The notes under the pieces: model-generated
What the model saw: the letters and a program-made list of their open reading frames with translations, nothing else
What the model was told of the DNA's origin: nothing
The model's database searches: none
Program-made: the position numbers and the translations under genes
Shown here: positions 1 to 64,000 of the stretch, piece by piece
How positions within the stretch are numbered: the stretch's first letter is position 1
How the letters are laid out: each line of letters starts with the position of its first letter
Source: a virus
Reading direction: 5' to 3' (one strand)
DNA length: 64,000 bases
IMG/VR virus record: IMGVR_UViG_3300046694_000223
Span: 1 to 64,000 of that record

Positions 1-1
1 T

Positions 2-55
2 CTGAGCGACAATAAGCCCTTTACTAATATGTTCTTTAAAATAGGCGAATTTTAA
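2..55 (+). CDS. C-terminal end of an upstream gene (partial)
   Basis: Reading frame 2 is open from the window edge for 17 codons, ending ..FFKIGEF and TAA at 53-55. A terminator-like hairpin follows. The position directly before a tape measure gene is usually occupied by a tail assembly chaperone, but too little is visible to assign a function. Frame 1 stops earlier (TAA at 13-15), so the frame choice is a judgement from length and composition. Confidence 0.4.
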   Translation: MSDNKPFTNMFFKIGEF

Positions 56-80
56 TTACATAATTTTTAAAAATAATTCT

Positions 81-111
81 AAGTCACTCCCCCTCTCAGA
101 GTGGCTTTTTT
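81..111 (+). terminator. Rho-independent terminator upstream of the tape measure gene
   Basis: AAGTCACTC (81-89) pairs with GAGTGGCTT (99-107), nine pairs with one G-U, followed by a T run to 111. It closes the transcript of the upstream gene and may limit readthrough into the tape measure gene. Confidence 0.75.
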
Positions 112-208
112 GTATGGTTTTTAATAACTAAATATATCCGTATTTAAGAAGCATTCATTTGAATCGCTTCTTTTTTGTTTGCCCATAAAGTAAGTAAAAG
201 GAAGTGAT

Positions 209-3200
209 TTGAATATAATGGCTGATAATATGAAGATATTGATAAGTGCTGCACTCGATTTAAGCCGCGCAGAAAAAGATATCAATAAGTCGATTGAACA
301 ACTGAGCAAGCATCCTTCTCTTCAAAAGTTGAAGTTGAATATAACTATTAATGATGATTTTATTAAGAACCTCTCCTCATTCTCGAAGAACCTTAATCTA
401 ATTACATCACAAATTAATCAGCAGAGTTCAGCTAACAATACTCTTAATAATGGATTAAACAGTACTACAAAAAGCATTAACGAACAAATTAAGGTAACAA
501 ATGAAGCTATTGCTGCTGAAAAAAAATGGCAGATTGAACGCGAGAAAACAAATAGTAAAGGAATTAAAACCACTACATATGGAAGCACAGAAACAAATGC
601 AAAACAGGTAGTTACCACCCTTCCTGATGGCTCCATTAAGAATATAGATAATATACAGAATCAAATAAAAGATGCAAAAGAACTTCAGTCTTTAATTAAC
701 AAAATGGCTGAGGGTAGAATTGCCTCTGAATCAAGAGTTCGCGACTTTCAGCGACAATGGAATCAAAATCAATTAAATGAAATTACAAAAAACTCTAAAG
801 CAGAATTGGCATTAGCTGAACAAATGGCTCAAGGAAGAATTGCTGCTGAATCTAAGACTAGAGATTTTGAGCGTCAATGGAATGAGAGTCAACAAAGAGC
901 AATCCAAAATAACGCCGATCTTGAAAGAGCCGAGATAGCTCGTACTCAACAAACAAGAAAGGCATACGAAGATTGGTATTTAAAAGCCATTCGTGAAAGA
1001 GAAATTCAAGATGCTAAGACTTACACAAATTTAAACAGTAAATTATCTACAAGCAAAACAACCGCTGTTACTGGCGTTGAGAACACAAAAGCTCTAGATT
1101 TACTTAATCGTAAATATGATGAGGTTGCGCAAAGAATTGCAATGATTCAATCATCTGGTCGGCAACTTACGGATAGTGAATTGAATGGTATCAATCGTAG
1201 AATAAAGGCTTTAAATGATCTTGCCTCTAGACAAATGAAGGCTGAACAAGAACTGATAACGATTCAAGCCAAAGCTGAACAAAAAGTGACAAGTCTAAGT
1301 AGCGCTTATTCTAAAATTGACACCACAAAGCTAAATTTGTTGTTAACTCAATTGAAAAATCTAACTACTTCAACTGAGAATTACAAGGGTAAAGCCGCTC
1401 AATTAGTTGCCGAAATACGTCAAATTGGTGACGAAGCTAAAGCGACATCTGGACACACTCGCACATTTGGAGATAGTTTAAAATCTGCAATGTCAAATAT
1501 CCTACTCTACTCTGGTGTGGGAAGTGTGTTCTTTGGAATAACTAGTGCGCTAAAAGAAATGACGCGAACAATTATCGATGTTGACAGTCAAATTACTCAA
1601 TTAAAGCGAGTAATGGATGAGGATACAGATTTTGAACAAATGTTGTCTAACAGTATTGAACTGGCAAACTCCTTGGGACGTTCAATTTCTGAAGTCAACC
1701 AGAATATGATCGGCTTCGCCAGAATGGGTTTTGACGAATCACAAACAACTGCCTTGGCTAAAACAGCCACACTATTCCAAAACATCTCAGATCTAACTCC
1801 AGACGAGGCGGTAGACACTCTAACATCTGCAATGACCGTCTTTAATATTGAAGCTGGGAAAAGTATAGAAGTAGCAAATAAAATTAATGAAGTAGATAAC
1901 AACTTCGCCGTCAGTTCACAGAACCTAGCCCTCGGAATTACAAAGGCAGGTGCCACTGCAAAGACTTTTGGTGTAACAATGGAAGAACTAATTGGGAATA
2001 TCACCTCCATTAGCACTGCAACGCGTGAAAGTGGTTCGATCGTAGGTAACTCACTAAAAACTATTTACTCACGTTTAACCACTATGCCTAAGTCTGAATC
2101 ACTCCTTAAGGCGGCCGGAGTCGAAATGAGAGATTTAAGCGGTGAGGTAAAAGATGCTTATCCACTCCTTAATGAATTGGCGGCAAACTGGAACAATCTC
2201 AGCCAGGAGGTTCAGCAGTCAACGGCCGTAGGACTGGCAGGTCGCCAGCAACTATCCCGTTTTTTGGCTATGATGCAAAATTGGCAGATATCTCTAAACG
2301 CAACAGAAACAGCATTGCACTCTCAGGGTTCGGCCGTTTCAGAAAACGAAAAGTATATGCAATCCTTGGAAGCTAGAATTCAAAAGATGAAGACAGCCTG
2401 GGACACTCTCTCCCTCTCTGTTGGTAACTCTCTCATTTCTGATTCAATCGTTGTCCTCACTTCCCTTATGTCTGGTTTGGGTAGCGCACTAACGAAAACA
2501 GTTGATACATTTGGCGCTCTTCCTGTAATTTTTGGGGTTATTGCTTCCGGTGTATATCTTCTCAATGCTTCGTTTAAAGCATTCATCATTAATCTATTTG
2601 GTATAACCACTTCTGCTTCTGCTGCATCTGGAGCGCTCAGTAGGATGGCTGTAGTTCTTGGTGCAGTTAAAATTGGCCTTAGAGCTTTGCTGGTCAGTAG
2701 TTTAGTTGGAGTTGCATTTGCTGGATTAGGGTTTATACTCGAAAAAGTCATTGGTCATTTCTCTAATGCTTCTGAAGTTATAGATGATACAGGGACCAGC
2801 TTAGATAAACTTAAAGATAAAACCGGGAGTTTAAAAGAACTACAAGAACTATCTAGTGAATACGTTAATCTAACCAGAAAAATGACTTTAAACACTGAAG
2901 AGAAGATAAGATTAGCAAGTGTAGAATCTGATCTAGCAACCAAACATAATATTACCATGAGTACGGTTAAAGATCAGACAATGGCGGTCAAAGAAAATAC
3001 GTTTGCTATCGGAGACAGAATTAAAGCGCTCAAAGAAGAGGCGGCAATTGAACAACAAAAGGCATTAGATGAATATAAGGCCAACAAAACAGCAATTAAT
3101 TCTGAGATTGAGAGACAACAGGCAAAAAAGAATTCTACACAAGCCGAAATTGATTCTTTATCTAAAATGCAAGAACAACTTGAGACTAGCATCGCAAACA

Positions 3201-6200
3201 AACAGACAATTAAAAATGATCAGGGACAGCTTGGTAAATTTGCTCCTTACCAACTTGAAGTCAACCCTTCTGATTATGATACTTCTGGGTTGGATATCAT
3301 TTCAGAATCAATAGCACAGGCTATTCTTGATGCAAAAGACAAGTTTGATGCCGCTGGAACCGAGTTTGACAAAGCAGTAAGCAAACGTGAACAAGCGTTT
3401 AAGGCTCAATTTAGTGCTTATGCTGATACTGTTGAAGCTGGTGGCACAGAGGTCAAGGCATCCACAAGAGTCTTAGCTGATGGATTCGCCTCTATCATGG
3501 CAACCGCTAAAACTGATGATTTGGATATACTTGCAAAATATAAAAATGAAGTTTTCAGTATTTTCCAGAATACAAAAGTAGATAGTATGGATGATGCAGT
3601 AGCTTCACTTGAAAAATTTGCTGGATCTGCGAAATTAACAAAAGATCAATTCAACATTCTTCAGACTGCGATTAGCCAGTTAAATTTCCAAGGGGTTAAC
3701 GATGGGGCTGATGGCGCAGCCGATTCTTTGGGTGGCACTGAAGACAAGATATTATCTTTATCTGAAGCAATGGTTATTCTGGACGATGCCATTGACGGCT
3801 CAACCTCTCAAATGGATGCCTTTAGTAAATCTGTTGCTAATGGTAAAAACGAAATTAATCTCATCAATACCGCGCAAGGAGAATTGGCTGATAAGGGATA
3901 TTTATCTGTTGAGACTTTAGCCAAATTAACTGAAACTTTTGGTGACTTCACTAGCGTTGTTGGTTTAGGCAAAGACGCTATTGTAGCATATATGAGAAAA
4001 AAGGAACAAGAACGAGTTTCCTCAATTAATTCTGAAATTGATAAGACTAAGAATCTCATTAAAAATGCTACAGATAGAATTGCAACAATGGAAGCCGAAA
4101 TGAGAGCTATTGATAAGCTCAGAAATGCTTATGGAGCTTTGGTCAACAGTGGAGAAATGACTGATCTTGAAGCTGAACGAAGATTGGGAACTATCGCCAA
4201 AGATAAAAGTGATTCAATTGGGTTGACTGCCGAAAAACAGACCTTGGCTGGCCTTCAGGCAAAACTTGGATTGTTGAATTATATTTCGGCTGATTACACT
4301 GCTACGGCGGCTGAAACTGGATCATCAAAAGATAAAGAAAAATCATCAAAAGACAAAACTAAGTCAGAAAAAGATAAAGACTTGGCGGAGTTTAAGGATG
4401 CTACCGAACAGCGTATTAATGCCATAAACGCCGAAGCAGATGCTCAATCTAAACTTAATGCTCTGTACAAGGAAAAGTCATCTGGATATGAGTCAGATAG
4501 AAATTATCCTGCCGCCATTGAACAAACAACCAATCTACTTAAAGGACAAAAGTTAGAGACCACAAAACTTCAACAAGCCAATACGAAACTAATTGCGGCC
4601 AGAGATGAAGTTCAAGCCAAATCAAAGCAATACAATATGATTTCATGGATAGATGCTAATGGAGAAGCCTCCACTTCATTTACTAACCTATATAACTCCA
4701 TGAAATCTAAAACGGCACAAGAAGCGCTGCAAAAACAGTTTGATCAGTTTCAGATGTACACAAAAGCCATCAGAGAAAATAAGACAGCCATAACTGAAAA
4801 CATTGCAGCGCAGAAGGAATCACAAAAAACATTAGATAGTCAGAGACTTGAGAATACAAATGTATGGCTTGATAAGATGAGTAAGTCATATGAGAAGATT
4901 CAAGATAAAGTCGATGATTCCAAAGATGTACAAAGTCTACTTAATGAAGAATCTGCTAACTATCGCAGTGAACTTAAGAAGCAGATTGACTTATACAAGG
5001 AAAAGTTGGCAGCTGTTGAAAAAGATACTGAATCCATTAAGGCTAGAATTAAGCAGAGTGAAAATGCGAAGACAGCGGACAAATTAACCACAGAGCAATT
5101 AGAAGCCCTAAACGCACAATTAAAGGCTAATAATGATACTTGGTATGATACATCCCTTGCAATCAGAGAGGCGACTAGGGCGGCAATCGACTTCTCCTCC
5201 AAAGCCCTCTCTTCCCTATTTGACACTCTCAAATCTTCAATTGGTCCTGACTCTCTTCTCGATCTATCTGAATTTTCTGATTCAATCGATTCCATAATAG
5301 CCACTCTAGATGAAGCAGATAAAAAGTATCTCACCAATGTTTCATTTGTAGATACCGCCTCTTCCACTCGTTCCGACTTATCTGATTATGCTTCCAAGGT
5401 AAAAGATATTGCAGCTCAAGTCAAATCTGCTCTCAATTACTATCAAGACATGGATAACGTCTCATTTAGTAATCTTTCTTCTCTCTCTGCTCAAATTAAC
5501 TCTCAAGTTGCTCTCATCTCTTCTCTCAAAACTAAACTTGATGAGATCAACAACACGGTTCGTGACACTGAACTTCGTTACTCCAAGGAGGAAGCTGCAC
5601 TATCTGAACTTATTAAAACTCGTGAGAAATATTACGATTCTCAAATCGAAGCACAACAGACTGTTCTTGATAACTTAGATGATCAGATTGAAAAAGAAGA
5701 TCGTTTAAAAGAACTTCAGGATATCAATGACGAGTTGAATAAAGTTAAGAATGATAAGCGCTTTGAGTATGTTACAGAGTCTGGTGAACTAATCCTTACC
5801 TATGATAAAGCCAGAGTAGATGAGTTAGAGAAGCAGAAAGATGATCTTGTCAAGCAGTATGAACGTGAAGATGTAAAATCTGCTATCCAAGATGAAATTG
5901 ATCGTCTGCAAAAAGCTAAAGATTCTGAAGTTGAAATTCTAAATGAGAATCTGGAGAAGACCAAAGTAATCCATCAAGCTGATCTAGAAGCGCTGAAATT
6001 GTATCAGTCTTCTCTCTCCTCTCTCTATGATCAAACTGTTACAGATACTCAGAATAAACTTGATCAGTTCCAAGCAGCAATTCAACAAGGTTTAGAGGAT
6101 GGTACGATTACTGCTGCTCAAGCTACTTCTCTTCTCGAAGGTGTGGTAAATAACTGGCAAAACTTATCTTTGAGTAATTGGGATACTTATATTAATCAAG

Positions 6201-6772
6201 TCATCTCTAAACTTGAGAAGTTAAAGCAACTATATGCAGAAATGGCTAATGCTGCGAATGCCGCAATGTCACAATCCTCCTCTTCATCTTCGTCTTCTTC
6301 CAATGTAGATCCAAATAGTCCTAACTATTATGTTCTATCCCCAGAAGAAATTGCCAAAATGCAAGCAGAACAAGATAAAGTTATCTCAACTCCAGTCATG
6401 GAGCAAATGCAGGAAGCAGTTAAGGGTAAGCATTGGGATGGTCATCAATGGGTTTATCACACAGGAGGCACAGCAGGGAAAGAACCTCTTAAATCGAATG
6501 AGGTTCCAGCGATTCTTGAAGATGGGGAACTCGTGTTGACAAAGAATCATCAAGATATTCTCAAAAATATGTTCTCTCGTTCTAGAGATATTGTTGGCTC
6601 TGTTATGAGCAATCTTTCTGGAGCAATGTCTGGTATATCATTTAATAAGTCCACTACTGCTGTTGCTGGTGGACCTAGTTATACATTTACTGGTCCAATT
6701 ACAGTCAAGGCAGACAATCCAACCGAATTCTTTACTGGGTTGGAGCATCTTATCACAAGTCAAAGAAGATAA
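209..6772 (+). CDS. Phage tail tape measure protein (TP901 family)
   Basis: This 2187-residue protein should set tail length and be packed inside the tail tube. Residues about 437-690 hold the conserved TP901 core, rich in small and hydrophobic residues. Hydrophobic segments follow near 771-800 and 825-850, as is usual for tape measures that contact the host membrane. The rest is long alpha-helical coiled coil. Near residues 165-235 two diverged copies of a repeat (xxGRIAxESxxRDFxRQWN) lie in tandem. Near 2022 there is a serine run, and the C-terminus carries the PAILEDGELVL segment common to these proteins. The TTG at 209 lies at good distance from AAAGGAAGTG; ATG at 218 is the alternative. 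At over 6.5 kb the gene predicts a long non-contractile tail. Confidence 0.95.
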   Translation: MNIMADNMKILISAALDLSRAEKDINKSIEQLSKHPSLQKLKLNITINDDFIKNLSSFSKNLNLITSQINQQSSANNTLNNGLNSTTKSINEQIKVTNEAIAAEKKWQIEREKTNSKGIKTTTYGSTETNAKQVVTTLPDGSIKNIDNIQNQIKDAKELQSLINKMAEGRIASESRVRDFQRQWNQNQLNEITKNSKAELALAEQMAQGRIAAESKTRDFERQWNESQQRAIQNNADLERAEIARTQQTRKAYEDWYLKAIREREIQDAKTYTNLNSKLSTSKTTAVTGVENTKALDLLNRKYDEVAQRIAMIQSSGRQLTDSELNGINRRIKALNDLASRQMKAEQELITIQAKAEQKVTSLSSAYSKIDTTKLNLLLTQLKNLTTSTENYKGKAAQLVAEIRQIGDEAKATSGHTRTFGDSLKSAMSNILLYSGVGSVFFGITSALKEMTRTIIDVDSQITQLKRVMDEDTDFEQMLSNSIELANSLGRSISEVNQNMIGFARMGFDESQTTALAKTATLFQNISDLTPDEAVDTLTSAMTVFNIEAGKSIEVANKINEVDNNFAVSSQNLALGITKAGATAKTFGVTMEELIGNITSISTATRESGSIVGNSLKTIYSRLTTMPKSESLLKAAGVEMRDLSGEVKDAYPLLNELAANWNNLSQEVQQSTAVGLAGRQQLSRFLAMMQNWQISLNATETALHSQGSAVSENEKYMQSLEARIQKMKTAWDTLSLSVGNSLISDSIVVLTSLMSGLGSALTKTVDTFGALPVIFGVIASGVYLLNASFKAFIINLFGITTSASAASGALSRMAVVLGAVKIGLRALLVSSLVGVAFAGLGFILEKVIGHFSNASEVIDDTGTSLDKLKDKTGSLKELQELSSEYVNLTRKMTLNTEEKIRLASVESDLATKHNITMSTVKDQTMAVKENTFAIGDRIKALKEEAAIEQQKALDEYKANKTAINSEIERQQAKKNSTQAEIDSLSKMQEQLETSIANKQTIKNDQGQLGKFAPYQLEVNPSDYDTSGLDIISESIAQAILDAKDKFDAAGTEFDKAVSKREQAFKAQFSAYADTVEAGGTEVKASTRVLADGFASIMATAKTDDLDILAKYKNEVFSIFQNTKVDSMDDAVASLEKFAGSAKLTKDQFNILQTAISQLNFQGVNDGADGAADSLGGTEDKILSLSEAMVILDDAIDGSTSQMDAFSKSVANGKNEINLINTAQGELADKGYLSVETLAKLTETFGDFTSVVGLGKDAIVAYMRKKEQERVSSINSEIDKTKNLIKNATDRIATMEAEMRAIDKLRNAYGALVNSGEMTDLEAERRLGTIAKDKSDSIGLTAEKQTLAGLQAKLGLLNYISADYTATAAETGSSKDKEKSSKDKTKSEKDKDLAEFKDATEQRINAINAEADAQSKLNALYKEKSSGYESDRNYPAAIEQTTNLLKGQKLETTKLQQANTKLIAARDEVQAKSKQYNMISWIDANGEASTSFTNLYNSMKSKTAQEALQKQFDQFQMYTKAIRENKTAITENIAAQKESQKTLDSQRLENTNVWLDKMSKSYEKIQDKVDDSKDVQSLLNEESANYRSELKKQIDLYKEKLAAVEKDTESIKARIKQSENAKTADKLTTEQLEALNAQLKANNDTWYDTSLAIREATRAAIDFSSKALSSLFDTLKSSIGPDSLLDLSEFSDSIDSIIATLDEADKKYLTNVSFVDTASSTRSDLSDYASKVKDIAAQVKSALNYYQDMDNVSFSNLSSLSAQINSQVALISSLKTKLDEINNTVRDTELRYSKEEAALSELIKTREKYYDSQIEAQQTVLDNLDDQIEKEDRLKELQDINDELNKVKNDKRFEYVTESGELILTYDKARVDELEKQKDDLVKQYEREDVKSAIQDEIDRLQKAKDSEVEILNENLEKTKVIHQADLEALKLYQSSLSSLYDQTVTDTQNKLDQFQAAIQQGLEDGTITAAQATSLLEGVVNNWQNLSLSNWDTYINQVISKLEKLKQLYAEMANAANAAMSQSSSSSSSSSNVDPNSPNYYVLSPEEIAKMQAEQDKVISTPVMEQMQEAVKGKHWDGHQWVYHTGGTAGKEPLKSNEVPAILEDGELVLTKNHQDILKNMFSRSRDIVGSVMSNLSGAMSGISFNKSTTAVAGGPSYTFTGPITVKADNPTEFFTGLEHLITSQRR

Positions 6773-6782
6773 TTAAAACCTA

Positions 6783-6821
6783 TTAAGACGACATTAATCT
6801 CATAATGTGATGTCGTCTTAA
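6783..6821 (+). terminator. Perfect 12-bp hairpin between tape measure and next tail gene
   Basis: TTAAGACGACAT (6783-6794) is the exact reverse complement of ATGTCGTCTTAA (6810-6821), with a 15-nt loop. It begins 10 nt after the tape measure stop codon and ends just before the next SD. There is no long T run, so it may be a partial terminator or an mRNA-stabilising or processing structure that separates expression of the two tail genes. Confidence 0.6.
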
Positions 6822-6823
6822 TT

Positions 6824-8104
6824 ATGGAGGTGATTCAAATCATACAAAAACCATATAGTCTTTCCCTCAAAGGCTTAACTATTGATGCGGCTGAAGTAAA
6901 CGTAGTTACATGGAAAATATCGGGAGATGTCCAGTACTCATATGCTCTAACGATAAAAAATAATACAACTGATGCTACTGTTTACACCGTCTCGAAAACA
7001 TCATCATATTCATCATCGCATTCTATTCCTGCAAGCACTTTATCAAATAATAACCAATATAAGATATCGATTCAAGTATGGAGTAGCGGAGATAGTTCTA
7101 CTGCAACATCTGACTATGAAGTGTTTGTGGCATCGGCTAGACCTGTTATCGCATTGAGTAGCACCCCGACTGTAGCCAGTTCCTCATATACATTTTCAGC
7201 AACATATTTTCAAGCTCAATCTATAGCTATTAAATCTTGGATTGCCTATTTGTATAACGATGGCTCCGCTCTCATTTCCCAATCCGGGATACAATCAACT
7301 CCCCCATTGAGTTACACTGTGGACAATCTATCTAGTGGTTCATCGTACTTCATTGAGTTTCAGGCCACAAGCAACAATAGTCTAACAGGCACTTCAGGCA
7401 AAATTCCATTTAGTACGTTCTACTCTACTCCTAACCTCAATGTCAACCTAACCATTGAAAGTGTTGATCCGGCAGGAATGCAACTATCTTGGGACGTTAC
7501 TCAAATTATTGGTGAATCCAACAATCCTATTTATATATCTGGAGAAGAACTTGATACAAGGACAAATGACAAGGCGTGGTTTGATACTGGGTACTCTGTA
7601 GAAAGCGATTTTACATTAAAGTCCTGGTTTAGAGGTCTTACTAACAATCATATATCTGACGATGGGCAGATTATTAGATCTGCATCTACTCCAACAAATA
7701 TTAATGCTTTATGGTTACCAGATACCCTACAAACAACTCCCATCAACATACAAATGTCTGTACGGAATATCGCCCCAACAAACAATAAAAATCTTTGGAT
7801 TCAAGATTCTACTCAAACAACCGAAAAACTTCTCAGCTTATACATTGGCGACACAGAACCCAACTCATCTTTTGTTTGGATTAACCAAGAATCATTCATT
7901 TCAAATTCTAAAATTCTAAATCTGGTCGGTGATGATGGTCGACTAGCTCTTGAATACTATAGCGGAAAGTTTTATTTATCATCATATGACCTATCAAATG
8001 TTAAAACACCAATAACATCGGTATCTGCCACTGGCAATAGTTTTTATGTTTATATTCAACAAATAGGAGATACATATACTCTTGGGGTAACAGTCGCATC
8101 ATAA
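6824..8104 (+). CDS. Tail/baseplate structural protein with FN3-like modules
   Basis: This protein of up to 426 residues follows the tape measure gene, the place of distal-tail and baseplate proteins. Residues 10-210 are two beta-sandwich-like segments rich in Ser/Thr, with the alternating pattern of fibronectin type III domains. Residues about 245-420 resemble a concanavalin/LamG-like fold. There is no signal peptide. The ATG at 6824 overlaps the Shine-Dalgarno GGAGG (6826-6830), so it is unlikely to be the start. In-frame codons at normal SD distance are ATC (6839, 8 nt) or ATA (6842, 11 nt), see findings. No specific function is recognised. Confidence 0.75.
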   Translation: MEVIQIIQKPYSLSLKGLTIDAAEVNVVTWKISGDVQYSYALTIKNNTTDATVYTVSKTSSYSSSHSIPASTLSNNNQYKISIQVWSSGDSSTATSDYEVFVASARPVIALSSTPTVASSSYTFSATYFQAQSIAIKSWIAYLYNDGSALISQSGIQSTPPLSYTVDNLSSGSSYFIEFQATSNNSLTGTSGKIPFSTFYSTPNLNVNLTIESVDPAGMQLSWDVTQIIGESNNPIYISGEELDTRTNDKAWFDTGYSVESDFTLKSWFRGLTNNHISDDGQIIRSASTPTNINALWLPDTLQTTPINIQMSVRNIAPTNNKNLWIQDSTQTTEKLLSLYIGDTEPNSSFVWINQESFISNSKILNLVGDDGRLALEYYSGKFYLSSYDLSNVKTPITSVSATGNSFYVYIQQIGDTYTLGVTVAS

Positions 8105-8116
8105 GGAGGTGATTTT

Positions 8117-8923
8117 TTGAGTATAACAAATATTAACAATGTTGAAATATCCAATTGTATTATAGATGAATTACATGTTAGGTCTGCTGTCGATGGAACA
8201 GTCAACCTGACATCTAGTAAAGATGATTGGCAAATAGATACCTATTTTCTTGCTAAGTTTCAAGGTAATTTGGAGGCCGGGAATATTTCCAATGAAGGCT
8301 ATAAAATTGCTAAGTTTGTGATTAAGCGCAGAAAAGTAAATGAATTGAATTCGCTAACCATTGGTAATGTTGATTATATTGAAGGAGAAACATTTACATT
8401 CACAGATTACACTCAAGCTAATGATACATACATCTACGGAGTTTATCCTGTAGGAGAAAATGGTATTGAAGGTTCTCCAAATGAGATCGTAGGCATTTCT
8501 GATTTCACTGGATATTTCATTGTTGATAAAGATACCAATCAAGTATTGTCATTTGATAAAACAATGGACAGTGGCCCTATGGTTGATATGCAACTTAACC
8601 AAGGTAGATATTCCATTGAGACTTTTAGTAAATATCCATCTGTATATTATAACGAAACGCTTTATCACACCTTTACATTAAGTGCGGTTATGGTTCCAGA
8701 TGATTTAACTAAATCAGGGGATACATATTTGAATATTTTGAACAAGTTCATCATTGAACACAAACCTATGATTGTTAAATCGGGTAACGGTGAAGTATAT
8801 GTTTGTGATTTAAGCAATCTCAGAAAATCATCCCCTCTAAATACATGGAATGGGTATGATTATTTAGAGATTTCAATTGACTGTCAGGAAATTGATGATT
8901 ATGACACGTTTATTGAGAGTTGA
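8117..8923 (+). CDS. Putative tail/baseplate protein
   Basis: This 268-residue protein is beta-rich with no recognisable motif. It starts at TTG (8117), 7 nt after AAGGAGGTGA. It sits between the FN3-like protein and a hub-like protein in a tight co-directional cluster, so a role in the distal tail or baseplate is inferred from position. Residues 25-120 resemble a repeated beta-sandwich with a 'Y.vyPvgenG.EGspne' strand. Family membership is not certain. Confidence 0.75.
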   Translation: MSITNINNVEISNCIIDELHVRSAVDGTVNLTSSKDDWQIDTYFLAKFQGNLEAGNISNEGYKIAKFVIKRRKVNELNSLTIGNVDYIEGETFTFTDYTQANDTYIYGVYPVGENGIEGSPNEIVGISDFTGYFIVDKDTNQVLSFDKTMDSGPMVDMQLNQGRYSIETFSKYPSVYYNETLYHTFTLSAVMVPDDLTKSGDTYLNILNKFIIEHKPMIVKSGNGEVYVCDLSNLRKSSPLNTWNGYDYLEISIDCQEIDDYDTFIES

Positions 8924-8932
8924 GGTGAGAAT

Positions 8933-10114
8933 GTGGCGATAATGTGCAGTGATGATTTTTTAAAAGCAATGAAGGCATCAGTTAAATTCGTATTCATAAA
9001 AATAGAAATCTATGACAGCCAGATGAACTTTATTAAAGAGTTAACGAAAGACGTAACAAGAGAAGATATTGGATCGATATCTGTTGATGCAAGCCGTCCT
9101 ATTCGTAGAAGCTTTTCATTTTCTTTGAAGAATTTAAACAATGAATATGATTGGTCTGACTCCTCTCTTTTCTGGCTAGATAAAAGAATTAAGTTATTTA
9201 TCGGTTTGAAGTTACCAAATGGAACAATTGAATACATCCCCCAAGGCGTTTTTATCCTTACAGAACCATCAGACAGCCATACCCTTGATGGAAAAATTGC
9301 AACTATTCAAGGCCAGGATAAGGCTTATATGTTGACTGATCGTAGAGGGAAGTTTATCAATACTACTACAATTGAAACTGGAGCGAATATTGCTCAAGCC
9401 ATTAAAACAATTGCTGGTGGCGCTGGAGAAACGCTATTTAACTTTGACACAGTTACAGAAACAGTACCTTATCAGTTAGTGTATGAGGCTGGAACTAGCC
9501 GATGGGAAGCTATATCTGAACTAGCCATACTTGCAAAGTGTACAATTTATTATGATGTATATGGATATCTGCGTTTAAGAAATATTGATCTAAATGAATT
9601 CAGTACATTTCCTACTGTGTGGAGTTTTAATTACGATCAAAAAGACAGATTCTATGCAGGGAATACTAGAAAGTTAGAAGATACAATCTGCAATAGAATT
9701 ATCGTTCTTGGTGGCTCCGGGCAAACAGCAACTCAAAGATATGAACTTGTAATAACAGATTCAGATTCTCGTTGGACTGGAAGTCCATATACAATAGAAA
9801 AAATAGGTGACATCTTATATTACCACAATGATGGAAATCCAGATCCTCTACTTGGCGGAACCGACAATGGGCCTGTGTTTTGGAGAGCTAAATATGAAAT
9901 GATGAAGAGGCTATCATTCACTGAACGTTTATCGCTGTCTAGTGCTCCACTCTATATATTAGATGCTAATGATATTGTGGGCGTTGAAGATTCCAGTAAT
10001 TCAGTAACCGGAAAATACCTAATAGAATCCTTCTCTCTCCCCATTACCCCTCAATTAATGGATTTTGACTGCATTAAATATAATAAAGTTTTGAATGATT
10101 GGGACTTTGTTTAA
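8933..10114 (+). CDS. Tail hub / tail-associated baseplate protein
   Basis: This 393-residue protein starts at GTG 8933 behind GAGGTGAGAAT. The N-terminal pattern (specific binding to the tail axis, 'SFSLKN.NNEYDW', then 'FIGLKLPNG..EYIPQGVFIL') resembles siphophage tail hub proteins that form a platform at the tail tip. Residues 110-260 look like the second hub domain ('WEAISELAILAKCTIYYDVYGYLRLR'). No peptidase domain is attached, so any cell-wall cleavage must come from another protein. Assignment is by pattern and position. Confidence 0.7.
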   Translation: MAIMCSDDFLKAMKASVKFVFIKIEIYDSQMNFIKELTKDVTREDIGSISVDASRPIRRSFSFSLKNLNNEYDWSDSSLFWLDKRIKLFIGLKLPNGTIEYIPQGVFILTEPSDSHTLDGKIATIQGQDKAYMLTDRRGKFINTTTIETGANIAQAIKTIAGGAGETLFNFDTVTETVPYQLVYEAGTSRWEAISELAILAKCTIYYDVYGYLRLRNIDLNEFSTFPTVWSFNYDQKDRFYAGNTRKLEDTICNRIIVLGGSGQTATQRYELVITDSDSRWTGSPYTIEKIGDILYYHNDGNPDPLLGGTDNGPVFWRAKYEMMKRLSFTERLSLSSAPLYILDANDIVGVEDSSNSVTGKYLIESFSLPITPQLMDFDCIKYNKVLNDWDFV

Positions 10115-10127
10115 AGGCTGTGAAAAA

Positions 10128-10631
10128 ATGAGTGACAAAGAAATACTTCTAGAACTAATAAAATCTGTTGTAAATATGGAATTAAATAATAGAAATCTTA
10201 TCGGTGGAGATTACCATGTAGGAACTGTCGAGTCAGTTATCTCAAGATATGCAGTAAAGGTATATTTAAATGGTATAACAGATACCTCATATAGTGTTCC
10301 TTGCAATCCAAATATTATATTTGTTGCCGGAGATGAGGTTTGGGTACATTACGTAAATGGTGATCCCAATAATAAATTCATTCCATATAAAAGAGCAACA
10401 GGAACTGAAGCTTATGACTCAGGAGGTGGAGATTATGAAACATACACTCATAATCAAATATCTCCATCGGCAACGTGGAATATAGTCCATAATTTAAGCA
10501 GATATCCAAACGTCAGTATTGTTGATAGTGGAGGAAATTTGCTAACGGGCGATGTGCAATATACATCACCAGATACAATCAAATTATCATTCACTGCTGC
10601 ATTTTCAGGAAAAGCATATGTAGGACAATAG
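10128..10631 (+). CDS. Small baseplate-type protein with OB-like core
   Basis: The ATG at 10128 follows AAAGG (10113-10117) and gives 167 residues. An upstream in-frame TTG at 10095 would overlap the previous gene and has no SD. Residues 25-90 ('GTVESVISRYAVKVYLNG...VWVHYVNGDPNNKFIPYKR') look like a short OB-type beta barrel, as in phage baseplate spike-like proteins. The last 60 residues form a second beta domain ('H.lSRYPNVSIVDSGGNLLTGDVQY'), a tail-fibre C-terminal type repeat. Likely a tail-tip structural protein. Confidence 0.7.
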   Translation: MSDKEILLELIKSVVNMELNNRNLIGGDYHVGTVESVISRYAVKVYLNGITDTSYSVPCNPNIIFVAGDEVWVHYVNGDPNNKFIPYKRATGTEAYDSGGGDYETYTHNQISPSATWNIVHNLSRYPNVSIVDSGGNLLTGDVQYTSPDTIKLSFTAAFSGKAYVGQ

Positions 10632-10647
10632 TAAATATATATCGTTG

Positions 10648-10678
10648 AACTCCTCAATGATATTGAAAGGAGTTTTTT
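10648..10678 (+). terminator. Hairpin plus T run overlapping the next gene's SD
   Basis: AACTCCT-CAAT (10648-10658) pairs with ATTG-AA-AGGAGTT (10662-10674), followed by TTTTTT to 10678. The right arm contains the AAAGGAG (10666-10672) that serves as ribosome binding site for the fibre gene starting at CTG 10681. It can therefore terminate transcription, or hide the SD when folded. Confidence 0.65.
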
Positions 10679-10680
10679 AT

Positions 10681-12912
10681 CTGAAACATGTTTCTAATTT
10701 AGACATGGCCCAAAATGAAATACAAAATGCCAGACTTCAGAATCTAGCAACTGCTCCATCAAGCCCTGTCAGTGGTCAGGCTTATTTTAATACTACTGTT
10801 AATAAAGCATTTATGTGGAACGGAACCGTATGGGTTGAATTAACCAGTGTTGGAACGATCACATCTATTGTTGGTACTGCCCCTATTGGAGCCTCATTAA
10901 GTGGATCAACAGTAACAGTAAACATCTCTCCAGCCTCTGGTTTTGCCGCAGGATCGATGAGTTCAGCTGATTTTACAAAGTTGGCTGGAGTAGCTACGGG
11001 AGCCAATAACTATGTGCATCCAAATCATACTGGAGATGTTACTTCAACGGGCGACGGAGTTACTGCAATTACTGCTGGAGTTATCGTAGATGCAGACGTA
11101 AATAGTGCAGCAGCAATTGGATGGACTAAAATATCGAAAACAGGTTCATCACTTGCTGATTTAGCAACAAGGTCTGCTGGAGATTTATCAAGCGGAACAC
11201 TACTTGCTGCACGACTTCCTGCCCTTACTGGTGATGTTACCATGACAGCAGGGACAAATACGGTTGCAATTACTGCTGGCGCAATTATTGATGCAGATGT
11301 AAATACTTCTGCGAACATTGATATTACTAAGCTTGGTACAGGAATAGTAACAACAACTGAATTTAATTATCTGGACGGAGTCACAAGCGCAATCCAAACT
11401 CAGTTAAATGCTAAAGCTCCTATAAACAATCCGGCATTTACTGGAACTGTTACTCTAGCAGCCGACCCAACTTTGGCTCTACACGCAGCAACAAAACAAT
11501 ATGTCGATGCTTACAAGCAAGGCTTAGACTTTAAAGAATCTGTTAGAGTTGCGACTACTGTAAATATTACCTTAAGTGGCACACAAACCATTGATGGAGT
11601 TACTTTAGTTGCTGGAGACCGTGTATTGGTTAAGGATCAGACTACGGGTTCTCAAAACGGTATTTATGTTGTTGCCTCTGGTTCATGGACTCGTGCAACA
11701 GACGCAGATACTTCTGCAAAAGTTACATCTGGCTTGTTTACTTTTGTTGAATCTGGAACGGTCAACGACAACAATGGTTTTGTTCTAACCACAAATAATC
11801 CAATAACCCTTGGGACAACAGCATTAGTATTTACCCAATTTAGTGGTGCGGGTCAAATTATAACGGGTGCAGGATTAACTAAAAGCGGAAATACAATTTC
11901 TGTTATTCCTGCAACCACTACAACATTAGGTGGAATAATTGCAGGAACAAATTTATCCATTGACGGTAGTGGTGTTTTATCTGCGGACAATAATGCTGTT
12001 GATACTAACTATGTTATTAAGTATGAAGCATTTGTTGCTACAGAAAGTCAGACGGTATTTACATTAACAACTGGTACATACGTTCCCAATAAACATCGTG
12101 TCGATGTCAGACTGGCTAATTTATGGCAGGATGAAGATGCATATACCGAAACCTCTTCTACTGTTGTAACCTTAAATGCTGGTATTTCTGCTGGAACAAA
12201 AGTTGTAATTAAATATATTCAAGCATACTCTGGCACTCCATACCCCATTCATGGTAGTGACCATGTAACAGGCGGAATTGATGTCATTCCCGATGCTGTT
12301 GCTGGTGGTAATTCTGGATTAATGTCTGGAGCTATGCTAACTAAGCTTAATGGTATCGCTACTGGTGCAACTTTGGTAACTAATCCAGCAACTAATGGTG
12401 TTATCACCATTAATGGAGTTAACCAAACAGTCTATACTCATCCTTCGGGAGATGGCAATCTTCATGTACCTGCAAATGGTACAGGTAACGCTAATAAGAC
12501 TCTTAAGGCAACAGCCACAGCAGGAAGTTATATATGGGGTAGTGTGGCCTATTCAGAACTAACAGGATCAGGCTCTACAAACATTACAACATTAGGTACT
12601 GTCACCACAGGAACATGGAATGGTACAGCCATAGCTGTCGCTAATGGTGGTACTGGTGGCACAACTGTTGCGACAGCAAAGACGAACTTAGGGTTTATGA
12701 CAAGAGTTGCTGCTACTATTGGTAATGGAACACTCACATCAATTCCCGTAACTCATAATTTGGGAACTAGAGATATTCAAGTAGCTGTTTATGATGCGAC
12801 TACTTTTGAACTGGTGATTCCAGATATTACAATGACAAGTACAACGGTTGTGACAATAGATTTTGCTGTGGCCCCCACTACAAATCAATATAGAGTTGTG
12901 GTTATGGGATAA
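10681..12912 (+). CDS. Tail fibre protein
   Basis: This protein of about 743 residues has the compositional look of phage tail fibres: low charge, Gly/Thr/Ser/Ala rich, 'GDVTSTGDGVTAITAG', 'YLDGVTSAIQTQLNAK' and 'LAARLPALTGDVT' motifs in its first 260 residues. Residues about 275-400 form a further domain ('GLDFKESVRVATT...GDRVLVKDQTTG..NGIYVV') found in many fibre proteins. The final 200 residues carry further beta repeats ('VANGGTGGTT'). The best start is CTG 10681, exactly 8 nt after AAAGGAG; the TTG at 10645 has no SD and lies in the terminator hairpin, and ATG 10705 is too far away. It is likely trimeric and binds the host surface. Confidence 0.85.
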   Translation: MKHVSNLDMAQNEIQNARLQNLATAPSSPVSGQAYFNTTVNKAFMWNGTVWVELTSVGTITSIVGTAPIGASLSGSTVTVNISPASGFAAGSMSSADFTKLAGVATGANNYVHPNHTGDVTSTGDGVTAITAGVIVDADVNSAAAIGWTKISKTGSSLADLATRSAGDLSSGTLLAARLPALTGDVTMTAGTNTVAITAGAIIDADVNTSANIDITKLGTGIVTTTEFNYLDGVTSAIQTQLNAKAPINNPAFTGTVTLAADPTLALHAATKQYVDAYKQGLDFKESVRVATTVNITLSGTQTIDGVTLVAGDRVLVKDQTTGSQNGIYVVASGSWTRATDADTSAKVTSGLFTFVESGTVNDNNGFVLTTNNPITLGTTALVFTQFSGAGQIITGAGLTKSGNTISVIPATTTTLGGIIAGTNLSIDGSGVLSADNNAVDTNYVIKYEAFVATESQTVFTLTTGTYVPNKHRVDVRLANLWQDEDAYTETSSTVVTLNAGISAGTKVVIKYIQAYSGTPYPIHGSDHVTGGIDVIPDAVAGGNSGLMSGAMLTKLNGIATGATLVTNPATNGVITINGVNQTVYTHPSGDGNLHVPANGTGNANKTLKATATAGSYIWGSVAYSELTGSGSTNITTLGTVTTGTWNGTAIAVANGGTGGTTVATAKTNLGFMTRVAATIGNGTLTSIPVTHNLGTRDIQVAVYDATTFELVIPDITMTSTTVVTIDFAVAPTTNQYRVVVMG

Positions 12913-12939
12913 ATATATTAAAGGGAGATTTAAATATAT

Positions 12940-13251
12940 ATGAGATATCAATTTAATGATCAACAATTGGATAATTTCAAGAAGATTTCTGACATTTCAC
13001 TAAGATATTCGGGGTACGGAAGACTTGAACAAATTATTCATATTGTAAACATATTAAATAAAAATGAAGAAGGTATTTGCCAGTTTACTAATATTGATAT
13101 GACAATCTTGGAGCAAATTTTTGATGCTGCAATCAAATCAAACGGACTAGGCGTTGCAGATGCAATACTTGAATTGACAAATGTTCTTCGTTCTCCAATT
13201 CAAGATGAGGTAAAAAAGGAAGAAGAAAAAATAATTGATATTGAAAGTTAA
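12940..13251 (+). CDS. Small protein between fibre genes
   Basis: This 103-residue acidic, helical protein starts at ATG 12940 behind AAAGGGAG. It has no recognised domain. Its place between two fibre genes suggests a fibre assembly factor or a small virion protein, but this is inference from position only. Confidence 0.75.
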   Translation: MRYQFNDQQLDNFKKISDISLRYSGYGRLEQIIHIVNILNKNEEGICQFTNIDMTILEQIFDAAIKSNGLGVADAILELTNVLRSPIQDEVKKEEEKIIDIES

Positions 13252-13263
13252 GGAGGCGATTCT

Positions 13264-14178
13264 TTGAAGTCTTTAGATGCCTCAATTTTTACGGATGCTA
13301 CAATAACAAGTTTAACAGCAAGCAGAGCATTGGTTACAGACGCAAATAAAAAAATTGTATCTTCAACAACTACAGCGGTGGAAGTTGGATATTTAAGTGG
13401 AGTTACTTCGCTAATCCAAGGTCAGATTAATGGTAAGCAATCCACCTCAGAGAAGGGTGCTGCTAATGGATATGCTCCACTTGACTCAAGCGGATTTCTT
13501 CCTGGAGCCTATTCTGAGGCATTAACGGGTGATATTACTTCTGCTGCTGGCAGTAGTGTAACTGCTATCAGTGCTGGAGTAATAGTTGATGCCGATATAA
13601 ATTCATCGGCTGCTATTGGATGGACTAAAATAAGTAAAACAGGTTCATCTCTTCTTGACTTAGCAACTAGATCAGCATCTGATCTGTCTAGCGGAACACT
13701 TCTGGCAGCTAGACTCCCAGCATTATCTGGAGATATTACAATGGCGGCTGGCACTAGTACAGCAGCGATTACGGCGGGAGTTATTGTTGATGCAGATATC
13801 AATGCTTCTGCCGCAATAACATGGACCAAGATTTCAAAGACTGGTTCATCTTTGGCTGACTTAATTACTCGTTCGGCAGGCGATTTGAGTAGTGGTACTC
13901 TATTAGCTGCTCGTATGCCAGCGTTAACTGGCGATATAACAATGACCGCTGGAACCACTACAACTGCTATAGCAGCGGGAGTTATTGTAAATGCCGATAT
14001 TAACGCATCGGCACAAATAGACGCTACTAAGATTGGTACGGCAGGAATCACCAATACTGAGTTTGGATATTTAGATGGAGTTACAAGTAATATACAGACC
14101 CAATTAAATAGTAAAAATGGTTTATACATAGGAACAACAGCACCAACAAACACGTCATTTTTGTGGCAGCAAATATAA
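13264..14178 (+). CDS. Second, shorter tail-fibre-like protein with tandem repeats
   Basis: The TTG at 13264 follows AAGGAGGCGATTC and gives 304 residues. The body contains about two and a half copies of a roughly 63-residue repeat (VIVDADIN..AAI.WTKISKTG, then L.TRSA.DLSSGTLLAAR.PAL). The same repeat occurs once or twice in the fibre gene at 10681-12912. 'YLDGVTS.IQTQL' is present near both ends. The C-terminus (..APTNTSFLWQQI) is abrupt and resembles a joint to a further fibre segment. It probably stacks on, or replaces, the main fibre. The repeats make recombination between the two genes likely. Confidence 0.8.
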   Translation: MKSLDASIFTDATITSLTASRALVTDANKKIVSSTTTAVEVGYLSGVTSLIQGQINGKQSTSEKGAANGYAPLDSSGFLPGAYSEALTGDITSAAGSSVTAISAGVIVDADINSSAAIGWTKISKTGSSLLDLATRSASDLSSGTLLAARLPALSGDITMAAGTSTAAITAGVIVDADINASAAITWTKISKTGSSLADLITRSAGDLSSGTLLAARMPALTGDITMTAGTTTTAIAAGVIVNADINASAQIDATKIGTAGITNTEFGYLDGVTSNIQTQLNSKNGLYIGTTAPTNTSFLWQQI

Positions 14179-14218
14179 ATAAATATAATGTTTTATATTA
14201 AGGAGTGAAGAAATATAA

Positions 14219-15742
14219 ATGGCAAATCAACCACTAAAAAGATATGATACGGCTACTTCAACATGGGTGGGGATAACGTCTGGATCAGTTTCAGACGGAA
14301 CAACAGAGTATACAGTAAGCGATATTACTGCCATAAATACACAACTCGCTTTAGCCGTAAAAAAAGGAGATTTATTTTTTAACATTAAAGATTATGGAGC
14401 GCTTAGCAACGGGACTGATGCCACCTCTTTTGTTCAAAGCGTGGTTAACGCAGCCCCCTATGGTAGCACAATATGGATTCCTACCGGAACCTTTAAAATT
14501 TCTCAAATTAATATATCAAGTAAGTTAGGGCTTACATTTACTGGAGTAGGAGAATTAAAGTCTAGAGCAGATGTTCTATCTGGAGTTACAAGTATTAACG
14601 CTATGTTTAACATTTCTTCTTCGAATGATATAACAATCGAAAAACTAAAGATAAGCGGAATGAGATCAGGCATTGATGATCGTGCTATTTGGATTACCGA
14701 CTCGTCAAATATCAATATAAGAGAAAACAGAATTACAAATTTTGGACAAGAAGCAATGATGTTGTGGGGATCAAACAGTGCAACTGAACCAACTAACCAC
14801 ATATATGATAATTATTTCTATTCGAATAATTACGCGATTAAGTTGCAAACCAATGCAGAATATTATCACATTCATCGCAATAAATTCATCAGTAATACAT
14901 GGGGCATTATTGGTTCATTTAGCAATTGTAGGTTTGATAATAACATGGCTTTACTAAATGATTATGGAGTATATCTCGATAGTAGTATGGGTTCTAATCC
15001 AGATCATACTTCGTTTAGTGGGAATGTTATTAACCATAACAAGATTATTGGGGCTTTAATTGCAAACACCGTAAATGGCATGCAAGTTGTAGACAATCAA
15101 TTTCTTTCAACAGTTGGTGGTACTTGGCCCACAACTGGTAAAGCCCACTCACTGGTTCTTATTAATGTCAAAGATATATCATTCATAGGAAATCGTGTCG
15201 ATGCTGATGCATCAACAAGCAGCTATATCTATGTAAGTGGTCATAGTGAATGTAGATATATTGGGAATACTTTTTTTGGTGGGAATTTCAAAGAAGTAAC
15301 TGTTGCTACCGGAATCAACGTTTTTACTGGTAATAGATTCTTAACAGGAAGCTCTTTAGCATTATATGCTTCATCTCCTAAACCACTAAGAATGGGAGAT
15401 ATTGAAGGTTCAGTTTTCATAAACGATACATCTAGTGCGTTATCAATCATAACTCTAACCAAACAAGGTGGTTGGGTTAATGTATCCGGTTTTGATACTC
15501 TTAAGGCATGGAAAGATTCTGATGGAATGGTTCACATTCAAGGAAGTGTTATGAGTGGAGCTGTGGGTTCCTATATTGCAACGCTACCGTCTAATCTTTG
15601 GCCTGCCGCAATAATAGATATTGCCTGTAGCGCCAATAATACTGGAGATAATGCTTCAGTTCGTGTGTATACGAATGGGAATATCCAGCATCTTTCCGGT
15701 GGAAACACGTTAGTATCAATTAATGGTTCATTTAGGCCATAA
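14219..15742 (+). CDS. Tail spike with right-handed beta-helix (pectate-lyase-like fold)
   Basis: This 507-residue protein begins at ATG 14219 behind TAAGGAGTG. Residues about 55-110 show the 'NIKDYGALSNGTDAT..VQ..V..A...STIWIPTGTFKIS' entry of pectate-lyase-3-type beta helices. Residues 110-390 are parallel-beta-helix repeats ('N.IYDN.FYSNNYAIKLQTNAEYYHIHRNKFIS'). A C-terminal beta domain (from about 400) probably mediates trimerisation or cell-wall binding. The family includes capsule or teichoic-acid depolymerising spikes. No catalytic residues can be assigned by eye. Confidence 0.8.
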   Translation: MANQPLKRYDTATSTWVGITSGSVSDGTTEYTVSDITAINTQLALAVKKGDLFFNIKDYGALSNGTDATSFVQSVVNAAPYGSTIWIPTGTFKISQINISSKLGLTFTGVGELKSRADVLSGVTSINAMFNISSSNDITIEKLKISGMRSGIDDRAIWITDSSNINIRENRITNFGQEAMMLWGSNSATEPTNHIYDNYFYSNNYAIKLQTNAEYYHIHRNKFISNTWGIIGSFSNCRFDNNMALLNDYGVYLDSSMGSNPDHTSFSGNVINHNKIIGALIANTVNGMQVVDNQFLSTVGGTWPTTGKAHSLVLINVKDISFIGNRVDADASTSSYIYVSGHSECRYIGNTFFGGNFKEVTVATGINVFTGNRFLTGSSLALYASSPKPLRMGDIEGSVFINDTSSALSIITLTKQGGWVNVSGFDTLKAWKDSDGMVHIQGSVMSGAVGSYIATLPSNLWPAAIIDIACSANNTGDNASVRVYTNGNIQHLSGGNTLVSINGSFRP

Positions 15743-15866
15743 TAAACATAAATACATATAGTATTATAAAATAGGAATTTCATAAGGAAATACGTCAAAA
15801 AAGTCCGCATAAACACTGGGTTTTTTGAGAGGTAAAATCAGAAAAATCGAATATTTGAGTAAAAGT
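15743..15866 (+). other. Intergenic stretch between tail spike and lysis genes
   Basis: No gene with a ribosome binding site is seen. The stretch is AT-rich, has a weak hairpin (ATTTC..GAAAT near 15777-15791), and runs into a terminator-like hairpin at 15867. A promoter for the lysis genes could lie here, but I cannot point to a convincing -35/-10 pair. Confidence 0.4.
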
Positions 15867-15894
15867 GAGGGACGCAGGAATGTGTCTCTTTTTT
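15867..15894 (+). terminator. Terminator hairpin before the holin gene
   Basis: GAG-GG-ACGCA (15867-15876) pairs with TGTGT-CTC (15881-15888) around a GGAA tetraloop, with a two-base bulge, and is followed by TTTTTT. It separates the tail genes from the lysis block. The hairpin at 19648 has the same design. Confidence 0.6.
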
Positions 15895-15945
15895 GTTTGG
15901 AAAAATATCACTTATATGCAATATATAAGGCTGGAGGACGTTAAT

Positions 15946-16476
15946 GTGTATGATGTATTAAAGAAATTAGGAATAGCATTCGGTGGATCAGTTATCACCT
16001 ATGCTTTCGGAGGTTGGAGTGATGCTCTGGGACTGTTAGCAATGTTAACAATTTTTGACTACATTACCGGGGTGTCTGCCTCTATCTACGAACGTATGAA
16101 GAATCCCAATGATCCAACCAAGGGGTTGAATTCAAACAAAGGGTTTTGGGGAATATTCAAAAAGTTCTTAATGTTCATGGTCATTGCCGTAATGTATAGA
16201 TTTGATATGTTACTTGGGTTAACGGGAAACTTAGGATTTATGATCGGGGCTGTTTATTTTTATATGCTCAATGAACTGATCTCATTAGTTGAAAATCTTG
16301 GACGTATGGATGTGAAAATGCCAGCACAAGTTAAGATGATTATCGGCGTACTGAATACTAAGAGTAATACAGCTCCAGACATTGCAAAAGAGAATGACGA
16401 ATCCACTCCCTCCACCCCCACTTTAACCGTTGTCCCTGACCCAGAGGTAAATAATAATGAAGAAACTACGGCATAA
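15946..16476 (+). CDS. Phage holin (holin 4 / toxin-secretion holin type)
   Basis: Holins form the membrane lesions that end infection. The best start is GTG 15946, 8 nt after CTGGAGG, giving 176 residues; a longer frame from 15865 would run through the terminator. Hydrophobic segments lie near residues 7-38 (FGGSVITYAFGG..DALGLLAML), 62-85 (FLMFMVIAVMYRFDMLLGL) and 87-105 (LGFMIGAVYFYMLNELISL), with the 'D..TG..AS.YE....N...GLNS..G..GI.KK' loop typical of the family. The C-terminal 35 residues are polar and acidic. The endolysin gene follows. Confidence 0.9.
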   Translation: MYDVLKKLGIAFGGSVITYAFGGWSDALGLLAMLTIFDYITGVSASIYERMKNPNDPTKGLNSNKGFWGIFKKFLMFMVIAVMYRFDMLLGLTGNLGFMIGAVYFYMLNELISLVENLGRMDVKMPAQVKMIIGVLNTKSNTAPDIAKENDESTPSTPTLTVVPDPEVNNNEETTA

Positions 16477-16479
16477 AAA

Positions 16480-16529
16480 AGACGACTGTATTGTATCGCC
16501 CTGCTTGAGCATCAACAATGAAATCGTCT
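16480..16529 (+). other. Imperfect long hairpin between holin and endolysin
   Basis: AGACGA (16480-16485) is complementary to TCGTCT (16524-16529), and TTGT (16491-16494) to ACAA near 16515-16518, which could form an extended stem-loop in the 95-nt gap. There is no T run. It may tune expression between the two lysis genes; evidence is weak. Confidence 0.3.
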
Positions 16530-16571
16530 CAAATGCATCATAACATAAATATGAAGAGGAGTGTGTGATAA

Positions 16572-17294
16572 ATGTTAACGTTAGAACAGTTAATGAATAA
16601 ATCTGCTTCTAGAATTGCAGGTCTGCATCCTGTATTGCAAGAAGCCACAAAAGTGCTTATTGAGAATTGTTATAGAAAAGGTATTTGTATTCAGATTACT
16701 CAGGGACTTCGCACAATTGCCGAACAAGATGCTCTCTACGCTCAAGGAAGAACTAAACCAGGAAACATTGTGACGAATGCCAAAGGTGGAACCAGTTTTC
16801 ATAACTTTGGCGTAGCTATTGATTTCGTACTTATTCTTCCTGATGGTAAAAATGTAACTTGGGATTTAAAAACAGACTTCAATAGTAACAATGTTAAAGA
16901 TTGGACTGAAGTTGTTGACGAAGCTAAAAAGTTGGGATTTGAATGGGGTGGAGATTGGGTTTCTATCAAAGATTATCCACATTTTCAAATGACTTTTGGT
17001 CTCTCCACTTCTCAATACAGATCAGGTAAAACTCCAACTCAGAAACAAATTAATGATGCTTTGGCAGTAATTAATAAATATAAGTACGTTACACCAGCAG
17101 TAACTCCTCCACAACCAACAGTAAAGGATGATGATCAAGTGGAAAAAGTAAAGATTGTCTACACAAAAGATAATACTCTTGTTGATGGATTCATGAAAGA
17201 TGGCACGAACTATGTATCTGTTGCCGCACTAAAAGAATTGGGACTTATTAAAGCTACTTGGGACAATGTTAATAAGAAACTCTACATCAATTAA
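16572..17294 (+). CDS. Endolysin: M15-type L-Ala-D-Glu peptidase with C-terminal binding domain
   Basis: This 240-residue lysis enzyme cuts the peptide stem of peptidoglycan. Residues 1-150 match the VanY/CwlK-like M15 fold. The zinc and catalytic pattern is visible as SxHNFGxAxD (His77, Asp84) and the later PHF (His137), with 'QGLRTIAEQDALYAQGR' near residue 40. Residues about 190-240 (VYTKDNTLVDGFMKDGTNYV..AALKELG....WDN..KKLYIN) resemble the copper-amine-oxidase-N-like stalk domain common in Paenibacillus cell-wall enzymes. There is no signal peptide, so it depends on the holin. The ATG at 16572 follows AGAGGAGTG. Confidence 0.92.
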   Translation: MLTLEQLMNKSASRIAGLHPVLQEATKVLIENCYRKGICIQITQGLRTIAEQDALYAQGRTKPGNIVTNAKGGTSFHNFGVAIDFVLILPDGKNVTWDLKTDFNSNNVKDWTEVVDEAKKLGFEWGGDWVSIKDYPHFQMTFGLSTSQYRSGKTPTQKQINDALAVINKYKYVTPAVTPPQPTVKDDDQVEKVKIVYTKDNTLVDGFMKDGTNYVSVAALKELGLIKATWDNVNKKLYIN

Positions 17295-17325
17295 TTTAAA
17301 TAACTAAATATATGGAGGAATCATA

Positions 17326-17724
17326 ATGAATGACTTATACATCATTGCTGGAGTCACCCTACTCGTTGTTGCCGGATTCTTCGTCATTCCCTGGGTGAAT
17401 AAAAAGGGATGGATCACAATCAAGAATGTTGAGACTGTTCTGAGTCTGACCAATATCGAACGTTTAGTTGTAGACATCCTTCCTATCGCAGATAAGTATA
17501 AAGAGAAAGCTAATTTTGTACTTGATGTTGCTGCTGAGACAGTTGAATACGTGAATACATATGCTAATGACACACTATCAGAAGATGATAAACTCGTACT
17601 TTCATTGAGTGTTATTGATGGTATTTGTGAACATTTTGGAGTCAAACCTAATGTTCAGGAAAAGAAATTGATCGGAATCTTGGTAAAACAGGGATTGGAG
17701 TTTGCCGGAAAAGTAAATCAGTAA
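17326..17724 (+). CDS. Second holin-like protein (LLH-type)
   Basis: This 132-residue protein has one N-terminal membrane segment (residues 4-25) followed by a soluble helical tail, the layout of LLH-type phage holins encoded next to endolysins. The ATG at 17326 follows ATGGAGGAATC. It may act as holin, antiholin or pinholin partner of the protein at 15946-16476. Which is the active holin cannot be told from sequence. Confidence 0.75.
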   Translation: MNDLYIIAGVTLLVVAGFFVIPWVNKKGWITIKNVETVLSLTNIERLVVDILPIADKYKEKANFVLDVAAETVEYVNTYANDTLSEDDKLVLSLSVIDGICEHFGVKPNVQEKKLIGILVKQGLEFAGKVNQ

Positions 17725-17751
17725 ATATAGTTAATATAATTATTTTGGTGA

Positions 17752-17770
17752 GAGGAGATATATTCTCCTC
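17752..17770 (+). other. Hairpin in the gap after the lysis genes
   Basis: GAGGAGA (17752-17758) and TCTCCTC (17764-17770) form a perfect 7-bp stem with loop TATAT. No T run follows, so it is more likely a processing or stability element than a terminator. Its left arm resembles an SD sequence but no start codon follows at a suitable distance. Confidence 0.4.
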
Positions 17771-17802
17771 CACTGAACCCAACACAAGGAGATGAAAGAA
17801 AA

Positions 17803-18081
17803 ATGGCAGGAAAGTATGCAGGATATAATGGAGATCGTCAAGTGAGCACAGAAAATCAAGAAATCCTTACAATTATTGACCCAAGTTTAACATTCCCGAG
17901 AGGCATTTATCATGAATTCTCATTTCTAAACAACGAGGCATGTACTGTGAAAATTAACAACAGTTCCCCTATCCCACTTGATGCCGACCAAGGAGTACAA
18001 ATAAACAGAGATGATACCAAATTATATTCCTTTATTATTGTTGAATCTGGGATCAATTATAAATGGTTTGGAAAATACTAA
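17803..18081 (+). CDS. Small beta-rich protein
   Basis: This 92-residue protein starts at ATG 17803 behind AAGGAGATG. It is beta-rich ('EFSFLNNEACTVKINNSSPIPLDADQG') without a recognised domain. The pattern of a polar ligand-like loop with 'W.G.Y' at the end resembles small phage head or tail decoration proteins. It is cotranscribed with the next two genes. Confidence 0.7.
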   Translation: MAGKYAGYNGDRQVSTENQEILTIIDPSLTFPRGIYHEFSFLNNEACTVKINNSSPIPLDADQGVQINRDDTKLYSFIIVESGINYKWFGKY

Positions 18082-18103
18082 AACTTGAAAGTGTGGTGAA
18101 AAC

Positions 18104-18490
18104 ATGTTTGAGAATAGTCTAAGAACAGTTCAGAAGGTCACAGTTATCGGCGGTTCAACAAATCCCCCCTCGTCTCCAGTATCCTTTACTCTTGTTAATG
18201 CAGCAACTTCTACAACAACAGGAACATATTCTATTAATGGAAAATCGTCTATCACAATTGAAATATACGGAACGGCAACTAGCGCTACAGTTGATTTTAA
18301 ATGTGTGTCAGAAAGCGGAGCACAGATTCCCATCTCTGGATACAGAGTATCTGATTTTGAAATTGGCACATCTGGTGGAATGAATGAAATTTGGACGTTC
18401 ACAAACACGGAAAACCTTGTATCATTTATTGTCAGTTTGTCCTCTGTTACGGGTGGAAACGTAAGTATCAAAGGAAGGACTGGTGGATAA
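18104..18490 (+). CDS. Small beta-sandwich-like protein
   Basis: This 128-residue protein is Ser/Thr/Gly-rich and beta-patterned throughout ('SITIEIYGTATSATVDFKCVSESGAQIPISGY'). It has no signal peptide or transmembrane segment. It lies 23 nt after the previous gene and 3 nt before the SGNH hydrolase gene. A virion surface or spike-accessory role is possible; function unknown. Confidence 0.7.
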   Translation: MFENSLRTVQKVTVIGGSTNPPSSPVSFTLVNAATSTTTGTYSINGKSSITIEIYGTATSATVDFKCVSESGAQIPISGYRVSDFEIGTSGGMNEIWTFTNTENLVSFIVSLSSVTGGNVSIKGRTGG

Positions 18491-18492
18491 TC

Positions 18493-19608
18493 ATGGATGC
18501 AGTATCATTAGCGGCAGCAAAAAAATGGGCCGATCAACAAAACCAAGCCTTCGGATATAACATGAAGGATTCACTTATTGATTATCGTATTGGCTTGTCT
18601 GAAAGAGCATCTACTCCATGTAAAATATATTGTATTGGAGATTCGATTACCAGAGGAGAATTTACGTCTGACGAACCTAATACGGCATGGGCTTGTGTAT
18701 TGAGAAAGTCTCTTCAAGCAAAGTATGGCAATGCTGGTGAAGGATTCATTAATGTGTATGAAGGCACTCTACCTGCGGGATCGCACTCACGAGTTACTTT
18801 TGGAGCAGGTTGGGCATTGTCTCCTGGTTCCAAGTCGGGATTTGGTGGTTGTTACGCCAATTCTACAGGAGCTACTACTCCGCTAACGATTAACTTTACT
18901 GGCGACAAATTCACGATTATCTACACAAAAGGCCCAACAGGTGGTAATGCAGATGTAAAAATAGATGGAACATCGATTGGCACACTTAGTTGTACAGGAG
19001 CAACAATTACTTTTAATAATTATCAAACATTTACAGGATTAACGGTAGGTGCTCATGTATTAACTATTGTCCCAGCAAATACTACTCAAGTTTGGGTGCA
19101 AGGAATACTTGCAGAAATATCAGCTACAGGAGTTCAAGTACACAGAATTGGATACTCTGGTTATGTTTCTGGAGATTGGAATAATGCGAATACTAAAGCG
19201 TCTTGGGCTGGTAAGCCACCTCATCTCGCTATAATTGCACTAGGAATAAATGATGGCGGAACAGGTGTTAGCTTAACAACATATAAAAATAATATGGAAG
19301 CCTTGGTTCAACACTTTATAAGTGTAGGTTCAAGCGTTATTCTACTTCCTTATATGACATCTGGATCAGGATGGGCAACTGCTTGGCCTAACTACGTAAA
19401 GGTAAATTATGAATTGAGTAAAAAATATAATACTGGATTGATAGATATATATCAAGCTTGGGGAAAGTCATATACTTTTGCCCAAACAAGAGGACTGTAT
19501 GGTCCAGCCACTAATGATTTTACAGGTGCAAGTGGTTCAAATACTGCACATCCAGGAGACAAGGGTCATAGATACATTGCAAGTATTGTTGAGAAGAATT
19601 TGATTTAG
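18493..19608 (+). CDS. SGNH/GDSL hydrolase
   Basis: This 371-residue protein has the SGNH hydrolase signature: CIGDSIT with nucleophile Ser51, the ALGINDGG block with Asn253, and the final HPGDKGH block with Asp356 and His359. A beta-sandwich insertion occupies residues about 110-220. SGNH enzymes in phage virions typically remove acetyl or acyl groups from host surface sugars, so a receptor-modifying role fits its position after the spike and lysis genes. The start is ATG 18493, directly after the previous stop and behind AAGGACTGGTGG; the frame is open further upstream but lacks an SD there. Confidence 0.88.
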   Translation: MDAVSLAAAKKWADQQNQAFGYNMKDSLIDYRIGLSERASTPCKIYCIGDSITRGEFTSDEPNTAWACVLRKSLQAKYGNAGEGFINVYEGTLPAGSHSRVTFGAGWALSPGSKSGFGGCYANSTGATTPLTINFTGDKFTIIYTKGPTGGNADVKIDGTSIGTLSCTGATITFNNYQTFTGLTVGAHVLTIVPANTTQVWVQGILAEISATGVQVHRIGYSGYVSGDWNNANTKASWAGKPPHLAIIALGINDGGTGVSLTTYKNNMEALVQHFISVGSSVILLPYMTSGSGWATAWPNYVKVNYELSKKYNTGLIDIYQAWGKSYTFAQTRGLYGPATNDFTGASGSNTAHPGDKGHRYIASIVEKNLI

Positions 19609-19647
19609 GTTTTTTGGGATGGATAAAGATATATTGAATGTTATGGA

Positions 19648-19673
19648 GAGGTGCAGAAATGCGCCTCTTTTTT
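19648..19673 (+). terminator. Strong rho-independent terminator after the SGNH hydrolase
   Basis: GAGGTGCA (19648-19655) pairs with TGCGCCTC (19660-19667) around a GAAA tetraloop and is followed by TTTTTT. This probably ends the late transcript, so the two following + strand genes need another promoter or readthrough. Confidence 0.88.
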
Positions 19674-19726
19674 GTGTTTTAAAAATTTAACAAAGAATAA
19701 ATATTTCAATGGAGGCTAACTGCTTT

Positions 19727-19912
19727 ATGAAGAATAATCACGATTTATTTTATTGCTACAATCCAAAACTTGCTAGATTTTTAAAGTGCAAAGACGGAAC
19801 CACATTTTTAACCAAGGCTAGACATTTAGAGACGAACAACATATTTTATTTATTTGTTGTTAATGACAAACTTCAACACGCTTTAGAAGAGTTTAAGGCA
19901 GTTAGTCAATAA
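19727..19912 (+). CDS. DUF5659-like small protein
   Basis: The ATG at 19727 lies 11 nt after GGAGG (19711-19715) and gives 61 residues. The pattern 'HDLFYCYNPKLARFLK..G..FL...RHLETNNIFYLFVVNDKL..ALEEF' matches the small DUF5659 proteins of Firmicute phages and mobile elements, whose function is unknown. It is followed after 1 nt by the primase gene, so the two are probably translated together. Confidence 0.75.
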   Translation: MKNNHDLFYCYNPKLARFLKCKDGTTFLTKARHLETNNIFYLFVVNDKLQHALEEFKAVSQ

Positions 19913-19913
19913 T

Positions 19914-21395
19914 ATGGAGAATAATAATCATAGAAGTTTAATCAAAGAATTAAATGATCTTTATTTTATTCAAAGAGGTCATTACCTAATCCAATACAAA
20001 GACGGATACAGCCAATTTACAGCAGGACAACTTAATAAAAACGGCAAGAAAATTAAATCTATAATGGATTGGCATTTTGAAAATCATCTACTAGGTGAAT
20101 TTACGGTTGGTACATTTGGCGGCAAGGTTATGTCTAAGTTTATGACCTTCGATGTGGATTTCCATGATCTAGAAATGGCGAAATGGATTACATATAAACT
20201 CACCAACACATTAAATAGCGTAGGCATCAATTCATACTATATAAGTTTTAGTGGATCAAAAGGATACCACATTGATATATTTTTCAATGATTTAATCCAA
20301 ATATCTGACGCTGAAAAATTCTTTAACCACGTAATTCATAAATCAGATGTCACTCCCTATTCAGATGAAGGTAATAAAGTTGAGTTTAGAGTAACTGATA
20401 AACAAGGAGTGAAATTACCACTTGGCATTCACCAGAAAACGGGGAATTATTGTGGGTTCTGTCTAATCGAAAATGGGTTAAAGGTAATGAGCAAAAAAGA
20501 AAGTGAACAATATCTATTTTCTATTAAGAAAATTAGTCATACAGAAATATTAAATATAATCGAAGAACATGATGGTATCGAGCTAGTCGATAAGAAAGAA
20601 TTGATAAAAGTTGAAGACGCAATTAGTCCACACACACGATTAAAGAGTTATGAACAGTCTGAAGATTACTCAATTAGTCTAGCCATGGACATCTTACAGA
20701 ATGGCTTAAAGGTTCAAGGAAGCAGACATAAATCTATTTTGCTAATTGGTATGTATTTAAAGTATTCTGGTGTGGAGCAGAATCAATGCAAAGAAGAATT
20801 ACATGCTTGGATGGAATGGCAGGATACAAATACATATACTACTCCTCTACTCAATTGCCACAAAGATATAGACCAGACAGTAAAAGATATTTATGAACGA
20901 AATTACAATTTAAGTTCAAATACTAAGGATATCACAGTTACATATGACGAAATTAAATGGATCATAGAGAACTGTCCTGAGAAGAATCAAAAACTAATTA
21001 CGTATGCAATGTTGATCCACTCTAAACGTCACGCAAATTTAAAAGGTATTTTCTACATGCCATTTAAAGATATTCAAGAAGCAACTGGTCTCTACAATGA
21101 AGCCGTTCAAAATCAAGTAAATAAACTAAGCAAGATGAATGTAATAGAAATTGTAGAAAGAAATAGAAAACCAAAGGGTACTGGATTACAAAAGAAATTG
21201 CCGAATCTTTATAGAATAAATTTCGGTAACATCGAGGAATCACATGAATTAATATCGAAAGTGTCAATCAACAAAGATGACTTATACAAGACTAATGTTT
21301 TAAATAATATTGATTTATGTATGAGGTTTTACTTCACTGATAAAGAGTTAAAGAAGATGCTGACTAGGAATCAGTACACAAGTATTGTTGGTTAA
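19914..21395 (+). CDS. Archaeo-eukaryotic-type primase (TOTE-like) with C-terminal winged helix
   Basis: This 493-residue protein probably makes primers for phage replication. Residues about 60-190 show the primase core: FDVDFHD (metal ligands Asp80 and Asp82), SGSKGYHIDIFF near 113-124, and KLPLGIHQKTG near 168-178. These match the primase domain of TOTE-type proteins and related archaeo-eukaryotic primases, not DnaG. Residues about 345-460 resemble a replication-initiator winged helix ('IFYMPFKDIQEATGLYNEAVQNQVNKLSKMNVIEIVER'). No helicase motif is present. It is encoded on the + strand, away from the DnaE polymerase and recombination genes on the - strand. Confidence 0.82.
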   Translation: MENNNHRSLIKELNDLYFIQRGHYLIQYKDGYSQFTAGQLNKNGKKIKSIMDWHFENHLLGEFTVGTFGGKVMSKFMTFDVDFHDLEMAKWITYKLTNTLNSVGINSYYISFSGSKGYHIDIFFNDLIQISDAEKFFNHVIHKSDVTPYSDEGNKVEFRVTDKQGVKLPLGIHQKTGNYCGFCLIENGLKVMSKKESEQYLFSIKKISHTEILNIIEEHDGIELVDKKELIKVEDAISPHTRLKSYEQSEDYSISLAMDILQNGLKVQGSRHKSILLIGMYLKYSGVEQNQCKEELHAWMEWQDTNTYTTPLLNCHKDIDQTVKDIYERNYNLSSNTKDITVTYDEIKWIIENCPEKNQKLITYAMLIHSKRHANLKGIFYMPFKDIQEATGLYNEAVQNQVNKLSKMNVIEIVERNRKPKGTGLQKKLPNLYRINFGNIEESHELISKVSINKDDLYKTNVLNNIDLCMRFYFTDKELKKMLTRNQYTSIVG

Positions 21396-21463
21396 CAATA
21401 TATATAATCTATTAATACCGATTTGGAACACTTTTTATCATAGAATACAAAGTCAACACAACA

Positions 21464-21505
21464 AACCCCCATTTGGAGATTAATCCATTTGGGGGTTATT
21501 TTTTT
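21464..21505 (+). terminator. Terminator at the junction of the converging transcripts
   Basis: AACCCCCATTTGGA (21464-21477) pairs with TCCATTTGGGGGTT (21484-21497) with a 3-nt internal mismatch, followed by ATTTTTTT. It terminates + strand transcription. Seen from the - strand the same hairpin lacks a good T run but could still slow transcription from the integrase. The surrounding 21396-21581 holds no gene. Confidence 0.85.
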
Positions 21506-21581
21506 CTGAGTGGTCTGAAGATGTAATATTAGAGTTGTCATAATAAGCAATAATTATACGCTTTTTCTATAACTCATATGC

Positions 21582-23075
21582 TCAGACCTTTGTATCAATT
21601 ATTAAAGTGATGCTGCCGTCCAATTCTCTTTCGTAATAAACGCGCTCAATGATGATTTTCAATAAACGATTAATCTCCTTAATATCATCAGATTTTCTAA
21701 TTCTGTCTAGTATCGTGAACCTGTTCTTCATTTGAATATTTAAAGCTTCAGGGTTATCTATATTTATTTGCGTCTTAATCTCCGAAATAGATTTATCTAT
21801 ATTCGTAATTTCATCCATAATTGCTTTTTTATTTTCCAGGAATTCAGACTTCTCGAATAATCCATCTAGGAAGCCATCAGATAATTTCTTTAACCGTGAA
21901 GTATATTTAATTCTATTCGCTTCCAAGTCAATCAATTTTTCATTAAGGTCGGTTGTAACATTAGAATCGATACTTCCATTTGAAACCCTGTCCCATTCTT
22001 CTCTCCAATATAATTCTGTGAATCCTAATTCATCATAAAACCTATCTCTAAGAGTTGGTTCAATTACCCCCCTATTACCACACTCACATTTCTTAATAAC
22101 CAGCACATCTTTTCGTTTGGCACTGGATGTATAACCTGTTTTACTATTACACACATTGCAAAATACAAGATCTTTGAGAATTGTTCTGACCATTCCTCTA
22201 GAGCGTGTTCGAGTATCCATGTCACCACTTAAACGACCCTTAATTGCAAGTTGAACTCGGATAAATTGTTCAATGGAGACCAATGCAGGAAATGCATTAT
22301 GTGTTTCAATAATTTCTGAAACTTCCTTTGTATATTTATCTTTGAGTTGAACAACTAAAATACCAAGATATTGTTTGTTATTTAGAATATGGTGAATGGT
22401 TCTAATATACCACTTATTTCCGTAGGCAGACCTGATTCCTCTCTGATCCAACTCTGCCTTGATGTCTCTGAGCGAGTATCCTTCTTCTGCCATCTGAAAC
22501 ATGAGTTGCGCATATTTTGCTTGTTCGTTTGGTACAAGAGTTCTGTGTTTTCTTTTTATAACATCATCCCATACAGCGTCATAACCAAATGGCCCCTGAG
22601 CCGAAACGTAATGCCCAGCCTTGGCTTTATTAATGTATCCATCTCTCATACGGTTGTCTGTTGTTTTAAGCTCGTACACGCCAAGAGAAGAGACCATATC
22701 ATACATTAACCTATGTTCCTTATTCCGTAAATCATACGTTTGAGTTGGTGTAACAATTAAACAGTTTGCTTTTTCAAGTACATCGGCTATCATTTGAGAT
22801 AGGTGTCCTGACCTTGCTAGACGCTGAAGTTCTACTACGACAACCGCATGATATAGACCCGATTCAATATCTCGTAGCATTCGTAATAATTCCGTTCTCT
22901 CTTCAAACTTAGTCCCACCGGACAGGATTTCTTCATAAGTTGAGGATTTGGTATATCTAACGCCTATACGTTTACACAGATCGGTTGTAATAGTGCGGTG
23001 ATTCGTTAGTGTAGAATCGGTATCTCCATCCGACCTAGACTTTCTGTTAAAGATACATACAAGTTCATTTGCCAC
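21582..23075 (-). CDS. Large serine recombinase (phage integrase)
   Basis: This 497-residue enzyme should integrate the phage at an attachment site through 5'-phosphoserine intermediates. Residues 5-150 are the resolvase catalytic domain ('FNRKSRSDGD' with Ser13 as likely nucleophile, 'VVVVELQRLARSG'). Residues about 165-290 are the recombinase domain ('AGHYVSAQGPFGYDA'). A zinc ribbon follows (CNVC near 307, CECG near 330), then a coiled coil (about 375-440). This is the layout of large serine integrases such as SprA of SPbeta. The GTG at 23075 has GGAGAG 11-12 nt upstream. The gene has its own promoter with a palindrome in the spacer. Confidence 0.93.
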   Translation of the reverse strand: MANELVCIFNRKSRSDGDTDSTLTNHRTITTDLCKRIGVRYTKSSTYEEILSGGTKFEERTELLRMLRDIESGLYHAVVVVELQRLARSGHLSQMIADVLEKANCLIVTPTQTYDLRNKEHRLMYDMVSSLGVYELKTTDNRMRDGYINKAKAGHYVSAQGPFGYDAVWDDVIKRKHRTLVPNEQAKYAQLMFQMAEEGYSLRDIKAELDQRGIRSAYGNKWYIRTIHHILNNKQYLGILVVQLKDKYTKEVSEIIETHNAFPALVSIEQFIRVQLAIKGRLSGDMDTRTRSRGMVRTILKDLVFCNVCNSKTGYTSSAKRKDVLVIKKCECGNRGVIEPTLRDRFYDELGFTELYWREEWDRVSNGSIDSNVTTDLNEKLIDLEANRIKYTSRLKKLSDGFLDGLFEKSEFLENKKAIMDEITNIDKSISEIKTQINIDNPEALNIQMKNRFTILDRIRKSDDIKEINRLLKIIIERVYYERELDGSITLIIDTKV

Positions 23076-23108
23076 TTTTATTCACTCTCCAAAAATATCT
23101 ATGAATCT

Positions 23109-23137
23109 ATTCTATCAAAAACTTACGTAAGTGTATA
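23109..23137 (-). promoter_or_regulatory. Integrase promoter with a 12-bp palindromic operator candidate
   Basis: Reading the - strand: -35-like TATACA (23137-23132), 17-nt spacer, -10 TAGAAT (23114-23109) preceded by TG-A, an extended -10. The spacer contains the perfect palindrome ACTTACGTAAGT (23121-23132). A related half-conserved site, ACTTATGTAAAA on the - strand, lies at 23153-23164. Both would be well placed for a repressor of integrase expression; an attP core in the same interval is an alternative. Confidence 0.6.
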
Positions 23138-23182
23138 TGGTGGAGCAAATAATTTTACATAAGTCTTGAAGTAACATAAATA

Positions 23183-23206
23183 AAGCCCTACTCTCTAGGA
23201 GTAAGG
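23183..23206 (-). terminator. Weak terminator-like hairpin before the integrase gene
   Basis: On the - strand GCCTTACTC pairs with GAGTAGGGC around CTAGA, followed by TTTATTTAT. The stem has one mismatch and the T run is interrupted. It would separate the replication transcript from the integrase promoter. Confidence 0.45.
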
Positions 23207-23346
23207 CAATAAATCTTAACTAGTATTTCTTTTGATTCTTTTCCACGTCCCTTTTCTTTGACTACCTTCTTGAATTCATCCCATAGATTTTTAATAATCG
23301 GATTAAACTCATATTTTTTGAGACTATCAATCTTTTTTACATCCAT
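23188..23346 (-). CDS. Small charged protein overlapping recU
   Basis: This is a 52-residue open frame starting at ATG 23346 inside the 3' end of recU, with GGAGG 12 nt upstream. The protein is lysine-rich and helical ('FKKVVKEKGRGKESKEILVKIY'). Its stop lies in a hairpin (GCCTTACTC..GAGTAGGGC, 23183-23206) that may end the transcript. It is probably translated, but could be a by-product of the terminator region. Confidence 0.5.
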   Translation of the reverse strand: MDVKKIDSLKKYEFNPIIKNLWDEFKKVVKEKGRGKESKEILVKIYCLTPRE

Positions 23347-23890
23347 ATGTATCAATAGCCTCCGTAATAAACTCCTTCATATGATAGTGATAATTTACTT
23401 GCTTCTTAAATCCTTTAATTTCAATTCCAATCTCTTCACAGATACCAATCGGAATACTTGATTTATTAATTTTATTTATATATTTATTCTCTTTAATTTG
23501 ATTTTGTGCTACATTTTGATACTCTACGAACTCTTTAATTGGGATAAAGAAAACTCGATTTGACGGTTCTCTAAAATTCATTACAAAACCAGAGATAACA
23601 TTTTCATATGTATTTGCCTCTAACAACTTATCAATCTGATGTTGCTTAATAATACTTTTATCAAAACTGAATCGGTTCTCTTTTGTTGATTTTAACTCAA
23701 GCGTAAATAAATGAGATCGAGCGAACATCATGCAGTCATAATCATTCTTGGTTACTCTAACTCTTTGGCGAAGGTCAGGTGGTATAAAGGTATCTTTAAT
23801 TCTTATAAATAATATCTTTTCGTCACATTGCTTAACTGATTCTTGAAGATTATCCTCGAATACCTTGCCTGGATTCTTTTTTACAACCAT
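23327..23890 (-). CDS. recU: RecU-like Holliday junction resolvase
   Basis: This 187-residue nuclease would cut Holliday junctions formed during phage recombination and replication. The RecU pattern is clear: NPGKVFEDNLQES at residues 5-17, the catalytic stretch YDCMMF..SHLFTLELKST (about 51-69, metal ligands Asp and Glu-x-Lys), IIKQHQIDKLLEA (79-91) and 'GFVMNFR....VFFIPI..FVEY'. Length is close to cellular RecU. It lies downstream of the polymerase gene in the replication block. Confidence 0.92.
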   Translation of the reverse strand: MVVKKNPGKVFEDNLQESVKQCDEKILFIRIKDTFIPPDLRQRVRVTKNDYDCMMFARSHLFTLELKSTKENRFSFDKSIIKQHQIDKLLEANTYENVISGFVMNFREPSNRVFFIPIKEFVEYQNVAQNQIKENKYINKINKSSIPIGICEEIGIEIKGFKKQVNYHYHMKEFITEAIDTYGCKKD

Positions 23891-23905
23891 TTATGTATTA
23901 GTCTC

Positions 23906-24148
23906 CTATTCCTCATTAACAATCTCGTCTAAAGTCACAACTCTCGCTTGCACAGCATCCTTGATACACTGCCTATCATCATGTACACACATGCCATAAA
24001 TATCTAAAATTTCACCTTCAGCAACATCGCTCAATGAAACTTCTTCCCCACATCCTGCACAGGTAGAATAATTAGTCACCTCCTTATCTTGTGGGTCAGG
24101 GAACGATAACTTGTGATATAGAGTTTCAAATCTATCAAAATTGTTCAT
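23906..24148 (-). CDS. Small zinc-binding-like protein
   Basis: The ATG at 24148 follows TTGAGGATG, giving 80 residues; in-frame starts further up (24157, 24163) lie inside the SD. Residues 28-58 have CAGC and a later C..H..QC, a possible zinc site. It overlaps the stop of the 43-residue gene upstream and precedes recU by 15 nt. Function not recognised. Confidence 0.7.
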   Translation of the reverse strand: MNNFDRFETLYHKLSFPDPQDKEVTNYSTCAGCGEEVSLSDVAEGEILDIYGMCVHDDRQCIKDAVQARVVTLDEIVNEE

Positions 24149-24266
24149 TTTGTTCATCCTCAAGAATTAGAGACAGAGCATAGGTTACCATCTCTTTATA
24201 TTCTTCTGTAGAAACGTTGCGTTCGAGTATTGATTCAATGTGTTTTTTATCTAGCGGATTGTCCAT
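24135..24266 (-). CDS. Very small acidic protein
   Basis: This 43-residue frame starts at ATG 24266 behind AAAAGGATG and ends TGA at 24135, overlapping the next gene by 14 nt. Composition is helical and acidic (LDKKHIESILERNVSTEEYKEM). Tight overlap and SD support translation. Function unknown. Confidence 0.6.
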   Translation of the reverse strand: MDNPLDKKHIESILERNVSTEEYKEMVTYALSLILEDEQNEQF

Positions 24267-24297
24267 TCTTATTCATCCTTTTTAATATATTTATTAC

Positions 24298-27200
24298 TTA
24301 ATTTATTTTTTTTCTTTCGGTTTCAACTTTTATCGAACCGTCCTTACCAATTGCAGTTATAAGCATTGTTGTGTGCTTAACATTGGTATCTTTGTATCGA
24401 TGTGGCTTAAACTGTGCTCCTCTACGGTATCCACATAACACCAGTTTATTTCCCCTAGCAAACCAAGTCTTTTCTACAATCTGCTTTCCTCCATCGGGTT
24501 TTGGTTTAGACACTTGCTTATTGTAGTACGCAAATTCACCATCAGAAAATTTAAGTGTCACTACTCCATCAGTTGTTAGAAGGGCTACAGTGTGTTTGTT
24601 CTTGTCCTTGTCTAATACGGTTCCGGTAATAAAATCAAGTTTGAACTTAGGTCTGCTATTACCATTTCTAAATGTCATCGTTGAAGCAACTATTGGTTCT
24701 TCAGGCAGATCTCCAAATTTACTGATTCCATAACGTGTATAGTCGATGTGTTCAAGTTCATGTTCTGTATAATAGAATGACAATGAATCCATTTCCCACT
24801 TGCTAACTGTGCCTTCGGCAACTGATTCCCATTCCATTTCATATTGCTTGGTATTAAATTGCTCTAGGGTTTCAGGAAGTGACAGCCACTCTCTAATTCC
24901 ATCCATTTTCTTATCGTATTCTTTTTTAAATACATTCTCGCTGATCACTGGGAAGTTGCCACTGTACTCTTTAATTCCCTGGTCAGAGAAATTCTCATAA
25001 TAAAATGGAGTAGAAATCTTATCTAGTGCATAATACTTGTCTTTATCAACTTTTCTATGTATTTTCTTCATTACATACTTTCTGAAATTGAAGAGCTTAG
25101 AATACTGTTGCATCTCTTGAGGGATAAGCCCACATTCAATTACAGCGTTCAGGTTCTGAAGATTTAGTTTTTCTTTTGGTATGTAGAGTTTGTTTACAAA
25201 AGTCTTCATTACTGAAATACGATCCCCGAATGTCTCGAAACACCCTGCTTTAATTAGTTGAATTAACTGAGCTTTCTTGATAATGGAAGTATCATACATT
25301 CGTACCAAGAAATCATCAAATGAAGTGTATGGACGATTCTGAATAATATGCTGTACGACATCATCTCCAATACCATTAATACCTTTTAATCCAAAAATGA
25401 TTTGATCCTCTACTAAGTCAGGTTTAAATCCGAAATGTGCTTTATTGATATTGGGTAAACCAATCTTAACTCCATGACTTTGCATACTGCCAATTGCTGA
25501 AGCAATCTTTCCATAGTTGGTGGATTGAGATTTAGAATCTTCGTCTTCGTCATCTATTGATGCTGAGTTAACTGTGAGACATGCGGTTCTCCAATAGATA
25601 GGATCATAATTAATGTTGAGATTGGCTTCTTGTAGCGCGATTACAGAATATGCAAGTGTATGCAAAATACTAAACGAATATCCAAGCTGTCGTACTATTT
25701 GAACATTCCATACATAATCCAGCATCTCAACACGATTGCCTAGTTCTAATCCTTTTTTGTAAAACTTCGCTTTGATTTCTTCAATTTCTTCAGCTTTCTT
25801 CTTCGCAATAATTTTACGTAATTTGTTTGCTTCTTGAATAGAAAATCCAGCAATAGCCTTATCCATTGACAGAAGCATAATAGATTCTTGTGTGTCGGCA
25901 ACTCCATTGAGTGAAAGTAAATGTTTCTCTAAAACTTTGATTTCTTCATCGCTTAAGTTGTGCTTATGCATCTCTTCATACCATAGTGAGATGTCATTTT
26001 TAAATCTTATAAAACTGTCAATTGGAGTTTCCATCCCATGACCGCCACCCATTAGTCTCATCAATGAATTGGCAGATGCAAGTTCAATTAGATTGGCTGG
26101 TTTGGTTCGCTTAACAGTTTGAATGCCAATTTCTGTTGAAAATTGAAACAAATCAGTAATACTATCGGAACCAATTAAGTCGTAAACGTGTGGGCTTTTT
26201 ATATCTATTACAGTGGGATGTAGATACTTGTTATATGTTTTTCGTATTGTTCCTTGCCACTCAATTAAGTTATCTTCTAGAAGCATATCTAACGCCACAC
26301 GAATTTTATCTAGGCCTTCTATCGTCAAAAGATCAAATTTCATGTTGGACACAGCTTCACAATCTTCAAGACTAAACTGAGTAACATGTGTTCCATTGGG
26401 TGCTGTCATAATAGCGTTTGTTTTGTAGTACTCTTCGTTAAAAAGAATAGCACCACTGGCATGTATACTCCGCTTATTAACAAGTCCTTCAATCTTCATG
26501 GAAACATTAAGCCAGTTCTCGTGCTTATTTATTCCATCAATAAACTCTTGTACTGGTTTACGTTCTTTTTCTTCATTACCATTTACACAATCAGATAGAG
26601 TCCAGTTACTACCACGTTCAAATGGTATAAGGCCTGATATATGCATTGCAGTATCGTTATCAATGCCAAGACCTCTAGCAGCACTTTGAACGGCAGACTT
26701 GGAAGCCTCTGTTCCGAATGTACAAACCTGCAATACTCTGTCTTCGCCAAAGTGCTTTTTTAATTGTCTAAATATTTGTCCTCGTTTTGCGGCTTCAGTG
26801 TCAATATCAATATCGGGAAATTCGGGTCTTTCTGCTGTTAAGTGTCTCCAGTGAGGCATTTCAATCCCATACTCCAGTGGATTGATTTGAGTTATTCCCA
26901 TCAGGAAACATACAATCCATCCAGCCGAAGAACCACGGGAAGGGCCAACCAAACTATCTCCACATTCATCGTCCCATATTACATTAACAATCTCACGAAC
27001 CGTTATGTAGTAACTCGCTACAGATTGATTGACTACTTGTGATGTCTTCCACAATTCGCCTAATTCAATATCAATTCGAGCAGCAACTTGATGAAGTTTT
27101 TCTTTAGAATATGTATTATAAGGCAGTAATTCGTAAAACCCATCTTCGATCAATTTGACTATGTATCTATCTTGTGAGTTATCAGAATGAGCCATCTTAT

Positions 27201-28239
27201 TTATGTATTCGTATTTATCATAGATTGATTTAAACAATCCCCTAAGTTCAAATTCAGGCAGTTCGATTTTGGGAATAATAGTTGGCTTTAGTAGTGTGTA
27301 TTCTTCAATCTTGTTTCCAATTTCCATTGTATTGTCTAATGCAATTTTGATTACGTCATGATCCAAGTAACTTAAACGTTCTGTGATTTCTTCTTTAGTT
27401 TGAACAAATGTTGCTTCATAAAATGAATCGACTTCACGTTCAGCGTCTTTTGCATTGAGAAATGCTCTGTGAACAACTCGATCATCTGGACGTAAGAAAT
27501 GGCTATCTGTTGTGATTATGTATTTGAGATTATAAATCGCTGCAAGCTTAAGTAATTCTTTATTACAAAAAATTTGTTCGTCTGAATATGCTGGTTGAAG
27601 CTCCAGATAGAAGTCTTCTCTTCCAAATACACCAATACACCAGTCAGTGAAATCACACGCTTTTTTATAGCTTTCGTCTGCTTTATTTTTATCATTGTTT
27701 TCTAGATGAATTTTCATTTCAAGTAAATAAATACAATGAGGAGAACCAAGACATGCGCTTGAAGCGATCAAATGTCCCGGATCTCTTTTGGTGATGGATT
27801 CAACCAAACGGCGTTCGGTAGGTGTTCTTAACATTGGCCCTGTGTAAAACGAACTAATCCATGCCTGAGAACTCATATAGCGAATTTGCTCATGCCCGAT
27901 TTCATCCTTGGCAAGCAAAAGAAAATGTGGAAATTTTGTGACTCCAGATTTATAGTTATTTTTACTGTCTTCTGTGCTTTCAACTAAATAAATCTCATTT
28001 CCCAAGATGAGTTTAAAGTCTTCTGATATCTTACCTTTTTCTTTTAAATTGGTGACTGTCTGGATAGCCTTTACGTGGGCGCTTATGGACTCATGATCTG
28101 TTATGGCTACTCCCTTATGACCCATATCGTATGCAGTTTGTATAAGCCCTTCTACAGTGTTTGTGGTATCACGTAGCTTGAGGTTTGATCCTCTATCGAT
28201 ATGATTATGAAGTAAAATTGAATCACATTGGTTACACAA
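24298..28239 (-). CDS. dnaE: DNA polymerase III alpha subunit, DnaE type
   Basis: This 1313-residue C-family polymerase should copy the phage genome. The N-terminal PHP domain has HNH at residues 11-13, ITDHES near 46 and TTDSHF near 243. The polymerase core shows 'GPSRGSSAGWIVCFLMGITQINPLEYG' near 430, the catalytic PDIDID near 475, and the third acidic residue in KFDLLTIEGLDKI near 640. A helix-hairpin-helix region ('FGLKGINGIGDDVVQHIIQNRPY') is near 945-970, and an OB-like tail near 1180-1290. There is no internal exonuclease as in PolC. SPbeta encodes a comparable polymerase (YorL). The start is TTG 28239 (frame closed upstream), with AGGAG 11 nt before. Confidence 0.95.
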   Translation of the reverse strand: MCNQCDSILLHNHIDRGSNLKLRDTTNTVEGLIQTAYDMGHKGVAITDHESISAHVKAIQTVTNLKEKGKISEDFKLILGNEIYLVESTEDSKNNYKSGVTKFPHFLLLAKDEIGHEQIRYMSSQAWISSFYTGPMLRTPTERRLVESITKRDPGHLIASSACLGSPHCIYLLEMKIHLENNDKNKADESYKKACDFTDWCIGVFGREDFYLELQPAYSDEQIFCNKELLKLAAIYNLKYIITTDSHFLRPDDRVVHRAFLNAKDAEREVDSFYEATFVQTKEEITERLSYLDHDVIKIALDNTMEIGNKIEEYTLLKPTIIPKIELPEFELRGLFKSIYDKYEYINKMAHSDNSQDRYIVKLIEDGFYELLPYNTYSKEKLHQVAARIDIELGELWKTSQVVNQSVASYYITVREIVNVIWDDECGDSLVGPSRGSSAGWIVCFLMGITQINPLEYGIEMPHWRHLTAERPEFPDIDIDTEAAKRGQIFRQLKKHFGEDRVLQVCTFGTEASKSAVQSAARGLGIDNDTAMHISGLIPFERGSNWTLSDCVNGNEEKERKPVQEFIDGINKHENWLNVSMKIEGLVNKRSIHASGAILFNEEYYKTNAIMTAPNGTHVTQFSLEDCEAVSNMKFDLLTIEGLDKIRVALDMLLEDNLIEWQGTIRKTYNKYLHPTVIDIKSPHVYDLIGSDSITDLFQFSTEIGIQTVKRTKPANLIELASANSLMRLMGGGHGMETPIDSFIRFKNDISLWYEEMHKHNLSDEEIKVLEKHLLSLNGVADTQESIMLLSMDKAIAGFSIQEANKLRKIIAKKKAEEIEEIKAKFYKKGLELGNRVEMLDYVWNVQIVRQLGYSFSILHTLAYSVIALQEANLNINYDPIYWRTACLTVNSASIDDEDEDSKSQSTNYGKIASAIGSMQSHGVKIGLPNINKAHFGFKPDLVEDQIIFGLKGINGIGDDVVQHIIQNRPYTSFDDFLVRMYDTSIIKKAQLIQLIKAGCFETFGDRISVMKTFVNKLYIPKEKLNLQNLNAVIECGLIPQEMQQYSKLFNFRKYVMKKIHRKVDKDKYYALDKISTPFYYENFSDQGIKEYSGNFPVISENVFKKEYDKKMDGIREWLSLPETLEQFNTKQYEMEWESVAEGTVSKWEMDSLSFYYTEHELEHIDYTRYGISKFGDLPEEPIVASTMTFRNGNSRPKFKLDFITGTVLDKDKNKHTVALLTTDGVVTLKFSDGEFAYYNKQVSKPKPDGGKQIVEKTWFARGNKLVLCGYRRGAQFKPHRYKDTNVKHTTMLITAIGKDGSIKVETERKKIN

Positions 28240-28253
28240 TTATTGATCATCTC

Positions 28254-28576
28254 CTACTTTTCAAATTTCTCTTCTTGCTCGTTGTGTGCCAACATCTGTT
28301 CAATAGCAGTTTTAAGTTGTTTAAGTTCTCCCTCCTCAAGAAACATCTGAGTCATTTGATATTCTCCATCAAAATTTTGAATTCCGTCTCTTCTGAGGGA
28401 GAGCACGTATTTTCTTGTTGATTTGTCTTTTAGTTTTTGTTCAACCAAGAATAAGTTATCTTTATTAGAACTGAAATTTAACTTTCCTTTTTTATATGTA
28501 TGGTTATTCCCTCCTGTTTTCTCAAGGGTAAGTAGGGTTTTTCTAATCGATTAAGTTTTAAATTTATACTAAACAT
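28254..28576 (-). CDS. Small protein encoded across a likely -1 frameshift
   Basis: The frame opens at ATG 28576 (SD GAGGAG, 7-nt spacing) and stops after 32 codons at 28478. The -1 frame runs on without a stop from there to 28254 and continues the same beta-strand pattern (..GITIHIKK then GKLNFSSNKDNLFLVEQKL..). The switch falls on A_AAA_AAG in phase (codons AAA AAG end at 28487), with AGGAGGG 15 nt upstream, the arrangement of the E. coli dnaX frameshift. The fused product would have about 107 residues. The -1 frame alone has no good start (TTG 28448 lacks an SD). A one-base deletion in the A run is the other explanation. Confidence 0.6.
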
Positions 28577-28641
28577 AACATTTCTCCTCTCGTTTCTTCA
28601 TCAAATATTGATATTATCAAAAATTACAGCGATCATTTTTT

Positions 28642-28839
28642 CTACTCTCTAACAACCCATTCACCAATAGAGAAATAACCTTCATAATCTTGATAATAGC
28701 TCGGATTTTTATATTTACTCTGTAATTCATATGCAAGAGTTCTTTTACATTTAATAGCCGAAATTTCAGAAGAAAAAATACCTCTAATCTCTTTGTGTGT
28801 ATCATCTATCCACTTATAAACGATATGCACTTTATTCAT
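28642..28839 (-). CDS. Small hypothetical protein
   Basis: This 65-residue protein starts at ATG 28839 behind AGAGGTG. The pattern 'VHIVYKWIDD.HKEI.GIFSSEISA...' resembles small phage proteins with an alpha/beta fold that begin 'kvyvv...d...i.gVFss.e.A'. No function is recognised. It lies between the frameshifted gene and a PDLRLGQLI-type protein. Confidence 0.7.
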   Translation of the reverse strand: MNKVHIVYKWIDDTHKEIRGIFSSEISAIKCKRTLAYELQSKYKNPSYYQDYEGYFSIGEWVVRE

Positions 28840-28858
28840 AAAACACCTCTTTCATTTG

Positions 28859-29059
28859 TTATTTTTTATATTCATTATTAAACTTGTGAATCAATTCAAG
28901 CCATGTATTATCTTCGATAAAAAATATATCTTGATTTTTATACACACAATTAATGTTAGTAATTAGTTGCCCAAGTCTTAAATCAGGGAATTCACTCCAG
29001 CATTCTGCTAAGGCGGTGCATATTCTTTCTATTCTTTCTATTCTTTCTGGATCTCGCAT
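28859..29059 (-). CDS. PDLRLGQLI-type small phage protein
   Basis: This 66-residue protein starts at 29059 behind AAGGAGATG. It has the pattern R...I...L...W...PDLRLGQLI.NI......IFFIEDNTWLELI, seen in many small Firmicute phage proteins of unknown function. The N-terminus contains three perfect copies of a 9-bp repeat (29022-29048) that encode ERI-ERI-ERI. Repeat-number changes would alter the helix length. Confidence 0.75.
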   Translation of the reverse strand: MRDPERIERIERICTALAECWSEFPDLRLGQLITNINCVYKNQDIFFIEDNTWLELIHKFNNEYKK

Positions 29060-29103
29060 TCAATATCATCTCCTTTTTTATTTTGATTGATTTATATGTA
29101 TCA

Positions 29104-29120
29104 AGTAGGCATAGCCTACT
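29104..29120 (-). other. Hairpin at the stop codon of the ParR-like gene
   Basis: AGTAGGC and GCCTACT form a perfect 7-bp stem with a 3-nt loop (29104-29120), right at the end of the ParR-like gene. The T run is poor, so it may be a processing site or weak terminator that separates the partition genes from downstream genes. Confidence 0.4.
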
Positions 29121-29412
29121 CGGTAATAAACTTATTTAGCGCTGCTTCTAGTTCATCCTCATCGTCAGTCTCTATCTTCTCTAGTTGAACTTTTTGATCA
29201 ATTGTTACTGCAACTTCACTATTTTCTTCTTCGACCAATACCTGACTTCCAAGTAATTGTGGAACTCTTCCTTTGTGACCAAACAGAAATTGTCTTAATG
29301 CTTCTCTGAGGATATCGCTCTCATCATAATACGAAGGTAAGTTACTAAGGGCCTTCTTTATGTCTTCATCCTTTTTGGGTCTCAGCCTAGCCATTACAAC
29401 TTTTACCCCCAT
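29116..29412 (-). CDS. ParR-like partner of the ParM actin (candidate)
   Basis: This 98-residue protein starts at ATG 29412, overlapping the parM stop by 10 nt, with GGGGTG as SD; ATG 29394 is a second candidate. Residues 8-40 (RLRPKKDEDIKKALSNLP followed by DILREALRQFLF) have the look of a ribbon-helix-helix DNA-binding domain. The rest is an acidic tail. A small DNA-binding protein directly downstream of a ParM is the standard type II partition layout, so a role in binding a centromere and ParM filaments is inferred. Confidence 0.65.
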   Translation of the reverse strand: MGVKVVMARLRPKKDEDIKKALSNLPSYYDESDILREALRQFLFGHKGRVPQLLGSQVLVEEENSEVAVTIDQKVQLEKIETDDEDELEAALNKFITE

Positions 29413-30362
29413 AATCTCACCCCAACATTCTCGTACCCTTCAATCTGAGCAAGTTGACCAAACAACATCTTATTGTTTAGAGTGAGCAGATCGTATATGT
29501 GCTTTGATGCGCCACCACCGATAAAATAATGGTCAAAGTTGATATTTAATCCTTCAACTTCATTTTGAATTTGAATGGCTAATGCCTGGAACGCTTTTCT
29601 AATTAAAGGTTTGATATTGTATCCCTCATACGATCCTGATCTTACGTACTGATCCAGCTCATAAATCGATGGAGATTTCCCCACATGTTCTATGAGGTAT
29701 TTTCTAAGCAACTTATAAGCCTTTTCAACACCCAATAATAGGCTAGTTGATTCTTTCATGATGTCTAACTTATCAAGTCCCAATAAATTCAGTGTGTAGA
29801 AACCTATATCTATAACGAGTATCTTTTTTCTTGCAACAAATGTGTTAATGAGTTTGCCTTGTTTATCTAAAAGAAAACTCATTGCAATCCCATATCCCTG
29901 CGGATATATTTTATATTTATTTATATTGAGATTTATATCGTTTATTTCTCGATTTCCTTTTTTAATACTATATGTACTTTGGTCTGATAAGGAATCAAGC
30001 AACTTCTCCATGTCTACCATTTGTTTAAAGTAGAACAAAACAGGTAATCCAGTGATCATATTAAATGGTTTGCTTTTGTTGAGATAACCAAGTGCAGTTT
30101 TCAGTAGAACGTCTGAAGTCATCGCTTCACTTTTATTGTCCTTAAGCGAGAAATACTTGATGTCGCTATAATGTTGTGCCAATTCTCCAATAAATAGCTC
30201 ATCATTGTATGAGAAGTAATTAGATTTGATATTCTGCTCAAACATGGGTTGTGGTTCACCAGTTATTGAAGGTTGAAGATAGACCGTCTTGCCTTTCTTG
30301 GCCTTCGTGTAGCTAAATCCTAAATCGATCACGCTTAGTTCAGGTGTTACAATTAAAGACAT
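29403..30362 (-). CDS. parM: ParM/Alp-like actin ATPase for DNA segregation
   Basis: This 319-residue protein has the actin-like fold of plasmid segregation ATPases. Phosphate-1 motif SVIDLGFSYTK lies at residues 10-20, phosphate-2 motif VIDIGFYTLNL near 183-193, and the adenosine motif FIGGGASK near 275-282. Length fits ParM and Alp proteins. Such filaments push sister DNA copies apart and imply a stage with extrachromosomal, low-copy replication. The ATG at 30362 follows GAGGAGG. A conserved-type promoter lies upstream at 30436-30480. Confidence 0.88.
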   Translation of the reverse strand: MSLIVTPELSVIDLGFSYTKAKKGKTVYLQPSITGEPQPMFEQNIKSNYFSYNDELFIGELAQHYSDIKYFSLKDNKSEAMTSDVLLKTALGYLNKSKPFNMITGLPVLFYFKQMVDMEKLLDSLSDQSTYSIKKGNREINDINLNINKYKIYPQGYGIAMSFLLDKQGKLINTFVARKKILVIDIGFYTLNLLGLDKLDIMKESTSLLLGVEKAYKLLRKYLIEHVGKSPSIYELDQYVRSGSYEGYNIKPLIRKAFQALAIQIQNEVEGLNINFDHYFIGGGASKHIYDLLTLNNKMLFGQLAQIEGYENVGVRLWG

Positions 30363-30435
30363 GATATAACCTCCTCATATGCTTAATGCAAAGTAAATCA
30401 TTTTGATGTACTTGTCATACAAACCTTATAAGTTG

Positions 30436-30480
30436 ATTATATCATGTATATGGTTATCTGTATATATTTATTCATTAAAT
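30436..30480 (-). promoter_or_regulatory. Phage promoter (AT-box type) for the partition genes
   Basis: On the - strand: AT-rich box at 30480-30465 (ATTTAATGAATAAATA), -35-like TATACA (30464-30459), exactly 17 nt, -10 TATAAT (30441-30436) preceded by TG-A. The same box, hexamers and spacing occur at 38124, 40142 and 57288. Transcription would begin near 30429 and give a leader of about 67 nt before parM, where a centromere for the ParR-like protein could lie, although no clear iterated repeats are visible. Confidence 0.78.
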
Positions 30481-30516
30481 ATTATTCCTCATGAAATGGT
30501 TCTTTTAATTAGTAAT

Positions 30517-30551
30517 AACTTGGGACTCTAAGAGTCTATAAGTCCCAAGTT
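30517..30551 (-). terminator. Terminator-like 11-bp perfect inverted repeat
   Basis: AACTTGGGACT (30517-30527) and AGTCCCAAGTT (30541-30551) are exact reverse complements with a 13-nt loop. The right half overlaps the end of the DUF2325 gene. On the - strand it is followed by TTATTACTAATT, a weak T tract. It isolates that gene from the parM promoter downstream. Confidence 0.65.
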
Positions 30552-31991
30552 GATTGCTGCAAATCTTGTTCTTGCTTTCAAAGTATCGACATTATCTCTG
30601 CCTATTAATTGCGTCTTGATAGAAACTTGAACAATTCCAAGTGTCGCATGGTCAATGTGAGAAGTGCAAGCCAAAACAATATCTGCGCGCTTCACCATAT
30701 TTTTTAATACATCGTAGCTTTCTTCGTAAGGATTATGTGTTTCAACATTGCCGTTCGCCTTCAAAAGTGCTTCTTTGTATTTTGTTAAATTTCTAGAACC
30801 AACAATTAAAACATTTGCTCCTTTAAGATCGAAGGTAAAAATATCCTTTTCGTCCTCTTCTTTGTTGTTTTCTTCATCAGGAACGAATTTTTTTTCGATG
30901 TCCTCTCCGGTTTTTTCAATGGGCTTATCCCCCTCAGTCTTAGTTGGATCAAGATTATAAAGTAGTCGAATGATGTATGCTGTGTCGCCAAATAATAGGG
31001 CTTCGCAAGGAATATCTACTTTTAATTTAACGCCACTCGCAAAAATTCTATAAGAAGTTCCGTCAATATCTGAAAAGTAAAGCGTTTCTCCTCTATCTAG
31101 AATAAAGCCATATCTCGTTTCACGCTCACTCTGTTTATACAAATCTCTTCTAATATCTGTTCCTTTTGAGGTTAACTTTTTGTGAGTTTGTTGTAACTTT
31201 TTAAATCTGTAGTAAATTTTAGATATCCCTTCAAATAGATCAAAATTTTCAATATTGATTTTTCTTCCTATAATATCTATTGTTCTTTGGATATCAAGAT
31301 TATTTTCTAATTCTTCACATCTATTCTTATATACTTTCATTTCTTTAGTAATATTTACTAACGATCTATTAAGATCAACTATTTGTTCTTGTAATTCTTC
31401 ATTTTTTAAATGGACATTCATTACTTCTTTCTCTTTTAATGCAATTTTTAATTTACTGTTTACTTCTTTGATCTGCAGTATCTCATTGTTTTTAGAAGCA
31501 ATGTTCCCCTTCATCTTTTTTATTTCTGCTTTGAGAATTGATATTTGCTCAAGAAGTACATTTTCAGATAAATCAAATATGCTATTATTTAATTCTTCAA
31601 TCTTATTGTTTTTTTCATTTAATTCATTTTGCAGTAACTTATTCTCGGACTGGATCTCGTTGATGCAAACGTTACTGTTAAAAGACAAATCTTCCATCTT
31701 TTTTATCTCATTTTTTAAATCTCGGACTTCTTTTCTTAAGCTAATTTCATTTTCATTCTTAATTATCGTTTTTTTCATTAACTTATCTTTGCTTGTTTTC
31801 ATTTCTCTGTAAAGTTTTTTGTAGTCTATAGAAGCTGTTTTGGTTTTATTTTGTGTGACTGTGTGAGTAGAAACAACTTCTTTGTGTTTGGTTTTAAGTT
31901 TTTCAATCAACTTATTCTTATGATCCCTACTAGAGTCTATATCATTATTTCTTTTCTGTTTTAATGAGTCTAGATTTCTGTTCATGTTCAT
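30528..31991 (-). CDS. Long coiled-coil protein with C-terminal DUF2325 domain
   Basis: This 487-residue protein starts at ATG 31991 (GTG 32000 is in frame). Residues about 45-235 are a continuous charged coiled coil (K/E/N/L heptads). Residues about 265-330 form a beta-rich middle part ('RYGFILDRGETLYFSDIDGTSYRI'). Residues about 385-487 match DUF2325: ANVLIVGSRNL.KY, then 'RADIVLACTSHIDHATLGIVQ'. DUF2325 is of unknown biochemical function. Its place next to ParM raises the question of a role in DNA positioning, which is speculation. It may be a scaffold in the infected cell. Confidence 0.8.
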   Translation of the reverse strand: MNMNRNLDSLKQKRNNDIDSSRDHKNKLIEKLKTKHKEVVSTHTVTQNKTKTASIDYKKLYREMKTSKDKLMKKTIIKNENEISLRKEVRDLKNEIKKMEDLSFNSNVCINEIQSENKLLQNELNEKNNKIEELNNSIFDLSENVLLEQISILKAEIKKMKGNIASKNNEILQIKEVNSKLKIALKEKEVMNVHLKNEELQEQIVDLNRSLVNITKEMKVYKNRCEELENNLDIQRTIDIIGRKINIENFDLFEGISKIYYRFKKLQQTHKKLTSKGTDIRRDLYKQSERETRYGFILDRGETLYFSDIDGTSYRIFASGVKLKVDIPCEALLFGDTAYIIRLLYNLDPTKTEGDKPIEKTGEDIEKKFVPDEENNKEEDEKDIFTFDLKGANVLIVGSRNLTKYKEALLKANGNVETHNPYEESYDVLKNMVKRADIVLACTSHIDHATLGIVQVSIKTQLIGRDNVDTLKARTRFAAINLGLIDS

Positions 31992-32066
31992 TATTATCAC
32001 CCAATAACATTATACATTAAAATTAACGAATTCAAAACTCAGAAACAATCTTATAAAACTAACGTT

Positions 32067-32216
32067 TTACGTAAATAAATTATTTATCACTTCCACACCA
32101 TCTTCTTCGACAGTGAAGACGCTGCAAATTTTATCATCGATCCTCATATCATAAATGTATTCCTTGCTATAGCTTCCAATGTAATTAAAGGAGAGCTTGA
32201 TTTTTACATTGCCGAT
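32067..32216 (-). CDS. Small protein without a canonical start codon (ATC proposed)
   Basis: The frame 32249-32067 is open and protein-like ('GNVKIKLSFNYIGSYSKEYIYDMRIDDKICSVFTVEEDGVEV'). It contains no ATG, GTG or TTG before an ATG two-thirds of the way in. The SD-like AAGAAGGGAAGG ends 6 nt before ATC 32216, which would give 49 residues. It lies in frame after the TAA of the next upstream gene, but an intercistronic dyad between the two suggests separate genes rather than readthrough. Confidence 0.5.
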   Translation of the reverse strand: MGNVKIKLSFNYIGSYSKEYIYDMRIDDKICSVFTVEEDGVEVINNLFT

Positions 32217-32249
32217 ATTAATCCTTCCCTTCTTAATGAAATCTGGATT

Positions 32250-33026
32250 TTAAGACAATCTTGATAAACCGAACCGTTCAATGTCATCACGAGTAAGAAC
32301 GATTCCTTCCGAATTAGCATTATATGTTCCCGTATCGTCTTTAATCTTTTCTGCTGCCACATCTAAAGCTTCTTGTAGCTCACCAATAATATGCCGTGCA
32401 TTAGAATAAGCTTCGTCATGTAGGTCATCCGTTGCATTTTCTAAAATACTCTCTGCGTCAAACGAGGCACTACACGTTGATGTTCCGTAGATTTTAATAT
32501 TCAGAATTTGTTCAATTATATCTTCTTCAGTATCATCTTTCATATTATCATCTAACCAATATTCAATTTCTTCTGCTAAAGAATCCGTATCAATGTATTT
32601 GTTCCAATCATCTACAAATATCATCTTGTATTTATTGAGTGATTCCGAATATGATATCTTATTTGCCTTTTCCCAATTGGCTTTCTCGATTTGCCAAGAT
32701 GCTACGCCCCGTTCTTCTTTACTGCGTTCACATTGACATTCAACCCATCTCTTATCGACCAGATCATTACAATGTTTACAACGCTTACGGACACCGTTGT
32801 AGCAACTTGAACACCACACAATAGATTCTTTATTAAAAGGAAACCCACTACCTCCCAAGCTCTTACCGTTTACGGTCAATCCATATCTTGCATCATAGAT
32901 ATGAATTCCAAGCCCTTTACAATCATTACAAATTTCTTCGTTTAATTTCATATCTTTCTTTAGTTTGAAATCAACGTGTAAATCTATGTATTCTGTTTTA
33001 ATATGATCCTCAATATTCTCGCTCAT
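32250..33026 (-). CDS. Zinc-finger-like hypothetical protein
   Basis: This 258-residue protein starts at ATG 33026 behind AGAGGAG. Residues 33-110 hold four Cys pairs: CNDCKGLG, CSSC, CKHC and CQC, in a DnaJ-like zinc-ribbon arrangement. The rest is acidic and helical and ends LTRDDIERFGLSRLS. It may bind nucleic acid or partner proteins; the function is unknown. Confidence 0.8.
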   Translation of the reverse strand: MSENIEDHIKTEYIDLHVDFKLKKDMKLNEEICNDCKGLGIHIYDARYGLTVNGKSLGGSGFPFNKESIVWCSSCYNGVRKRCKHCNDLVDKRWVECQCERSKEERGVASWQIEKANWEKANKISYSESLNKYKMIFVDDWNKYIDTDSLAEEIEYWLDDNMKDDTEEDIIEQILNIKIYGTSTCSASFDAESILENATDDLHDEAYSNARHIIGELQEALDVAAEKIKDDTGTYNANSEGIVLTRDDIERFGLSRLS

Positions 33027-33043
33027 TTTCTTTTCTCCTCTTT

Positions 33044-33065
33044 TAATGAAATTTATGTTTTATCA
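33044..33065 (-). repeat. Intercistronic dyad element (ATRAAA-N6-TTTYAT family)
   Basis: TAATGAAA-N6-TTTTATCA at 33044-33065 lies between the stop of the 138-residue gene (33063) and the SD of the zinc-finger gene. It is one of more than twenty copies with the same 6+6+6 geometry (see findings). Confidence 0.7.
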
Positions 33066-33479
33066 GATTATTTCTTTATTACAAAACAAACTTTCAAACC
33101 AGTTAGAATTTAGTTCAAATAAGAACTCCTTTGTACTACTTAAAATTCTCCAGATATTATTTTGTTCTTCTTCTTCAATTTCTTTAATTAAATAATAGTC
33201 ATAATGCTGCTTTAACCATCCCCATGTGTGATCAACGAATTTGCCATCTTTGGTTTTATTAATAAAGTGAACAACGATTGCATTCTTATCACTCTTATCT
33301 ACAGCAACACAAGAGTAGACTTTCTCAGCCTTTCTCTCATGAACCTTTTGTACTGCATTGAGATGACATCTTTGAGTGTAATTTATCTCCCCAAGATCAA
33401 ATTGTGATGAGTCTAATTTTTCAAAATTTGAAATGACGTATTGGTATATTTTATTTTTGACTCGTTTTTCTGCCTTCAT
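33063..33479 (-). CDS. Hypothetical protein
   Basis: This 138-residue basic protein starts at ATG 33479, overlapping the previous stop (TAAATG). No domain is recognised. Beta strands ('YSCVAVDKSDKNAIVVHFINKTKDGKF') flank helical ends, and it contains 'DHTWGWLKQHYDYYLI'. It is part of the small-gene array. Confidence 0.75.
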   Translation of the reverse strand: MKAEKRVKNKIYQYVISNFEKLDSSQFDLGEINYTQRCHLNAVQKVHERKAEKVYSCVAVDKSDKNAIVVHFINKTKDGKFVDHTWGWLKQHYDYYLIKEIEEEEQNNIWRILSSTKEFLFELNSNWFESLFCNKEII

Positions 33480-33950
33480 TTATTTTGCTCCTATGCATTT
33501 ACTGTATTCCTTGGATAACTCCTCAAACCACTTTCTATCGCCCATTACTAAAGCCATATCGATCATTTCCATATAATCTTCTGGTTTTAGAAATGTCTTA
33601 CCATAGTCAATAATTGTCCTGAATATTGCATGATCTTTTAGTTGTTCAAAAACACTATCATCATCTGGAAAATCTATGTATACGTCCAATTTAACTTCTG
33701 CACAAGAATATTCGTTTCTTAAAATTTTTTTAATTTCTTTTATGGTTAGTCTTCTTTGAATATCTCCTTCGAATTGAAAAACTACAATATGCTGTTTGAA
33801 GTGAAGCTGTCGTGTAATAAAGTTATAGTCAGCCCTATTAGGACTTAGAGATAATTCAATCCTTGGCTCGCCTTCAAACTCATGATACGTTTTCTTCAGG
33901 ACTTTAACGATAACATCAAATACTTGCTGTTTATTAAGTTCGAACATCAA
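33480..33950 (-). CDS. Hypothetical protein
   Basis: This 156-residue protein starts at ATG 33950, with a second ATG in the next codon. It has alpha/beta composition ('LHFKQHIVVFQFEGDIQRRLTIKEIKKILRNEY'). No known motif. It is joined to the next gene by a TAAATG overlap, so the two are translationally coupled. Confidence 0.75.
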   Translation of the reverse strand: MMFELNKQQVFDVIVKVLKKTYHEFEGEPRIELSLSPNRADYNFITRQLHFKQHIVVFQFEGDIQRRLTIKEIKKILRNEYSCAEVKLDVYIDFPDDDSVFEQLKDHAIFRTIIDYGKTFLKPEDYMEMIDMALVMGDRKWFEELSKEYSKCIGAK

Positions 33951-33963
33951 TTGTCCTCAATGA

Positions 33964-34407
33964 TCAATATGGATCATCTTTACTTTCATAATATTCGTAA
34001 TCATATGTATCGTATTGTTTCATATATTTATTCTTTAGAGCCATTTTCTTTTGATTCCATTCCCATTCAAAGTCATTGGATTTGGTTATCTCATCTTTCT
34101 TCATTAGTTTAATTTCATTAAAAATTGTAAACTTTTTACCCAAAGAGACTTGATGCTCATAAATCACAAACATAATCAAGTCAATACTGTCAGCATATCC
34201 AATTACAGAAATTATATCAGCATTACCATTGAGACCACTTTTATTAATATCATCCGTAACAATATATTTATCATTTACTTTATGATACACCGCAACCCAC
34301 TGTTCAAAATGTTTGGTGACTATCTTTCTTCCTAGATCATCAAATGATCGTTGAGGGCTGTTAATGATTTTTACATCGACTAATCTGTCGTAGTAAACTC
34401 GTGACAT
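33964..34407 (-). CDS. Hypothetical protein
   Basis: This 147-residue protein starts at ATG 34407 behind AAGGAGAGG. The N-terminal 90 residues are mixed alpha/beta ('WVAVYHKVNDKYIVTDDINKSGLNGNADIISVIGYADSIDLIMF'), and the C-terminus is Lys/Tyr/Asp-rich and probably disordered. Function unknown. Confidence 0.75.
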   Translation of the reverse strand: MSRVYYDRLVDVKIINSPQRSFDDLGRKIVTKHFEQWVAVYHKVNDKYIVTDDINKSGLNGNADIISVIGYADSIDLIMFVIYEHQVSLGKKFTIFNEIKLMKKDEITKSNDFEWEWNQKKMALKNKYMKQYDTYDYEYYESKDDPY

Positions 34408-34437
34408 TTTAATCCTCTCCTTATTATAGTTTGGTTT

Positions 34438-34626
34438 TCAAATACTCGATAGTTTTTCAAAAAAGATGCTTTCGCATTCGTCACATGGAGATGGTACGGA
34501 TACCTCTTCTGCAAACTCATAAATCCGATTACACTTTGAGCACTTCCATTTTTTCGATACCATTCTCAATCCTCCGATTTTGTCAGGGAATCTACCCATA
34601 TGTCTGATTACATCATGCTCATTCAT
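34438..34626 (-). CDS. Small zinc-ribbon protein
   Basis: This 62-residue protein has a single rubredoxin-like zinc ribbon: KWKCSKCNRIYEF and SPCDECE, a CxxC pair spaced about 19 residues from a second CxxC. Such single ribbons often bind nucleic acids or act as adaptors. The ATG at 34626 follows GGAGATGATAGTAATAA. Confidence 0.75.
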   Translation of the reverse strand: MNEHDVIRHMGRFPDKIGGLRMVSKKWKCSKCNRIYEFAEEVSVPSPCDECESIFFEKLSSI

Positions 34627-34642
34627 TTATTACTATCATCTC

Positions 34643-34807
34643 CTATAAATCTTCATTTAATAAAAAGCACACTCTTTTCGCATAGTCTTCATTATAAAAT
34701 TTAGCAATTATCAAGTCCTGTATACTATGACCATAGAAGTCTCCGTCTTCTTCTAATAGATATGTTTCTTTCGTTGCTTCATTCGTCTTTAAAAAGAATC
34801 TTTCCAT
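34643..34807 (-). CDS. Small hypothetical protein downstream of the HicB-like gene
   Basis: The ATG at 34807 lies behind AAAAGGGG, giving 54 residues; the frame is open up to 34837 but that part overlaps the HicB-like gene. The protein is acidic alpha/beta. It is too different from HicA (no double-stranded-RNA-binding fold, no conserved His) to be the missing toxin. Confidence 0.65.
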   Translation of the reverse strand: MERFFLKTNEATKETYLLEEDGDFYGHSIQDLIIAKFYNEDYAKRVCFLLNEDL

Positions 34808-34829
34808 TGCGCAACCCCTTTTTTTTATA

Positions 34830-35222
34830 TTAGTCATCCTCCAGCAACTTATCTTTCAATGCCTTTTGTAACAACCGAGAAAAGTTAATCCCTCTTTTTT
34901 CTGCTTCCTCATTTAGATCTTCTGGGATGGTTAGCGTTTTCTTAACGTATTTAATTTTACTTGAAGCTGTATAAGAAGCTAACGCAGTAAATTGTCCTTT
35001 GCTTAGTATAACTTGCTCAATTGGCGTTGGTTCTGGTATTTGTTCTCCATCGTCTAGACGACTCTGTATAGTTAGTTTAAGTACTTCATTCGCTCTTTTG
35101 AACGCTACAGATAAGGTGTCTGCTTGAGACAGAGCCTCTTCTAGGTCTGGGAAGGAAATCTCTATATGGCTTTCGTTACAATCCAGCAATGCAACATATG
35201 TATATATCGTTTCATTAATCAT
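34830..35222 (-). CDS. HicB-family protein (antitoxin-like repressor), without HicA
   Basis: This 130-residue protein has both HicB parts. An N-terminal partial RNase-H-like domain covers residues 5-65 (IEISFPDLEEALSQADTLSVAFKRANEVLKLT, then DGEQIPEPT). A C-terminal ribbon-helix-helix covers about 92-128 (KKTLTIPEDLNEEAEKRGINFSRLLQKAL). HicB normally neutralises the HicA RNase and represses its own promoter. No hicA is visible next to it. Its promoter carries repeated ACGTGC motifs, so it probably acts as an autoregulated repressor or as an antitoxin against a host HicA. Confidence 0.85.
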   Translation of the reverse strand: MINETIYTYVALLDCNESHIEISFPDLEEALSQADTLSVAFKRANEVLKLTIQSRLDDGEQIPEPTPIEQVILSKGQFTALASYTASSKIKYVKKTLTIPEDLNEEAEKRGINFSRLLQKALKDKLLEDD

Positions 35223-35250
35223 TGTTATCCCCCTTTAACTTGTCAGGGAT

Positions 35251-35279
35251 ACTATAGCACGTATCAAGCACGTGTTCAA
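35251..35279 (-). promoter_or_regulatory. Promoter of the HicB-like gene with operator-like repeats
   Basis: On the - strand: -35 TTGAAC (35279-35274), 17-nt spacer, -10 TATAGT (35256-35251), about 30 nt before the ATG with SD AAAGGGGG. The spacer is ACGTGC-TTGAT-ACGTGC, a direct repeat of ACGTGC that also overlaps CACGTG. This is a natural site for autorepression by the ribbon-helix-helix protein. It lacks the AT-rich box of the other - strand promoters. Confidence 0.75.
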
Positions 35280-35290
35280 GGCAAGTCTTC

Positions 35291-35308
35291 ATAAAAGTAA
35301 AGTTTTAT
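35291..35308 (-). repeat. Intercistronic dyad element
   Basis: ATAAAA-GTAAAG-TTTTAT (35291-35308) is a perfect 6-bp dyad with a 6-nt centre. It lies just upstream of the HicB-like promoter in the gap after the 70-residue zinc protein gene. Confidence 0.65.
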
Positions 35309-35347
35309 CAACTTTTAGCAATGAAAATACCCAATGTTAGTGCGGTT

Positions 35348-35560
35348 TTATTTAAGCCAATAATGATTTCTAATGTCTTCAATGTCTTCTTCGGACAGTT
35401 CTTGAATCCAGCTCTCATATTTTCTCATCATTCCATCATTACCCTCGTTAAAATTCCACTTGGCTCCTTGCAATTCATATTGAAAAAATGTTCCCAACAT
35501 CCAATGAGTTTCGCAATGTCCACTATATTTTGATTCGTTACCGCAGTAATTACATTTCAT
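35348..35560 (-). CDS. Small Cys-motif protein
   Basis: This 70-residue protein begins MKCNYCGNESKYSGHCETHW, a compact Cx2C..Cx2H zinc-binding start, followed by an acidic helix. It overlaps the 3' end of the phosphoesterase gene by 11 nt. Function unknown. Confidence 0.7.
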   Translation of the reverse strand: MKCNYCGNESKYSGHCETHWMLGTFFQYELQGAKWNFNEGNDGMMRKYESWIQELSEEDIEDIRNHYWLK

Positions 35561-36122
35561 TATTAGACCTACTCTCTTCTCTTAGTCTCAACACTTCCAG
35601 TTTTCTAATTTTCAACTCATCTAAAATCACTTCTTCAGGAATCAAATTACCGAATCCAACTTTTTCTCTAGTAAAATCACTGTCTACGCCCACATTAATT
35701 TGATTAATCAACCTCGATGGACGTTCGTGAATATGCCCATGGATCGAGTAAGCATTAGGCGTGAGACCAATCTCAATTGGATAATGGAACAGAAATAGAT
35801 GTTGCTTATCAATTTTCTTTTCAATCATCGGTTCTATGGATTGAAAATATTGAGCCATTTTATTTACAACTTTACGGTCATCATGATTACCAAAGATGAG
35901 ATGAATTTTGCCCCTTAGTCTGTCGAGAGTTTCTTCACACTTAGTTACTCCGCCAAGGGCGAAGTCTCCCAGATGATATACTGTATCATGTGACTTTACT
36001 TTACTGTTCCAATTATCAATAAACTTCTCATTCATTTCTTCAATTGAGTCAAATGGTCTATTGGATAATCGGATAACATTCTTATGATGAAAATGAGTAT
36101 CTGCTGTATAATAAGTTGCCAA
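35550..36122 (-). CDS. Calcineurin-like metallophosphoesterase
   Basis: This 190-residue enzyme shows the two-metal phosphoesterase motifs in order: TADTHFHH (residues 6-13), HLGDFA near 50, FGNHDD near 78, LFLFHYP near 110, and IHGHIHE near 128. This small class contains phage phosphodiesterases related to YfcE/MJ0936-type proteins. The substrate may be a cyclic nucleotide, nucleotide or phosphoprotein, which sequence cannot tell; a counter-defence role against nucleotide signalling is a possibility only. Start ATG 36122. Confidence 0.88.
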   Translation of the reverse strand: MATYYTADTHFHHKNVIRLSNRPFDSIEEMNEKFIDNWNSKVKSHDTVYHLGDFALGGVTKCEETLDRLRGKIHLIFGNHDDRKVVNKMAQYFQSIEPMIEKKIDKQHLFLFHYPIEIGLTPNAYSIHGHIHERPSRLINQINVGVDSDFTREKVGFGNLIPEEVILDELKIRKLEVLRLREESRSNNEM

Positions 36123-36137
36123 ATTAATCTTCTCCTT

Positions 36138-36455
36138 TTATGATTTAATGGCACTCCTTAGTTTGGTCATAATTTCTTCAACGACCTCACCTGTTCCACA
36201 TTCATATGTCCATTCGTCTTCAAATTTCTTTTCTATCCAATTTAAAACTTTAGATGCTCTTCCTAGTTTTTTCTCTAATGATTCATAGATATTTATGTAT
36301 TCATGTTTTGTATGGACTCCCCAACTCTGCATATAGCCAATATTTTCAAATATCATTGAATCGATCTCGTCTCTAAATACAGAAGGTTTTACTGGAGTTT
36401 TTAGTCCAATTGAGACAAACAATTCATGCTCCGTCGTTAAGTTATCATCATTCAT
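36138..36455 (-). CDS. Hypothetical protein
   Basis: This 105-residue helical protein starts at ATG 36455 behind AAAGGGGAGCC. Features are 'HEYINIYESLEKKLGRASKVLNWIEKKFEDEW' and a short C-terminal helix. No family is recognised. Confidence 0.72.
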   Translation of the reverse strand: MNDDNLTTEHELFVSIGLKTPVKPSVFRDEIDSMIFENIGYMQSWGVHTKHEYINIYESLEKKLGRASKVLNWIEKKFEDEWTYECGTGEVVEEIMTKLRSAIKS

Positions 36456-36473
36456 AATGGCTCCCCTTTATTC

Positions 36474-36491
36474 ATGAAATTCAGTTTTCAT
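36474..36491 (-). repeat. Intercistronic dyad element
   Basis: ATGAAA-TTCAGT-TTTCAT (36474-36491), perfect 6-bp arms with a 6-nt centre. It overlaps the stop of the 55-residue gene and precedes the SD of the next gene. Confidence 0.7.
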
Positions 36492-36648
36492 CATCCATTT
36501 CTCTTATAACTTCATTGTGCAATCTGTCTAATTCCTCTTCTTCGCATTTAATACTACATAATGGTTTCCATAGCCAAAAATTATATAATTTTGTTATCCT
36601 GCCGCATACTTCGCAAAACACGCCCTCATCCTTTAAGTGAATTAACAA
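36481..36648 (-). CDS. Small zinc-finger-like protein
   Basis: This frame of 55 codons runs from TTG 36648 (SD AAAGGAG, 11 nt upstream) to TGA 36481. GTG 36621 with AAAGGATG is a second start, giving 46 residues. It holds CEVCGR and C..KC, a four-Cys zinc pattern (VFCEVCGRITKLYNFW, LCSIKCEEEE). Function unknown. Confidence 0.65.
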   Translation of the reverse strand: MLIHLKDEGVFCEVCGRITKLYNFWLWKPLCSIKCEEEELDRLHNEVIREMDDEN

Positions 36649-36687
36649 TTAAAATACTTCTCCTTTCCAAATAAAAGTCTCATTTGA

Positions 36688-36900
36688 TTAAAACTCTTCA
36701 GTCACATCGTACACGTTTCTCCTTAAAATGACGATGTTCTTTATCTTCGGATTATTTTGAAGTGTCCTCAAACGAGTGACAACTTCATCGTAATTGTTCC
36801 AATCCATATATTTGGGCTCATACTCTCCAGACGAAGACCTTTTGAGATACTGAATTTTATAGTGTGACTTCAAATGTGTTCCTGTTTCGTAACTCATCAA
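36688..36900 (-). CDS. Small hypothetical protein
   Basis: This 70-residue basic protein starts at 36900 behind AGAGGAG. 'YKIQYLKRSSSGEYEPKYMDW' and 'IVILRRNVYDVTEEF' suggest a small alpha/beta fold. Function unknown. Confidence 0.7.
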   Translation of the reverse strand: MMSYETGTHLKSHYKIQYLKRSSSGEYEPKYMDWNNYDEVVTRLRTLQNNPKIKNIVILRRNVYDVTEEF

Positions 36901-36912
36901 AGTGCTCCTCTC

Positions 36913-37209
36913 TTAATTCAATTCAATTTCTTTAATGCTTAACTCAATAGGATATCTGTCGTACTCTTCATATTCATAACTCGATCTTTCCCAGTACCAA
37001 ACAGTCTCGGTCTTTATCTTGCTTTTATCACCTAGTAGAAATTCTTCCTTTTCATTATGTTCCTCTGGATCAACAATGTTTTCAGTTTTATTGATATGTA
37101 GTAGTCGATCTTCAAAATCTTGATCAGCATTATTCTTGTCACTAAAATATTTTTCGTAGGCGGGATAACCCATATAATCGATTTGCTCAACCTTATAAAT
37201 CATTATCAT
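36913..37209 (-). CDS. Small hypothetical protein
   Basis: This 98-residue acidic protein starts at ATG 37209 in the context GGAGGATTTATACATATG, a start context shared with several other genes. 'YRVEQIDY.GYPAYEKYFSDKNNA' type N-terminus; no family recognised. Confidence 0.72.
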   Translation of the reverse strand: MIMIYKVEQIDYMGYPAYEKYFSDKNNADQDFEDRLLHINKTENIVDPEEHNEKEEFLLGDKSKIKTETVWYWERSSYEYEEYDRYPIELSIKEIELN

Positions 37210-37230
37210 ATGTATAAATCCTCCTCTAAT

Positions 37231-37437
37231 CTATTTTGTACTAACTTCAATCTCTCTTTGTAACATGTCTCTAACTTCACGAAGCTCTGATTGATCTTTT
37301 TTGAGATTGTTGATGTGATAGACAATTTCTTTAGTTTGTTCCAGTTTCTCATAGTCTTTAATTTTAAATTGCAATGAAAATAATTTATCCTCAATAGTCT
37401 GAAATAATGTTGTTCTTTGTCCGTTTGTCAATTCCAT
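37231..37437 (-). CDS. Small coiled-coil protein
   Basis: This 68-residue protein is almost entirely coiled coil (LFQTIEDKLFSLQFKIKDYEK then INNLKKDQSELREV). It starts at ATG 37437 behind AAAGGAGAAG. It may be an adaptor or regulator; unknown. Confidence 0.7.
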   Translation of the reverse strand: MELTNGQRTTLFQTIEDKLFSLQFKIKDYEKLEQTKEIVYHINNLKKDQSELREVRDMLQREIEVSTK

Positions 37438-37468
37438 TTAACTTCTCCTTTCTGATAAAAGCAGCCTT

Positions 37469-37660
37469 TTAACGTAAGTCTAAATATTTTACATAGCCCA
37501 CAATATCATTGTCAGACATGTATTTGCTTCCGATTTTCTTTGCAAATTTGATTTCTGCTATATTTTCAGTTTCGCTTAAATCAGCAGCAAACAAATGCCA
37601 ATCATCGTTTAACCTAAGCTCTGTTCGTCCACGCTTTTCCAGTCGTTGCCAAAGATTCAT
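37469..37660 (-). CDS. Small hypothetical protein
   Basis: This 63-residue protein begins MNLWQRLEKRGRTEL and ends YVKYLDLR. Its start codon follows the stop of the upstream gene by 1 nt, so translation is coupled. Function unknown. Confidence 0.68.
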   Translation of the reverse strand: MNLWQRLEKRGRTELRLNDDWHLFAADLSETENIAEIKFAKKIGSKYMSDNDIVGYVKYLDLR

Positions 37661-37661
37661 C

Positions 37662-37901
37662 CTATATTTCTCCTTCCCATGTTTTCATTGCATCTTTGTA
37701 TTCAACTCCCATATTGCCAGACAATAAAAACAATAATTCAAACTCATTATCTACAAAGTAAGATTGATTCCTTTCCGTATTCATCAATTGATAGTAGTTG
37801 TTTTGGAATTTGGGATGTATTTTTAATTCAGCATCAAATATTTCTCCCACAACATCTTTGTACCAATGACCATCTTTTGCGCTTATTATTTTTATTATCA
37901 T
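37662..37901 (-). CDS. Small hypothetical protein
   Basis: This 79-residue acidic alpha/beta protein (MIIKIISAKDGHWYKDVVGE) has a beta-rich first half, consistent with a small SH3-like or OB-like fold, but no family is recognised. The ATG at 37901 follows AGGAGG. Confidence 0.7.
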   Translation of the reverse strand: MIIKIISAKDGHWYKDVVGEIFDAELKIHPKFQNNYYQLMNTERNQSYFVDNEFELLFLLSGNMGVEYKDAMKTWEGEI

Positions 37902-37924
37902 GTGTAATTCCTCCTAAGAGCTAA

Positions 37925-38101
37925 TTACTTCTCATGCTGTCGCTTCTTGCATAATTGTATGTATGAATCTATTGTGATGAGTATGAATGCTAATGTTATG
38001 CATAACCATCCGTTAGTTTTGGGCAAGTCGGTTAAAATTGAATATATGTATATAATGATAAACCAGAGTGTTATTGATGCTGTTATGGTGAATTTGTTTA
38101 T
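37925..38101 (-). CDS. Small two-helix membrane protein with an ATA start
   Basis: The frame 38101-37925 encodes 58 residues with two membrane helices (residues about 9-25, ASITLWFIIIYIYSIL, and 32-49, WLCITLAFILITID) and a basic C-terminus (CKKRQHEK), a typical topology. The textbook SD AAGGAGG (38116-38110) lies 8 nt before ATA 38101, and no ATG, GTG or TTG occurs in frame between the SD and the first helix. A conserved phage promoter reads directly into it. Either ATA is used as start or the ATG has been lost. Confidence 0.62.
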   Translation of the reverse strand: MNKFTITASITLWFIIIYIYSILTDLPKTNGWLCITLAFILITIDSYIQLCKKRQHEK

Positions 38102-38123
38102 ATGGGAGACCTCCTTGGAATCA

Positions 38124-38168
38124 ATTTTATTACATTTATTTATATATGTATATATTTATTTATTAAAT
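38124..38168 (-). promoter_or_regulatory. Phage promoter (AT-box type) for the small membrane protein gene
   Basis: On the - strand: box ATTTAATAAATAAATA (38168-38153), TATACA (38152-38147), 17 nt, TAAAAT (38129-38124). Predicted start near 38117, immediately at the SD, giving a very short leader. Confidence 0.75.
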
Positions 38169-38212
38169 CAATTTTGAATCATTTTTAAAACAAAACATAG
38201 TTTTCGTTTGGT

Positions 38213-38380
38213 TTAATCGGTTGCCACACCTTTAATGATATTCAGTTCGTTTTTGAGTTGAAGAATTTCATCATCTTTCTCTTTTAGTTCCTTCTGGTAA
38301 TATTCAATTTCACATCCGATACATTGACTGTAGATGTACGCTGGTTCTATTTGGTGTCTTTTACATACTTTAGTTGTCAT
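38213..38380 (-). CDS. Small Cys-pair coiled-coil protein
   Basis: This frame of 55 residues, ATG 38380 to TAA 38213, follows AAGGAGATTAAAG. The N-terminal half has C..H and CIGCE, a possible zinc site (VCKRHQ..YSQCIGCE); the second half is a coiled coil (YYQKELKEKDDEILQLKNEL). This combination resembles small zinc-finger phage regulators. Function unknown. Confidence 0.7.
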   Translation of the reverse strand: MTTKVCKRHQIEPAYIYSQCIGCEIEYYQKELKEKDDEILQLKNELNIIKGVATD

Positions 38381-38415
38381 CTTTAATCTCCTTATGAAAT
38401 AGATATTTGATTTGG

Positions 38416-38646
38416 TTAATTAACTTTAATTGTAATTTCAAAATGATGCTTTTCATTTGGTTCAACCAATCCATCTAATAAATCATTTGGATAGATCTGA
38501 TATAGTCCTTTATTGAAAACAGATTTCTCAAATTTGCTCGGTACTCTTCCAGTGATATTCTTAAAATCCTCCTTGGTAACATCAAAACAAAATGACTCAT
38601 GGTCTCCACTCGATATTCCATTGAATTGATATGTTTTTTCTTTCAT
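38416..38646 (-). CDS. Small hypothetical protein
   Basis: The ATG at 38646 follows AAAGGATGG and gives 76 residues; upstream in-frame codons overlap the previous gene. The protein is beta-rich at both ends ('KTYQFNGISSGDHESFCFDV', 'HHFEITIKVN'). Function unknown. Confidence 0.7.
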   Translation of the reverse strand: MKEKTYQFNGISSGDHESFCFDVTKEDFKNITGRVPSKFEKSVFNKGLYQIYPNDLLDGLVEPNEKHHFEITIKVN

Positions 38647-38678
38647 AATATCCATCCTTTCTTGATAAAACAGGTATT

Positions 38679-39050
38679 TCAAACGATATTGCTATGCTTT
38701 TCAAGAAAAGCTTTTGCCTCATCTAGCTTTTTTTGAAGCTCAATCTCTTCTTTTTCATTTTTCAATTGATTTCTTTTGACTACATTTTCTTCAGCTTTGC
38801 TTTCAAGGTCGTTATATTGATCTTGATCATAAAGGAGCGATAGAGGAATGAATTTATCAAAGTATTCATCTCCCCACCCGTTTATGTAGTGACTCACTTT
38901 GATGTTAAGACCTTTGTAAACAGCATCAACACTGGTGATTTCATAGTACTTATTATCGATATCTCCATAAAAAGAAATTATACTTTCAATTACTTTCTCA
39001 ATTCTATTGTGATGCTTATGATAAAATTCTATAATTTCTTGATTAATCAT
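38679..39050 (-). CDS. Hypothetical protein with C-terminal coiled coil
   Basis: This 123-residue protein has an alpha/beta N-terminus ('YEITSVDAVYKGLNIKVSHYINGWGDEYFDKFIPLSLL') and a charged coiled-coil tail (residues 83-118). The ATG at 39050 follows AAAGGAGCGGAG. Function unknown. Confidence 0.72.
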   Translation of the reverse strand: MINQEIIEFYHKHHNRIEKVIESIISFYGDIDNKYYEITSVDAVYKGLNIKVSHYINGWGDEYFDKFIPLSLLYDQDQYNDLESKAEENVVKRNQLKNEKEEIELQKKLDEAKAFLEKHSNIV

Positions 39051-39111
39051 CTACTCCGCTCCTTTATAAATTTTAATGAAACTCGCCTTTCGTGATAATA
39101 TTCATATATAA

Positions 39112-39333
39112 TTATCTGCGATATACAACCCATTCTCTGCAATTCAGTTTATTCTGTGCTTCTTCTTGTGTGACCGATCTTCCAGATCCATCAGCATATA
39201 TAACTCTTATTTTTCCCCATCCCTCACTATCTACAGCACTATCCCAAGAGACCAACATGTGTCCAAGGATACGACTAAATACGAATTCACACCCATCAAT
39301 ATCATGAATCTGAAATCCATCTAACTCTGTCAT
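39112..39333 (-). CDS. Small hypothetical protein
   Basis: This 73-residue protein is beta-rich ('GCEFVFSRILGHMLVSWDSA...KIRVIYADGSGRSVTQEEAQ') and starts at ATG 39333 behind AAGGAGAC. No family recognised. Confidence 0.7.
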   Translation of the reverse strand: MTELDGFQIHDIDGCEFVFSRILGHMLVSWDSAVDSEGWGKIRVIYADGSGRSVTQEEAQNKLNCREWVVYRR

Positions 39334-39361
39334 TGGTTATGTCTCCTTCATGATTTCTTTT

Positions 39362-39655
39362 TTAAACAACAATATTATAATATTTACACTCATGCACAAC
39401 TTTCCGATATTCATCTACTTGGTAATAATCATCATTCTTTTCCATATCAATAACCGTATTCTCTTTATCTCCAATCTCAACCGTGAATCTCAGGTTGAAA
39501 TATTGAATCACTCTACATGGATATGTATAAACCACTTTCCCTAAATCAACAGCACGTTTGATTTTATAATCAATCTCTTCATATGTATCGCACTTCATTG
39601 TACTAACTGGACACAACTCCATATATTTATCTCTTACATATTGGCTAATTTTCAT
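39362..39655 (-). CDS. Small hypothetical protein
   Basis: The ATG at 39655 lies behind TTTGGAGGG and gives 97 residues; the frame is open to 39784 but that stretch is coding in another frame. 'MKISQYVRDKYMELCPVS' begins helical, then mixed alpha/beta. Function unknown. Confidence 0.7.
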   Translation of the reverse strand: MKISQYVRDKYMELCPVSTMKCDTYEEIDYKIKRAVDLGKVVYTYPCRVIQYFNLRFTVEIGDKENTVIDMEKNDDYYQVDEYRKVVHECKYYNIVV

Positions 39656-39815
39656 AAGTTCCCTCCAAAGTGTTAAAATGTTGAGCGACAATCTCATCGT
39701 GTTGTCCCTGATCATAAGCCATTTTATAATGATGTTCTCTGATTGTGTCGAAAGAATTTGACCAGAATAAACGAACAATGACATTAGTCTTCAGTCTCCG
39801 AAAATATTTAATCAT
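39645..39815 (-). CDS. Small basic protein
   Basis: This frame of 56 residues, ATG 39815 to TAG 39645, overlaps the stop of the preceding gene (ATGA) and the start of the following gene. Its N-terminus is strongly basic (MIKYFRRLKTNVIVRLFW), and it contains 'REHHYKMAYDQGQHDEIVAQH'. Translation is probably coupled. Function unknown. Confidence 0.68.
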   Translation of the reverse strand: MIKYFRRLKTNVIVRLFWSNSFDTIREHHYKMAYDQGQHDEIVAQHFNTLEGTYEN

Positions 39816-40084
39816 TTAATAATCGCTCCTCCAGTGATATTTACAAAATCTCCATTACGATAAAGCTTGATTGGTCTGTTGTTATCATCTTCTTGATACT
39901 TAACGAGTTCTTCATATGTATTATTTGTGGGCTTAAAACTCAAACCATCTCTTGTTGTGTATTCATGCTTACCATCGACAATAAAACTTGTGCATCTTCG
40001 TTCATCATTTTCTCCCCAACATAGTGAAAGGATTGCCTGGATATCTGAGTTGAGTTTCTGATTTGCTTTGGATTCTTTTTTAAT
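39812..40084 (-). CDS. Hypothetical protein with an ATT start
   Basis: The open frame extends to 40213, but that part is taken up by a promoter (40142-40188) and a leader hairpin. The SD AAGGAG (40099-40094) lies 9 nt before ATT 40084, in the context ATACAT-ATT where other genes have ATACAT-ATG. No ATG, GTG or TTG occurs in frame after the promoter. The 90-residue protein is mixed alpha/beta (..SFIVDGKHEYTTRDGLSFK, RNGDFVNITGGAIIK). Function unknown. Confidence 0.65.
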   Translation of the reverse strand: MKKESKANQKLNSDIQAILSLCWGENDERRCTSFIVDGKHEYTTRDGLSFKPTNNTYEELVKYQEDDNNRPIKLYRNGDFVNITGGAIIK

Positions 40085-40112
40085 ATGTATCGTCTCCTTA
40101 GAAATAAAATAA

Positions 40113-40140
40113 AGTACAGGCGTGTTTCTTAACCTGTACT
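40113..40140 (-). promoter_or_regulatory. Leader hairpin with T-rich tail
   Basis: AGTACAGG and CCTGTACT form a perfect 8-bp stem (40113-40140), followed on the - strand by TTTATTTTATTT. It begins right at the predicted start of the transcript from the 40142-40188 promoter. It could be an attenuator or a 5' end stabiliser. Confidence 0.5.
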
Positions 40141-40141
40141 C

Positions 40142-40188
40142 ATCATAACATATATTATTATGTTTGTATATATATTTATTTATTAAAT
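40142..40188 (-). promoter_or_regulatory. Phage promoter (AT-box type) downstream of thyX
   Basis: On the - strand: box ATTTAATAAATAAATA(TA) at 40188-40171, TATACA (40170-40165), 17 nt, TATGAT (40147-40142). It starts a new transcription unit after thyX, for the gene with the ATT start. Confidence 0.78.
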
Positions 40189-40929
40189 TCATTCGAAGTA
40201 CTTTTCTAACCAAGGATCAACTTCTAGGATAGATGATTTGATGCCTTCGGCTAGTTGAGTAATCTCAAACTGAGCACCTTTTCCCGGCTTTCGTTTAGAG
40301 TAAAAATCAAGGAGCGTACGAAGATTTCCTGTCATGATGATGTTTGTAGTTGCTGCTTGTGGTATCACTGCTCTCGCATCCTCTTGTGGGACTCCAGCCG
40401 CACGTAGTTGATCATAAGCGCCCTGAGCATATTTCATCGCTTCCTCAAAGATATCTCTTGCTGTTTGCATCTCTGAGAACTCACGTTCATTGACTTTTTC
40501 AGGCACAATATAATTAAACCCTTTTGATTTACTCTCTGTACTCATAGGAACATACCTCATTGATTGAATGCTAAAGGATAGATGTCTATGACGAGTAAGT
40601 TGAGCCATAAGAGCACGACTTACGCTCTCAATAGCAAATGTATAGTTAAGGTGCTCTAACGTGGAAGTGTGGCCCGAACCAGTGATATGGCGGAATAGAC
40701 GGTCTGCCTCCGTTCCACTTTCACCATCTGTGGCCTTATTACCAAAATACTTCTTTCCCTCCAAAGAGAAAATATCAGTAGGCTTATTTGCGCTATAACA
40801 ATTACGAATAGCCACCAGAGAAATAATTTGACCATCTTTGGGACTAGGAGATATCTCTTGCAATTCCGGCAAGAGTGTTCGGTAGAATTCATAAGATAAC
40901 TGTGTGTGTGCGATGAGCTGAATATTCAT
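40189..40929 (-). CDS. thyX: Flavin-dependent thymidylate synthase
   Basis: This 246-residue enzyme makes dTMP from dUMP using methylene-tetrahydrofolate and FAD. The ThyX signature RHR..SFSIQSMRY is at about residues 111-124, preceded by STLEHLNYTFAIE. A later 'NLRTLLDFYSKR...AQFEITQLA' fits the C-terminal domain. Start ATG 40929. With dUTPase and the ribonucleotide reductases it forms a cassette for dTTP supply. Confidence 0.95.
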   Translation of the reverse strand: MNIQLIAHTQLSYEFYRTLLPELQEISPSPKDGQIISLVAIRNCYSANKPTDIFSLEGKKYFGNKATDGESGTEADRLFRHITGSGHTSTLEHLNYTFAIESVSRALMAQLTRHRHLSFSIQSMRYVPMSTESKSKGFNYIVPEKVNEREFSEMQTARDIFEEAMKYAQGAYDQLRAAGVPQEDARAVIPQAATTNIIMTGNLRTLLDFYSKRKPGKGAQFEITQLAEGIKSSILEVDPWLEKYFE

Positions 40930-40958
40930 TAATTAACTCCCTTAAATTTATTTTAGTT

Positions 40959-40984
40959 AAAAAGGCGATGGATTAACCACCGCC
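40959..40984 (-). terminator. Terminator between dut and thyX
   Basis: On the - strand GGCGGTGG (40984-40977) pairs with CCATCGCC (40971-40964) around TTAAT, with one wobble-type mismatch, followed by TTTTT. It would reduce thyX expression from the nrd-dut transcript. Confidence 0.75.
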
Positions 40985-40999
40985 AGATATATTTATTTG

Positions 41000-41524
41000 C
41001 TATTTGCCCGTATGACCAAACCCGCCCGATCCTCGTTCTGTTTCGTCTAGTTCATCAACTTCGACAAATTTAACTGGTGGAACCTTGGCAACGACTCCTT
41101 GAGCAATGCGTTCTCCGTGCTTAACAGTAAATGACTCTTGCCCGTGGTTGATAAGAAGTACTTTAACTTCCCCTCGAAAATCGCTATCCACTGTTCCGGG
41201 AGTATTTAGCACCGTAATTCCATACTTATAAGCCAATCCGCTTCTTGGGCGAATCTGAAGCTCTTTGTTAAGCGGAATTGCAAAAGAAAGTCCTGTTGGA
41301 ATCAGTGCTCGTTGTCCTGGTTTAAGTATAATGGGTTCGCCCTCAATTGCTGCGTGGAAATCAAATCCGGCTGCTCCATTGCTTTGATATGATGGGATAG
41401 TCGCCAGTTCACTGAGTTTTTTTACTTTAATATTAGTAGTAAGATGCAATCTAACCCATTCACGCTGCATATCCTCATTCATAATCACTTCTTCTTGAAA
41501 TGGTTGTTTTATCATGTCTGTCAT
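41000..41524 (-). CDS. dut: dUTPase
   Basis: This 174-residue trimeric-type dUTP diphosphatase has all five motifs: GAAGFDFHA near residue 50, IRPRSGLA near 92, 'NTPGTVDSDFRGEVKVLLINHG' near 107, GERIAQGVV near 137, and the C-terminal RGSGGFGHTG. It removes dUTP and supplies dUMP to ThyX. An N-terminal extension of about 25 residues is present if ATG 41524 is used; ATG 41482 is an alternative. Confidence 0.95.
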   Translation of the reverse strand: MTDMIKQPFQEEVIMNEDMQREWVRLHLTTNIKVKKLSELATIPSYQSNGAAGFDFHAAIEGEPIILKPGQRALIPTGLSFAIPLNKELQIRPRSGLAYKYGITVLNTPGTVDSDFRGEVKVLLINHGQESFTVKHGERIAQGVVAKVPPVKFVEVDELDETERGSGGFGHTGK

Positions 41525-41557
41525 TTTTGGTTGATTTCTCCCTTATTATGTTTATTT

Positions 41558-42259
41558 TTATTGGTTTGTAAAGTAAAATGTCCATCCTTTATAGGTGGGT
41601 GTTTTACCATTTAAACAATCAGAAACAGAAGATCTATTTAAATGGGGAAATTCTCTACAAAACTCCTTTAGACCAGTTCTTGGGTATTTTACTCCTTCTG
41701 GCGACATTGCTATAAATTCAAACTTACGCTTTTCATCGTCACGAAATTTATTGTTTATTTCTCTACTCACAAAGATACAAGTATCAAAAGAATAAATTTT
41801 GTTTGAGCGCCCCAATTGTTTGATATCTTTATCTAAAAAGATTTCGCCTTGTTTAAATAGTTTTTCGTCGTATCCTTCTATGGCAACCATATCTTTTAGA
41901 AAGTTAGAGAACGTCTTCCAGTGTTCAGAAACAGTCACTCCGTTGCCGCCATAGTTCGGATATGCTTTACACTTTGGCTCATAACATCTCTCTAACATAT
42001 CACTCCAAAGATTGTACTCTTTCTTACAATTAACCATCTTAATTTCACCCAAGGAACCGACCCCAAATACAGATGGGGTCAACTTATCCTTAATTTTGCC
42101 TCTTTTTATTTCAACCTTTTCAATATCACGTTCATAACCTGTTTTATTGAATCTAATACGATATACTTTATTCTTATTGGGTTTAATTCTGGATATATAA
42201 AGGACTTGGTACTCTTGATCAGAGTTATTTTTAAATATCATACCTATGAGTTCATCATC
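41558..42259 (-). CDS. HNH-type homing endonuclease next to nrdF
   Basis: This 233-residue protein starts at ATG 42259, overlapping the nrdF stop (ATGGATGA). It contains '[14 protein letters not shown]...[21 protein letters not shown]', then 'FLDKDI....[18 protein letters not shown]', a His/Asn pattern of HNH endonucleases found in phage genomes, plus an N-terminal beta region and a short C-terminal DNA-binding module. It is a free-standing homing endonuclease of the same family as 51627-52394. SPbeta-type nrdE/nrdF genes are known hosts of introns, inteins and homing nucleases. NrdF here is intact. Confidence 0.8.
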
Positions 42260-43232
42260 CATTAAAATAAAAATCCTCATCTTTTAGTGCCTCTGTTACC
42301 GCCTTTTGATATGAATTACCTTTTAGTGAGAAGAAGTCCATAGACTTTGTTTTAGTGTCAAGGCCATTAATTACAACCGGATTGATTTCTTCATCTTCAA
42401 AATAAGTTTCTAACCCAAGGTTCTGCAAGGCTTTATTGGCATTATATCTAAGAAACTTTTTTACATCATGAGTCAATCCAAGATCATCGTACAGTTGTTC
42501 AGTATAAGTAAGTTCATTGTCATAAAGTCTCTTTAGAAGTTCAATAGAAAACTTGGTCAGCTCCTGTTTGATCGCATCTGATTGTTTGTTATACATCTCC
42601 TGTGCCAAGAGTCCGATGTAAACTCCATGAATAGATTCGTCTCTCAAAATCAAGTTAATAATCTCTCCACTTTGCATCATTCTTCCTTGTCCATAACAGA
42701 GTAAAGGATAATAGAAGCCACTATAAAACAGAAAACTTTCGAGATAAACAGACGCTACCATTGCTTTATACAATGAAATATCATCATTATCTTTTACATC
42801 ATTATAAATATTAACAATAGCACTGGCTTTCTTTTGAAGATATTTATTGTCTTTCACCCACTGGAATAACTCTTTGATTTCTTCGCTTGGGGCCAAGGTC
42901 ATGAAGATATTAGAATAAGACTTAGCATGTACTGCATTTTCCATCATAGCCATGAAATTAAGAACTGCTTTACGTTGATGTCCTTTAACCTGAGCAGCAA
43001 TCAATGGCATTCCTGTATTACCTTGCTCTGTATCAAGTAGGGTAAGCCCCGCTAGAGCCTTCTTATATGTATCCTTCTCTGGAATACTCATTGACTTCCA
43101 CATTAGCAAGTCTGAATTAAGAGAAATCTCTTCGGGCAACCAGAACTGTTTTACATTTTGATTATAGAACATCTGAGTGAATGAATCTTCTTCTGAAGAC
43201 CAATCTGCGGCATCATAGATTTTAGTAGTCAA
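42255..43232 (-). CDS. nrdF: Class Ib ribonucleotide reductase, small subunit
   Basis: This 325-residue protein carries the dimetal-tyrosyl radical cofactor used by NrdE. Iron/manganese ligands are visible in 'DTEQGNTG', '[13 protein letters not shown]', '[14 protein letters not shown]' and '[11 protein letters not shown]'. The C-terminal tail (DEDFYFNG) is the NrdE-binding segment. Start ATG 43232 behind AAGGAGG, 19 nt after nrdE ends. The homing endonuclease gene begins inside its last codons. Confidence 0.94.
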
Positions 43233-43250
43233 TAGATCAATCCTCCTTTT

Positions 43251-45347
43251 TTAAACTGAGCAAGACAGGCAAGTTTCACGAGAAGTGTCTTTTGTTCTCA
43301 TATAATATAGTGTTTTGATGCCTTTATGATGAGCATATAAGTCAATTCGATTCAAATCTCTGGTTGTGTGTGTATCCTTCAGGAATAGAGTAAAACTAAT
43401 CCCTTGGTCTACATGTTGCTGAATCGTAGCGATCATGTCTACAACTTTGAACATATCCATATCATATGCTTCTTTATAGAAGAACCATGTCTCAGGAGAC
43501 AGGTAGGGCATCGGATAATAGGTCTTGGAGTTACCATATGTTCGTTCTTCAATGCGTTCCATAATAGGCATTACGGAAGCCGTAGATGATTGCACATAGG
43601 AGATACTTCCTGTAGGTGCGATTGCTAGACGATATGAATGTCGAAGGCCATACTTCATAGTTTGAATCTTCAATTGTTCCCAATCTGTAGGGGAAGGAAT
43701 CATCATTCCATCAAAGAGAGTTTTGATTTTATCAAATTTTGGAGAGTAATCATTCTCAAGATACCTGTCAAAGTATTTACCAGAGGCATAATCACTATCT
43801 TCAAATCGATAAAACTTTTTACCAGACTCTTTAGCAATCTCCATCGAACGCTTAATAGAATAGTAGTTAACCATCATAAAGAACGTATTTGCAAAGTCTC
43901 TTCCCTGTTCGCTTTCATACGAAATCTTATTCTTTGCCAAGTATCCATGTAAATTCATTGCGCCAAGTCCAATAGAGGCCATCAATTTATTAGCCTTGCT
44001 AACCGCTGGAGCATTTTTTATATCTGTTTTTTCAGAAACAACAGTCAAGGCATCCACGCCAATCTCAACTGTTTCTGCTAGAGATTTATTCTCCATTACA
44101 TTAACAATATTGATTGAGCTAAGGTTGCAGGATACATCAAGTCCAAGAATATCTTCTTCCTTGTAGTCTGTGTAATTAGAAACATCGGTCAATTGAAGTA
44201 TTTCGACACATAAATTTGAGAATTTAACTTTGCCAATTTCCTTGAGTGCATGAACAGCATTAACATTGTCTTCAAACATGATGTATGGATATCCAGATTC
44301 AAATCTTAATGCAGCCATCTTCTCAAGTAGTTTACGTGGGTTAATTTTATCTTTTCTCACATTTGGATTCTGAGCTAATTCATCGTACATTTTGCCCATG
44401 TCCATATCATCAAGATGTTGACCATATTCCTTATAAACTGTATAGGGATAGAAAATATAAGCATCTTTATCTTCTCTTGCTAATTCGATAAATTTATCTG
44501 GAATAACTACGCCGATGGATAGAGTTTTAACACGAACATCTTCATCTGCGCTAATTTTTTTAGTATCGATAAAATCATTAATATCTGCATGAAACACATT
44601 TAGGTATGTTGCTCCAGATCCTTGTCTTTGCCCCATCTGATCCGCATAACGAAAGGCGTTATCCAAGAGCTTCATTACACCCACAACACCCTTAGTGGCA
44701 TTCTCAATTCCTTTGATGGCTTCTCCTTTTGCTCTAATTTTAGAGAGATTTAGTGAAACTCCACCACCAACTTTACTAAGCTGCATAGACATATCCACTG
44801 CTTTGGAGATATCATTTAGTGAATCATTAACCTCCATCAAGAAGCAGCTTACCAGCTCTCCCCTACGCTTACGTCCAGCATTTAAGAATGAAGGTGTACT
44901 TGGCTGAATTTCTTGATTAATAAGTGCCTTAACGAGTTTCTGAGCTTTAATATAATCACCATCTGCTAAGTAAAGGGCAACAATTGATACCCGATCCTCA
45001 TAACGTTCCAGGATCTTCTTTTTATCGTTTGTCTTGAGCGCGTAATCATTATAGAATTTAAATGCGCTCATAAATGATGGGAATCGAAATTTCTTAGAAT
45101 AGGCAATATCGAATACATATTTAATCTGATCATATGTATATTTACTTAGAAACTCTTCTTCGTAATAATCATTTTCAATAAGATAATCTAACTTTTCCTT
45201 TAGATTGTGAAAGAACACTGTATTCTGGTTAATATGATCAATAAAATAACTCTTTACAGCATCCTTATCCTTATCGAATTGATACTGTCCATTTTGTTGA
45301 ATCATGATCTCATTGTTCAAACTAATATATTTTTTTGTGTTAGACAA
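43251..45347 (-). CDS. nrdE: Class Ib ribonucleotide reductase, large subunit
   Basis: This 698-residue protein reduces ribonucleoside diphosphates. It has 'PSTPSFLNAGRKRRGELVSCFL' near residue 150, SNLCVEI near 380, 'YVQSSTASVMPIMERIEER' near 580, and the C-terminal redox pair ETCLSCSV (Cys693, Cys696). There is no allosteric ATP-cone domain, as usual for class Ib. No intein or intron interrupts it. It overlaps nrdI by 8 nt. Confidence 0.95.
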   Translation of the reverse strand: MSNTKKYISLNNEIMIQQNGQYQFDKDKDAVKSYFIDHINQNTVFFHNLKEKLDYLIENDYYEEEFLSKYTYDQIKYVFDIAYSKKFRFPSFMSAFKFYNDYALKTNDKKKILERYEDRVSIVALYLADGDYIKAQKLVKALINQEIQPSTPSFLNAGRKRRGELVSCFLMEVNDSLNDISKAVDMSMQLSKVGGGVSLNLSKIRAKGEAIKGIENATKGVVGVMKLLDNAFRYADQMGQRQGSGATYLNVFHADINDFIDTKKISADEDVRVKTLSIGVVIPDKFIELAREDKDAYIFYPYTVYKEYGQHLDDMDMGKMYDELAQNPNVRKDKINPRKLLEKMAALRFESGYPYIMFEDNVNAVHALKEIGKVKFSNLCVEILQLTDVSNYTDYKEEDILGLDVSCNLSSINIVNVMENKSLAETVEIGVDALTVVSEKTDIKNAPAVSKANKLMASIGLGAMNLHGYLAKNKISYESEQGRDFANTFFMMVNYYSIKRSMEIAKESGKKFYRFEDSDYASGKYFDRYLENDYSPKFDKIKTLFDGMMIPSPTDWEQLKIQTMKYGLRHSYRLAIAPTGSISYVQSSTASVMPIMERIEERTYGNSKTYYPMPYLSPETWFFYKEAYDMDMFKVVDMIATIQQHVDQGISFTLFLKDTHTTRDLNRIDLYAHHKGIKTLYYMRTKDTSRETCLSCSV

Positions 45348-45702
45348 TATTCAATACCTCCTGTTTTATCTTTTCTATGTCATTTTTATTTCCAGATAGT
45401 TCAAACTTATGTAATAGAGGCACATTATATTGTTTCGATATTTTTTCTGCTGCTCCGCAGTAATGCTGGCCCCAGTTGATGTTCCCACTTCCTATTACAC
45501 CTTTTATGTTTGTGTGATTATAAGCTAGGAAAAGATTAACTGATTTTGGCACTTCTCCAAATCCAGTCGTGTATGTAATTAATACATACGGTTCATTAAT
45601 AATTAAATCGGGAGTTATTTTTATACTTCTCATTTCTAATTTATCAATAAACCTTTGAACATTCCCTGTTAATGAATCATATACAACAAGCAATTTAACC
45701 AC
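45340..45702 (-). CDS. nrdI: NrdI flavodoxin-like activator
   Basis: This 120-residue flavodoxin-like protein, with the FMN loop YDSLTGNVQRF (residues 8-18), YTTGFGEVP near 44-52 and 'VIGSGNINWGQHYCGAAE' near 69-86, provides oxidant for assembling the manganese-tyrosyl cofactor in NrdF. It lies in the usual order I-E-F. Confidence 0.93.
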   Translation of the reverse strand: MVKLLVVYDSLTGNVQRFIDKLEMRSIKITPDLIINEPYVLITYTTGFGEVPKSVNLFLAYNHTNIKGVIGSGNINWGQHYCGAAEKISKQYNVPLLHKFELSGNKNDIEKIKQEVLNIV

Positions 45703-45707
45703 CTCCT

Positions 45708-46220
45708 TTACTCATTTAAGGGTAGAAGAATTTCCTTTCCGCATTTTATACTTTCTTGAATTAAAATCACATTTTGGTTGCTACTGCCCCTGTGGGCTAA
45801 ATTGAGATTTTTTAATTCCCCAACAAATTTCCCATCAACGAGCACATCACAATATTTTAATATATTCAATTTTGAATCATCAGATATGATTTGTTGATAT
45901 GTGTAACCACTCCATACCCATATCTGTTTTTCATCTCCATATTCTTTTTTGATTCTAACTAGCAACTTCTCTAACATTGGATCACTAGAACTTTCAATTG
46001 GATCTCCACCTAGCAAACAAAAAGAAGAAATATAATCTGGAGATAGTGCTTCGATAATTTCATCAATTGTGTCATCGGTAAACAATTTGCCAAATTTAAA
46101 GTTCCATGTTTCTGGGTTAAAACATCCAGGACACATGTGACGGCATCCGCTTATGAATGTCGTCACAGAAAATCCTTTAGAATTAATTACATCATATTTA
46201 TATATTGCGCTGTAATACAT
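45708..46220 (-). CDS. nrdG: Anaerobic ribonucleotide reductase activase (radical SAM)
   Basis: This 170-residue activase creates the glycyl radical on NrdD. The radical SAM cluster motif CRHMCPGC has Cys26, Cys30 and Cys33, followed by FNPETWNF, and the LLGGDPIE motif is near residue 70. Start ATG 46220, 1 nt after the nrdD stop. Confidence 0.95.
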   Translation of the reverse strand: MYYSAIYKYDVINSKGFSVTTFISGCRHMCPGCFNPETWNFKFGKLFTDDTIDEIIEALSPDYISSFCLLGGDPIESSSDPMLEKLLVRIKKEYGDEKQIWVWSGYTYQQIISDDSKLNILKYCDVLVDGKFVGELKNLNLAHRGSSNQNVILIQESIKCGKEILLPLNE

Positions 46221-46221
46221 A

Positions 46222-48363
46222 TCATTTTTGTCCTTTATAGTGTTTAACTCTGCTATGTATTTCCTTCATTTTTCCATCAATTGTGGCTCTTTCGGCAAAG
46301 GAACCTAGATATCCAGAAACTCTTCGAACAATACTGAGCATAGTTTTCTCGCTATTGCCGCACTGAGGACAAACATAATCATTCTTATTTACTGTCTGTG
46401 GTTCAATTTCACCCTTATATCCACATGACAAGCACACATCAGAAGATACGTTTACTCCAAAATAATGTGTTTTGTCATAAGCGTATCGAATGATTGTTTC
46501 CAGTGCTTCGACATTGTGAATCATATTGCCAAACTGTACATATTGAATTGCTCCACCGCTTGCAATTTTCGAGAAATTGGCCTCAGTATCAATTTTATCA
46601 AATGGAGAAATGTCATATGTTGCTGGTACATGGAATGAGTTTTCATAATATCCAAGGTTTGTTACGCCGTTGATAATGCCAAAATCCTCAGAATCTTTCT
46701 TACACGCTTTTGTGGCATACACCTCGGCAGGAGTACTATAAATTGAGAAACCAATTCCTGTTTCAGTTTTCAGTTTATCGGCATAATCTCTCATGTATTG
46801 AATTATCTTTACTCCCTTTTGAAGCATCTCATCATTGGATAAAAATGAATCTCCATATAGAGCATTCATACAATTGTACAATCCGAGATATCCAATACTT
46901 GCGGTAGAATAACTATTATCAAGCAGATGATCAATTGTTTCTTCGGGTTCCAGTCTAGCCACCGCACCGCTACAATATAGGATAGGAGCCTGTTTTGCTT
47001 TGACTCCCTTCAGCAGTCCTCTTCGGAACATCAAAACATCCTTAGTTAATTCAAGATATTTATCCAGGAGTTTATAGAAACCCTTTTCGTCTCCTTCAGA
47101 TTTCAATGCCAATCTCGTTAAATTGATTGTAACAACACCGAAATTAAATCTTCCAAGTGTTTTGTCATTCCCAAATTCATCAATAAATCGTGGTAAAAAT
47201 GATCTACAGCTCATTGGGGCCTTATGACTTCCTGTTGTCTCAACCAGCTTATCGTAGTTGATGTAATCAGGATAAAGCCGTTTAGAAGAACATCTTGTTG
47301 CTAATTTAAAAATGTCATAATTCTTATCACTAGGATCAAGGTTTAATCCTCTTTTTAAGGTGTATACGATTTTTGGGAATACGGGAGTAACATCACCCTC
47401 AAATCCCCGAAGTCTGATATTCAAAAAAGACTTTTGAATTAGTCTACAGAACTCACTCTCGCCCAATCCAAACTCAACAGTGACGAAAGGCACTTCTCCC
47501 CGAGAATTGGTCAATGTTTGGATTTCGTATTCGAATGCTTGTGCTGCGTCATAGACTTCTTTTTCGAGGCGTTCCCAAGCATAGTCTCTTGCTGGCTCTT
47601 CGGTCTTAAGCCACTTGAGTCCGACTTCATAATGTTTGTTATATGATTTAATTGCGTATGGTTCAAGTCCAGTACACAGAGAAGGTAATGTTACACCGCC
47701 ATAGCAATTAGAACTTACGTGGGCCACGATCTGGGAAAGTAAAGCGATAGCCGTTGTAATCCCTTTTGGAGTGCTTATTTTAGTGTTTCCCACCTCAAAT
47801 CCATTCTCTAACATGTCAATCCAATTGATGAGAGTACAATTGAAGAATGGAATTGCCATGTAATTGTAATCGTGAATATAAATGCTTCCCTCTTCGTGAG
47901 CATCATTAAAACGTCCAGGAACAATTCTACGCTTTGCATAATCTTTACAAGCAATATCAGCAATCATTGCTCGATATGTTTGAAATTTATCTCCAGCCTT
48001 GTTTGCGTTATTGACAACTTCCTCAGAAGTCATATCAAACAATCCTTGGATTTCTCTATCTATATTGTTAACACTATTTCTTTCTTCGTTCCGTTTAAAC
48101 CGATATCTTATGTATTCTTGTGCTACGTCTTTCCTATTAGACAACATCAGATGCAACTCTACACTGTTCTGGATCATCTCGATGTCGTGTGGCTCTTTTT
48201 CTTTGGATAGTTTATGTTCAACTTTATTTGCTACATTCTCAGCAACTTCTTCATCAATGCCCTTTTCAGTCCTTGCCATAGCCTTCAGGATTGCATTTAC
48301 AATCTTCTGCTTATCAAACTGAACAACGGTTCCATCTCTCTTTGTAACTTGCGTATGCGTCAT
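46222..48363 (-). CDS. nrdD: Anaerobic (class III) ribonucleoside-triphosphate reductase
   Basis: This 713-residue enzyme reduces ribonucleotides without oxygen. Residues 5-95 are an ATP-cone regulatory domain (VTKRDGTVVQFDKQKI). The catalytic core spans about 140-630. The zinc site CLSCGY..CPQCG lies near 641-665, and the glycyl radical loop RVSGYLG near 681. It heads the cassette nrdD-nrdG-nrdI-nrdE-nrdF, so one transcript encodes both oxygen-sensitive and oxygen-dependent reductases. Confidence 0.95.
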   Translation of the reverse strand: MTHTQVTKRDGTVVQFDKQKIVNAILKAMARTEKGIDEEVAENVANKVEHKLSKEKEPHDIEMIQNSVELHLMLSNRKDVAQEYIRYRFKRNEERNSVNNIDREIQGLFDMTSEEVVNNANKAGDKFQTYRAMIADIACKDYAKRRIVPGRFNDAHEEGSIYIHDYNYMAIPFFNCTLINWIDMLENGFEVGNTKISTPKGITTAIALLSQIVAHVSSNCYGGVTLPSLCTGLEPYAIKSYNKHYEVGLKWLKTEEPARDYAWERLEKEVYDAAQAFEYEIQTLTNSRGEVPFVTVEFGLGESEFCRLIQKSFLNIRLRGFEGDVTPVFPKIVYTLKRGLNLDPSDKNYDIFKLATRCSSKRLYPDYINYDKLVETTGSHKAPMSCRSFLPRFIDEFGNDKTLGRFNFGVVTINLTRLALKSEGDEKGFYKLLDKYLELTKDVLMFRRGLLKGVKAKQAPILYCSGAVARLEPEETIDHLLDNSYSTASIGYLGLYNCMNALYGDSFLSNDEMLQKGVKIIQYMRDYADKLKTETGIGFSIYSTPAEVYATKACKKDSEDFGIINGVTNLGYYENSFHVPATYDISPFDKIDTEANFSKIASGGAIQYVQFGNMIHNVEALETIIRYAYDKTHYFGVNVSSDVCLSCGYKGEIEPQTVNKNDYVCPQCGNSEKTMLSIVRRVSGYLGSFAERATIDGKMKEIHSRVKHYKGQK

Positions 48364-48374
48364 CTCCTAGTGTC

Positions 48375-48614
48375 TTAATCAATCCCTAAAATCACAAATC
48401 CCTCTTTTACATAATTCGGATCATCGAAAACATAAATTACTTCTCGTTCAAACCAGTCTCCCGCATATATTTCTTCGTCGGGAATCCATTCGTGTAAAAC
48501 TAAAATGTCGCCAACTTCATAATCTCGATCATTTCTTCTTACTTCAAATGGCTTGAATCGATGCTTTACTTGAGAGAAATAAGGCTGAACTAGTTTGAGA
48601 TCAATCCGCTTCAT
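48375..48614 (-). CDS. DUF3850 (ASCH/PUA-like) protein
   Basis: This 79-residue protein matches DUF3850: 'LKLVQPYFSQVKHRFKPFEVRRNDRDYEVGDILVLHEW' followed by '..REVIYVFDD..YVKEGFVILGI'. The fold is PUA-like and predicted to bind nucleic acid; biological role unknown. It overlaps the previous stop by 1 nt and lies directly before nrdD. Confidence 0.85.
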   Translation of the reverse strand: MKRIDLKLVQPYFSQVKHRFKPFEVRRNDRDYEVGDILVLHEWIPDEEIYAGDWFEREVIYVFDDPNYVKEGFVILGID

Positions 48615-48820
48615 TACACCAACTCTGATTTCTTCTTATAATTAACAACGATTTCAACATAGTCGCCATCTTGTAATTGATAGAAATGGTTTCGGTGATA
48701 CATTGCACCATCAATTCCCTCTAATAAATCCGAAGAGTTCTCCAGATTATTATTTTCGTCTTTAATATACCATCGTTCGCTTTGTTCGACTAAAGTTCCT
48801 TTTATGATAATATTATTCAA
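48614..48820 (-). CDS. Small hypothetical protein
   Basis: TTG 48820 follows AAAGGGTG (6 nt spacing) and gives 68 residues; GTG 48829 overlaps the SD. Beta-rich ('IIIKGTLVEQSERWYIKDENNNL') with an OB-like look. Function unknown. Confidence 0.65.
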   Translation of the reverse strand: MNNIIIKGTLVEQSERWYIKDENNNLENSSDLLEGIDGAMYHRNHFYQLQDGDYVEIVVNYKKKSELV

Positions 48821-48835
48821 CCTACGCACCCTTTC

Positions 48836-48859
48836 TTGATAAAATATTATTTTTATTAA
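48836..48859 (-). repeat. Intercistronic dyad element
   Basis: TTGATAAAA-TATTAT-TTTTATTAA (48836-48859), 9-bp arms with one mismatch and a 6-nt centre, between the 76-residue gene and the next SD. Confidence 0.7.
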
Positions 48860-48866
48860 TTATTTT

Positions 48867-49097
48867 TTACTCTTGGAATCCTTCATTGTAAAACTGTAAA
48901 AACATTTGCGATAAGCTCAACAACGTTTCTTTTTTAATCTCTGCTACTTTCTCTCCATCAATAATGAAAGAAACTGTTTTTGGATCAATGGATTCAAGCA
49001 TATATTCTGCAAACGAAAGTGGTGTACGACCTTCTGAGTTTAGATTCTCTTTGTCCATAGTGTAGATACAAATTGCTTTCTTCGTGAATGTTGTCAT
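48867..49097 (-). CDS. Small hypothetical protein
   Basis: This 76-residue alpha/beta protein (MTTFTKKAICIYTMDKEN.., SFIIDGEKVAEIKKETLLSLSQMFL) starts at ATG 49097 behind AGGAGAATAAATAA. Function unknown. Confidence 0.68.
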   Translation of the reverse strand: MTTFTKKAICIYTMDKENLNSEGRTPLSFAEYMLESIDPKTVSFIIDGEKVAEIKKETLLSLSQMFLQFYNEGFQE

Positions 49098-49134
49098 TTA
49101 TTTATTCTCCTATTTTCATATTTTTATTAATTAT

Positions 49135-49383
49135 TCAATACCTTACATCTGCAACCTCAATCATCTCTCCCACTCTCAGCACATTGCCTTGATCAAAGAA
49201 TTTATCCATCGCATATTTAACAGCCATCTCTTCCATCTGTCCAATATCAATCTCTTCTTCATCCGAAGAAACCTCCAGACAGTCACTCGCATCAACGAAT
49301 ACATTAAAATTAAATTTACTATCCAACACTCCACTATCTTTATATGTAGCAAGTTCTACAGTAAACAGAATTCCCGTATCCAC
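49135..49383 (-). CDS. Small acidic hypothetical protein
   Basis: GTG 49383 lies behind AAAGGAGGAG and gives 82 residues; upstream codons in frame overlap the preceding gene. Beta-rich start (TGILFTVELATYKDSGVL), then an acidic helix (SSDEEEIDIGQMEE). Function unknown. Confidence 0.66.
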   Translation of the reverse strand: MDTGILFTVELATYKDSGVLDSKFNFNVFVDASDCLEVSSDEEEIDIGQMEEMAVKYAMDKFFDQGNVLRVGEMIEVADVRY

Positions 49384-49384
49384 T

Positions 49385-49621
49385 CTACTCCTCCTTTCCC
49401 ATTTGATCATAATAAATTCTCATATCAAATTCTCTCCAGGCTTCATACCAAACTTTTTCATCTAAAGCATCCATCTTTTTAAATTCCTTTGCTCCAATAA
49501 AATCTCTGAGCCTCTTCTTCACATAAACATCTTCATGTAATTGAGATTCATTATCTGTTCCAACATCACTTTTGAAACAATCGTATAATGCATCTCCCAA
49601 ACTTATGTATGTTTTATTCAA
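49385..49621 (-). CDS. Small hypothetical protein
   Basis: TTG 49621 overlaps the previous stop (GTTGA). This 78-residue protein is acidic and helical (LYDCFKSDVG..., RDFIGAKEFKKMDALDEKVWYEAWREF). The SD is weak, so it is probably translated by coupling. Function unknown. Confidence 0.66.
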   Translation of the reverse strand: MNKTYISLGDALYDCFKSDVGTDNESQLHEDVYVKKRLRDFIGAKEFKKMDALDEKVWYEAWREFDMRIYYDQMGKEE

Positions 49622-49830
49622 CTCTTCTTAATAACACCTCCATATTCTCCGACCTCATAACCATCTGGAAGATCAACGATGTCCCACTGAGATAGGATAG
49701 CATCTAGTCTGTTACCCAATACTTTACCAAATGCTCCACTTTCATCAAAAAAGTGTACTGATCCGCCGAACATAGAATATTCAAGTGTTCCAAGAGTCCC
49801 ATCTTCTTTGTGCTTAAGAATTGTCTTCAA
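49618..49830 (-). CDS. Small hypothetical protein
   Basis: TTG 49830 follows GGAGG by 7 nt. The 70-residue protein has a beta-rich Gly-containing pattern ('DGTLGTLEYSMFGGSVHFFDESGAFGKVLGNRLDAIL'). Function unknown. Confidence 0.68.
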   Translation of the reverse strand: MKTILKHKEDGTLGTLEYSMFGGSVHFFDESGAFGKVLGNRLDAILSQWDIVDLPDGYEVGEYGGVIKKS

Positions 49831-49876
49831 CTTCTAACCTCCTATATTATCATTATATTTATTATTTAAATATTTG

Positions 49877-50083
49877 TCAACATGTTTCGTAATCAATTAT
49901 GTAATTGCCATCTTCGCTAAAATATAATTCACTTGTCGCCACAAACACACATTTACCATCATGTGAAACCGGAGCGATATTATCAAACATTCTAAAGCAA
50001 TCACCTTGTTTTAGATTATAAAATAGTGTTGGCTCCCATTTACCATTGACCAGTTTTTGAGTTGTTCTGATTACTCTACTCAC
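49877..50083 (-). CDS. Small hypothetical protein
   Basis: GTG 50083 overlaps the previous stop (AAGTGA). The 68-residue protein is beta-rich ('TLFYNLKQGDCFRMFDNIAPVSHDGKCVFVATSELYF') and its Leu-x-x-Gly-Asp pattern resembles small phage PUA/SH3-like proteins. Function unknown. Confidence 0.68.
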   Translation of the reverse strand: MSRVIRTTQKLVNGKWEPTLFYNLKQGDCFRMFDNIAPVSHDGKCVFVATSELYFSEDGNYIIDYETC

Positions 50084-50490
50084 TTCAAAAACTTCTCAAT
50101 CTCATTAATTTCAAGCTCAACCTTTTTGTCGTCAGATAATAGTTGATCCAGTTTGACTTCCATTGCTTTTAGCTTTGTTTCTTCTTCTTTCTTACCAAGA
50201 ATATTAAGTTTTGATTTAAGATCAGCAATCCAATCCATAACATTGTATCCGCTAAGATTATAATCCTCTAACACACCTAGTTCATTTGCCGAAATAGCAT
50301 AAGAATTAAGTTTAACCATTAACAATAGAATCTGTTCCTTGCTAAGAACATTGATATTATGTCTAATGCCATCAATTTCAATAGAACAATTAGTGACTGG
50401 AGTAAACTTCTGCAACTTACCAACTTGCTTCTTTTTGTCTTCAATCTGCTTCTTAAGTTCTAGAATTTTTTGATCATTGTTATTTGCCAT
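50080..50490 (-). CDS. Coiled-coil hypothetical protein
   Basis: ATG 50490 lies behind ATCGGAGG and gives 136 residues. Coiled coil at both ends (ILELKKQIEDKKKQVGKLQK, and KLDQLLSDDKKVELEINEIEK) flanks a middle helical domain. Function unknown. Confidence 0.72.
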   Translation of the reverse strand: MANNNDQKILELKKQIEDKKKQVGKLQKFTPVTNCSIEIDGIRHNINVLSKEQILLLMVKLNSYAISANELGVLEDYNLSGYNVMDWIADLKSKLNILGKKEEETKLKAMEVKLDQLLSDDKKVELEINEIEKFLK

Positions 50491-50491
50491 C

Positions 50492-51616
50492 TTAACCAAT
50501 CCTCCGATATAGTTTTCCATTTTCTAAATACTCGTTCTTGTACATTGGTGAATAAAGTTCATAAACAGTGTGGATATCACCAATATAAATTCTCTCATAT
50601 TCACGATTGGTAGCAACATAGTTACCATCTTTGTAGAACTGGCTTGTATTTATATCATAGTGAACTCGTTCAGTCTTATCTGGTTCAATATATAGGTCAA
50701 CAACACTTCCCCAGTGGGTATCTTTGAATTCTTTGTTTTTAATATATTCCTCAAAATCACTCAATGAATAAAGCATCCACTCGTCTTTTGACTTATCTCT
50801 ATGAGAATATTCAGTCTGTCTTTCTACCCAATCAAACCATTCAGCATAATCCTCTGCACATTCGCTTGAAACAACTTCGATGAATCTATCTCCTAGTGAC
50901 TTGATTGTTGATAATGTTTTATACTTCTCTCCATGAGTATATTCTGATTCTTTCACAAAGAAATGATGCTTCCCCTTTGAAATGTTGTGATAGACATATG
51001 TATACTGCGGAGAACTCCAGTAACCACTCGATTTACCCGTTAAAATCTGTTCAGACTTAGTATCCTTCAGATCGAATCTGCCCATGTAAATCCACTCTTG
51101 ATTATCTTTAGATTTATAAGTAGCCCCAATAATCAAATCTTTAGCTTTTACAAAATTCTTCTCATGTAGAATTTTATTGAATGAGCTTATCTCTTGGTAG
51201 TCTGGAGATTCTACGGGTAGTAAAACCAATTCCTTTCCATCCCAAGCATAAACGAACTCCCCTTCGAGTCCTTTACCTTTAATTGAGTTTGCATTTTCCA
51301 GGATATAAAGTAAGTTCTCGATAGTTATCTCAAATTCGAAATTGCGCTCGTCGTATATTCTGACGTAGGCCTGCCGATGATTCCAATCGGACGTATAATC
51401 TCCTACCTTTTTATTCATCACAAATCCAGACGTAGGTAGATTTATATATTCTTCTGTTTCTATATCTTTATCTATCCAATTAATCCATGATTTTTCTTTT
51501 CGTAGGACTCCTTTATGATCATAATAGATGACATATGCTAACTTGCCTGTGTAAGTATTGTCTCTTTTTTGAAATCCCACCTTTATTTTTTGTGGTATAA
51601 AAATAGAACTTTTCAT
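50492..51616 (-). CDS. Hypothetical protein downstream of the second HNH gene
   Basis: ATG 51616 follows AGGAGGG and gives 374 residues. Start 'MKSSIFIPQKIKVGFQKRDNTYTGKLAYV' and the recurrent beta pattern suggest several small beta domains. A diverged copy of the first 28 codons lies beyond the HNH gene at 52406-52489, so the HNH gene sits at the junction. Function unknown. Confidence 0.78.
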   Translation of the reverse strand: MKSSIFIPQKIKVGFQKRDNTYTGKLAYVIYYDHKGVLRKEKSWINWIDKDIETEEYINLPTSGFVMNKKVGDYTSDWNHRQAYVRIYDERNFEFEITIENLLYILENANSIKGKGLEGEFVYAWDGKELVLLPVESPDYQEISSFNKILHEKNFVKAKDLIIGATYKSKDNQEWIYMGRFDLKDTKSEQILTGKSSGYWSSPQYTYVYHNISKGKHHFFVKESEYTHGEKYKTLSTIKSLGDRFIEVVSSECAEDYAEWFDWVERQTEYSHRDKSKDEWMLYSLSDFEEYIKNKEFKDTHWGSVVDLYIEPDKTERVHYDINTSQFYKDGNYVATNREYERIYIGDIHTVYELYSPMYKNEYLENGKLYRRIG

Positions 51617-51626
51617 ATTTGCCCTC

Positions 51627-52394
51627 CTAGTCATTCATTTCTACTTCATAATTTAATAATGCTTGATATAATTTATAAGGAATTTTGCTTTTATACTTCT
51701 CAACGACCTCTTTAATATGTGATTCCTTGCATAACTTATAACAGTCAAAAGCTTCCACTTCTTCGTTCAGCTCAAAAACGCCAATGCAAATTCTTTTGTT
51801 TGTGATTTGGTTTGTGTATTGTACTTTTAATTTATTTGCCCTTGGGTCAAAGTGGACTCCGATAGGATAACTCCCTCTTCTTGTATTGCACTTATTAAGT
51901 ATTGAATTAATATTGTGTGGTACGAATATACATGTCTCCGGCGAATAAACTTTATTGCCTTTGACAAGTAAATCTTTATCTAATTCGAGTTGTTCATTGT
52001 TGATATTGTAATAATTTTCTTCGCACCACTTTGCGAAATTTTGATAGTTGTGCCACTCTTCGCAAACTGTGCAACCTACATAAGATATATTGTTTTTAGT
52101 CTGATCTCCATAACATCTATTTAGCATATTAACCCACTTAGAATAAAACAAAGATTTTTGTCCATTGTATCTTGATTTATATGTCCCGCTGCCCATATAA
52201 CCCACGCCGCATACAAAAGGAAAATATGAATTCTTTATAGAGCCTGATTTTACCTGATTCCATTTCACATTCTTTTCATAACCAAAAATATCTAAAAATT
52301 TAATTCTAATATTTCGTGTATTAGTATAACTAATTATTGTAAATTTACTTCCCTGTGTATTTGTATAAATCTTTTTTTCTCTTTCGTTTAACAT
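51627..52394 (-). CDS. HNH-type homing endonuclease with AP2-like tail
   Basis: This 255-residue protein is related to the one at 41558-42259: 'YSKWVNMLNRCYGDQ...YVGCTVCEEWHNYQNFAKW', then 'LELDKDLLVKGNKVYSPETCIFVPHNIN', the HNH-type nuclease core. Residues about 180-225 (GVHFDPRANKLKVQYTN...RICIGVF) resemble an AP2 DNA-binding domain, which is common in phage homing nucleases. ATG 52394 follows AGAGGATAATC. It is inserted next to a duplicated 5' fragment of its neighbour. Confidence 0.82.
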   Translation of the reverse strand: MLNEREKKIYTNTQGSKFTIISYTNTRNIRIKFLDIFGYEKNVKWNQVKSGSIKNSYFPFVCGVGYMGSGTYKSRYNGQKSLFYSKWVNMLNRCYGDQTKNNISYVGCTVCEEWHNYQNFAKWCEENYYNINNEQLELDKDLLVKGNKVYSPETCIFVPHNINSILNKCNTRRGSYPIGVHFDPRANKLKVQYTNQITNKRICIGVFELNEEVEAFDCYKLCKESHIKEVVEKYKSKIPYKLYQALLNYEVEMND

Positions 52395-52405
52395 ATGATT
52401 ATCCT

Positions 52406-52489
52406 CTATGCCAATTTCTTCGTATATGTATCGTTGCGATCCTGGAAACCAACTTTAATCTTTTGTGGTACAAATATATTTGTTTTAAT
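52406..52489 (-). pseudogene. 5' fragment of a second copy of the 374-residue gene
   Basis: The frame 52489-52406 encodes IKTNIFVPQKIKVGFQDRND.. and stops after 27 codons (..KKLA then TAG). It aligns with residues 1-28 of the protein at 50492-51616 while the DNA differs at many positions. ATT stands where the intact copy has ATG; an SD (AAAGGG) is 9 nt upstream. It probably marks the original insertion point of the HNH gene. Confidence 0.7.
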
Positions 52490-52531
52490 ATTTATTCACC
52501 CTTTCAATTTTTTCATTTATAGCACATTTAC

Positions 52532-52765
52532 TTAATAGCTCTCCTTCTCATACGAGGCAATTCCTATTTCTCCATTTTCATCAATAAAGGCAATTGCATA
52601 GCAATCAATATCATATCCAGGACTTTCATATCCTCCAACGTAGTCAAAAGTACATTTTGTTTTAAATTTATATCTAACGTCTTCACATAATTGATGTAAA
52701 TTTAACTCATCTTCGTTTTGTTCATGATTCTCAATTATTTCATTGATATAATCTTTGATATTCAT
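52532..52765 (-). CDS. Small hypothetical protein
   Basis: This 77-residue acidic protein (MNIKDYINEIIENHEQNEDE..) has a helical first half and a beta second half (DCYAIAFIDENGEIGIASYE). ATG 52765 follows AAAGGGAAATATAAAA. Function unknown. Confidence 0.7.
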   Translation of the reverse strand: MNIKDYINEIIENHEQNEDELNLHQLCEDVRYKFKTKCTFDYVGGYESPGYDIDCYAIAFIDENGEIGIASYEKESY

Positions 52766-52790
52766 TTTTATATTTCCCTTTCTTTTCTTG

Positions 52791-52808
52791 ATAAAAGTTA
52801 CATTTTAT
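52791..52808 (-). repeat. Intercistronic dyad element
   Basis: ATAAAA-GTTACA-TTTTAT (52791-52808), perfect 6-bp arms, between the palindromic AT stretch and the SD of the 77-residue gene. Confidence 0.7.
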
Positions 52809-52818
52809 GAGGTTTTAT

Positions 52819-52863
52819 ACACTATATATAGATATACTATTAATGTTAAACACTATATATAGT
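52819..52863. repeat. Two copies of ACACTATATATAG with a palindrome
   Basis: ACACTATATATAG occurs at 52819-52831 and 52850-52862. The second copy is part of the perfect palindrome ACTATATATAGT (52852-52863). The 113-nt gap 52766-52878 holds no gene. A regulatory or binding-site role is possible. Confidence 0.55.
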
Positions 52864-52878
52864 ATATAAAATGTATAT

Positions 52879-53196
52879 TTATAGACTAACCAACTTATTT
52901 TCATATTTAAAACCGTCATTGGTCATTATTGGCACTTCTTCCATGAGCACATCTGGCACAAAAGTCAATGCTTCGGCTACAGCGTAGCTTCCATCTGGAT
53001 TTCGTTGTTGCGTAGATACTTGAACCAGACATCCATTGGGTAAATTGCATACTTTAGTTGATTTCATCCATCCTTGAGTTTCAGAACTTGCTTTGCAAAG
53101 TAAGGCAAATGTATCTCCATTTCCCACAACTTTAATATCTGATACTTTTTTCTTTGCGTCCTCAATATTTTCAACTGACAAATTCTTTTCTTCCAT
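52879..53196 (-). CDS. Hypothetical protein
   Basis: This 105-residue beta-rich protein (FALLCKASSETQGWMKSTKVCNLPNGCLVQVSTQ) has Gly- and Asn-rich loops consistent with a small single-domain protein. ATG 53196 follows AAGGAGAATG. Family not recognised. Confidence 0.72.
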   Translation of the reverse strand: MEEKNLSVENIEDAKKKVSDIKVVGNGDTFALLCKASSETQGWMKSTKVCNLPNGCLVQVSTQQRNPDGSYAVAEALTFVPDVLMEEVPIMTNDGFKYENKLVSL

Positions 53197-53247
53197 TGTT
53201 AATCATTCTCCTTATTTTTAATTTGTGAAATGTGCATTTCATCTCAC

Positions 53248-53700
53248 TTACCACCAAATAACTAATTTTATCCAACCATATTCATCGGCTAGTGGATGCA
53301 ACACGGTATTCCATTTTTCTAGAATCATTCTTTGCCAATCATTTGGCTGTATTTTTAATTTCTTATAATCAATTCCTTCTTCTGTTCCAACGTAAATAGA
53401 ATTGGCACTATCGTTACGCACATCTCTTCTAAATACCGCTTTTAATTGATAGTGCCAATAATCGCAATATTCGAATTCTTCTTCACGATAATAAGAACTC
53501 TTTGAAATATCGAATCCCAGTTTTACAAGATCCTTTTCGCAGCCTCTTGTATCAAACCCTAATGAATGTTCGATTATGTTATTTAGTTCAAAATAATCAT
53601 ATCTATTTTCTTCGTTTGACACACTTTTAAGACTTTTTATATCTATTATTGTCTTTCTTTCATCACCGTAATGTAGATTATATTTATTAAATATACTCAT
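53248..53700 (-). CDS. Hypothetical protein
   Basis: This 150-residue protein is helical in the first half and ends with 'LADEYGWIKLVIWW', an unusual aromatic C-terminus. ATG 53700 follows AAAGGAGG. It contains 'KLKIQPNDWQRMILEKW'. Function unknown. Confidence 0.72.
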   Translation of the reverse strand: MSIFNKYNLHYGDERKTIIDIKSLKSVSNEENRYDYFELNNIIEHSLGFDTRGCEKDLVKLGFDISKSSYYREEEFEYCDYWHYQLKAVFRRDVRNDSANSIYVGTEEGIDYKKLKIQPNDWQRMILEKWNTVLHPLADEYGWIKLVIWW

Positions 53701-53744
53701 AAGACCTCCTTTAATTTCCTAATGAAATTTGACATTCATACACT

Positions 53745-54239
53745 TCAAAAATATTTATATTCTTTATGTTCTTGCTCATAGAAATTTGCAATACGTTTTA
53801 CTGTTTCTGATAGTTCCGATATCTTAATTGGTTCAAACTTAATTTCAGAATTTTTGGTAGGAGAAATAATGGTTGTTGGAGTCAATGATTTTAACCCGTC
53901 ATATAAAGCCAATAACTCTCCATATGAAAAGCGATAGTTATATGTGATTCTGTTATTATCATTTATGTATCCAAATACTTCGCCACTTTCCTTTAGGACT
54001 ATTCCAATCAACGCTAGTTTGCGCTTTATGGTTTCTTTAAATGAATATCCTTCCCCGTATTCATCAAACACAATTTTAACTGGCTGTTCATGGAGGATAT
54101 TCAGAACAACCTCATCTGCATATGTTTCAAAATACAAACCCTTCAAAGTTTTTGGTTGTTTATATTTTCCTTCTTTGAAATCAACTTTTTGAATAACCAC
54201 TTGATTTGGATTTCTTTCAATTCCAATGATCCAAAGCAT
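53745..54239 (-). CDS. Hypothetical protein
   Basis: This 164-residue alpha/beta protein starts 'MLWIIGIERNPNQVVIQKVDFKEGKYKQP' and contains 'KIVFDEYGEGYSFKETIKRKLALIGIVL', consistent with an RNase-H-like strand order, but no catalytic set is evident. Function unknown. It follows the upstream gene by 2 nt. Confidence 0.7.
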   Translation of the reverse strand: MLWIIGIERNPNQVVIQKVDFKEGKYKQPKTLKGLYFETYADEVVLNILHEQPVKIVFDEYGEGYSFKETIKRKLALIGIVLKESGEVFGYINDNNRITYNYRFSYGELLALYDGLKSLTPTTIISPTKNSEIKFEPIKISELSETVKRIANFYEQEHKEYKYF

Positions 54240-54241
54240 AA

Positions 54242-54661
54242 TCAGAACTCCTCCATTTCATTTTTAATCTCAGTAATTTTCTTGTTATAATATTTCAATT
54301 TTGATTCTTTTGCTGTTTCAAATTTATCAATAATTCCTTCGCACTGTTTCTTATAGTGTTTTACACATTCTTTCTCATCATTGAAAATATTAAGCGACTC
54401 ACCAGTATAAGAGCGATACCCAGTATTATCATATGGAGCAATTACTTGTGCCAGTGGTTTGCCGTTCTTGCCAAACGGTCTAAAGTGAAATTCGGAATAA
54501 TATACAGTTTTATTACTTGGTAATTCTTCATTGCTTACAACCATAACTTTTGTTGGTTTAACATGACGGATGGGCTGATTGTCAATATCATTAAAACGAT
54601 AATCGCAAATCCAGACTTCTTCACCAATCTTAATTGCCTCTTTGTATTCGGCGTGGTTCAA
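54242..54661 (-). CDS. Hypothetical protein
   Basis: This 139-residue protein has a beta-rich domain (VWICDYRFNDIDNQPIRHVKPTKVMVV) and a C-terminal coiled coil. The pattern 'vw.cd.r..d...kP.R.v.P..v.v' occurs in small phage proteins of unknown function. Confidence 0.74.
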   Translation of the reverse strand: MNHAEYKEAIKIGEEVWICDYRFNDIDNQPIRHVKPTKVMVVSNEELPSNKTVYYSEFHFRPFGKNGKPLAQVIAPYDNTGYRSYTGESLNIFNDEKECVKHYKKQCEGIIDKFETAKESKLKYYNKKITEIKNEMEEF

Positions 54662-54982
54662 TTAATAAGCCCTCCCCAATTTATAATCATCGGCATGTTC
54701 CCATTGTCGATACCACTCAGAAGCATGAGCCATAAATACATCATTATGTTCCTGGTTATTGTTTACCATCCATGTTTTAGATTCAACTGTATAGTCGCCT
54801 ACATCTAAAGATTCGTATTGTCCATAGTCAACCAGTCTCATTCTGTTTACTTTCCAACGTGTCGTAAAGGGCCAAAACTCTGCTTCAGCTTTTGTTCCCC
54901 CTGTTTTCCAGTTCTCAATTTTACCGTCTAGCAATAGAACATTTGCGTGTAGTTCGTGAGGATATGTATCAGACCAGTGCAT
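54662..54982 (-). CDS. Hypothetical protein
   Basis: This 106-residue Trp-rich protein (FWPFTTRWKVNRMRLVDYGQYESLDVGDYTV) starts at ATG 54982, overlapping the previous stop by 1 nt. Function unknown. Confidence 0.72.
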   Translation of the reverse strand: MHWSDTYPHELHANVLLLDGKIENWKTGGTKAEAEFWPFTTRWKVNRMRLVDYGQYESLDVGDYTVESKTWMVNNNQEHNDVFMAHASEWYRQWEHADDYKLGRAY

Positions 54983-55236
54983 TAGTTTCCTCCTTCGAGT
55001 TTTTTAAGCAGTACATCAATTTCCGATTTACAATATACTCTCCAGTTGGGCATATGATCATCAAGCAGCTCAAAATAATTTAGAAACAATTCGACATATG
55101 TAATTGCCAAACTTTTTCTATTGTCGTTTAATCTACCTACCTCATCAATCAATTCGCAGATAAGCAAAGAGTCTCCATCGGACAGAAATTGTCTCTTATG
55201 CTTAATCTCTTTGAGTTGTTTGAGCGTAAATTTCAA
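54982..55236 (-). CDS. Hypothetical protein
   Basis: This 84-residue basic, helical protein (MKFTLKQLKEIKHKRQFLSDG, LLICELIDEVGRLNDNRKSLAITYVELFL) starts behind AAGGAGGG. Unknown function. Confidence 0.72.
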   Translation of the reverse strand: MKFTLKQLKEIKHKRQFLSDGDSLLICELIDEVGRLNDNRKSLAITYVELFLNYFELLDDHMPNWRVYCKSEIDVLLKKLEGGN

Positions 55237-55271
55237 TTACATTCCCTCCTTTTCTTGATCAAATACGCCTT

Positions 55272-55532
55272 TTATCCACTGTGTCTTTTACTCCACTCTT
55301 TATAGATATCTTCCCAACAACCATCCGCTCCTTCGGATGACAGATAGTCTGGAATGAGGTATGAATCTTCAATTCCATATTGACCAAGTTCAACTATATA
55401 GTGACCATTAGTTACTTTTTCTTTTACCCATTCTGCATGCTCAATATTTTTCTCTTTATCTGTTAATTTGCTCCACAGGTCATATAGTTCTTGTGCTGTA
55501 TCAATGTAATTCAATCTAAGTTTTGAATTCAT
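55272..55532 (-). CDS. Hypothetical protein
   Basis: ATG 55532 lies behind AAGGAAGGAG and gives 86 residues; the frame upstream overlaps the preceding gene in another frame. 'YIDTAQELYDLWSKLTDKEKNIEHAEWVKEKV' and 'GADGCWEDIYKEW' are visible. Function unknown. Confidence 0.7.
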   Translation of the reverse strand: MNSKLRLNYIDTAQELYDLWSKLTDKEKNIEHAEWVKEKVTNGHYIVELGQYGIEDSYLIPDYLSSEGADGCWEDIYKEWSKRHSG

Positions 55533-55575
55533 GCTTGAGTCTCCTTCCTTATGAAATATATCTTTCACTGTACTT

Positions 55576-55770
55576 TTACTCATTCGGCGCATAAGACATA
55601 TCTGAATCATATCTTTGATTGGCTTTATCCCAGGCTTCATCATAGTCTAATTCATTCACCTGGATAAACAGATCGATTAGTTGAAGAATGTTTGAATACT
55701 CTTCAGTCAACTCTTCAAATTTTCGTTGCTTTTCTTCGCTTAATTGGTCAAAAGTAATTTCTTTATTCAT
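55576..55770 (-). CDS. Small helical protein
   Basis: This 64-residue acidic helical protein (MNKEITFDQLSEEKQRKFEEL) has the look of a small regulator or adaptor. ATG 55770 follows AAAGGAGG. Function unknown. Confidence 0.7.
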   Translation of the reverse strand: MNKEITFDQLSEEKQRKFEELTEEYSNILQLIDLFIQVNELDYDEAWDKANQRYDSDMSYAPNE

Positions 55771-55820
55771 AAAATATATTGCCTCCTTTCTTTTTATTTC
55801 TCATAAAAGCATTATTTCTT

Positions 55821-56456
55821 TTAGTTGTCAAAGAAGAATACCAATCGAATATCTTCTTCTCTTGTCTGATACTTGGGAACATCATGATCCTTCAAATACT
55901 TTTTCATTTTATCAATTGTTTCATTGTAAAACTCACTGCATAGTTCTTTTATATCGGTTTTATAAAATACCTTATACCCGAAATTAGTATCTTCGTGTCT
56001 AAGATATTTCTCGCCATACTTATCCTTTGCTTCTCTTAGTCTCTCTTCATTAAACGCAAAGTCAGTTCCCTCTTCTTCTTTATTCCACCCTGCATACTCT
56101 AGGATTTCCTTTAGGGTTAGATAGGAGTGCGAATGTCCGTCACAACCGTAATCATCTGATTGCTGTTTAGTTTCATCGGATACATCTACAGGCAATCCTT
56201 TCGGGTTACTGATTGGTTTAATTTCATCCCAGTAATTACGAACATTTGCCAACACTGCGAACAAACAATAATTCCGTCCACTGTAGATTCGATCATCATA
56301 GTCAATATGAAATCTATTTGGGTAGTCCTCGGGGTATTGAATATGACTCTCATCTACCGTCCATTTATCTGCGTTTACCCAAATTCCATTTTCTCTCTTA
56401 TCATCATCATAAGAATATCTCTTAACTTCCAAGTAAGCGTGAATATCACAGCCCAT
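55821..56456 (-). CDS. MGCDIH-type phage protein
   Basis: This 211-residue protein starts MGCDIHAYLEVKRY and contains 'SGRNYCLFAVLANVRNY', 'PKGLPVDVS' and 'DYGCDGHSHSYLTLKEIL'. These conserved His/Asp/Cys blocks mark a widespread phage protein family of unknown function; the conserved acidic and His residues suggest metal binding or catalysis. Start ATG 56456 behind AGAGGTG. Confidence 0.8.
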   Translation of the reverse strand: MGCDIHAYLEVKRYSYDDDKRENGIWVNADKWTVDESHIQYPEDYPNRFHIDYDDRIYSGRNYCLFAVLANVRNYWDEIKPISNPKGLPVDVSDETKQQSDDYGCDGHSHSYLTLKEILEYAGWNKEEEGTDFAFNEERLREAKDKYGEKYLRHEDTNFGYKVFYKTDIKELCSEFYNETIDKMKKYLKDHDVPKYQTREEDIRLVFFFDN

Positions 56457-56509
56457 AATTACACCTCTTTATATATATTTTTATTTGAATTGATAAAACC
56501 ACTATTTCG

Positions 56510-56749
56510 TTATTCTTTTTCAGAATAAAATCCAATTAATTTATAGTGCTCATGATCGCTGTCAATATACTCCCTTTTGATTTCTTCGCTATAAATATCG
56601 AAATCATCTAGTGCTTCAATATACCCCGCAATTCTTCCAGAAATACTATCGTGATATTGATCTCCTTTTACCAAGACTTCTTTTGTGTCAAGATCGAACA
56701 ATGCCTTCTCGTCTTCAAATTCATCATTTACATAAACTACTAACTTCAT
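56510..56749 (-). CDS. Small acidic protein
   Basis: This 79-residue acidic protein (MKLVVYVNDEFEDEKALFDLDTKEVLVKGDQYHD) contains a DxxTKEVLVKGDxYHD block seen in small phage proteins. ATG 56749 follows AAAGGAG. Function unknown. Confidence 0.72.
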   Translation of the reverse strand: MKLVVYVNDEFEDEKALFDLDTKEVLVKGDQYHDSISGRIAGYIEALDDFDIYSEEIKREYIDSDHEHYKLIGFYSEKE

Positions 56750-56775
56750 TTTTAAAACTCCTTTTATTTTTATTT

Positions 56776-56797
56776 TGATAAAAACTCAATTTCATCA
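56776..56797 (-). repeat. Intercistronic dyad element
   Basis: TGATAAAA-ACTCAA-TTTCATCA (56776-56797), 8-bp arms with one wobble pair and a 6-nt centre, upstream of the SD of the 79-residue gene. Confidence 0.7.
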
Positions 56798-56817
56798 GAT
56801 TATTACCTTCAAAAAAC

Positions 56818-56988
56818 TCAATGTTTTCGCGGTTTTTCTAAATCGAATTCCTTCAGTGTGTCGGCAATTTCATCGCTTGACGCAAAGCTTGGCTTCTTTA
56901 AATCAACTTTTCCACTCAGTAATTTTATGTATTCAACATTTTTATTTGTGATTGACTCTGGTGCTACATAAACTGTCTCATTCTTCAA
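56818..56988 (-). CDS. Small hypothetical protein
   Basis: This 56-residue frame starts at TTG 56988, 8 nt after AAGGAG, and ends TGA 56818. 'NETVYVAPESITNKNVEYIKLLSGKVDL' then 'ASSDEIADTLKEFDLEKPRK', mixed alpha/beta. Function unknown. An inverted repeat (AATAGGTCTTC/GGAAGGCCTATT) lies upstream at about 57010-57036. Confidence 0.68.
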   Translation of the reverse strand: MKNETVYVAPESITNKNVEYIKLLSGKVDLKKPSFASSDEIADTLKEFDLEKPRKH

Positions 56989-57048
56989 TTCAAGCACTCC
57001 TTAAAGGAATAGGCCTTCCATTATAGAAGACCTATTTATATTTACTAA

Positions 57049-57270
57049 TTACCGTTTGTTATTAGATTGCTGACGCTGCTTCGCGTATTTTGTTAACGTT
57101 GATCCTCCTTTAGCCGTATTCTTCTCTGGCAATACACTCCCAAAGATCAATCCTTGTTTCTTGCAATAAGCTTTTGCTTCATTTTCTACGCCAATTCGAT
57201 CTGTTGCTGTGAATTCCTTGATTACTACACTTGCTCCGCTTTGGGTTGTTGCTAGGCCGTAAAATGTCAT
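57049..57270 (-). CDS. Small hypothetical protein
   Basis: This 73-residue basic protein (MTFYGLATTQSGASVVIKEF..) ends with a Lys/Gln/Asn-rich tail. ATG 57270 is in the ATACATATG context behind AAGGGAG. The promoter at 57288-57332 reads directly into it, with a predicted transcript start that leaves only about 10 nt of leader. Confidence 0.72.
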   Translation of the reverse strand: MTFYGLATTQSGASVVIKEFTATDRIGVENEAKAYCKKQGLIFGSVLPEKNTAKGGSTLTKYAKQRQQSNNKR

Positions 57271-57287
57271 ATGTATTGTTCTCCCTT

Positions 57288-57332
57288 ATTATATAATGTA
57301 TTTTGGTATTTGTATATATTTATTTATTAAAT
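57288..57332 (-). promoter_or_regulatory. Phage promoter (AT-box type) downstream of recJ
   Basis: On the - strand: box ATTTAATAAATAAATA (57332-57317), TATACA (57316-57311), 17 nt, TATAAT (57293-57288). The box overlaps the stop codon of the recJ-like gene. Confidence 0.8.
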
Positions 57333-58973
57333 ATTTTCCCGATAATCATCAATGAAAAGTTGCAGTGTTTTGGTGATTTTAAACTTGGGTTTATAAACTT
57401 TCCAGATATTAATGTTGAGCGATCCAATAGCTTCAATCTCTGAAAACACCGGGACAGAATTAAAATATTGCTCATCTGTCTTAAACTTCATTAACTGAAT
57501 CTTATCACAGTCAACCTTCACTGTGTTTGCGGATTTACCCATAAGCTTTTTATCAGAGACGAATAACCCTCTAATGAGAAACTTTCCCTGCTTGAATTTG
57601 TTTCCTGTTATCCGGTAAAACTCATTTAGATAATTGACTAAGTTTTCATTAACATCAGACAAGTTAAACTCTAGATCATAATACAGAGAATCATCTGCTT
57701 CAAAGTTGGTCAATTTTTTGTTCAGTTCATACTGGAGTTTGCCTAGATTGACTTTGAGCAACTGTACTCCTCCAGCACCTGGATGACCTCCTGTATAAAA
57801 AACATTGTCACAGTCAGCAAGTAAATCCAACATTGAGAAATCTTCAAGTCCTCGGAAGCTTCCTGCGTATGCATCTTCGGTGTCGCCTTCACCCAATACA
57901 ATTGCTGGCCTATTAAATGTTCTAGATAGCTCTTGCGCTACAAGCCCCATCATCCCTTTTCCAAGTGATGGATCAACAACGATAATTGTCTTATTTGATT
58001 CGTCTATTGTTGGTTTCAACCGTTGCAAAGCTTCAGCTTGAACCTCCTTACGCTTCTCGTTAGCCTTTACCAACTCTTTAGCCAATCCTTTAATGTCGTC
58101 TGAGTCGTCTACGCACATCAGAAAGTCAATTGCTAACTGAATATTATCGGCTCGTGTAGCAGCCGTTACAGCAGGACTCACGCCGTACAAGAAGTCTGTC
58201 GCAGATAGGTTTAATAGATCATAATTCATTGCTTGAAACAACGCCTTAAGTCCTGCATGATGTAGATTTTTTAATGACTGCTTTGCGTAATATCTATTCT
58301 CTAATTCCAACATAGACATCATATCAGCCATAAGTGCAAATCCGGGCAGATCATCGAGCTTGTTTGAATAATATGTATTCATGTAATCATCAATGACTTG
58401 ACAAACTTTAAAGACCAACAATCCTCCGCAAGCATTTTTATTAGGGTAGGAGCATCCCTCTTGCTGGGGATTGACTAAAATAGCATACGGATTATCTACT
58501 GTAACCGTATGATGGTCGATTATTAAACAGTCAATTCCTTTTGATGATAGTAATTTCATTGTTTCAACGTCATTTGATGAACTGTCTACTGCAATCAGTA
58601 CCTTTGTCGATTCAGGAATTGTTTCAACTAGTCCATTAATATTATGCCCCTCAGAGCGTTCATTGCACACGTAATATACTTCGTCGGTGAAATTAAGTAG
58701 ATACTTATACATTGTCACCAACGAAGTTACACCGTCATAGTCTAGCTAATCAGGGTCGCCAGTAATTGTAATAGGCTCACGGTTCCGAATTGCAAGGATG
58801 ATTCGTGTAGCCAATTCGTTAATATTCTTAAGTAGATAGGAATCACAAATTACATTAGACAGTGGATTCAGGAATTGATCAATGTTTGTGATTCCGTTTA
58901 ATTTTGCAAGCATAGAATATGTATTATCATATGATTCAAATGGAATGACAGGTGTTTTTTGTTTCCATTTCAT
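57327..58973 (-). CDS. recJ: RecJ-like DHH exonuclease, interrupted by an in-frame TAG in motif I
   Basis: Two adjacent frames (58973-58746 and on to 57327) form one RecJ-like gene of about 545 residues. N-terminal residues 1-75 end ..TITGDPD followed by TAG; the same frame continues LDYDGVTSLVTMYKYL. Later motifs are intact: AVDSSSND, LIIDHH, 'NKNACGGLLVFKV', and the DHHA1-type GGHPGAGG. Dropping 9 nt (58740-58748) gives GDPDYDGVTS, an exact DxDxDG motif I. The second frame's GTG 58721 is not a plausible start because it lacks motif I. SPbeta encodes a RecJ-like protein (YorK) near its polymerase. Translational bypass, readthrough or gene inactivation are possible. Confidence 0.82.
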
Positions 58974-59001
58974 TTATAAATACCACTCCCATTATATTTA
59001 T

Positions 59002-59175
59002 TTACTCTTCAATCAGCGCTGTCAACACTTCAATTCTTTCGTCTTTGTTAAGATTAACCCAAAGTTCAGTAACATCATTGAAGATTTCTTTTACGTCACG
59101 AGATTCACCATTATCATCCTTAAGATTGATACCAAAATCACTAAGCATATCTACTACGACATTATTTTTATTCAT
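59002..59175 (-). CDS. Small acidic hypothetical protein
   Basis: ATG 59175 follows AAGGAGGTGATATTA, giving 57 residues. The acidic protein (MLSDFGINLKDDNGESRDVKEIFNDVTELWVNL) is helical in its second half. Function unknown. It precedes the recJ-like gene. Confidence 0.7.
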   Translation of the reverse strand: MNKNNVVVDMLSDFGINLKDDNGESRDVKEIFNDVTELWVNLNKDERIEVLTALIEE

Positions 59176-59193
59176 TAATATCACCTCCTTGAT

Positions 59194-59217
59194 TTGATAA
59201 AAGATAAGTTTTATCAA
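59194..59217 (-). repeat. Intercistronic dyad element (best copy)
   Basis: TTGATAAAA (59194-59202) and TTTTATCAA (59209-59217) are exact reverse complements around GATAAG. It lies between the stop of the 96-residue gene and the SD AAGGAGG of the 57-residue gene. Confidence 0.8.
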
Positions 59218-59222
59218 CTTTT

Positions 59223-59513
59223 TTACTCATTGATTAGATGGTCGGCAACTCGTACTTTTGGAAGCCTCATAACTACAAAGGCACCAAAATCAGACAATGC
59301 ATTTTCTCCTTTAATAGCATCTTCAGGGATTAAAATTTCAGTATTAATGCGGAAGTAACCCTTATATTTACCTGATTTTGCTGGAGCGTAAGTTTTTAGT
59401 TGTCCAGAAAATGGAGCAAGCACTAAAATACTATCGTTATATTTATCCTTAATCTGTCCCGCTAACTCGGAAACCGTTTCTTTGTTGACGTCAAATATTA
59501 CATCTCTGCTCAT
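59223..59513 (-). CDS. Hypothetical protein
   Basis: This 96-residue protein has alpha/beta composition ('VIFDVNKETVSELAGQIKDKYNDSILVLAPFSGQL', 'YFRINTEILIPEDAI'). Start ATG 59513 behind GGGAGAATTGATCA. Function unknown. Confidence 0.72.
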   Translation of the reverse strand: MSRDVIFDVNKETVSELAGQIKDKYNDSILVLAPFSGQLKTYAPAKSGKYKGYFRINTEILIPEDAIKGENALSDFGAFVVMRLPKVRVADHLINE

Positions 59514-59554
59514 TGATCAATTCTCCCTCAAATTTAATTTTAAATCACTACCAA

Positions 59555-59740
59555 TTATTTAAAGAAATTATTCAGCTCTCCGCTATGATCACTAATTCGT
59601 TCAATCAAATTAATGATGTCTTCTTTTGTTGATTCGCCATCAGGGACATGCTCAAAAATTTCATCCCAACTATACAATTCCAAATTTCTAACTGCATCCA
59701 CCAGTTTACTCGCTTCACTTGCTGCATCATTAATTGACAT
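59555..59740 (-). CDS. Small helical protein
   Basis: This 61-residue acidic helical protein (MSINDAASEASKLVDAVRNLE, EDIINLIERISDHS) starts at ATG 59740 behind AGGAGGATTG. Function unknown. Confidence 0.7.
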   Translation of the reverse strand: MSINDAASEASKLVDAVRNLELYSWDEIFEHVPDGESTKEDIINLIERISDHSGELNNFFK

Positions 59741-59755
59741 TTTATATCAATCCTC

Positions 59756-60070
59756 CTAATATTCTTTTACTTCTAAGCCATTCTCTCGACTAAACATTTT
59801 TCCATCTTTCGCAAACCATCCGTCTTTTCCAGTGCCAACACAATCAGGGCAAGTGTAGCCAGTATCATATTCATGCTCTCGATAATATCCTCCACCATTA
59901 CACCACTTACAATCAGGTAATCGGAACCAACGTTCTTCTTCTGCTGTTGGCATATCGCCTAATTTAATTGCTTTCTGAAGGTGCTTCTTGGTTTTACGCG
60001 ATACACCTTCAATGTGAAACCTGTTCTTGTTGTAATATTTCCAGTGCCTACTCATCCATAATGGTTTCAT
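59756..60070 (-). CDS. DnaJ-type zinc-finger protein
   Basis: This 104-residue protein contains CKWCNGGG and CPDCVGTG (residues about 53-88), the CxxCxGxG repeats of the DnaJ zinc centre, without a J domain. The N-terminal half is basic (HWKYYNKNRFHIEGVSRKTKKHL). ATG 60070 is in the ATACATATG context. It may be an adaptor or nucleic-acid-binding protein. Confidence 0.78.
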   Translation of the reverse strand: MKPLWMSRHWKYYNKNRFHIEGVSRKTKKHLQKAIKLGDMPTAEEERWFRLPDCKWCNGGGYYREHEYDTGYTCPDCVGTGKDGWFAKDGKMFSRENGLEVKEY

Positions 60071-60075
60071 ATGTA

Positions 60076-60273
60076 TTAACTCTCCATAATCATATTTGCT
60101 TCATCAATCAGATCGTCCAGAATATCACGAATCTGGTTCGCTTGCTTATTCCAGCTCTCAATTTGATCATCTGTGAATACCGTGTTGGGATTCTGAAAAA
60201 TTGAGAATAGCAGTGATACATCCATTGGGAATAGTTTTGTTCTAAAGATAAAATTGTTTTCTTCTTGGCTCAT
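60076..60273 (-). CDS. Small hypothetical protein
   Basis: ATG 60273 lies behind GAGGAGAC and gives 65 residues; codons further up overlap the SD and the preceding gene. Helical ('DQIESWNKQANQIRDILDDLIDEANMIME'). Function unknown. Confidence 0.7.
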   Translation of the reverse strand: MSQEENNFIFRTKLFPMDVSLLFSIFQNPNTVFTDDQIESWNKQANQIRDILDDLIDEANMIMES

Positions 60274-60292
60274 ATATTTTTGTCTCCTCTCT

Positions 60293-60544
60293 TTAGAACT
60301 GCTCAACATATGTACTTTCTGGTCTTACACTCCACCATCTTGGTTCATCGACAGTTACGATCTGGCATTCTCCATCATACATTTCTGCCAAAAAGCCGTT
60401 ATCATTCCATACAGTCAGAAACCAATCGTCTTTATCGACATAATCAAGATTTGTTTCAACCGCATACTCTTTGCCTTTAGTAAGACCCCAACTTAGGTGA
60501 TGTTCGGCAGTATATTTAACTACTGTAAATTCTTTTTGTAACAT
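60293..60544 (-). CDS. Small beta-rich protein
   Basis: This 83-residue protein (FTVVKYTAEHHLSWGLTKGKEYAVETNL, WFLTVWNDNGFLAEM) has the strand pattern of a small SH3-like domain ('..LT.GK.Y.V......D....v..D.G....'). Function unknown. Confidence 0.72.
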   Translation of the reverse strand: MLQKEFTVVKYTAEHHLSWGLTKGKEYAVETNLDYVDKDDWFLTVWNDNGFLAEMYDGECQIVTVDEPRWWSVRPESTYVEQF

Positions 60545-60547
60545 TAT

Positions 60548-61063
60548 TTATTCATTCTCCCTTTTTGTTTTCTTCAATTCTTCAAGATACTTTTCTTGAT
60601 ATTCAATGTCTGTGATAGGAATAACCAATCCCTTTGATCGTTCTTCTAAGTTGAAATTTGTCTCATAATAAATATCGTGTTCGCTTGATTTAAAACTCTT
60701 CATTGTTTCTCCTTGAAACCTCATAACACCGTAACAAAAATTGATATGTCCTAAGCTTTCAAATCCATTTAGTCCACATTCTTCAATGATGTTCTTGTAA
60801 GCAGTCAATACTTCTTTTGCTTTTTTTGAGTTGGCTCTTAGTGAACCATCTTTTTTGAATATTTTTTTATTTTCTTCTTTCGTGATTTCCGAAAGGTCGA
60901 TCTGTAAGTAACTAGAAGCGTGAACCAACAGTGTGATTTTCTCATCTAGCAATTCACTTAGTTTTCCGTAAACCTGTTTCCAATTTGGCAACATATTCAA
61001 ATGCTTCTTAACTGCCAAATCGAAATCCGTACCATTCTTAATCTTAAAATATTGCAAGGTCAT
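60548..61063 (-). CDS. Hypothetical protein
   Basis: This 171-residue protein is alpha/beta with 'INFCYGVMRFQGETMKSFKS' and a Lys/Glu-rich C-terminus. ATG 61063 follows AGAGGAG. Phage proteins of this composition are of unknown function. Confidence 0.74.
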   Translation of the reverse strand: MTLQYFKIKNGTDFDLAVKKHLNMLPNWKQVYGKLSELLDEKITLLVHASSYLQIDLSEITKEENKKIFKKDGSLRANSKKAKEVLTAYKNIIEECGLNGFESLGHINFCYGVMRFQGETMKSFKSSEHDIYYETNFNLEERSKGLVIPITDIEYQEKYLEELKKTKRENE

Positions 61064-61125
61064 TTTTATTTCTCCTCTTAATATATTTTTTATAAAACCC
61101 TTTTCTTCAAAAAATATGTTCTATC

Positions 61126-61572
61126 CTAACTACGCCACCAATCTTGCTGATCATCTGCATACTCTTCCATGTGATAATACTTTTTGTAATTGTTCCAATC
61201 ATCTAAATCTAGTCCTTGTTGTTTTGCGTCTTCATAATCTTCATCTGAGTATGGTTTAGATGCCTCACTACATAATTCAATGCCTTCTTGAGACATATAT
61301 TCATCAGATATTTTTGTTTTTACCCATTGATCATAAATTCTATTAAGGCATTTTCTCATTCTTTCCAAACTTTCAAGATCATCAAAAACAATTGTCATAT
61401 CATGGCCCGGAATATCTGCGTTACAAGGATGTTTTTCAACGATGTCTTGCGCCCATTCTTCTGTTCCAGTCGCAAAAACAACACTATCTGTGTGTCCAGT
61501 CTCTTCATTAATTCCTGAAAAGATCGCTGTTCTTGATTCATTTGTAGTGCTTTTAATATGATATGTATTCAT
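61126..61572 (-). CDS. Acidic hypothetical protein
   Basis: This 148-residue acidic protein (MNTYHIKSTTNESRTAIFSGIN...SVVFATGTEEWAQDIVEKH, DMTIVFDDLESLERMRKCL) ends with DYEDAKQQGLDLDDW..., a strongly negative tail. It might be a DNA mimic, but that is speculation. Function unknown. Confidence 0.72.
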   Translation of the reverse strand: MNTYHIKSTTNESRTAIFSGINEETGHTDSVVFATGTEEWAQDIVEKHPCNADIPGHDMTIVFDDLESLERMRKCLNRIYDQWVKTKISDEYMSQEGIELCSEASKPYSDEDYEDAKQQGLDLDDWNNYKKYYHMEEYADDQQDWWRS

Positions 61573-61627
61573 AATTCGCTCCTTTGTTTATATTTATTTC
61601 TTCATGAAAGTATGTATTTATCATCAA

Positions 61628-61891
61628 TTACAATCCTAGCTTATACCGACCGAACAAACTTTTCTTTGCCATAACTGGCTCATCATCTTTAGTGAGAAAA
61701 ATAACATCAACAATAATGCTTTTAAATTTTCCTCTCTTTTCGGGATCAATCGTGTACATAATGTTGCGTGTTTTTGTTTTAATGTATAGAACTTCATCAT
61801 AATCTTCTTTTACGACTCCATACTCCCACCAAGTAGCAAGTTCTTCGTTTTCGCCTTTATAACTTATTTGAACTAATTGCCCTTTTAGCAT
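61628..61891 (-). CDS. Small beta-rich protein
   Basis: ATG 61891 lies behind AGAGGAGAG and gives 87 residues; the frame upstream is open but that stretch codes for another gene. 'LVQISYKGENEELATWWEYGVVKEDYDEVLYIKTKT' suggests a small SH3/Tudor-like domain. Function unknown. Confidence 0.7.
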   Translation of the reverse strand: MLKGQLVQISYKGENEELATWWEYGVVKEDYDEVLYIKTKTRNIMYTIDPEKRGKFKSIIVDVIFLTKDDEPVMAKKSLFGRYKLGL

Positions 61892-61940
61892 GTTATTTTT
61901 CTCTCCTCTTGTTTCAATAAAACTATTCTTTCGTGTGGTC

Positions 61941-62072
61941 TTAGTTAAGTGAATCAATAATGACTTGAACAAATTCATCCAGCTCGTGTGCAGTTTCAAT
62001 ATCATTGGTTCGTTCAGCAATTTGGTTCAATTTATCAGCTACTGCTATAAGAAATTCATTGTCAGCTTTCAT
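61941..62072 (-). CDS. Very small helical protein
   Basis: This 43-residue frame, ATG 62072 (behind GGGGGGATAGTAA) to TAA 61941, encodes MKADNEFLIAVADKLNQI.. and is acidic and helical. Strong SD and tight packing support it. Function unknown. Confidence 0.68.
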   Translation of the reverse strand: MKADNEFLIAVADKLNQIAERTNDIETAHELDEFVQVIIDSLN

Positions 62073-62075
62073 TTA

Positions 62076-62270
62076 CTATCCCCCCTGTTCCTCAATTTCA
62101 ATGGCCTTGTATGAACAACCCAATCTTTCAGCATAAAAACTAGCCTCTGACTTGCTAAAATGTTCAGCATTTTTTGGATCATCGATGACACTACATTCTC
62201 TGCTGCTTAAGTCAAGACTATCAACATATTAACTCTCATTAAAATACAAAACGTAAACTGTAACTGCCAT
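62076..62270 (-). pseudogene. Small gene interrupted by an in-frame TAA
   Basis: From ATG 62270 (SD GGAGG, 7 nt) the frame reads MAVTVYVLYFNES, then TAA at 62231-62229, and continues open to TAG 62076 (YVDSLDLSSRECSVIDDPKN.., SEASFYAERLGCSYKAIEI). The two parts look like one protein of about 64 residues. The part after the stop has no start of its own. It may be a nonsense mutation or readthrough. Confidence 0.6.
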
Positions 62271-62312
62271 TATTTAACCTCCATTCATGATCAAACTCTT
62301 ATTTTACAAAGA

Positions 62313-62531
62313 CTATTCTTCGTACTTCTTCCATGAAATCATATCTCCGCAATCATTTGCAGTTATCTCTATAATGAATTCGCCCTTATATAACATTTTA
62401 ATTTGATCTCTAGTTTCCCACACCAAGCCCTCTTCAGCCTCTTCTGTCCAACAATCAGGATCGCTGTCACTGTTTAAAAATAAAGTTCTACCGTCTGTTA
62501 TTTTTGTTGCGATACCATAGTAAGTACTCAT
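62313..62531 (-). CDS. Small acidic protein
   Basis: This 72-residue protein (MSTYYGIATKITDGRTLFLNSDSDPDCWTEEAEEGLVWE) begins with 'YGIATKI', similar to the N-terminus of the 57049-57270 product (YGLATTQ), perhaps a related small fold. ATG 62531 follows AGGGAGG. Function unknown. Confidence 0.7.
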   Translation of the reverse strand: MSTYYGIATKITDGRTLFLNSDSDPDCWTEEAEEGLVWETRDQIKMLYKGEFIIEITANDCGDMISWKKYEE

Positions 62532-62574
62532 ATATTATTCCTCCCTTTCGTATTATCTCGAAATTCTAATTTCA

Positions 62575-62952
62575 TTAGCCTGTGATTACCGACTCATCTT
62601 CTGTCATATGATAAACTGATGAGACATTAACCTTTTCAGGCTTATCGCTCTTACTAATTGTTATTTTCATATCCTCAACTAGCATTCTTCCAACTTCTCT
62701 GGCAATGATTCCGCGCACGTTAGCTTCAAAGTCGCTTCCAAACCCTCTTCCATAAGTTTTACCAACACGATGACTTATGTCTGCTTCAACCAGATGATCA
62801 ATATAGTTTGAATTAATAAGCTTTTTAAATTCATCTTGTACTAACTCTTTGATAATTTCTTGAACATATTCTTTTGTAATTCCCAGCTCATTATGTAAGT
62901 GATTTTTAACTTCTTGATAATTACTCCGATAAACTCCTGGCTCTTTTTTCAT
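62575..62952 (-). CDS. Hypothetical protein
   Basis: This 125-residue helical protein (ITKEYVQEIIKELVQDEFKKL) has 'GSDFEANVRGIIAREVGRML'. It starts at ATG 62952 inside the 3' end of the previous gene, behind AGGAGGATT. Function unknown. Confidence 0.74.
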   Translation of the reverse strand: MKKEPGVYRSNYQEVKNHLHNELGITKEYVQEIIKELVQDEFKKLINSNYIDHLVEADISHRVGKTYGRGFGSDFEANVRGIIAREVGRMLVEDMKITISKSDKPEKVNVSSVYHMTEDESVITG

Positions 62953-63142
62953 TTTTATTTAATCCTCCTTCAAGATATTCCTTAGTCCAATCTACGTATG
63001 TCTCATGGCTTGATACGTGATCCTTGAAAAATATTTTCAGCGCTGAAATAGATTTACCATCACCTTCGATATTATCCAATAGTTTATCCGCTTGTAGAAT
63101 GTGCTCGTATGCTTTTTGAATGTGCGTTGCAATTTCATTCAT
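62921..63142 (-). CDS. Small helical protein
   Basis: This 73-residue protein (MNEIATHIQKAYEHILQADKLLDN, SALKIFFKDHVSSHETYVDWTKEYL) is all-helical and starts at ATG 63142 behind AAGGAGTAG. It overlaps the next gene by 32 nt. Function unknown. Confidence 0.72.
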   Translation of the reverse strand: MNEIATHIQKAYEHILQADKLLDNIEGDGKSISALKIFFKDHVSSHETYVDWTKEYLEGGLNKNEKRARSLSE

Positions 63143-63157
63143 ACTTTTCTACTCCTT

Positions 63158-63175
63158 ATAAAACACAAATTTCAT
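63158..63175 (-). repeat. Intercistronic dyad element
   Basis: ATAAAA-CACAAA-TTTCAT (63158-63175), one wobble pair, just upstream of the SD of the 73-residue gene and after the stop of the 59-residue gene. Confidence 0.65.
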
Positions 63176-63188
63176 TAGCTATTTACTC

Positions 63189-63368
63189 TTAAACTGCCTT
63201 GCCATTATCCGATCTAGTTAATGTATCAATTAAGAGTAAACGTTGTTCTTCGCTTAATTTTCTTGATACGAAAGTTTCACCCTTATCGTTAACCATTTCA
63301 ACATGTACGCCATCTTTTGCATTTCCGTAAAAATCAACTCTGCGATTACTGCCCATTGGGATTTGCAT
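63189..63368 (-). CDS. Small hypothetical protein
   Basis: ATG 63368 lies behind AAAGGAGAC and gives 59 residues. 'VDFYGNAKDGVHVEMVNDKGETFVSRKLSEEQRLLLIDTL' is a beta hairpin followed by a helix. Function unknown. It overlaps the previous gene by 23 nt. Confidence 0.7.
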   Translation of the reverse strand: MQIPMGSNRRVDFYGNAKDGVHVEMVNDKGETFVSRKLSEEQRLLLIDTLTRSDNGKAV

Positions 63369-63651
63369 TTTTAGTCTCCTTTGGCCCATATTCGACTATA
63401 ATAAATTCGTTTTTCTCTTCTTCAATCGTTCTGTTTCTATACTCACTATCAAGTTCATACCAATAAGGTCTTCCAGGAAACTTTGGCGACATCCAATCAT
63501 AGTTACGTTCTGCCTCACGTTTTGCCTCTTTGGTAATCACTCCATTTGCGGCGCTTATGGATGTATATACGAGCTTTCGTCCATCCCCATCATAAGGAAT
63601 ACCGTTTTTGTAAATCACATAAACCGTTTCATTTTCAATTTTTAGTGACAT
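63346..63651 (-). CDS. Hypothetical protein
   Basis: This 101-residue protein (VYVIYKNGIPYDGDGRKLVYTSISAANGVITKEAK) starts at ATG 63651 behind AAGGAGG. The N-terminal segment 'YVIYKNG.Py...G....Yts...A..v...' occurs in small phage proteins of unknown function. Confidence 0.74.
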   Translation of the reverse strand: MSLKIENETVYVIYKNGIPYDGDGRKLVYTSISAANGVITKEAKREAERNYDWMSPKFPGRPYWYELDSEYRNRTIEEEKNEFIIVEYGPKETKNANPNGQ

Positions 63652-63701
63652 TTATGGCCTCCTTTTCTTTACGAACTCCAACTTTTATCAAATCATATGT
63701 A

Positions 63702-64000
63702 TTATGCATTTTTAAGATATGCAACGGTTAATCCTTTTTTCTTTAGTTTGGTAATCGTTCTAATATCATCTGCCCTACTCACAAATTTCTCGTTACTCTT
63801 TCGCTTGCCCTCTTCTTCAAGTGGGAATGTATTGGTTATACCTGAAACAATATCTTTCGCCAACTTGATAACCAAGGATAGCCTCGTATTTTGCAAAACA
63901 AAATGTTCCATAAATCCACCTACGTTTACAACTCCGCAAAGTGAGTAATCACCGACTTCGATCAAATCCTTACCGACACCAGCTCCAGGCTTGAGACTCC
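63702..64000 (-). CDS. Hypothetical protein, 5' part beyond the window
   Basis: The - strand frame is open from the right edge (..SLKPGAGVGKDLIEVGDYSL..) to TAA 63702, so the gene begins outside. A TTG at 63965 is in frame but has no SD. The visible 98 residues contain 'CGVVNVGGFMEHFVLQNTRLSLVIKLAKDIV' and a basic C-terminus (KFVSRADDIRTITKLKKKGLTVAYLKNA). Function unknown. Confidence 0.72.
   Translation of the reverse strand, partial: SLKPGAGVGKDLIEVGDYSLCGVVNVGGFMEHFVLQNTRLSLVIKLAKDIVSGITNTFPLEEEGKRKSNEKFVSRADDIRTITKLKKKGLTVAYLKNA

What the first reader, a model, noticed from the sequence alone, without database searches (positions are those of the whole stretch)
58731..58760. In-frame TAG inside the RecJ catalytic motif; removing 9 nt restores it exactly
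On the - strand the recJ-like frame reads GGC GAC CCT GAT TAG CTA GAC TAT GAC GGT. RecJ proteins need DxDxDG here. Deleting 9 nt (58740-58748), or hopping from GAT to the synonymous GAC over UAGCUA, gives GAC CCT GAT TAT GAC GGT = DPDYDG, a perfect motif. Take-off codon, adjacent UAG and matched landing codon parallel the design of T4 gene 60 bypassing, in miniature. All other RecJ motifs downstream are intact, so selection on the gene seems recent or continuing. Alternatives: 9-nt insertion that kills the gene, a scar of a mobile intron or homing event, UAG readthrough, or assembly error.
Basis: partly seen in the sequence, partly recalled or inferred. Interest (0 to 1): 0.85.

Follow-up and report, generated by a model that had tools for sequence, protein, structure and literature searches.

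The report
Ribosome hop in phage RecJ gene
Phages related to those found in Paenibacillus carry a DNA-repair nuclease gene (recJ) cut in two by a 9-10 letter insert with a stop signal inside its active site, and conservation of the insert and of both halves indicates that ribosomes hop over it, which would be a rare new natural case of a ribosome skipping part of a message.

Summary
In detail: a recJ-like gene (window 58973..57327, - strand) is interrupted by TAGCTAGAC (58748..58740) between GAT and TAT of its catalytic DxDxDG motif. It is not a private mutation or an assembly error. Eight distinct genes in independent assemblies carry the interruption at exactly this position: 9 nt (TAGCTAGAC, TAGCCAGGC) or 10 nt (TAGTTAGGAT, TAGTTAAGAT, TAGTTCAGAT). 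The 10-nt forms change frame, so UAG readthrough alone cannot make the protein. Synonymous sites are saturated between distant members, yet both halves are under strong purifying selection, including the codons flanking the insert. One member has no start codon in the first 45 codons of the second half. The insert ends in a second Asp codon in six of eight genes (GAU or GAC). Seven of eight genes have a 12-13-bp hairpin beginning 12 nt after that codon, with compensatory changes; intact relatives do not. Best explanation: programmed ribosomal bypassing, 9-10 nt, by peptidyl-tRNA-Asp from GAU to the downstream codon, working like T4 gene 60 in miniature. One member carries a LAGLIDADG homing-endonuclease gene immediately upstream, suggesting that the insert protects against cleavage at the motif. 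No protein data were available; the hop itself is inferred.

The parts
58749..58973 (-). First half of the recJ-like gene (ORF1, 75 sense codons, MKWKQ...TITGDPD), ending at the take-off codon
   Evidence: dN/dS 0.02-0.13 in pairs where it can be computed
58749..58751 (-). Putative take-off codon GAT (Asp), identical in all eight interrupted genes
58740..58748 (-). Interrupting insert TAGCTAGAC (UAG stop + CTA + GAC); relatives have TAGCCAGGC, TAGTTAGGAT, TAGTTAAGAT or TAGTTCAGAT at the same position
58740..58742 (-). Putative landing codon GAC (Asp); GAT in five relatives, GGC in two
57327..58739 (-). Second half (ORF2 from the TAT codon to the stop), DHH/DHHA1/RecJ_OB domains
   Evidence: dN/dS about 0.05-0.065 where it can be computed
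58731..58757 (-). RecJ motif I DxDxDG (DPD|YDG) split by the insert
58678..58727 (-). Downstream (3') hairpin, 13-bp stem starting 12 nt after the landing codon; the most stable 69-nt stretch of the gene begins 12 nt after the first base of the stop codon
58767..58781 (-). Upstream (5') hairpin position (CGUGA...UUACA); weak in the window, 7-11 bp in L001, L002, L049 and L015

Best explanation
The gene encodes a phage RecJ-type single-strand DNA exonuclease made by programmed translational bypassing. Ribosomes translate ORF1 to the GAU codon of the DxDxDG motif and meet UAG in the A site. Some of them do not terminate: peptidyl-tRNA-Asp lets go of GAU, the mRNA slides forward 9 nt (10 nt in relatives), and the tRNA re-pairs with the second Asp codon (GAC here, GAU in most relatives). 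Decoding resumes at UAU GAC GGU, giving DPDYDG. A hairpin 12 nt beyond the landing codon probably sets the landing position; an upstream hairpin in some relatives may push the ribosome forward as it refolds. Shown here: position, conservation, selection on both sides, frame arithmetic, hairpin. Inferred: the hop itself, the tRNA involved, and the roles of the hairpins. A likely reason for keeping the insert (inferred, about 45%) is that it destroys a homing-endonuclease site in this conserved motif, as proposed for T4 gene 60.
For: Eight distinct genes have the insert at one position. Five of the eight have 10 nt and three have 9 nt, but all reconstitute D-P-D-Y/F-D-G only if the insert is skipped. 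dN/dS is about 0.05 in both halves, with synonymous divergence saturated between distant members (pS 0.7-0.9), while the insert stays 8-10 of 10 nt alike among 10-nt members. Codons on both sides of the insert change only synonymously (GAC/GAT, CCT/CCC | GAC/GAT, GGT/GGC/GGA), so both are translated. L015 has no ATG/GTG/TTG in the first 45 codons of ORF2. The insert's last triplet is an Asp codon in six of eight genes. The 3' stem pairs 13/13 in six genes and 12/13 in L051, against 7-10/13 in intact relatives, with three pairs changed on both sides. Folding exceeds synonymous recoding in win, L001, L002, L003 and L049 (p <= 0.007; L051 0.05). No tRNA genes in the 166.6-kb record, so no detected phage suppressor. 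Single recJ copy.
Against: No protein or ribosome-profiling data. In L001 and L049 the triplet in the landing position is GGC, not an Asp codon; tRNA-Asp could pair only with a middle G.U, and the nearest Asp codon in any frame lies 15 nt downstream and would lose two motif residues. The 3' hairpin is absent from L015, and the 5' hairpin is strong only in L001, L002, L049 and L015. The take-off hairpin is inconsistent. The stem in L004 is not significant by itself (p about 0.12-0.15). With 8 related sequences the shuffle controls are modest (covariation score reached by 17 of 500 shuffles). No nascent-peptide signal could be recognised.
Confidence: 0.76

Rival explanations
1. Split gene: the two halves are separate polypeptides that assemble, ORF2 being started internally, as in phage genes split by homing endonucleases.
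For: Gene splitting by homing endonucleases with functional split products is known (PMC2988022). In the window and several relatives TTG/GTG/ATG codons lie 6-9 codons into ORF2.
Against: L015 has no ATG/GTG/TTG in the first 45 ORF2 codons. The YDGVTS codons that precede any possible start stay under amino-acid selection with synonymous change only. The split falls inside the catalytic motif.
Confidence: 0.08
2. UAG readthrough (plus a +1 frameshift in the 10-nt members) giving GDPD-X-LDYDG.
For: In the window the frame stays open through UAG. The 10-nt TAGTTAGGAT genes would give the same X-L-D residues after a +1 shift (sequences).
Against: Needs two separate recoding events in five of eight genes. 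It puts three residues into a metal-binding motif that has none in the intact relatives. L001 and L049 would give X-P-G. No suppressor tRNA gene was found. The DHH score is lower than for the skipped product.
Confidence: 0.06
3. The 9-10 nt are removed at the RNA or DNA level (mini-intron or programmed excision).
For: Would restore the motif in all members. The 10-nt form has a GATTA direct repeat, so slip deletion could heal the gene in DNA.
Against: No known splicing system removes 9-10 nt. No Rfam intron matched here. Eight DNA assemblies all keep the insert.
Confidence: 0.05
4. Inactivated gene (pseudogene), or sequencing/assembly error.
For: A stop codon in an active site is the usual sign of a dead gene.
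Against: Same insert in eight distinct genes from metagenomes and isolate genomes; purifying selection on both halves at saturated dS.
Confidence: 0.02

Closest known systems
Phage T4 gene 60 programmed translational bypassing (with mobA)
   [quoted passage not shown])
   Different: Gap 9-10 nt instead of 50; Asp instead of Gly; take-off hairpin weak or absent; no recognised nascent-peptide signal; different gene and phages; LAGLIDADG instead of HNH nuclease; no experiment
Synthetic 'stop hops' (matched codons flanking a stop, 9 nt giving one residue; cited in PMC5009743)
   Same: P-site tRNA hops over UAG to a nearby matched codon
   Different: Natural, conserved, longer (12-13 nt give one residue), with accompanying hairpins. 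The 2016 review states that no natural in-frame stop-hopping occurrences were known
byp elements of Magnusiomyces capitatus mitochondria
   Same: Short frame-breaking inserts tolerated by bypassing
   Different: There many inserts genome-wide and described as independent of mRNA context; here one site per phage in the records tested with local RNA structure
Ordinary phage RecJ/DHH exonucleases (e.g. Bacillus phage FADO, Brevibacillus phage Sundance)
   Same: Homologous protein, same motif I
   Different: Their genes are uninterrupted

Membership tests
Programmed translational bypassing (gene 60 type) | One protein encoded by two ORFs separated by an untranslated gap, both under coding selection | tested here: met
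Programmed translational bypassing (gene 60 type) | Stop or slow codon directly after the take-off codon | tested here: met
   UAG in all eight genes
Programmed translational bypassing (gene 60 type) | Landing codon matching the take-off codon | tested here: inconclusive
   GAU/GAC in six of eight genes; GGC in L001 and L049
Programmed translational bypassing (gene 60 type) | Stimulatory 3' RNA structure | tested here: met
   12-13-bp stem in seven of eight genes; missing in L015; presence tested, not its stimulatory effect
Programmed translational bypassing (gene 60 type) | 5' stem-loop and take-off stem-loop | tested here: inconclusive
   5' stem beyond synonymous expectation in L001, L002, L015, L049 only; take-off stem in some
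Programmed translational bypassing (gene 60 type) | Nascent-peptide signal needed for take-off | not testable with these tools
   ORF1 resembles that of intact relatives
Programmed translational bypassing (gene 60 type) | Full-length product lacking gap-encoded residues | not testable with these tools
   needs mass spectrometry
RecJ / DHH exonuclease | DHH, DHHA1 and RecJ_OB domains; DxDxDG and DHH motifs | tested here: met
   DHH and RecJ_OB above Pfam cut-offs; DHHA1 slightly below (23.5 vs 25.9 bits); DxDxDG only if the insert is skipped; intact homologue L036 matches solved RecJ structures
Homing endonuclease (L015 neighbour) | LAGLIDADG domain, free-standing insertion next to the target gene | tested here: met
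   PF14528 24.9 bits vs cut-off 22.5; phrog_4645 'endonuclease' 1.4e-42; absent at that place in L022
Homing endonuclease (L015 neighbour) | Cleaves the insert-less allele and not the interrupted one | not testable with these tools
   needs cleavage assay

The most novel reading that the evidence does not exclude
The catalytic motif of phage RecJ is a recurrent site of recoding. Short inserts that make the gene immune to homing nucleases arise or spread there repeatedly and are tolerated because each is tuned to be skipped: a GAU-to-GAU/GAC hop (eight genes), perhaps a CCG_UAG_UCA stop-hop (L104), perhaps a CCC_UGA +1 shift (L058). Together with an adjacent homing-endonuclease gene (L015) the insert would form a mobile bypass cassette.
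Probability: 0.35. Interest if true: 0.92.

Novelty: new variant of a known kind. Interest (0 to 1): 0.86.

Why it matters
Natural programmed bypassing in bacteria and their phages rests on T4 gene 60 and a few unproven candidates, and the review read here says no natural in-frame stop-hop was known (PMC5009743). A set of eight diverged genes with 9- and 10-nt inserts, plus close intact relatives as controls, would give the comparative data the field lacks: which features are constant (take-off codon, UAG) and which vary (gap length, landing codon, hairpins). The gap is short, so it can be tested in ordinary reporters. The link to a homing-endonuclease gene offers a test of the idea that bypass inserts are kept as immunity to mobile nucleases.

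Tried and rejected
(1) Other copies of the element: none in the window, and at most one in each related record searched. (2) Suppressor tRNA: no tRNA gene in the whole record. (3) Rfam families: none. (4) Take-off hairpin as a universal feature: rejected, it folds in L001, L002, L015, L049 and L051 but not in the window or L004. (5) Local suppression of synonymous variation at the junction: slight and not unique within the gene. (6) Lactococcus phage AM1 split recJ: a duplication, unrelated. (7) L132 and L135: further in-frame stop codons elsewhere in the gene, so probably phages that reassign a stop codon; unrelated. (8) L121: frameshift at an A-run far from the motif. (9) L160: chance pattern match, no RecJ. 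(10) Second homing-endonuclease of the L015 family in other members: none found. (11) L058 and L104 kept only as weak candidates: L058 differs from an intact reading by one extra C in a C-run and could be a sequencing error; L104 is a singleton with no close relative.

Full report
What is there. On the - strand of the window a RecJ-like gene runs from 58973 to 57327. It is interrupted after codon 75 by TAG: GGC GAC CCT GAT | TAG CTA GAC | TAT GAC GGT. Skipping nine nucleotides (58748..58740) gives DPDYDG, the DxDxDG motif I of RecJ. The second half carries DHH and RecJ_OB domains above Pfam's cut-offs and DHHA1 slightly below it. The DHH score is 54.0 bits for the second half alone, 56.4 with the stop read as X, 61.3 with the insert skipped, and 65.0 for an intact homologue. 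An intact homologue (L036) matches solved RecJ structures over the motif. The record (166.6 kb) holds a single copy of the gene and no tRNA gene.

It is conserved. Protein and pattern scans of viral contigs and a survey of genomes from the family of Paenibacillus dendrobii gave seven further distinct genes with an interruption at exactly the same place. The inserts are TAGCTAGAC (window), TAGCCAGGC (L001, L049), TAGTTAGGAT (L002, L003, L015), TAGTTAAGAT (L004) and TAGTTCAGAT (L051). Their second halves are 70-91% identical to the window's. L050 and L055 are the isolate-genome copies of L003 and L015. Close relatives with 74-77% identity (L022, L024, L025, L028) have the same motif uninterrupted (GDPD-F/Y-DG). 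Of 80 viral RecJ loci surveyed, most are intact at this motif.

It is under selection. Between the more distant members synonymous sites are saturated (pS 0.7-0.9), while dN/dS is about 0.02-0.13 in the first half and 0.05-0.065 in the second wherever dS can be computed. The codons on both sides of the insert vary only synonymously: GGC/GGA GAC/GAT CCT/CCC GAT | TAT/TAC GAC/GAT GGT/GGC/GGA GTA ACT/ACA TCG/TCA, with Y replaced by F in L051. So the ribosome reads GDPD in the first frame and YDGVTS in the second. In five of eight genes the insert is 10 nt and the two frames differ, so reading through UAG cannot join them. In L015 the second half has no ATG, GTG or TTG in its first 45 codons, so independent initiation cannot make it. 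What remains is skipping.

How it probably skips. The take-off codon is always GAU and is always followed by UAG. The last triplet of the insert is an Asp codon in six of eight genes (GAC or GAU), whether the insert is 9 or 10 nt long, as expected if peptidyl-tRNA-Asp re-pairs there. L001 and L049 have GGC, which tRNA-Asp could meet only through a middle G.U pair; this is the weakest point. The title of one gene 60 study in the reference list of PMC3014915 says minimal re-pairing can suffice, but I did not read that study. Twelve nucleotides after the landing codon a stem of 13 pairs begins. It pairs 13/13 in six genes and 12/13 in L051, against 7-10/13 in intact relatives and 9/13 in L015. 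Three pairs change on both sides, and sliding the arms destroys pairing; the intact control shows 62% paired cells and no excess over shuffles in the covariation measures. Holding the protein constant and redrawing synonymous codons, the observed folding is reached in at most 0.7% of draws for win, L001, L002, L003 and L049, in 5% for L051, and in 12-15% for L004. L015 lacks this stem but has an 11-bp stem upstream of the take-off codon (p 0.002-0.015). L001, L002 and L049 have this upstream stem too (p 0.003-0.018). In gene 60 the corresponding 5' and 3' stem-loops push the sliding ribosome and help it land (PMC11194080). The roles assigned here are by analogy.

Where it may come from. On the protein tree seven interrupted genes form one supported group, but L015 lies among intact genes. 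L015 and L022 are about 97-100% identical in DNA from about 80 to 440 nt downstream of the insert and only about 76-83% identical upstream of it in recJ, so a recombination boundary lies just downstream of the insert. Just upstream of recJ in L015, and absent at that place in L022, sits a 303-codon gene with a LAGLIDADG domain (PF14528 above its cut-off; phrog_4645 'endonuclease', 1.4e-42), inserted between genes that are neighbours in L022. This is what homing with co-conversion would leave, and it resembles mobA next to T4 gene 60, where the insert has been proposed to give protection against the nuclease (PMC5009743). It is one case only: no other member searched has a relative of this nuclease, and phage genomes are mosaic anyway. 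I put the immunity model at about 45%.

Two further oddities at the same motif. L104 reads GAC CCG TAG TCA GAT CCT GAT GGT, where skipping six nucleotides restores DPDPDG. L058 reads TCA GAT CCC TGA C TAC GAT GG, where a +1 shift at CCC_UGA restores DPDYDG, and its second half has no listed start codon before about codon 86. Both are single genomes, and L058 could be a one-base sequencing error.

Verdict. Natural programmed bypassing of a 9-10-nt insert in a phage RecJ gene is the best explanation (0.76). It is a new variant of a known kind, lacking experimental proof.

Noticed in passing
L015:183-2407 (minus strand): Anaerobic ribonucleotide reductase gene (NrdD) split in two ORFs (Pfam NRDD 1-263 and 264-562) by a gap of about 236 nt that to the eye has group I intron-like motifs; no Rfam match at the gathering threshold.
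   Followed up: partly
L058 (junction of recJ motif; also in L154): CCC_UGA_C, a textbook +1 frameshift context, in the same RecJ motif in a Paenibacillaceae genome; either an independent recoding event or one extra C from sequencing.
   Followed up: partly
L104:1470-1520: CCG TAG TCA inside the RecJ motif of an unrelated phage; removal of 6 nt restores DPDPDG; singleton without close relatives.
   Followed up: partly
window 51627-52394 (-): HNH endonuclease (phrog_953), possibly a homing endonuclease, about 5 kb from the end of recJ.
   Followed up: no
window 43251-48363 (-): Both aerobic (698 aa, NrdA-like) and anaerobic (713 aa, NrdD-like) ribonucleotide reductase large subunits are encoded close together.
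   Followed up: no
L002:9239-10324 and L006:4382-5269: RNA ligase genes (PF09414) near recJ in relatives.
   Followed up: no
L063:1116-3129 (Lactococcus phage AM1): recJ 5' part partially duplicated in tandem, giving two annotated exonuclease genes.
   Followed up: partly
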